20,376 nt of DNA from the IMG/VR virus record IMGVR_UViG_3300004463_000161, positions 1 through 20,376 of that record; one strand, written 5' to 3'. Source of the DNA: a virus. Below, one piece after another: positions 1 through 20,376 of this stretch (the stretch's first letter is position 1; every line of letters begins with the position of its first letter). Both the position numbers and the translations under genes were made by a program. Under the pieces are notes generated by a model that made no database searches, was not told the DNA's origin, and was given only the letters and a program-made list of their open reading frames with translations.

Positions 1-45
1 AATATGTAAGAACTTCGTTAAGGCGAAAAACTAAAATCGAGACAC

Positions 46-65
46 TAATATATATAAATATATTA
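46..65. repeat. Perfect palindrome, 8-bp arms
   Basis: TAATATAT (46-53) and ATATATTA (58-65) are exact reverse complements around a 4-base centre. It is the first of three AT-only or nearly AT-only hairpins placed in a row upstream of the terminase promoter. Confidence 0.7.
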
Positions 66-73
66 AATAGTAT

Positions 74-93
74 TTATATTATTTATAATATAA
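74..93. repeat. Perfect palindrome, 8-bp arms
   Basis: TTATATTA (74-81) and TAATATAA (86-93) are exact reverse complements around TTTA. It has the same arm and loop length as the palindrome 28 bases upstream, so the two look like variants of one design. Confidence 0.7.
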
Positions 94-104
94 CATACCA
101 TAAT

Positions 105-169
105 AACTATCATATTGTATATGTAGATAATAATTATCTACTTTCCATATTATTGTATTCATGATAGTT
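105..169. repeat. Nested inverted repeat: 9-bp outer arms around a 19-base palindrome
   Basis: AACTATCAT (105-113) pairs exactly with ATGATAGTT (161-169). Between them lies a 19-base perfect palindrome, GTAGATAAT-A-ATTATCTAC (123-141). Folded as RNA or single-stranded DNA this gives a stem carrying an inner hairpin; as double-stranded DNA the 19-base palindrome could be a dimeric protein site. Possible roles are a terminase recognition site, a replication origin element or an operator. The sequence alone does not choose between them. Confidence 0.65.
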
Positions 170-240
170 TTAACTTCTTTTAGTCTCTGACCGAAAATTA
201 TAGCAATCCAAGTACCTCTAGAACGCTGTGATTAACAACA

Positions 241-269
241 TTTACAGAACCCTTACCTTCCCCTAGAAT
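241..269 (+). promoter_or_regulatory. Sigma-70-type promoter of the terminase operon
   Basis: TTTACA (241-246) and TAGAAT (264-269) each differ from the -35 and -10 consensus at one position and are exactly 17 bases apart. Transcription would start at about 276, leaving only about seven bases before the ATG at 283, so the mRNA would be nearly leaderless. No other good promoter is visible in the leader. Confidence 0.6.
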
Positions 270-282
270 GATTTTATAGGTT

Positions 283-729
283 ATGGGCCAGATGATTAAC
301 ATATCAGAAGAGGAAAGGGAGCGTAGGCGACAGAACATGCTTAGGCTTCACCAGGAGGGCCGCGCCGGGGCGGAATTCGGAAAAATGGGCGGTCGCCCAA
401 GAAAGCCTCGCGCCTCTGAACATGTTGCTGAACAGGTCCGAGAGGACGCAGAACTATTCTACCAGAGGATGAGAGACATCGTCCTTGAGGGTGGAGAGAA
501 GGTTGCGTCAGCCACATTCAATACGCTCATGAAGATTGAAGAGCAGGAGCGTAAGATTACCGTAGAGGAAGAGGAAAAGATTGACCAACTTAGAAGAGAA
601 GAGCTTCTCGCCCTCGTCTCCGAACAACTCGCAGAACTCCGAGGATCAGGTGTCATCCCAATTGGAGAATCTGAAGTTATTAGGGACGAAGGACTTGCAG
701 AGATTAGCGAAGAATCTAGCGGAACTTAA
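283..729 (+). CDS. Probable terminase small subunit
   Basis: The 148-residue product would recognise phage DNA and present it to the large terminase. The call rests on position directly before the large terminase, on size, and on composition. It has a basic N-terminal part with a GGRPRKPRAS-type segment (residues about 36-45), a helical middle, and a Glu/Arg-rich probable coiled coil (about 85-118) that could drive oligomerisation. There is no sharp signature, so a different DNA-binding protein is possible. ATG 283 lies about seven bases after the predicted transcription start; ATG 292 (MINISEEE) is an alternative. The 3' end overlaps the large terminase gene by about 80 bases or more, depending on that gene's start. 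Confidence 0.6.
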   Translation: MGQMINISEEERERRRQNMLRLHQEGRAGAEFGKMGGRPRKPRASEHVAEQVREDAELFYQRMRDIVLEGGEKVASATFNTLMKIEEQERKITVEEEEKIDQLRREELLALVSEQLAELRGSGVIPIGESEVIRDEGLAEISEESSGT

Positions 730-2437
730 AAAGCAATCGGCGGTCAAGGGACCGCAGACTGATGACGAACTTCACGCCTGGATTTTAAAAAATCTTAAAC
801 TCAATATTCCCAGGGTGGCCGTATGTGACGGCCATCAATCTCCTTTCAGCTTCATTGCTGATTTGTATTTCGAGCGCGTTACTGCCGCTGTAGCAATGGC
901 TAACAGAGGAGGCAGCAAGACGGCTAGCTCCGCCATCCTACATCTTTTGAACTCACTATTCAAGCCAGGGTGTGAGTCGCTTACAGTAGGAGCGATTGAA
1001 GCTCAGTCAAAGAGAGCCTACGAGAACCTCAAGAAGTTTCTTATTGTCCACGGTGGAGAGGGAGTTTATGAACCAAAAGACCATCCTAAAATTGTTAGAA
1101 CAATCGAGTCAGAAACAAGATTCGACAACGGCTCCTTGGTGGAGATTGTTCCCGGAACCATGTCCGCTGTTTCAGGGCCACATAACCAGAAGGTTCATGC
1201 CGACGAGCAGGATCAGATGCCGCCAGACGTATGGCAGCAGAGCCGACACATTTCTCAGTCCAAGACAATTCTGAATGATGATGGAACAGAGACAGTAATC
1301 AAGGCACAGGATTGGGTTACTTCAACCAGACAGCGCCCATTCGGTCCGATGCAGAAGCTCGTTGATGAAATTAATGACGCTAAAAAGCAAGGATTCAAGC
1401 CACCATGGGAACTATATACATGGTGTGTGTATGAGACAGGCAAGAACCAGCCTAATTGTCGAGAGGCACCTGAGAATAAAGGACGGCCTGAGTCAGAACT
1501 ATGCGGTTGTGACAAAATCGTTAAAGGCAAGTGGGACGATGGAACTCCGCGTCGATTCAATGAAGTATGCAAGGGAAGACTATACAAGTCTCAAGGATTC
1601 GTAGACCTAGACAACATTCACAAGAGATTCCAGTCCTCGGATATTGAGGAGTGGGAGGCGCAACAGGAATGTTCCAAGCCTGAAACAGGTGGAATGGTAT
1701 TTAAGTCATGGGATTTGAACCGCTATGGAATCAAGTGGTACGCGCCTACTCCTGACCTTGGAACAATTGTGATGGGAGTGGACTATGGTGGCGGAACAAC
1801 TCCGTCAGCCGTCAACTGGTATCAGATTCTTGCACAAGACACATTAGTATATGGTAAGGATCAAACGCGAAGCGACGGTCCAATGAAGCTTCTAAAGGCT
1901 GGAACTCGCGTTTGTTTTGATGAAATTTATAGAGCGGAGACAGGAAATGTAGAAATAGCTGAATTGATTTTGGCAAAAGAGGCAAGCTACAGGGCAAAAT
2001 ACGGAAAAGAATGGAAAGTTAAATGGAGATTTGGCGACCCCGCCGTGCCTACTGCACGTATGGATTACGCCAGAGTTGGAGTAAAACCAATTATCTTCAT
2101 CTGCACCAGAGATATTGTTGAACAGATCAAGACATGTAACTCGGTATTGAGAGACGATCTGTTCGCTGTAGACATTGAAACATGCAAGATGTTCCCGCTA
2201 GAGGCGGAGGCTTATCATTATCCTTCGAAGAAGATAGGACTAGAATATGACCCAGAAAAGCCGGTCGATGACTTCAATCACACAATGTCAAATTTCAGAT
2301 ATACAATGGAAAACCTAAAAGTTCTTGAAAAGAAGGGTTCAATCACAGCTAGCCGACCACATACTGACGGTAGAATGCATGAAACGGTGTGGAAATCTCC
2401 GACAAAATCGTCTGCCCCAAGGTATATGCCGAGATAA
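650..2437 (+). CDS. terL: Terminase large subunit (packaging ATPase and nuclease)
   Basis: This is the motor that cuts phage DNA and pumps it through the portal. From the GTG at 650 it has 595 residues. Visible motifs are a Walker A variant NRGGSKT (about 85-91), Walker B with VHADEQ (D185, E186), and RNase H-like nuclease aspartates in VMGVDYGG (D378), RFGDPA (D463) and DDFNH (D541). A Cys-rich insertion (C270, C285, C287, C307) between the ATPase and nuclease domains could bind zinc. The start is uncertain: TTG 581, GTG 650, TTG 662 and TTG 695 are all in frame. GTG 650 has GAGG five bases upstream and begins a plausible amphipathic helix; TTG 581 would overlap the previous gene by 149 bases. 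The portal gene follows after 3 bases. Confidence 0.9.
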   Translation: MSSQLENLKLLGTKDLQRLAKNLAELKKQSAVKGPQTDDELHAWILKNLKLNIPRVAVCDGHQSPFSFIADLYFERVTAAVAMANRGGSKTASSAILHLLNSLFKPGCESLTVGAIEAQSKRAYENLKKFLIVHGGEGVYEPKDHPKIVRTIESETRFDNGSLVEIVPGTMSAVSGPHNQKVHADEQDQMPPDVWQQSRHISQSKTILNDDGTETVIKAQDWVTSTRQRPFGPMQKLVDEINDAKKQGFKPPWELYTWCVYETGKNQPNCREAPENKGRPESELCGCDKIVKGKWDDGTPRRFNEVCKGRLYKSQGFVDLDNIHKRFQSSDIEEWEAQQECSKPETGGMVFKSWDLNRYGIKWYAPTPDLGTIVMGVDYGGGTTPSAVNWYQILAQDTLVYGKDQTRSDGPMKLLKAGTRVCFDEIYRAETGNVEIAELILAKEASYRAKYGKEWKVKWRFGDPAVPTARMDYARVGVKPIIFICTRDIVEQIKTCNSVLRDDLFAVDIETCKMFPLEAEAYHYPSKKIGLEYDPEKPVDDFNHTMSNFRYTMENLKVLEKKGSITASRPHTDGRMHETVWKSPTKSSAPRYMPR

Positions 2438-2440
2438 TAT

Positions 2441-4339
2441 ATGGATATCAATTCAGAAGAACTCAACAGAATTGCGGGATTTGCCGACCGAAATGGGAAC
2501 GGCACTATTGATGAACGTCTAAAGAGACGATTACAGCAGAATCGAAGACCAAGCACGCGGGCCGCATCAGATCAGTGGGTTAATTGGAACTCAATGTCTG
2601 ACCTTTTGGGTCAGCCATTTGACATGACGCGCATTTCTCTATCAAAGCTAGAGCAGATGCAGCGCGACCCTATTCTTTCATTCGGACTTATGTTTATTAA
2701 GGTTCCACTTGTAAGAGCGCCTTGGTATATTCGTTGTACAGATGCCAAGAGAGCAGCCTTTGTAGACAACTGTCTTAGACGAATTTATGGACGACTTATC
2801 CTTTCATACACCAACTGTTTCTCATTTGGTTACTCAGCAATGGTCAAGAGATTTGAATATGAGAATCCAGACTGGACATATGTTGACAGAGACGCAGAGG
2901 AGCAGCCAGAGCTTCCTGTTTGGGACAGCAAGAACGTGGATGCCCTTGTTTGGAAGCCATTCCTGGCTCTAAATCCACGCTTTGTATCTCCGCACTGGAA
3001 TTCCAAGGGAGAATTTGCTGGTATTGACTTCTCTCCTAACTCAGGAATCAGTGCCTTTGGCACATCAGGCGCACCACTAAGAGAGCTAGGAGGTAATTCT
3101 TCAAGCAAGGTGGCGGACATTCCTTTGGATTGGGCACTCTGGGCAACGAATGAAAAAGACTCAGTATACGGATCGCTTTGGGGATACCCTCGTCTAGGGT
3201 ATGCCTATAGATATTGGTGGAGCTATTGGTACAAGTTTGGTTTGGCAGACAGAGCATTTGAAAGATGGGCAGACCCGCCAATTGTTGTTTACCATCCCGC
3301 TGAGAATGCATATGATGCCGACGGAAATGTAGTTGATTATTCCGCAGAGGCTTTGGCGTTTGCCGAACAGCTTAGATCAGGAGCGAACGGTTCGCTCCCA
3401 TCTGACGTTCACTCAAATATTGCTGACGACAGACTTACATCAGCTAAGAAGTGGTCTGTTGAACAAATTGAAAGCAAAACAAATTTTGACGCCCTGGACA
3501 CAACGTTTAAGTACCTGGACGTTCTAAAGCTTAGATCAATGATGGTTCCAGAACAGTCCTTGATTGAGGGACAAGGAGGATCGTCATCTAGAAACGTAGC
3601 CGAGAAGTTCGGAGATATTTTCCAGGAGTCACAGGCAATCGTAATGGAGGAAATTGACGACCTTATTAACCGATACATGATTCCTCAGTTGCTTGAGGTT
3701 AACTTCGGTCCGGGGGGACCAAAGGCTGAGAAGGTAACAACAGGATTTGATTCACGCGACCTTGAGACAATGCGTGCAATCGTAGGAGCTATCGCCAATA
3801 AGAATGGTTCAGTACCAGAGGTTGACGTTAGAGAAATGCTTGATCAGCTTGGTATTCCACTACTTTCATGGCAGGAAACACAGAGAAATCTAGAGAAAAT
3901 TGCAGAGCAGGAGCAGGCGGCGAGTGAGTTTGAACTTCAGAAGCTCCGTGAATCAGCAGCCCTTAAGGGACACAATGTTGATGGCGTTACCGGGGGAGCA
4001 CAGAATTCAGGAAAGCCAAGCAAGCCGAAGCAGAAGGATGCGAGGTTTGGAGAGGCTGGAATTGATGAGCAAGGACGATATTATAATGATCGAGAAAGAA
4101 TTATTATTCTAGGTCAAGAAACATCAGAAGAAGATAAAGAAACTGCTAAAATGACTAAAGCTGTATTAGCAGAAGTTGAAGAAATTAAAAAGAACTTAAA
4201 ACCACAGGAACCACCTGTTGTCAACGTGGAAGTGAAGGCTTCAGAGGCTCCTTCAAAAAAGGTTAGAAAAACAGTGGTAAGAGACGACGAAGGCAATATC
4301 ACACACGTAGATGAAGAGGAGATAACGGATGAGCCATAA
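2441..4339 (+). CDS. Phage portal protein
   Basis: The 632-residue product forms the dodecameric ring at the capsid vertex through which DNA enters and leaves. Features typical of portal proteins are an early segment ending in KVPLVRAPWYI (probable wing/stem region), a central stretch with RAFERWADPPIVVYHP, and the helical segment FDALDTTFKYLDVLKLRSM followed by an SSSRNVAEKFGDIF segment. The tail from about residue 480 is charged and probably coiled coil. Position immediately after the large terminase supports the call. An odd feature is DRNGNGTIDERL at residues 16-27, which resembles an EF-hand calcium loop with Leu instead of Glu/Asp at position 12. No strong ribosome binding site is visible, so translation is probably coupled to the terminase stop four bases upstream. 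Confidence 0.85.
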   Translation: MDINSEELNRIAGFADRNGNGTIDERLKRRLQQNRRPSTRAASDQWVNWNSMSDLLGQPFDMTRISLSKLEQMQRDPILSFGLMFIKVPLVRAPWYIRCTDAKRAAFVDNCLRRIYGRLILSYTNCFSFGYSAMVKRFEYENPDWTYVDRDAEEQPELPVWDSKNVDALVWKPFLALNPRFVSPHWNSKGEFAGIDFSPNSGISAFGTSGAPLRELGGNSSSKVADIPLDWALWATNEKDSVYGSLWGYPRLGYAYRYWWSYWYKFGLADRAFERWADPPIVVYHPAENAYDADGNVVDYSAEALAFAEQLRSGANGSLPSDVHSNIADDRLTSAKKWSVEQIESKTNFDALDTTFKYLDVLKLRSMMVPEQSLIEGQGGSSSRNVAEKFGDIFQESQAIVMEEIDDLINRYMIPQLLEVNFGPGGPKAEKVTTGFDSRDLETMRAIVGAIANKNGSVPEVDVREMLDQLGIPLLSWQETQRNLEKIAEQEQAASEFELQKLRESAALKGHNVDGVTGGAQNSGKPSKPKQKDARFGEAGIDEQGRYYNDRERIIILGQETSEEDKETAKMTKAVLAEVEEIKKNLKPQEPPVVNVEVKASEAPSKKVRKTVVRDDEGNITHVDEEEITDEP

Positions 4340-4523
4340 ACATGAATGGGTCACACAGTTTTATTCATTTGACCCTATTGAACACGATGAACCTTATGAG
4401 GTTCAATACTGTACTGATCGTGAATGCGGTCAAAGACGCACAGTAACAATGAGCGAAAGCCTTGTTGAAGAAGTGCGAGAATTTAACGATCTTCCAAGTG
4501 AAGATATACAGGGAGGTGAATAA
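4329..4523 (+). CDS. Small Cys/His protein, probable zinc-binding
   Basis: A 64-residue acidic protein overlaps the portal stop by 11 bases. AGGAG lies seven bases before the ATG, which supports real translation. His3, His5, Cys28 and Cys33 (YCTDRECGQ) could form one metal site, as in zinc-ribbon microproteins. Two other short Cys-containing proteins lie in the window (16456 and 18945), so such proteins recur in this genome. No function can be assigned. A structural or adaptor role is possible given the neighbouring virion genes. Confidence 0.7.
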   Translation: MSHKHEWVTQFYSFDPIEHDEPYEVQYCTDRECGQRRTVTMSESLVEEVREFNDLPSEDIQGGE

Positions 4524-4527
4524 AACC

Positions 4528-5091
4528 ATGAGATTTCCGAGTATCCTAAAGCCAGCAAGAAACATCGTAGAAGTTGATCGGCTCGCGTTCGAAATGCGAG
4601 AAGAGATTTTTGACGTTGAAGGAAAGAAAATTTTCGACTCCGAATTTTATTCTCCAAATGCATTGACAAACGATGGTCAGGCGCACATGCTCAATGTATG
4701 GGCTAGAGAACAGTCAAATCTAAATAAGTATCTATTCCTATTGAACATGGCTGCTGGCGCAGCGCCAACAAAGACTTCAACTCTGGCAACAATCACAGAG
4801 GCAGTAACAATTAATACAAATGGATATGCAAGAACACAAATTGCAGCAGGAGATTGGGGAGCGCCATCACTTGACACAGGCGATGAGCAAATTACAGCTT
4901 CTCAGAAGACCTTCGGGCCATTTACAGGCAACGTTCCTGTTTCACACGTAGCCTTAGCATCTGTTGCGTCAACATTCACAGGAACATTGTTCCTATATGT
5001 CTCAACTGCTTATCACACAGCAAATAACGCAGCACGAACATTTGTATCAGGAGAATCATACCTAGTAACACTAAGAGACAAGCAGACCTAA
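4528..5091 (+). CDS. Putative virion structural protein
   Basis: The start is ATG 4528, which has an excellent AGGGAGGTGA ribosome binding site, rather than the in-frame TTG at 4462 inside the preceding gene. The product is 187 residues. The segment NALTNDGQAHMLNVWA (from about residue 45), then LFLLNMAAG, TSTLATITEA and NGYARTQIAAGDWG, follows a pattern I associate with phage tail-region or decoration proteins. The C-terminal half is rich in Thr, Ala and Val and is probably beta-stranded. It lies in a run of small beta-rich proteins after the portal. The exact role (tail, fibre or head decoration) cannot be read from the sequence. Confidence 0.65.
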   Translation: MRFPSILKPARNIVEVDRLAFEMREEIFDVEGKKIFDSEFYSPNALTNDGQAHMLNVWAREQSNLNKYLFLLNMAAGAAPTKTSTLATITEAVTINTNGYARTQIAAGDWGAPSLDTGDEQITASQKTFGPFTGNVPVSHVALASVASTFTGTLFLYVSTAYHTANNAARTFVSGESYLVTLRDKQT

Positions 5092-5092
5092 A

Positions 5093-5551
5093 ATGGCAGC
5101 ACGATATACGGCAGAAACAAACGGTGATGTGGCACTATCAGCAGCTACGGCTAAAACCGTACTGAGTGTTATTGCTGCATCAGGCGGAACATTTAGTTTA
5201 ATTGAATTTGGAGTATCATTCGATGGAACATCAGCTTCCGCCGAACCTGTTACCGTGGAATTGTGCTATTCAACTCAGGCCGGTGCAGGTACATCTACTT
5301 CTCATACAATTACTCAAACAGGCGGAGCAACAAGAACTGTTCAGTCTACAGCAGCAAGAAACTATACAGCCGAACCTACAACTCTAACAGTTTGGAAGCG
5401 CTGGTTAGTACACCCACAGACAGGAATTGTGATTCAGTTTCCGCTCGGTAGAGAACCTGAAGAGACAGTAACAGCGGATGCTATTTGTTTAAGACTTACA
5501 GCACCAGCGGCGGTTAACTGTCAGGCTTATATGGAATTTGAGGAAGGTTAA
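5093..5551 (+). CDS. Putative virion structural protein, beta-rich
   Basis: A 152-residue Thr/Ser/Ala-rich protein begins two bases after the upstream stop. The ribosome binding site is weak, so translation is probably coupled. Segments such as SLIEFGVSFDGTSASAEPV, then VELCYSTQAGAGT, and a C-terminal IVIQFPLGREPEE resemble a conserved family of small phage structural proteins with a jelly-roll-like strand pattern. Such proteins often sit near tail fibre genes or decorate heads. No catalytic motif or signal peptide is visible. The structural role is inferred from context and composition. Confidence 0.6.
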   Translation: MAARYTAETNGDVALSAATAKTVLSVIAASGGTFSLIEFGVSFDGTSASAEPVTVELCYSTQAGAGTSTSHTITQTGGATRTVQSTAARNYTAEPTTLTVWKRWLVHPQTGIVIQFPLGREPEETVTADAICLRLTAPAAVNCQAYMEFEEG

Positions 5552-5552
5552 T

Positions 5553-5810
5553 ATGTTTCAATTGGTTTGGAATGATGCTGATCCAACATCAGAAACAATG
5601 GCGTCGAAGGTAGTTAAAGCCAACTATGCCTCATATGAAGATGCTATGGCGCAAGCCGAAGTTGATCTTGCTATAGGTAAAAGAATAGTTGGCATTGCTG
5701 AAAACGATGAACTTGTTTGGGTTGCGGACGATCATTCAGAAAAGAAAAATAATAAGCTGGAAAAAGTTACACTAGGCAACGGCAGAACTTCATGGAATTT
5801 TAAAGAATAA
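5553..5810 (+). CDS. Small hypothetical protein
   Basis: The preferred start is ATG 5553, with GAGGAAGG placed correctly upstream; an in-frame TTG at 5538 would lie before that binding site. The product is 85 residues. It begins FQLVWNDADPTSETMASK and has a middle helix (YASYEDAMAQAEVDLAIGKR) followed by a strand IVGIAENDELVWVAD. This looks like a compact alpha/beta domain, and the tail is basic. I do not recognise the family. It is flanked by virion-type genes and separated from them by 1 and 12 bases, so it belongs to the same transcript. Confidence 0.6.
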   Translation: MFQLVWNDADPTSETMASKVVKANYASYEDAMAQAEVDLAIGKRIVGIAENDELVWVADDHSEKKNNKLEKVTLGNGRTSWNFKE

Positions 5811-5822
5811 GGGAGATAGCTG

Positions 5823-6590
5823 ATGGCGTTCCCTACTGTTCCTACCGTTGCTGCGGGGCGCGTGCTTACCTCTAATCAAGGTAATACATTAGCTACTCGC
5901 ACATTTCCAGACCTTTCAGGATTAACAAAAAACAGTGGCGATCTTTTGATTGCCATTTGTTATGTCTATCAAGCAAGCGGAACAAATGCAACCTTCGGTT
6001 CGTGGGGAGCAAGCTTCCAGGAATTTGGCGATTTCGGAACAAGTGGTTCAACTGTCGGTATTGGTTGTGCATATAAGTGGAGCACGGGAACAGAGACAGG
6101 AACATTCACTGTTACACAGGCTGGTGCTCCTACGGGACACGCCTCTTTTGTTCTTCTTTCAATTCCTGGGGCACACGCAACAACTCCCCCTGAAGCAGGC
6201 TCTTTTTCATCTGCATTGCCTGCTGATCCAGCTTCATTTAATCCGACAGGGTGGGATGCCGAAGAAACATTGTGGATAGCTGTAAATGCCAATGGAATGA
6301 CAAGTGGTTCAGGCACATGGACAGCAAACAATGCTGCGCCAACAAACTATACAGACTACGTTGGTACAAATCCAAGCGATACTAGCACCGTAGGACAGGT
6401 TGCAGGGGCAGTTGCATTTAGACAGTTAAACGCTGCCTCAGAAGATGTTGGTTCGTTCTCTCAAGATACTTCAAATGCAAGAAGCGGTGCAATTGTAATT
6501 GCTGTTCGTCCGGCTGCCATTATTGAACTTAATCCTAATTTTAAACAACCACGCGCAAATCTAACTGCGGTAATGACTTCGGTGTATTAA
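5823..6590 (+). CDS. Putative virion surface protein, beta-sandwich
   Basis: A 255-residue protein rich in Gly, Ser, Thr and Ala starts 12 bases after the upstream gene and has GGGAG before its ATG. It has the alternating pattern of a beta-sandwich: SGDLLIAICYVYQASG, then ATFGSWGASFQEF, then GHASFVLLSIPGAH, and a final SGAIVIAVRPA strand. This pattern occurs in many uncharacterised phage proteins encoded near tail fibres. There is no signal peptide or membrane segment. The C-terminal 25 residues (ELNPNFKQPRANL) leave the domain and may be a docking tail. Abundant Ser/Thr would suit it as an acceptor for the glycosyltransferases in the window, which is speculation. Confidence 0.6.
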   Translation: MAFPTVPTVAAGRVLTSNQGNTLATRTFPDLSGLTKNSGDLLIAICYVYQASGTNATFGSWGASFQEFGDFGTSGSTVGIGCAYKWSTGTETGTFTVTQAGAPTGHASFVLLSIPGAHATTPPEAGSFSSALPADPASFNPTGWDAEETLWIAVNANGMTSGSGTWTANNAAPTNYTDYVGTNPSDTSTVGQVAGAVAFRQLNAASEDVGSFSQDTSNARSGAIVIAVRPAAIIELNPNFKQPRANLTAVMTSVY

Positions 6591-8300
6591 ATGGCAATTT
6601 TTGGTAGATCATTTCCTTCAAAGTCCAAGCCTTTTGGAGTTATTTCTGCTCCTTCTCCTATAACGGAGGAGACAATTGATAATGTTGGAGTTGCTTCTCA
6701 AACACTAACAAGCGCAGAAGCTCAAAGTGTTAGTCAATCTGGCTCTGCGACATTAGCTCTTACAGTTGAGGCGACAGCAGAAACAGATTCAACTAGTTCC
6801 ACAATGACTACAACACTAGGCTTGGATGCTATTGCGGATACTGAATCAAGCTCCGCAACAGGAACAATACTTATTTCAGACTTCCAGACCGAAGAGGAAG
6901 CTTCGTCCGGAACCGGATCGCCTACAATAGCAGAAGCGCTGGCAGAAACAGTAAATAATTCTGCTGTTGCAACTATTGCAATAGATGAAGATATAACTGT
7001 TCCTTCGACAGCGGATGATTTACAAAATTCTGCAACATCTTCTCAGCAATTAACAGAATCTCATGCAGAAGGAGGAGGTTCGTCAGGAACAGGCGATCCT
7101 AATCTTGCTGAAGCAACAGCAGAAGTTGTAACAAACATAAGCGGTTCGCCATATGGAGAAGGGAACTATGGAGATGGGCCATATGGAGGAATAGGTTCGA
7201 TACAGACAATTGCAGAGGCAATTGCTGAAACTGACAATACTTCCGCAACAGCAACAATTCTTATTTCAGACTTTGAATCTGCGGAGGAAATAAACACTGG
7301 AACAGGCGCTCCAACAATAAGTGAAGCGCTTGCTGAATCCCTCACTAACTCTGCAAACAACGACCCTCTTCTTGTAGAAATAATTCAAGGAGAGGGAGAA
7401 AATCTAGACAATACAAATATTGGAACTCACTCAATTTATGAGGCAATAGCTGAATCGCCACAGAATAGTGCAGTTCTAACAACTCTTATAGACGATCTTC
7501 ATTCTGAAGAGGAAAATAACTATGGAACAGGAACTCTAAATATTTCAGAGTCTATAGCAGAGACAATAGATAATTCTGCAACCGCAACACATCTAATTAC
7601 AGAGCAAGTGCCAGATGTAAACATGACAAATACTGGCGCTGCAACGCTCTCAATTTCTGAACAGATTGCGGAAACAGTTTCAAGTTCATCTACATCAAAT
7701 CAGACATTTGGAGAAGCACTAGCAGAAACAGAATCAAATTCAGCAACAAATACGCCAATAATAACTGATCTTTATGGAGAGCTTGTTGGAAACTATGGAA
7801 CAGGGACTCCAAATACATCAGAATCTATAGCAGAATTTGACCTTGTTGAGTTTTTGTCAACTCAATCTCTAGACGAAACAACAACAGTAAGAGTTGTTCC
7901 GTTCAGTGATATCTCAACAGGAACATGGACTGTCTCTCCATTGTATGAAAAGGTTGATGAAATTCTTGTTGCATCAGGTTATCCAGATGAAACAATTAGG
8001 TCTGCAAATAACCCTGTAAATGATACAGCAGTTTTATCACTAACTCCAACATCAGACCCAGGAGCAGATACCGATCATTACATCAATGTACAATTCTGGC
8101 GAGACGGAGTAGATGGACAGCTTGATTTTACTCTTAATTTTAAAGAAGGTTCTAATATCATCGCAACAAGAACATTTACTAATGTAACTGAAACAGAGTC
8201 GTCTCCAAGAAGAGAAAGAATTGCACTAACAAATCTTGAGGCTTCTGCTATAGTTGATTATTCTAATCTTAATGTCGAATTGATAGCGAACGAGGTTTAA
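6591..8300 (+). CDS. Repeat-built virion or fibre protein
   Basis: The 569-residue product starts directly after the previous stop. Residues about 22-416 are about twenty tandem units of 17-19 residues with an approximate pattern I-S-E-A-I-A-E-T-x-x-N-S-A-T-A-T, alternating with L-I-S-D-F-x-x-E-E-x-x-x-G-T-G-T-P, so the higher-order repeat is about 37 residues. One unit is interrupted by PYGEGNYGDGPYGG (187-200). Residues about 417-569 form a separate domain, probably a beta-sandwich, with VQFWRDGVDGQLDFTLNF and ELIANEV. The protein is acidic and full of Asn, Ser and Thr. A long fibrous or solenoid surface structure fits best, but the fold cannot be proven here. Two 32-base stretches 390 bases apart match at 30 positions, showing internal duplication. 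Confidence 0.7.
   Translation: MAIFGRSFPSKSKPFGVISAPSPITEETIDNVGVASQTLTSAEAQSVSQSGSATLALTVEATAETDSTSSTMTTTLGLDAIADTESSSATGTILISDFQTEEEASSGTGSPTIAEALAETVNNSAVATIAIDEDITVPSTADDLQNSATSSQQLTESHAEGGGSSGTGDPNLAEATAEVVTNISGSPYGEGNYGDGPYGGIGSIQTIAEAIAETDNTSATATILISDFESAEEINTGTGAPTISEALAESLTNSANNDPLLVEIIQGEGENLDNTNIGTHSIYEAIAESPQNSAVLTTLIDDLHSEEENNYGTGTLNISESIAETIDNSATATHLITEQVPDVNMTNTGAATLSISEQIAETVSSSSTSNQTFGEALAETESNSATNTPIITDLYGELVGNYGTGTPNTSESIAEFDLVEFLSTQSLDETTTVRVVPFSDISTGTWTVSPLYEKVDEILVASGYPDETIRSANNPVNDTAVLSLTPTSDPGADTDHYINVQFWRDGVDGQLDFTLNFKEGSNIIATRTFTNVTETESSPRRERIALTNLEASAIVDYSNLNVELIANEV
6654..7839 (+). repeat. Tandem coding repeats of about 54 bases
   Basis: About twenty degenerate units of 17-19 codons can be aligned by eye from the IAE / SATAT and GTGTP blocks. 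The clearest DNA-level copies are 6852-6883 and 7242-7273, with two differences in 32 bases. CCATATGGAG also occurs twice, at 7149 and 7179, inside the Gly-Tyr insertion. Confidence 0.7.
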
Positions 8301-8301
8301 T

Positions 8302-8907
8302 ATGGCAACTTTACCAACGCCTGGTAGCGACAACGGCTCTTGGGGCGACGAATTAAATACTTGGTTAGAGACAGACCACAGTCTGGATGCGACACATAGG
8401 GATACCATGTTAGCCAACAAACTTGGTTATAAAGGATATCCTTCTCCTCCACACACATCTGTATCCATTTCCCCTACCGCTGGAGACTTTAGGGGAATTG
8501 CTGTGCCAATTAGAAAAGGAGACGTTATTACAACATTAGCTTTTGGCTGCACAACTGTAGCAACTTCACCAACTCTGTGCAGATTGGCAGTTTATGACAC
8601 AAGTTATAATTTGGTGGCGTCTACCCCTAACGATACAGCACTTGTTTCATCGACAGGAATGAAAACTAAGAATCTTTCCAGCGCCTATACTGCTACTCAA
8701 GATCAGCTAATGTATTTAGGAATAATAGTGGTAGGATCAGCGTTCGGTTCAATTTTGGGCCATTCATCTAACTCTGTAACATGGATTGCTCAATCAGGTT
8801 TTCCGAGAGCAGGAATTTATCAGACATCTTTATCTGATTTACCTAATCCTGTTGTTCCTGTTGTTCCTGGTTCCAATAACGCCATGCCGTGGATGGCTTG
8901 GATGTAA
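8302..8907 (+). CDS. Probable tail fibre or virion appendage protein
   Basis: A 201-residue protein starts one base after the upstream stop and has GAGG before its ATG. Its first 30 residues, LPTPGSDNGSWGDELNTWL and then ETDHSLDATHR, match a short N-terminal module common at the start of phage tail fibre and receptor-binding proteins. The rest is a Ser/Thr-rich domain with strands such as DVITTLAFGCTTVA and QLMYLGIIVVGSAFGS, possibly a jelly roll. The C-terminus has a Pro-Val-rich segment NPVVPVVPGS ending in PWMAWM. Attachment to the virion through the N-terminal module is known for the family in general; a receptor-binding role here is inferred. Confidence 0.65.
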   Translation: MATLPTPGSDNGSWGDELNTWLETDHSLDATHRDTMLANKLGYKGYPSPPHTSVSISPTAGDFRGIAVPIRKGDVITTLAFGCTTVATSPTLCRLAVYDTSYNLVASTPNDTALVSSTGMKTKNLSSAYTATQDQLMYLGIIVVGSAFGSILGHSSNSVTWIAQSGFPRAGIYQTSLSDLPNPVVPVVPGSNNAMPWMAWM

Positions 8908-8927
8908 GGTGTAACAATTCCATCATA

Positions 8928-9518
8928 ATGAGTTACATATATGTAGATAATATTGGCTTTGAGCACATCTTAACGTCATCATTTGGCGATCTTCCAGGCA
9001 ATGTTGGAACGAATACGCCAACACTGACGGAACAAATTATTCATGTTGCTCATATCTATGTTGACTTTGTAAATCTAGAAGTACCTGTGGCAGAGGTTGT
9101 CTCTGACATCATCACAAACACAGGAAACAACACGCCCACAATCGAAGAAATTATCATTGGAACTCTTGTTCCAGAGCCAGTGGTTGGAGGTGGCGCTGGA
9201 CAACGCATCAGAGTTATGGGAGGACGCCCATGGTCTGAAGAAGATGTATACGTAATCAATGAAGCAATTCAACTCATTGGTGAAGAAATTCTGATTGGTG
9301 AAATTGCTGAAGCTTATGCACATAACACGCCAGATATTGATGCTAAGGTAAGACGACCAATATATGCACGACCGCGCACAATTGAGGTGCTTTCGTTCTC
9401 TCCTGACAAAAACAGAACATTCGTGCATAAAACAGAGGAGCCATTGGTGGAGGAACCGCCAAAAACCAACTCCCGTCAGAAGGAGGAAGAAGAACTGCTA
9501 CTATTAGGTATAATATAA
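8928..9518 (+). CDS. Putative virion protein sharing the GTGTP-type repeat
   Basis: The 196-residue form starts at ATG 8928; an in-frame GTG at 8889 would overlap the previous gene. Neither start has a strong binding site. Residues 1-80 hold two units, FGDLPGNVGTNTPTLTEQI and VVSDIITNTGNNTPTIEEI, that match the B-type repeats of the 569-residue protein two genes upstream. A third, looser unit, ILIGEIAEAYAHNTPDID, follows at about 125. The middle has a Gly-rich link (VGGGAGQRIRVMGGRP), and the C-terminus is charged, ending EEEELLLLGII. Shared repeats suggest both proteins belong to one structure. No enzyme motif is seen. Confidence 0.6.
   Translation: MSYIYVDNIGFEHILTSSFGDLPGNVGTNTPTLTEQIIHVAHIYVDFVNLEVPVAEVVSDIITNTGNNTPTIEEIIIGTLVPEPVVGGGAGQRIRVMGGRPWSEEDVYVINEAIQLIGEEILIGEIAEAYAHNTPDIDAKVRRPIYARPRTIEVLSFSPDKNRTFVHKTEEPLVEEPPKTNSRQKEEEELLLLGII
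9509..9514 (+). promoter_or_regulatory. Candidate -10 box for the fusion glycosyltransferase
   Basis: A perfect TATAAT overlaps the end of the preceding gene. No -35 match lies 16-18 bases upstream. Transcription from here would start at about 9521, 26 bases before the TTG start of the glycosyltransferase. The region is AT-rich, so a chance match is possible. Confidence 0.35.
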
Positions 9519-9546
9519 ATATAAAACTACAACCAAAGGTGAAATT

Positions 9547-11850
9547 TTGAGCGCAAACAAAGTTGCGGCCTGTATTATCACAGGGGACGCCTACGATGAA
9601 GCTGAAGTAAAAAAGCTTTTAAAGTCTCTTGAACCACATGTTCAAGGGATTTTTATTAATTATAATGGAACAAAAGCCAAGTTGAATTGGCAGAAGTGGA
9701 CGGACATTCCCGTTGTCTACAAGAAATTTAAATGGGAAGACGACTTTGCTCTGGCCAGAAATCAGAGTTTCTCGCTTGTTCCAAAGGATGAGTTCGATTG
9801 GTATCTGTGGATAGACACCGATGATGTTCTTGTTGGTGAACCAGACGCCATTGAAAAGATAGTTGATTCGCTTGATGAATACTCATTGGGAGTATTTCTT
9901 AAGTATGAATATGCGGTTGACCCAGAGACAGACACCGTGGTTGTGGAACAGTGGAGAGAAAGACTGTTGTCCACAAAGATGGATTGGAATTGGGTCTATC
10001 CTATTCACGAAGTGTGTCGTTCTGTGGCGAATATTCAGTACGCCAAGAGGGATGATCTATACATTAGACACCAGAGACAATCCGGTGAAGATCGCGGGGC
10101 CAGAGGGCGCAACAAGAAAATTATTATGAAGGCGGCTCAGGAGCATCCTGAGGAACCACGCTATCAATTCTATCTGGCTGGCGAGACATTAGCTGAGGCC
10201 GATGCAGAACAAGACCCAATGCGCAAGGCTGCTCTTATTGAAGCGGCTATTGTTGCCTATGAAACATACAGAGGTATGGTTCATGACCTAACCGACGATG
10301 TTTATTTGGCAACTGCACGCCTAGCAGAGCTTCATAGAATGCGTGGGGATCATGCCGCAGCATTGGAGGCCGACTTAGAATGTATTGCTATCTACCCTGA
10401 ATGGCCGGACGGATATGTAGGAGCGGCCAAGTCATGCATGGAGCTAGGCGATTGGGCAAGGATGAAATCGTTTGCTTCCATGGCAACAAAGTGCGCCAAG
10501 CCATCTACTGCGGCATCTATTGAACCACAAATGTCAGGGTTTACTCCTCTGTTCCTGCTTGCCATAGCCAATGACGAGCTAGGAGATATGGATGAGGCTC
10601 TCAAACAATACAAGGCAGCTAGAGATATTTGGCGACCAGCAGGGGAATCAGGAGAGACACTAGACGAAAAGATTGCTACGCTTGAAAGATTCGATGCGAC
10701 AAAGGAGACAAATGACGCCTGGACACAAAGAAAGAAGCTCAGAGGAACCAAGCCAGATAAATCTATTGCTTTCTTTACCCAACCAATTCCTGAAGTGTGG
10801 AATCCCGAAACATTTAAGGCTGGCGGTCACGGTGGAGCAGAAACATGCATCATCAAGCTCGCCCCATTCTTCGCAGCAGATGGATGGAGAGTGGTTGTTT
10901 TTGGCACGCCAGGCGATTTTCGAGGGGTACATGAAGGGGTGGAATGGTGGGGATCAGATGAGTTTCTGCCAGGAGAAAGGTTCAACACCTTTGTCTCTTC
11001 TAGATCGACTCTTCCATTCGATGGAACGCCTCTGGCAAAGGTAAAGCTACTCTGGATGCATGATGTTAACATCGGGCCGATAGAAAACGATGTTCTTATG
11101 CGACCGGATAAGGTTCTAGGTCTTACCAACTGGCATGCCAACCATCTTCAGAAGCTCTACGGATTGCCTGATGACAAGATGGCCGTGATGCCAAACGGAA
11201 TTGACTTGAGTCTATTTAATAAAGATGATTGGGACAAGACAAATAAATTTAATTTTATTTATTCTTCCTCTCCGGACAGAGGCTTAGATACGCTCCTAAG
11301 TCTTTGGCCCATCATCAGGAACACATTTCCTGAAGCAAATCTACACCTGTTTTATGGTTGGGACATGATCAACAAAATCATCAATATGCACAGGTCTAGA
11401 GGAAGTGGAGGGTTCCTTGAGGAGTTTAGAAATAAATGCATCAATCAAATTCATGCACTTGGAGGAGAAGAGGGTGGAATTTATCAGCACGGAAGGGTGA
11501 ATCAGGCGGAGCTAGCGCAGCATATGGCTAAGTGTTCCTTCTGGACATACCCAACTGAGTTTATGGAAACATTCTGTATCACCGCTCTAGAAATGCAAAT
11601 GTCGGGGGTAATTCCTGTAACATCTAACCTGGCTGCTCTACAGGAGACAGTCAATCCTGATGTTCCTAAAATCACAGGCTGGCCTAAGAATTCTTCCTAC
11701 CAGAAAGAGTTTTTAAAGATGCTTGCATCTATGATAGGACAGGAAGAATGGCAGCTATATATTAGAGAAGAAAATAGACAGTTTGCGTCACAATTTTCAT
11801 GGGAAAATATATACGGGCGTTGGAATGATTTGATAAACTCCTTACAATAA
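9547..11850 (+). CDS. GT2-TPR-GT4 fusion glycosyltransferase
   Basis: The 767-residue protein starts at a TTG preceded by AGGTGA at four bases. The N-terminal part (about 1-180) is a GT-A/GT2-type domain with AACIITGDAYDE, DDFALARNQSF and WYLWIDTDD, in which D90-T-D-D is the probable metal and sugar-nucleotide site. The middle (about 190-400) has TPR-like helical pairs (AALEADLECIAIYPEWPDGY, and later ELGDMDEALKQYKAARD). The C-terminal part (about 430-767) is GT-B/GT4-like with LTNWHANHLQKLYGLP, MPNGIDLSLF, SSSPDRGLDTLLSLWPII and an E-x7-E motif (E674, E682). It probably transfers two sugars, with the TPR part holding acceptor or partner. Its place directly after virion surface genes suggests modification of those proteins. 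Confidence 0.85.
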   Translation: MSANKVAACIITGDAYDEAEVKKLLKSLEPHVQGIFINYNGTKAKLNWQKWTDIPVVYKKFKWEDDFALARNQSFSLVPKDEFDWYLWIDTDDVLVGEPDAIEKIVDSLDEYSLGVFLKYEYAVDPETDTVVVEQWRERLLSTKMDWNWVYPIHEVCRSVANIQYAKRDDLYIRHQRQSGEDRGARGRNKKIIMKAAQEHPEEPRYQFYLAGETLAEADAEQDPMRKAALIEAAIVAYETYRGMVHDLTDDVYLATARLAELHRMRGDHAAALEADLECIAIYPEWPDGYVGAAKSCMELGDWARMKSFASMATKCAKPSTAASIEPQMSGFTPLFLLAIANDELGDMDEALKQYKAARDIWRPAGESGETLDEKIATLERFDATKETNDAWTQRKKLRGTKPDKSIAFFTQPIPEVWNPETFKAGGHGGAETCIIKLAPFFAADGWRVVVFGTPGDFRGVHEGVEWWGSDEFLPGERFNTFVSSRSTLPFDGTPLAKVKLLWMHDVNIGPIENDVLMRPDKVLGLTNWHANHLQKLYGLPDDKMAVMPNGIDLSLFNKDDWDKTNKFNFIYSSSPDRGLDTLLSLWPIIRNTFPEANLHLFYGWDMINKIINMHRSRGSGGFLEEFRNKCINQIHALGGEEGGIYQHGRVNQAELAQHMAKCSFWTYPTEFMETFCITALEMQMSGVIPVTSNLAALQETVNPDVPKITGWPKNSSYQKEFLKMLASMIGQEEWQLYIREENRQFASQFSWENIYGRWNDLINSLQ

Positions 11851-11886
11851 CAATGATAATAACACTAACCCCCGAGTGAATCGGAT

Positions 11887-11895
11887 TGCTATGAT
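11887..11895 (+). promoter_or_regulatory. Candidate extended -10 promoter of the lysis genes
   Basis: TGCTATGAT is an extended -10 (TGN plus TATGAT, one mismatch) in the 77-base gap between the glycosyltransferase and the first lysis gene. It has the same TGC-extended form as TGCTACAAT at 15090. No -35 match is visible. Evidence is moderate at best. Confidence 0.3.
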
Positions 11896-11927
11896 CCTAT
11901 TGTCGTCTACCAGCTACAGAAAGAAAC

Positions 11928-12155
11928 GTGTGTTTGGTGTGGAATTTCACGAGAGAAACAAAAGAGACACTCGCTTACATCCTTGGGGGATTGGGGTTCC
12001 TCCACGAATTGATAATAGCAAACGCCGAGAGGCCGTTTTTGTTGACGGCCTCCTTAGCCTTGATGGGATTCCCATTGGTGTTGAAGGGCGAGGAGCGATT
12101 GAAGAACGGAAAGGACGAGAAGAAATTATCCCAAGAGGAACCCATAGAAAAATAA
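11928..12155 (+). CDS. Small membrane protein in the lysis region
   Basis: A 75-residue protein read from GTG 11928; TTG 11934 and GTG 11937 are alternative starts and no binding site clearly chooses. A hydrophobic hairpin, LAYILGGLGFLHELII and then FLLTASLALMGFPLVL (about residues 15-55), is split by NAERP. A charged Lys/Glu-rich tail follows. The HE...ERP.LL...LMG.P order resembles small membrane proteins found beside lysins in actinobacteriophages. It may assist the holin or be a second holin. The stop overlaps the next start as TAATG. A longer open frame on the same strand covers this region, but its product looks like out-of-frame protein here. Confidence 0.55.
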   Translation: MCLVWNFTRETKETLAYILGGLGFLHELIIANAERPFLLTASLALMGFPLVLKGEERLKNGKDEKKLSQEEPIEK

Positions 12156-12250
12156 TGTGGTGTGGTCAACATAGAGTGTTTAGTACCGCATATGTATCAA
12201 TTGCGCTCTTTATTGGTGTTGTTTGGCAACTATTGTCTTGGATAGGTTAA
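12155..12250 (+). CDS. Tiny single-span membrane protein (31 residues)
   Basis: ATG 12155 shares its A with the TAA of the upstream gene (TAATG), and its own TAA lies one base before the next ATG. The product begins MWCGQHRVF and continues as one hydrophobic span, STAYVSIALFIGVVWQLLS, ending WIG. Its exact fit between two membrane protein genes, coupled at the upstream end, argues that it is translated. AGAGGAA upstream is 16 bases away, too far to act directly, so reinitiation is the likely mode. A holin, antiholin or pore-accessory role is inferred from position and size. It is below the length that gene finders usually report. Confidence 0.45.
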   Translation: MWCGQHRVFSTAYVSIALFIGVVWQLLSWIG

Positions 12251-12251
12251 A

Positions 12252-12677
12252 ATGACCGAAGAAAAGAACAATCAAGAGATATATTCTGACGAGCTTTCTA
12301 AGCTAAGAGACGACCCTGCCCATTACATGACGCCCGGAGCCAAAAGTTATTTCAGGCGAGTTTGGTTGGGTTATTTGATACTTGCGGCGGCTATGACGTT
12401 TGGAATTTGGGGAGTCACTCACCGTATTGATACACAACTTAGAAAGCAAATCAACATCTTTCTTGTGGCAAGCTGCAAGAGTTCTATTCCTACCCTAACA
12501 AGATTTAATGACAGCCTTCAGGCTGATATTGAAGCACAACAGGATGCTCTCTTCATCAATGAACAGCGTGGTGATTCTCAGAGAGCCGCATTAAATAGAA
12601 GAATTATTACCTATAAGAAAAATGCAATGATTCATGTTCCTACTATTGAGGAATGTAATCAGAGAGGTAAGTTCTAA
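12252..12677 (+). CDS. Membrane-anchored protein of the lysis cassette
   Basis: A 141-residue protein has a cytoplasmic N-terminus of about 36 residues, one membrane span (VWLGYLILAAAMTFGIWGV, about 38-56) and an outer helical domain with heptad-like spacing (DTQLRKQINIF, and later FNDSLQADIEAQQDALF). Two cysteines (C74, C138) lie outside the span. This layout recurs in small phage membrane proteins next to endolysins. A spanin-like or holin-partner role is possible, but there is no lipobox or other defining motif. It begins one base after the 31-residue gene and its stop overlaps the lysin start as TAATG, so it belongs to the same translational chain. Confidence 0.65.
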   Translation: MTEEKNNQEIYSDELSKLRDDPAHYMTPGAKSYFRRVWLGYLILAAAMTFGIWGVTHRIDTQLRKQINIFLVASCKSSIPTLTRFNDSLQADIEAQQDALFINEQRGDSQRAALNRRIITYKKNAMIHVPTIEECNQRGKF

Positions 12678-13624
12678 TGGGATTGTCTGATGTATTCACA
12701 CCAGGAAACATGCTGTTGCCTGAACAGTTTGTCTATACATCCTTGGACGAGGTTCCTCTTGACGTATATGATGGAGAGAATTATCCAGACGGAGATAACT
12801 CTTGGCTTGAAAGATATGAGTCTTTAGGGGGAGTCCCTCTTACTGATCAGGAAAGAGTTGAATCAGCCCAGAGAAATGCCGACGCAAACCTGCGTCTAAT
12901 GCTCAATAGAAAGAACGTTGTCCCTCTCCCAAGAAATCTATTCTATAAGACATTGATGATGCAGGGCGGAGACGTGCTTGCTTTGCAGCGTGCCTTGGCT
13001 GCTGCTGGATTTAGAAAGTGGGGTAACTTTACTCGCGCCTTTGGCAAGGGCACACGGAAGAATGTGATGGAGTTTCAAGAGCACAATCACATGAAGCGTG
13101 ATGGAATCTATGACATTGATGTGCATAAGAAGTTGGCTCGATACTACGATCAGTATGGAACCTTCTTGATGAATAAGGCCAATAAAGTTTATAATACTTC
13201 GCCAAGAGCGGTAATAGTTTCATACGCCACATTCGGATATAATAACAGATATAAAATACATTACACTCAGAGTTCTCTCAGAATGTATGGTGTTCGAAAC
13301 AAGATTCGACCGCCAAAGATTCCATACTATGAAGATTGCTCATCGTTTTCTACTTGGACTTATTGGGGGGCAGGAGTTCCTGACCCTAACGGTTTAGGGT
13401 ATAATGGATGGGGATACACAGGGACACTTGTACAACATGGAAACCGAACAACAAATCCACAACCAGGAGACTTGGCCTTCTATGGGTATGGTGCTCCTTA
13501 TCATCATGTTGTGGTTTACATTGGCAATGGCAGATGCATATCTCACGGATCAGAAGTTGGACCGCTCCTTCTTCCGGTCTATTATAGATCAGATTTCTCA
13601 CATTTTAGAACCTATATAAAATAA
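12677..13624 (+). CDS. Endolysin: peptidoglycan-binding domain plus NlpC/P60-like hydrolase
   Basis: The 315-residue protein cleaves cell-wall peptide bonds. Residues about 96-158 form a peptidoglycan-binding domain (GGDVLALQRALAAAGF, TRKNVMEFQEHNHM, DGIYDIDVHKKLA). Residues about 212-305 form a papain-like NlpC/P60 or CHAP-type domain: the catalytic Cys is probably C221 in EDCSSFSTWTYWG, a PQPGDLAFY strand precedes the His in PYHHVVVYIGNGRCISHG (H276/H277), and H290 is a possible third member. Whether it is an endopeptidase or amidase cannot be told from sequence. There is no signal peptide, so export needs the holin. AGAGGTAA precedes the start, which is coupled by TAATG to the membrane protein upstream. 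Confidence 0.85.
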   Translation: MGLSDVFTPGNMLLPEQFVYTSLDEVPLDVYDGENYPDGDNSWLERYESLGGVPLTDQERVESAQRNADANLRLMLNRKNVVPLPRNLFYKTLMMQGGDVLALQRALAAAGFRKWGNFTRAFGKGTRKNVMEFQEHNHMKRDGIYDIDVHKKLARYYDQYGTFLMNKANKVYNTSPRAVIVSYATFGYNNRYKIHYTQSSLRMYGVRNKIRPPKIPYYEDCSSFSTWTYWGAGVPDPNGLGYNGWGYTGTLVQHGNRTTNPQPGDLAFYGYGAPYHHVVVYIGNGRCISHGSEVGPLLLPVYYRSDFSHFRTYIK

Positions 13625-14328
13625 TGGACGAAAAGGAAGCACGAAATAATGTGGCGCGATTGGTAGAGGTCAAGGATGGACCTTTGGGCGCAGCTTGGAC
13701 TTCTTATTATAGGTACAAGGATAGGGCTGAGCCGGGGACGCCGAAAGGATATGCATTGGTCGCCTTGAAGCGCGAGCTAAAGTACAGAGGATACGGTGAT
13801 GGATTGGATACCGAGTCTCTTTTCTTTGGTGCCGCAGCTAAGGCGAGAACAACGGAGTTTCAGGTGGACGTAGGATTGAAGGGTGACGGAGTAATAGGAC
13901 CGACAACAGCGCGTAGACTATTTAAGAAAAGAATTTGGGACGCAGCGCACACATCAAATGTGCCAGCGCTTATGTTGTGCAAGCAATTGAACTTGGAGTC
14001 TGGATTTGATCCGGCGGCAGTAGGTTATGTTGATCCAAGAGATAGAGGCTTGGCACAAATCAATTCCTATTGGCACCCTGAGATAGATGACGCAAAGGCT
14101 TTTGACCCTGCGTTCTCCATCCCATGGGCGGCAAACTATTTGAGTGAAAATATTAAGGCGTTAGGTGATACGGACGCCGGTCTTGCAGCACATAATGTAG
14201 GAAGATTCTATGCAAGACAGTGGCTTGATGCCAATAAGCCAGTATCAGGGTTATATACAGTCGAAGGAAAAGATTACGCGGCTATTATAACTAAGTACCT
14301 ACAACTGCTGAAAAGCAGGGATTGCTAA
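13624..14328 (+). CDS. Second lysin: peptidoglycan-binding domain plus lytic transglycosylase
   Basis: The 234-residue protein should cut the glycan strands between MurNAc and GlcNAc. A peptidoglycan-binding domain lies at about 46-102 (ALVALKRELKYRGYGDG, ARTTEFQVDVGLKGDGVIG). An SLT-type transglycosylase domain follows at about 112-230: the catalytic Glu is probably E125 in LNLESGFDP, with the usual RGLAQIN (141-147), AANYLSENIKAL and AAHNVG motifs. No signal peptide is seen. The gene starts inside the previous stop (TAATG), so both lysins are made together and attack different wall bonds. A virion-associated role in DNA entry is a less likely alternative, given the adjacent holin. Confidence 0.88.
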   Translation: MDEKEARNNVARLVEVKDGPLGAAWTSYYRYKDRAEPGTPKGYALVALKRELKYRGYGDGLDTESLFFGAAAKARTTEFQVDVGLKGDGVIGPTTARRLFKKRIWDAAHTSNVPALMLCKQLNLESGFDPAAVGYVDPRDRGLAQINSYWHPEIDDAKAFDPAFSIPWAANYLSENIKALGDTDAGLAAHNVGRFYARQWLDANKPVSGLYTVEGKDYAAIITKYLQLLKSRDC

Positions 14329-14342
14329 AGAAAGGAAACAGA

Positions 14343-14765
14343 ATGAAGAATTTGCTTAGAGAAGCTGGACGAGAGTTTCTTAAGGCATTCGGGGCGACGC
14401 TAGTTGTTGTTCTACCGGGTGTCCTTGTGGCAACAAATCTCGACCAGGCGTTCGCGCTTGGTGTAGCTGCTCTAATTTCTTGTTTCGCAGCAGGACTAAA
14501 GGCCGTTCAGGTTCTAGTGCCAGCCCTCACATTTGCGGGCTTTGTACCTCAGCCTGTAGCCGCTTGGCTTGATGCGTTTACGAGAACAGCAGTCGGAGCA
14601 TTCTTGGTATCAGTAATTGAGTTCCTCAACGAGCCTCAATATGATAACTGGAAGGCGCTTCTATTCGCAGCACTAACAGGTGCCGTGGCTGCTGGTGTTA
14701 GAGCACTTGAAGGGTTGTCAACTAAGGGTGAAGCTCCGTTTAGAAACGTTGGATTGGAGACTTAA
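14343..14765 (+). CDS. Holin-like multi-span membrane protein
   Basis: ATG 14343 is preferred because AAAGGAAA lies just before it; an upstream in-frame TTG at 14322 lacks that. The product has 140 residues with three or four hydrophobic segments (about 15-31, 36-60, 77-94 and 103-121), short loops, a basic N-terminus (KNLLREAGREFLK) and a charged C-terminus. This is the usual build of a phage holin, and it directly follows two lysin genes. Holins form membrane lesions that let lysins reach the wall. The family cannot be fixed from the sequence, but the role is well supported by context. Confidence 0.78.
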   Translation: MKNLLREAGREFLKAFGATLVVVLPGVLVATNLDQAFALGVAALISCFAAGLKAVQVLVPALTFAGFVPQPVAAWLDAFTRTAVGAFLVSVIEFLNEPQYDNWKALLFAALTGAVAAGVRALEGLSTKGEAPFRNVGLET

Positions 14766-14781
14766 TTAATTGGGGGTAAGA

Positions 14782-14991
14782 ATGTCATCTACTACCAAAA
14801 CAGATAAGAAGCAAGAAGAAGCAGAAAAACTATATAACTTCAAGTTCGATAACTTTACCAAGTTACTTGGACCTGATTGGCCTGTAGATGACATTCGTGC
14901 CCTCGCTGAATCAGAGATTTATGACGGGGAATTAAAAGATTTATTAGAGAATGGCTGTTCGAAAGAATTAGCCCTTAAAATCCTCCTCTAA
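14782..14991 (+). CDS. Small acidic protein of unknown function
   Basis: ATG 14782 follows GGGGGTAAG, a good binding site; TTG 14770 lies upstream of that site and is less likely. The 69-residue product has a charged N-terminus (TKTDKKQEEAEKLY) and a compact helical part with LLGPDWPVDDIRALAES and LLENGCSKELALKILL. I do not recognise it. It is the last gene before the transcriptional break, and its final codons and stop form the 5' arm of a GC-rich hairpin, so its mRNA end is structured. Confidence 0.65.
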   Translation: MSSTTKTDKKQEEAEKLYNFKFDNFTKLLGPDWPVDDIRALAESEIYDGELKDLLENGCSKELALKILL

Positions 14992-14998
14992 GAGGAGG
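14982..14998 (+). repeat. Perfect GC-rich hairpin at the stop codon
   Basis: CCTCCTCT (14982-14989) and AGAGGAGG (14991-14998) are exact complements, folding as a 7-bp stem with a TAA loop that is the stop codon itself. No T-run follows, so it is not an intrinsic terminator. The 3' arm is a perfect Shine-Dalgarno sequence hidden in the stem. Confidence 0.65.
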
Positions 14999-15006
14999 TT
15001 GGTAGA

Positions 15007-15056
15007 AGCAAAATGGTATCCGTCCCCACCGTTTTGCTCCCTTTCTGATGGGACGG
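15007..15056 (+). ncRNA. Candidate H-type RNA pseudoknot
   Basis: Stem 1 pairs 15007-15017 with 15028-15038 (11 pairs, one of them T-G). Its 10-base loop holds CCGTCCC (15020-15026), exactly complementary to GGGACGG (15050-15056), giving a 7-bp stem 2. Connecting loops are 2, 1 and 11 bases, which suits a classical H-type pseudoknot. The GGGACGG strand is also needed by the downstream terminator, so the two folds exclude each other. It resembles an attenuator or riboswitch layout, but no known riboswitch class was recognised. It could also be a stable small RNA. Confidence 0.45.
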
Positions 15057-15089
15057 GTCGTTACGGTGTGTCGGCCCGTCCCTCTTTTA
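15050..15089 (+). terminator. Intrinsic terminator
   Basis: GGGACGGGTCG (15050-15060) pairs with CGGCCCGTCCC (15072-15082), an 11-bp stem with one T-G pair and an 11-base loop, followed by TCTTTTA. It ends the late/lysis transcript before the next promoter. Confidence 0.8.
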
Positions 15090-15104
15090 TGCTACAATAT
15101 GGGC
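15090..15104 (+). promoter_or_regulatory. Extended -10 promoter driving a leaderless mRNA
   Basis: TGCTACAAT (15090-15098) is an extended -10 with one mismatch to TATAAT. Six bases follow and then ATG 15105, exactly where transcription should begin. This spacing is the known signature of leaderless genes in actinobacteria. No -35 match is seen, which an extended -10 can tolerate. Confidence 0.6.
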
Positions 15105-15674
15105 ATGGACAGTAACAGTACAGCTACCATCTTGCCCATACATACGTTCACAGGCAAGAAATTTTACCCACTTGATCCTAAAGTGGAAGACATTTCCATC
15201 ATAGACATAGCTCACGGGCTATCAAATGTATGTAGATATGGTGGACAATGTAAGGAATTTTATAGCGTTGCACAGCACTCAGTTTTGTGTGCCATTGAAG
15301 CCCCATATGAATATAAGAAGTGGGCGCTTCTTCATGATGCTAGTGAGGCATACATCGGAGATATTGTTCACCCCCTTAAGGTGACAGAAGAATACGATGC
15401 TTACAGAGTAGCCGAGGAAATATTGATGAAGGCTATCTGTGAGCGTTTTGATCTGCCCACAGAAATGCCAGAAGAGGTTCATGAGATTGACCTATTGATT
15501 AGACACACAGAAATGAGAGACTTTGGCTCTGTGTCTGAAGAGTTCTGGAAGGACGAGCCAATGATGGAGTATACTATTAAGCCTCTGGAACCTAAAGAGT
15601 CAAAAATTTTATTTTTGAAGGAGTTCTCTAGGTTATTCGGATATGGTACAGATGCGTGGAGATATTTTGAATGA
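15105..15674 (+). CDS. HD-domain nucleotide hydrolase (YfbR-like)
   Basis: From ATG 15105 the protein has 189 residues. It is an HD-superfamily phosphohydrolase: IIDIAHGLSNVCRYGG, FYSVAQHSVL and LLHDASEAYIGDI give the metal-binding His/Asp set, and IDLLIRHTEMRD near the C-terminus supplies the late Asp. Related phage and bacterial proteins are 5'-deoxynucleotidases, so a role in shaping the dNTP pool is likely, in keeping with the thymidine kinase encoded in the same operon. ATG 15105 sits at the predicted transcription start, so translation would be leaderless. ATG 15048 and 15099 are in frame, but they lie in the terminator or at the promoter. The stop overlaps the next gene as ATGA. Confidence 0.82.
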   Translation: MDSNSTATILPIHTFTGKKFYPLDPKVEDISIIDIAHGLSNVCRYGGQCKEFYSVAQHSVLCAIEAPYEYKKWALLHDASEAYIGDIVHPLKVTEEYDAYRVAEEILMKAICERFDLPTEMPEEVHEIDLLIRHTEMRDFGSVSEEFWKDEPMMEYTIKPLEPKESKILFLKEFSRLFGYGTDAWRYFE

Positions 15675-16465
15675 AGCTAGCTGTCTTTACTCCGACATAT
15701 AGACCAGGCGGACTTGATGTTCTAGAGGCATCACTAATGCGTCAGACATTCAGGGATTTTGTCTGGGTTGTAAGCGACCAAAGATTTCTTGAGCGCAAGG
15801 AAACATGGGCGCAAATTCTACAACGAATAGATTTTCCAGCCGTCTTTGTTAACCGAGGGATTGTGGACGGAAACAAAAGAAATCTATGCGCCATGTATAA
15901 TGCTGCTGCTGAGTATGTGGTGGACGACGGATTTGAAATGCTTATCTCTTTGCAGGATTATATTTATGTTCCAGAAGATGGATTAGAAAAATTTATTTCT
16001 GTGCATGAGCAGTATCCAAACGATTTGTTGACAGGGGTCACACATATATCGCGCGATCCCTTTCCTACCAAGGTGGTTGATCCAGACGGAGACTATACAA
16101 TTTTTGAGAAGCCATACACAGACAAGCCTAATCATTTTTCTTGGCAAGATATTAGGGTGACAGAACTTTATGTTGTCGGACCTGATGTTCTTCCCGTAGA
16201 GACAGGACATTGGGAAGCTAATTGGGCTGCTGTTCCTTCTAGCATATTAAAACAGGGAGTAAGATGGGACGAAGAATATGATAGAGGGATCGCCTATGAG
16301 AATATGGACTTTGCGCAGAGAGCAAGAGAGCAGACAGGAGCTAAGGTTATGCTGGACAAAACAAATGTAGCAATCTCTCTGCCGCATAAAGATTATTTTG
16401 AAGGTGAAAGAGAGGAGATAATGGAATTCTCCAACAGAGAATACTATGAATCAAAATGGCATTAA
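15671..16465 (+). CDS. GT2-like glycosyltransferase
   Basis: A 264-residue protein has the GT-A opening KLAVFTPTYRPGGLDVLEAS and QTFRDFVWVVSDQ, then NKRNLCAMYNAAAEYV, and LISLQDYIYVPEDGLEKF where the usual D-x-D is replaced by LQDY (D96). The second half has a W/E-rich acceptor region (TGHWEANWAAVPSSIL) and YENMDFAQRAREQTGAKV, typical of GT2 enzymes after the catalytic centre. It probably uses a nucleotide sugar to extend a glycan; sugar and acceptor are unknown. The missing canonical D-x-D leaves some doubt about activity or metal use. ATGA overlap with the HD hydrolase shows it is in the same operon. Confidence 0.75.
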   Translation: MKLAVFTPTYRPGGLDVLEASLMRQTFRDFVWVVSDQRFLERKETWAQILQRIDFPAVFVNRGIVDGNKRNLCAMYNAAAEYVVDDGFEMLISLQDYIYVPEDGLEKFISVHEQYPNDLLTGVTHISRDPFPTKVVDPDGDYTIFEKPYTDKPNHFSWQDIRVTELYVVGPDVLPVETGHWEANWAAVPSSILKQGVRWDEEYDRGIAYENMDFAQRAREQTGAKVMLDKTNVAISLPHKDYFEGEREEIMEFSNREYYESKWH

Positions 16466-16641
16466 AAAAAAGAAAATGTACCTCAAAAATATATAAAAAA
16501 GATAAAGAAATTACCGAGTGCGGGACAGAACTATTAATTCTCAAGCCAACAAGCGGGACTGATCCTGCATGGATATGTCCTGACTGTGATGGACTTGAAC
16601 ACCTTCCTAAATCAACAAGGGAAAGAATCTTTGAGCAATAA
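16456..16641 (+). CDS. Zinc-ribbon microprotein
   Basis: A 61-residue basic protein overlaps the end of the glycosyltransferase gene by 10 bases. Cys8, Cys22, Cys41 and Cys44 (KC...EC...CPDC) form a probable single zinc ribbon. The product begins ALKKRKCTSKIYKK and ends TRERIFEQ. Nucleic-acid binding or protein-protein contact are both possible, and nothing in the sequence decides. The ribosome binding site is weak, so translation is probably coupled. An A8 run lies near its start. Confidence 0.65.
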   Translation: MALKKRKCTSKIYKKDKEITECGTELLILKPTSGTDPAWICPDCDGLEHLPKSTRERIFEQ

Positions 16642-16991
16642 TGGAACCAATTGAGGCATATTATAAAATCAGAGAGGCGTGTTTGCGACGACCAGAATTA
16701 AGATTTAAGGGAGGAGAAAATCCTATTGTAGGTGGAGATTATGATATGGGTTTACCGCCGTATAAAGGATTCTGTCACGTAGCTACTCAAGTATTTTGTT
16801 ACTTGGTTCCATACGCAAAAACTTTTTCTAAAAGTGGACATTATTTTGCAAAGATTGAAGACAAAATTTGGGACTTAACCGCAGAACAATTTGATTATTT
16901 ATTTCCTTATAAAGAAGCGGATAGAGTTACTCTAGGAAAAGGAAAGCTGACTAAGAGAGCACAACTTTTGTTGGAGGAAGTGAATGGGTAA
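16641..16991 (+). CDS. Candidate Cys-His-Asp hydrolase, papain/transglutaminase-like
   Basis: The 116-residue protein has three ordered, conserved-looking motifs: KGFCHVATQVFCYL (Cys45 at a helix start), SGHYFAKIEDKIWDLTAEQF with His67, and Asp78 in IWDLTAEQF. This order (Cys at a helix start, His before a strand, then Asp) fits a minimal papain-like fold. Similar short proteins with a G-H/C-C motif and a final D-x-TA-x-QF occur in other phages without a known function. Activity (peptidase, amidase, transferase) is unknown. It starts on the last base of the preceding stop and overlaps the next gene by 8 bases, inside the glycan cluster. Confidence 0.6.
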   Translation: MEPIEAYYKIREACLRRPELRFKGGENPIVGGDYDMGLPPYKGFCHVATQVFCYLVPYAKTFSKSGHYFAKIEDKIWDLTAEQFDYLFPYKEADRVTLGKGKLTKRAQLLLEEVNG

Positions 16992-17748
16992 TAAAGTTGC
17001 AGCCCTAACTGTGGCATTTAACGAACCAAGACTGATCGGACCTTGTGTGCGCCAGTTTAAAAAGCCATACCTTGAAGAAGATATCTTTCATATGGTTCTT
17101 ATTTCAGAGAAGCCTTGGCGCGGCACAGTCCCTTATGATGATGGAGAAACATTTAGGGCGGCAATGCAGGCCGACTATATTGAATTAAAATATTGGCCCA
17201 ATCAAGCTGAACAATTTAATTATGGATTAAATATGTTGCACAAAGAAGGATATGAGTGGGCGATAATTTGTGACGCTGATGAATATTATACGCCGCTAGG
17301 AATTAAAGTTCTTCTTGAAGATATAGAATCAGACATTACAGGACAACTACGCGCTCCGTACATGGAAGTTTATTGGAAGATGCCTATCTTTAGAATCTCT
17401 AATAGACAGACAGACAATCCTGTTGTGGCAATTAGAACCGACCAAAATTTTTCTAATAAAAGAACGCCTAGCTTATCAGAATATGGTTCAACAATAGCAA
17501 TGCTATCTCATTTTTCATATGTGCGAAATGATAAGGAAATGTTAAAGAAAATTGAAAGTTTCGAACACTCAGATGAGTTCGATAGAAACGCTTGGTACAA
17601 TAATGTTTGGAAGAAATGGATTCCAAGCATGAAGAATCTTCATCCAGTTGTCCCAGAAATATTTCAAATGGCTTCTTATAGACCAGCCCCAAGACCTATA
17701 ATTAAAAACTTTTATCATAAGAAAGAAGTAACATGGGGCTTGAATTAA
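16984..17748 (+). CDS. GT2-like glycosyltransferase with D-A-D-E motif
   Basis: A 254-residue protein opens with KVAALTVAFNEPRLIGPCV, the usual first strand and helix of a GT-A fold. EWAIICDADEYYTP provides D97-A-D99-E, the probable metal and nucleotide-sugar site. The AEQFNYGLNMLHKEGYEW segment before it matches the helix that precedes the D-x-D in GT2 enzymes. The C-terminal half is aromatic and charged and probably binds the acceptor. ATG 16984 overlaps the previous gene by 8 bases, and the last 16 bases overlap the next gene. The likely role is one step of glycan assembly, together with the neighbouring transferases and methyltransferases. Confidence 0.78.
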   Translation: MGNKVAALTVAFNEPRLIGPCVRQFKKPYLEEDIFHMVLISEKPWRGTVPYDDGETFRAAMQADYIELKYWPNQAEQFNYGLNMLHKEGYEWAIICDADEYYTPLGIKVLLEDIESDITGQLRAPYMEVYWKMPIFRISNRQTDNPVVAIRTDQNFSNKRTPSLSEYGSTIAMLSHFSYVRNDKEMLKKIESFEHSDEFDRNAWYNNVWKKWIPSMKNLHPVVPEIFQMASYRPAPRPIIKNFYHKKEVTWGLN

Positions 17749-18407
17749 ATAAAAAATATAATAGAAAATTAAAAACATATTTTTTTCTGCGTGACAACGA
17801 GTGGGACGAAATAGCATACGAAGATGCGTTTAAACATCAGTATCATCTTCCCAAATTAAAAAAAGAACCCGATAGCGTGCTTGATCTTGGATCAAATATA
17901 GGTCTGACTATGGCTCACTATAGATATCTGTGGCCAGCAGCAAAAATTCAAGGATATGAAATCGACCCGGAAAATATTTATCTATCTAAGTTAAATGCAT
18001 ACGGAGAAATAGTTAACAGAAGAGCCGTTACAACAATAAAATATCCAGCATATAAGGCTAAGGGAAGTCCTCAAGCATACAAGGCAGAAAATCATTTTCT
18101 GTTGCGAGGAGAATTTGAAAGAATTATTGGGGTGACACTTGACCAGGCTCTAAATGGAATGAATACAAGAGACGGATGTGTTGATTTTGTTAAGATGGAT
18201 ATCGAGGGTGAAGAATATAAAACCTTACAATCTCATGGAGCATGGAGCAATAGAATAAGAAATCTTCTAGTGGAATGCCATGGGGAAGATGAAGACGACA
18301 CAGAAGAAAAAACAGAAGAGATTGAAGGATTCCTAGAAGAACAAGGATTTCAGGTGGAAAAACACGAACCGCATTGGAGTGCGCTATACGCATGGAAGAA
18401 AATATAA
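17733..18407 (+). CDS. FkbM-family SAM methyltransferase
   Basis: The 224-residue protein has a SAM-binding motif SVLDLGSNIGLTMAHYRY (D51 onward), an acidic loop with GYEIDPENIYLSKLNAYG (E76), and the family hallmark VDFVKMDIEGEEYKTL (D156-I-E-G). FkbM-type enzymes typically O-methylate sugars or related hydroxyl groups, so this one is likely to cap a glycan made by the adjacent transferases. The segment from about residue 185 is very acidic (GEDEDDTEEKTEEIEGFLEE). The start overlaps the upstream gene by 16 bases. The overlap with the downstream gene is also 16 bases. Confidence 0.85.
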   Translation: MGLELNKKYNRKLKTYFFLRDNEWDEIAYEDAFKHQYHLPKLKKEPDSVLDLGSNIGLTMAHYRYLWPAAKIQGYEIDPENIYLSKLNAYGEIVNRRAVTTIKYPAYKAKGSPQAYKAENHFLLRGEFERIIGVTLDQALNGMNTRDGCVDFVKMDIEGEEYKTLQSHGAWSNRIRNLLVECHGEDEDDTEEKTEEIEGFLEEQGFQVEKHEPHWSALYAWKKI

Positions 18408-18961
18408 GAGAATACTACGCAACAGAGCCAGTTCCTATCACACAATATAAGCAGGAATTCACCGAGCTATTAAAACTATTTAGGCTGATAGAACCACACC
18501 ATATTCTTGAGCTAGGAACTCACTATGGAGGAACACTATACCAATGGCTAACTCACGCCAAACACGGCGATAGAGTGGTGGCTGTTGACGATTATCACAT
18601 AAATGATTCAAAGTATGAACTATGGACGCGGGGACAGGTCGAATTAAATGTTATCAAAGGAAAAACACAAGATCAAAATGTCATTAACGCCGCAAGAAAT
18701 TTCGGGCCATATGATTTCATCTTCATTGATGCTGATCATTCTTATCAAATGGCTAAGCACGATTGGGAGAACTATGGTGCAATGACAAATCCTAACACGA
18801 ATTCACTAGTTGTGTTTCACGACATTCTTCCTTATAAAAATACAGAAGTTGATCGTCTTTGGGAAGAAATAAAAAATGACTACACGTATTGGGAATTTAT
18901 TGAGGATAAAAATCAAGCTGGCTGCGGAATAGGAGTGCTTCTAATTGAGCGATCAGTGTGA
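18392..18961 (+). CDS. Class I SAM methyltransferase (CmcI / Methyltransf_24-like)
   Basis: From ATG 18392 the protein has 189 residues; TTG 18374 is an alternative. Motifs are HHILELGTHYGGTLYQWL (SAM motif I, E40), RVVAVDDYH (acidic loop), YDFIFIDADHSYQMAKHDW (D113-A-D-H, probable metal or catalytic residues) and SLVVFHDILPY. These are the marks of the group that includes rhamnosyl and macrocin-type O-methyltransferases, so a sugar or small-molecule O-methylation is likely. Together with the FkbM enzyme next to it, it implies at least two methylation steps. Confidence 0.82.
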   Translation: MEENIREYYATEPVPITQYKQEFTELLKLFRLIEPHHILELGTHYGGTLYQWLTHAKHGDRVVAVDDYHINDSKYELWTRGQVELNVIKGKTQDQNVINAARNFGPYDFIFIDADHSYQMAKHDWENYGAMTNPNTNSLVVFHDILPYKNTEVDRLWEEIKNDYTYWEFIEDKNQAGCGIGVLLIERSV

Positions 18962-19130
18962 GCACGATTGGAGAATTAATCCTCGCAAGATAGCTGGTGG
19001 TCCAAATGTTGCAATAATGTGTGCAAAGTGTGAAGAAGAAAAAATTGTTCCATTTCATTTCGAAAAAAAGAAAAAGAAAAAGGATGACCCAAGAACATGG
19101 AAGAAATATACTGGTGAGGTAAATGAGTAG
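18945..19130 (+). CDS. Zinc-ribbon microprotein, TTG start
   Basis: The 61-residue product starts at TTG 18945, with AGGAG nine bases upstream, inside the end of the methyltransferase gene (17-base overlap). Cys5, His7, Cys26 and Cys29 (CEHDW...MCAKC) form a probable zinc site. A poly-Lys stretch (KKKKKKDD) follows, encoded by an A/G tract at 19062-19082 that could favour polymerase or ribosome slippage. Its stop overlaps the thymidine kinase start by 8 bases. Function unknown; the basic tail would suit nucleic-acid contact. Confidence 0.65.
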   Translation: MSDQCEHDWRINPRKIAGGPNVAIMCAKCEEEKIVPFHFEKKKKKKDDPRTWKKYTGEVNE

Positions 19131-19695
19131 ACTTGAAGTAATAACTGGACCAATGTTCTCTGGCAAGACAGAGGAATTGCTGCGTCGTTTGAATCGAGAA
19201 ATGATCGCAGGAAAAGTCATAAGGTTGTTTAGACCAGAAATTGACACCAGATATGAAAAAGGTTATGTTATTTCTCATAATGGTGGAAAACTTCCGGCAG
19301 AGGAAGTTCCAGATGCATTTGAGATATGGGATAGATCAATAAGAAGTTCGCAAGCCTCTGTAGTGGGAATTGATGAGGCACAATTTTTCAACAATAACGA
19401 TTTAGAATATTTTGTCGGAGAGTTATTAAGAAAAGAAAATAATTTTAAAGTTATTGTCTCTGGACTTGACAAGGATTTTGCCCTGCAAGACTTTGGCGCA
19501 ATACCTCGCTTAATGGTTCTTGCTGATCGTTTAGATAAATTAAATGCTGTGTGCAATAAATGTGGTGCGGATGATGCCTCATTTACGCAGCGACTTGTTG
19601 ATGGAAAACCAGCCGCATTTGACGGCCCAACAATTTTAGTAGGAGGGACGGAAACTTATGAAGCTCGTTGTAGAGGATGTTTCGAAATTGGGTAG
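19123..19695 (+). CDS. tdk: Thymidine kinase (TK1 type)
   Basis: The 190-residue enzyme phosphorylates thymidine to dTMP with ATP, feeding phage DNA synthesis. It has a P-loop GPMFSGKT (9-16), the catalytic Glu in DEAQFF (E85), a lasso-region segment with VSGLDKDFALQDFGAIP, two zinc cysteine pairs (C144/C147 in CNKC and C183/C186 in CRGC) and the typical C-terminal VGGTETYEARCRGCF. Length is normal for bacterial TK1 enzymes and all key residues are present, so it is probably active. It overlaps the small zinc-ribbon gene upstream by 8 bases and the next gene by 38 bases. Confidence 0.95.
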   Translation: MSRLEVITGPMFSGKTEELLRRLNREMIAGKVIRLFRPEIDTRYEKGYVISHNGGKLPAEEVPDAFEIWDRSIRSSQASVVGIDEAQFFNNNDLEYFVGELLRKENNFKVIVSGLDKDFALQDFGAIPRLMVLADRLDKLNAVCNKCGADDASFTQRLVDGKPAAFDGPTILVGGTETYEARCRGCFEIG

Positions 19696-20158
19696 TTTTT
19701 CAATTCCAAAGAATTTTAATCCAGAATTAATAATTGATTTTGGTTTGAGAACTTTGTATTCCACGCTGGAATACGCTACACAATTTCCTGAGGCACAAAT
19801 TTTGTCATATACAAGAAACATGCCAAATTTTCTGCTTGATAAAAGTCGATTAGCTTATCATGATAATGTTGAATTAAGAGTTTTCTCAGGACAGGATAGC
19901 TTGGATGACATGATTTATGAGATTATTCCATTCGAACGCCAAATAGACTTTATTAAGTTAGATTTAGCCGGATATGAAAAAAATATAATAAAATCTGGCG
20001 GACGATGGGCGAATAACACAAAATTTATCAAAGCAAGACTCACTGATTATGATTACAAGGAGGCAAAAGCCGATCTTATTAAGCTAGGATTCTATAGTGC
20101 AGCTATGCACGACGGATATAGTTTTTATGTTATCGGAGAATCTATTGACTACTATTAG
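19658..20158 (+). CDS. FkbM-like protein, probably lacking methyltransferase activity
   Basis: A 166-residue protein with GGAGG about eleven bases before ATG 19658. Its layout follows the FkbM fold: LIIDFGLRTLYSTLEYATQF in place of the SAM-binding strand and helix, ILSYTRNMPNF where the acidic loop should be, QIDFIKLDLAGYEKNIIKSG in place of the D-I-E-G hallmark, and a late AKADLIKLGFYSA helix. The glycine-rich D-x-G-x-N-x-G is replaced by DFGLRTL, the acidic ribose-binding residue is absent, and DIEG is DLAG. It may have become a scaffold or partner protein. The open frame is intact, so it is kept as a gene rather than a pseudogene. Confidence 0.6.
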   Translation: MKLVVEDVSKLGSFSIPKNFNPELIIDFGLRTLYSTLEYATQFPEAQILSYTRNMPNFLLDKSRLAYHDNVELRVFSGQDSLDDMIYEIIPFERQIDFIKLDLAGYEKNIIKSGGRWANNTKFIKARLTDYDYKEAKADLIKLGFYSAAMHDGYSFYVIGESIDYY

Positions 20159-20376
20159 CCTTGTAATTCCTCATATGTACGGCCTGGTTAATATTGACAA
20201 CGCACTCAAAAGGTGCGTTGCTTCAATGAAGGGGCAGGACCAAACTATTATTTTGGCTAACGATGGTATTGGATATGGGGCTGCCAGCAATTTAGGTATG
20301 CGGCTAGCTACCGGGGATTTTATTATTTTGTCAAACAATGACTGTTGGTTGCAAAAAGGTTCTTTGGCTGATCTAA
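20145..20376 (+). CDS. GT2-like glycosyltransferase, cut by the window end
   Basis: A reading frame starts at TTG 20145 with GGAG six bases upstream, overlaps the previous gene by 14 bases and is still open at the window end (77 codons). It begins TTISLVIPHMYGLVNIDNAL, then GQDQTIILANDG, GYGAASNLGMRLATG and DFIILSNNDCWLQKGS. NDG, the G-x-x-x-N-x-G-x-x-x-A-x-G pattern and the later NND at the D-x-D position are typical of GT2 enzymes. It is probably a further sugar transfer step; the C-terminal part is not in the window. Confidence 0.75.
   Translation, partial: MTTISLVIPHMYGLVNIDNALKRCVASMKGQDQTIILANDGIGYGAASNLGMRLATGDFIILSNNDCWLQKGSLADL

Follow-up and report, generated by a model that had tools for sequence, protein, structure and literature searches.

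A candidate structured RNA of three predicted hairpins between the late genes and a deoxynucleotidase gene in a group of uncultured phages

What is the role of the hairpin-rich stretch that separates the late genes of an uncultured phage from the gene of a deoxynucleotidase? The locus lies in IMGVR_UViG_3300004463_000161, of which we analyzed positions 1 to 20,376 (the window, 20,376 nucleotides long; all unlabeled coordinates refer to it). The block upstream comprises structural genes, genes for two cell-wall hydrolase-like proteins (NlpC/P60 and SLT domains) and a probable holin gene, judged by sequence and without a family match. Its last gene encodes a protein for which there was no Pfam or PHROG family match and ends at a stop codon inside the loop of the hairpin H1 (Table 1). 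The gene that follows encodes an HD-type phosphatase, the Met-Asp start of which is also kept in a close relative (L002) and the translation of which probably begins leaderless at 15105. Based on the letters of the window, a sequence-only reading had proposed that the stretch between them switches between a pseudoknot and a terminator. It named a plain terminator beside a separate structured RNA as the fallback.

Table 1. Features of the boundary between the late block and the phosphatase gene (window coordinates)
Feature	Position	Strand	Basis or comparison
69-aa protein, last gene of the structural/lysis block	14782..14991	+	ORF; conserved in L002 and L040
H1, 7-bp hairpin with 3-nt loop, CCTCCTC-TAA-GAGGAGG	14982..14998	+	7/7 standard pairs, six sequences
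TTGG and bulge TAGA, 5' side of P2a, the outer stem of H2	14999..15006	+	GG pairs with CC 15040-15041
H2, 11-bp hairpin with 10-nt loop ATCCGTCCCC, stem 15007-15017/15028-15038	15007..15038	+	Sequence and comparison
Short frame MVSVPTVLLPF*, 11 codons	15013..15048	+	Close clade only
CGTCCC, loop motif of H2	15021..15026	+	Invariant in 6/6 sequences
GCTCCC, invariant 3' end of H2	15036..15041	+	C 15039 bulged; CC 15040-15041 pairs with GG 15001-15002
T, 11-bp GC-rich terminator-like stem	15050..15082	+	Arms GGGACGGGTCG (15050-15060) and CGGCCCGTCCC (15072-15082)
U-rich tail of T, TCTTTTAT	15083..15090	+	Sequence; weak or degraded in L002 and L067
Putative extended -10 promoter TATGCTACAAT (TGnTAnnnT)	15088..15098	+	6 nt 5' of start codon
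HD-type deoxyribonucleoside 5'-monophosphate phosphatase	15105..15674	+	phrog_318, E 4.6e-63

The window found no match in a nucleotide search among phage records, and tblastn searches with portal and terminase proteins returned relatives at 20-26% only, for the portal mostly phages of Gordonia and Bacillus. A WhiB gene was absent from the phage records examined. Searches with the phosphatase, portal, lysis and small proteins, combined with a motif search, identified two close relatives, IMGVR 3300005466_000025 (L002) and 3300005535_000071 (L040), the contig of the latter stopping within the element. A phosphatase profile, applied to records sharing the portal protein, added the distant relatives 3300037264_007326 (L063), 3300025312_000222 (L067), 3300001372_000001 (L065) and 3300005836_000009 (L066). 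L065 and L066 are identical across the compared stretch, which leaves three distinct distant sequences. L067 and L065 are relatives with a common H1, so that the number of independent lineages is three. The comparison set thus consists of six sequences (the window, L002, L040, L063, L067 and L065), five of them complete and L040 partial.

The element occupies the same site in the relatives, 3' of the last gene of the structural/lysis block and 5' of the deoxynucleotidase gene. As far as each contig reaches, the order is small late gene, H1, H2, T, TRTGCTAnnnT and phosphatase. In L067, about 90 nt separate the stop codon from H1, and the phosphatase gene of L063 is preceded by a short leader bearing a Shine-Dalgarno-like sequence rather than starting leaderless. 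Identity between the window and L002 is 93% across H1 and H2 and 60-74% in the flanking genes. A covariance model of H2 built from the close clade and L063 matches L065 and L067 weakly (E 0.016 and 0.29, respectively, in 28 kb), so that the homology of these two is based on synteny and architecture.

H1 is located at or 3' of the last stop codon, and its pairing is kept while its sequence is not. In a hand alignment, which leans towards structure and was used for pair counts after MAFFT had misplaced the distant members, 7/7 pairs are present in 6/6 sequences, formed by three unrelated arm pairs (CCTCCTC/GAGGAGG, CTTGCTG/CAGCAAG and TCTAGGC/GCCTAGA, by lineage). Each arm pairs with its own partner (-8.6 to -11.5 kcal/mol), whereas combining arms from different lineages gives -4.3 to +1.2 kcal/mol and no proper pairing. 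In H2, the base AGC/GCT is invariant, and the inner stem varies with its pairing mostly kept. The outer stem P2a covaries in the distant relatives (GTGG/CCAC, GCGG/CCGC and ACGG/CCGT; GG/CC only in the window), and the conserved bulge is TAGN or TTG. The combined length of H1 and H2 is 60-63 nt in all six sequences. T has 10-13 pairs in the 5/5 sequences that reach it, again with arms unrelated between lineages; by the same energy comparison, these arms match within a lineage but not between lineages.

Compared with dinucleotide shuffles, the window fold has a z-score of -3.9 for H1 and H2 and of -5.3 with T included; scores for H1 and H2 range from -3.2 to -5.2 across 6/6 sequences. H1, H2 and T coexist in the single-sequence minimum free energy (MFE) fold of the window (-50.0 kcal/mol). 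G-U pairs occur on the + strand within the stems of H2 (window, L002 and L065), H1 (L040) and T (window and L002). There are no A-C pairs in the + strand stems, and the G-U pairs would be A-C on the - strand, which indicates an RNA read in the direction of the genes. The comparison thus shows a predicted structure of three hairpins, with pairing retained between lineages, together with its strand, conservation and position. The window had no Rfam 15 match at gathering score, and three loci had none at E up to 1. Maintenance of pairing despite sequence change, the conserved unpaired CGTCCC and the lack of an Rfam match make the element a candidate for a new family of structured RNA, in agreement with the earlier description of a structured RNA of no recognized class between two gene blocks and next to a terminator-like stem.

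The individual hairpins described from the window alone were largely as reported. The perfect hairpin at the stop codon is present with 7 pairs, as is the 11-pair hairpin at 15007-15038, the loop of which, CCGTCCC (15020-15026), is complementary to GGGACGG (15050-15056) within the 5' arm of T. The terminator stem sharing GGGACGG also exists, with 11 pairs (15050-15060/15072-15082) rather than the 8 reported. It was the proposed interplay of these parts that the relatives did not support. According to this proposal, pairing of the loop CCGUCCC with GGGACGG blocks T, and transcription enters the next block. The complementarity in the window extends over 7 bp, loop lengths permit an H-type pseudoknot, and L002 retains the pairing by means of a G-U pair (GGGGCGG), with duplex energies between loop and T arm of -16.7 (window) and -16.3 kcal/mol (L002). 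A 7-nt complement arises in 2.5% of cases when the loop is shuffled and in 0.5% when the downstream stretch is, and is thus only mildly unusual. However, the 5' arm of T reads GGAAAGGGTAG, ATGACCGGAG or GAGAGTGAGCAAA in L063 and L067/L065, without GGGACG, whereas the loop CGTCCC is unchanged. Pairing between H2 and the 5' arm of T does not surpass shuffles in L063, L067 and L065 (p 0.31, 0.51 and 0.32); the corresponding p values are 0.02 for the window and 0.05 for L002. The homologue test suggested earlier, a search for compensatory changes between 15020-15026 and 15050-15056, thus gave an unchanged loop and a missing partner. In L002, the change from GGGACGG to GGGGCGG is compensated in the 3' arm of T (A-U to G-C) and not in the loop. 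T itself, at -21.6 to -22.5 kcal/mol, is more stable than the duplex with the loop, and H1, H2 and T form together in MFE folds. A loop obliged to pair with the 5' arm of T would be expected either to follow changes in T or to keep that arm constant. Because the loop is invariant while T changes freely, the switch does not explain the conservation of the element, and we regard it as quite improbable, although it may still occur within the close clade. Among generally known systems, H-type pseudoknot riboswitches of the preQ1 or SAM-II type share with the window the potential for pairing between loop and downstream sequence, but this pairing is not conserved here, and no Rfam match was found at E up to 1. 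The comparison instead favors the fallback of a plain terminator beside a separate structured RNA.

The short frame overlapping H2, which the sequence-only reading had assigned a possible part in tipping the balance, is present in the close clade (MVSVPT[V/I]LLPF, with TGA, TAA or TAG as the stop codon), but it is not a general feature and has no counterpart in L063, L067 or L065. It could belong to a leader-peptide attenuator, in which H1 hides a Shine-Dalgarno sequence until it is opened at the upstream stop codon, the 11-codon frame is translated by reinitiation, and the 5' arm of T is covered by a ribosome that has reached the stop codon of the frame. Conservation of the peptide and of a stop codon in the close clade, and the presence of GAGGAGG or GGGGAGG in close-clade H1, are consistent with this. 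Yet L063, L067 and L065 lack both the frame and the Shine-Dalgarno sequence in H1 and keep the hairpins. In addition, the Shine-Dalgarno sequence is 14 nt from the ATG, which lies within the H2 stem, and 3/4 of the purine combinations at the stop position give stops by chance. As in attenuators of the TnaC or trp type, a short frame precedes a terminator in the close clade; unlike in these, the frame is missing from distant relatives, and the element has neither a regulatory codon run nor a kept, shared alternative fold. We consider the attenuator as a whole highly improbable. Two further candidates were rejected: read-through of the upstream stop codon into the short frame would be in frame in the window only, since L002 and L040 have one extra base, and a phosphatase extended N-terminally in frame from 15048 is not kept, the distance being 57 nt in the window and 58 nt in L002.

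An RNA antiterminator with a direct cis effect on RNA polymerase would place H1 and H2 in the company of HK022 put, which binds the zinc-binding domain of the RNA polymerase beta' subunit and suppresses termination (PMC9378689). Some late transcription would then pass T and later terminators. Within about 62 nt, H1 and H2 make up two bulged stem-loops that carry conserved unpaired bases, immediately 5' of a terminator-like stem. Their size and two-stem layout resemble those of put, which has two bulged stem-loops in about 60-70 nt (PMC9378689). By contrast, put sits downstream of early promoters and the element at the end of the late block, and an antiterminator directly 5' of a conserved terminator would call for regulation; we find this explanation unlikely. 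The DNA itself could be the functional form, with T and the loop repeat as operator half-sites of a phage regulator at the deoxynucleotidase promoter and RNA folding as incidental. T ends 4-7 nt before TRTGCTA, where a -35 element or operator would be expected, and there is no good -35. The sequences of T and H1 are, however, unrelated between lineages, and the + strand G-U pairs of all three hairpins point to selection acting at the RNA level, which leaves a DNA-level element with very little probability. The element also resembles ordinary intrinsic terminators, including clusters of hairpins after stop codons (PMC8355165), in having several hairpins ≤15 nt apart downstream of the final stop codon of an operon, with a stable stem at the end of the series that, in some members, is followed by a U-rich tail. 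It differs from them in the invariant loop and base of H2, in the retention of H1 and H2 in this order in distant phages, and in T, which in L002 and L067 is not followed by a good U-tract.

A transcription boundary is the simplest explanation of the position, T and the promoter, and we believe that the element is probably a conserved structured RNA that forms the 3' end of the late transcript ahead of a terminator and a promoter. H1, H2 and T would be independent + strand hairpins that end the transcript of the structural and lysis genes, with T as a putative transcription terminator and insulator just 5' of the extended -10 promoter. The U-tract after T is fair in the window (TCTTTTAT) and L063 (ATTTTATG) and poor in L002 (AACTTTAT) and L067 (CTAAATAT), so T may be weak or factor-dependent as a terminator. 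TRTGCTAnnnT is found in the same position in 5/5 complete elements, at the 4-7-nt distance from T in all, and no -35 element is recognizable by TATGCTACAAT in the window. In most of the phages, the -10 element lies 6 to 9 nt 5' of the first codon, which implies little or no leader, and this predicted promoter would start a deoxynucleotidase mRNA that is apparently leaderless in most of them. TATGCTATAATATAATTATG at another site in each of two distant relatives (L100 9642 and L102 16528) appears to be an additional leaderless promoter of the same type.

In such a boundary, H2 would present the invariant loop CGUCCC above a base that is kinked by the bulge UAGN or UUG opposite C. No conserved partner for the loop was present within about 800 nt, which suggests that CGUCCC is read in trans. 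We speculate that H2 is a recognition site for a trans-acting factor, whether RNA polymerase, an RNA-binding protein of host or phage, or an RNA, and that this factor would set the efficiency of termination at T or the stability of the 3' end of the late mRNA; a direct effect on RNA polymerase as with HK022 put, or protection of the mRNA 3' end, may be involved. More specifically, H1 and H2 could form a new family of phage cis-acting RNAs, unrelated to lambda N/Q or put, in which reading of CGUCCC by RNA polymerase or a phage factor decides between a stop at T and run-on into the nucleotide-metabolism genes. We view this as possible but doubtful; if H1 and H2 did control read-through, they would be a rare case of control by RNA at the passage from late to nucleotide-metabolism genes. 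With these findings, a poorly known phage group gains a candidate family of structured RNA, and CGUCCC is a concrete loop motif whose partner can be sought. They also illustrate that a persuasive alternative pairing in a single genome may be due to chance, as distant relatives reveal.

When 2.9 million viral contigs were scanned with a pattern of the element, only members of this phage group matched; as the pattern was derived from known members, this shows specificity, not completeness. An element-pattern scan of genomes returned 20 stretches, 0 of which had the H1-H2-T layout by inspection. Palindromic repeats in two bacterial contigs (L080 2668-2778 and L103 1400-1580) contain GGGGACGG/CCGTCCCC, which resembles the motif. 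These repeats appear to be of the REP type and account for some of the false matches. An exact search for GGTATCCGTCCCCACC gave 21 stretches, with the element in two known phages only and missing from the rest, and a search for CCGTCCC..GGGACGGG..CCCGTCCC gave 17 contigs on a motif check alone. Model R1 and the portal protein had no match in 396 genomes of one phylum, in a search run without a positive control, so that this negative carries no information. No second copy of the element was seen in the same phages.

Other hairpins were observed in these phages. Upstream of position 1355 of L067, 5' of H1, GGCAGGGAGGGCGGGA can pair with the H2 loop and 3' end in the predicted fold, and this is not seen in the other sequences. 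A 9- to 10-bp hairpin GAGGCCG...CGGCCTC is present in the gene region of the window (12029-12052), L008 (12912-12939) and L095 (4455-4480), and two reading frames of the window (11876-12250 and 11928-12155) overlap at it. In a 102-kb relative (L093, corresponding to G001 20001-40000), strong hairpins at 14969-14994, 16425-16454, 18008-18037 and 19350-19381 lie a few to a dozen nt 5' of purine-rich, Shine-Dalgarno-like stretches, and look like a repeated 5'-UTR device.
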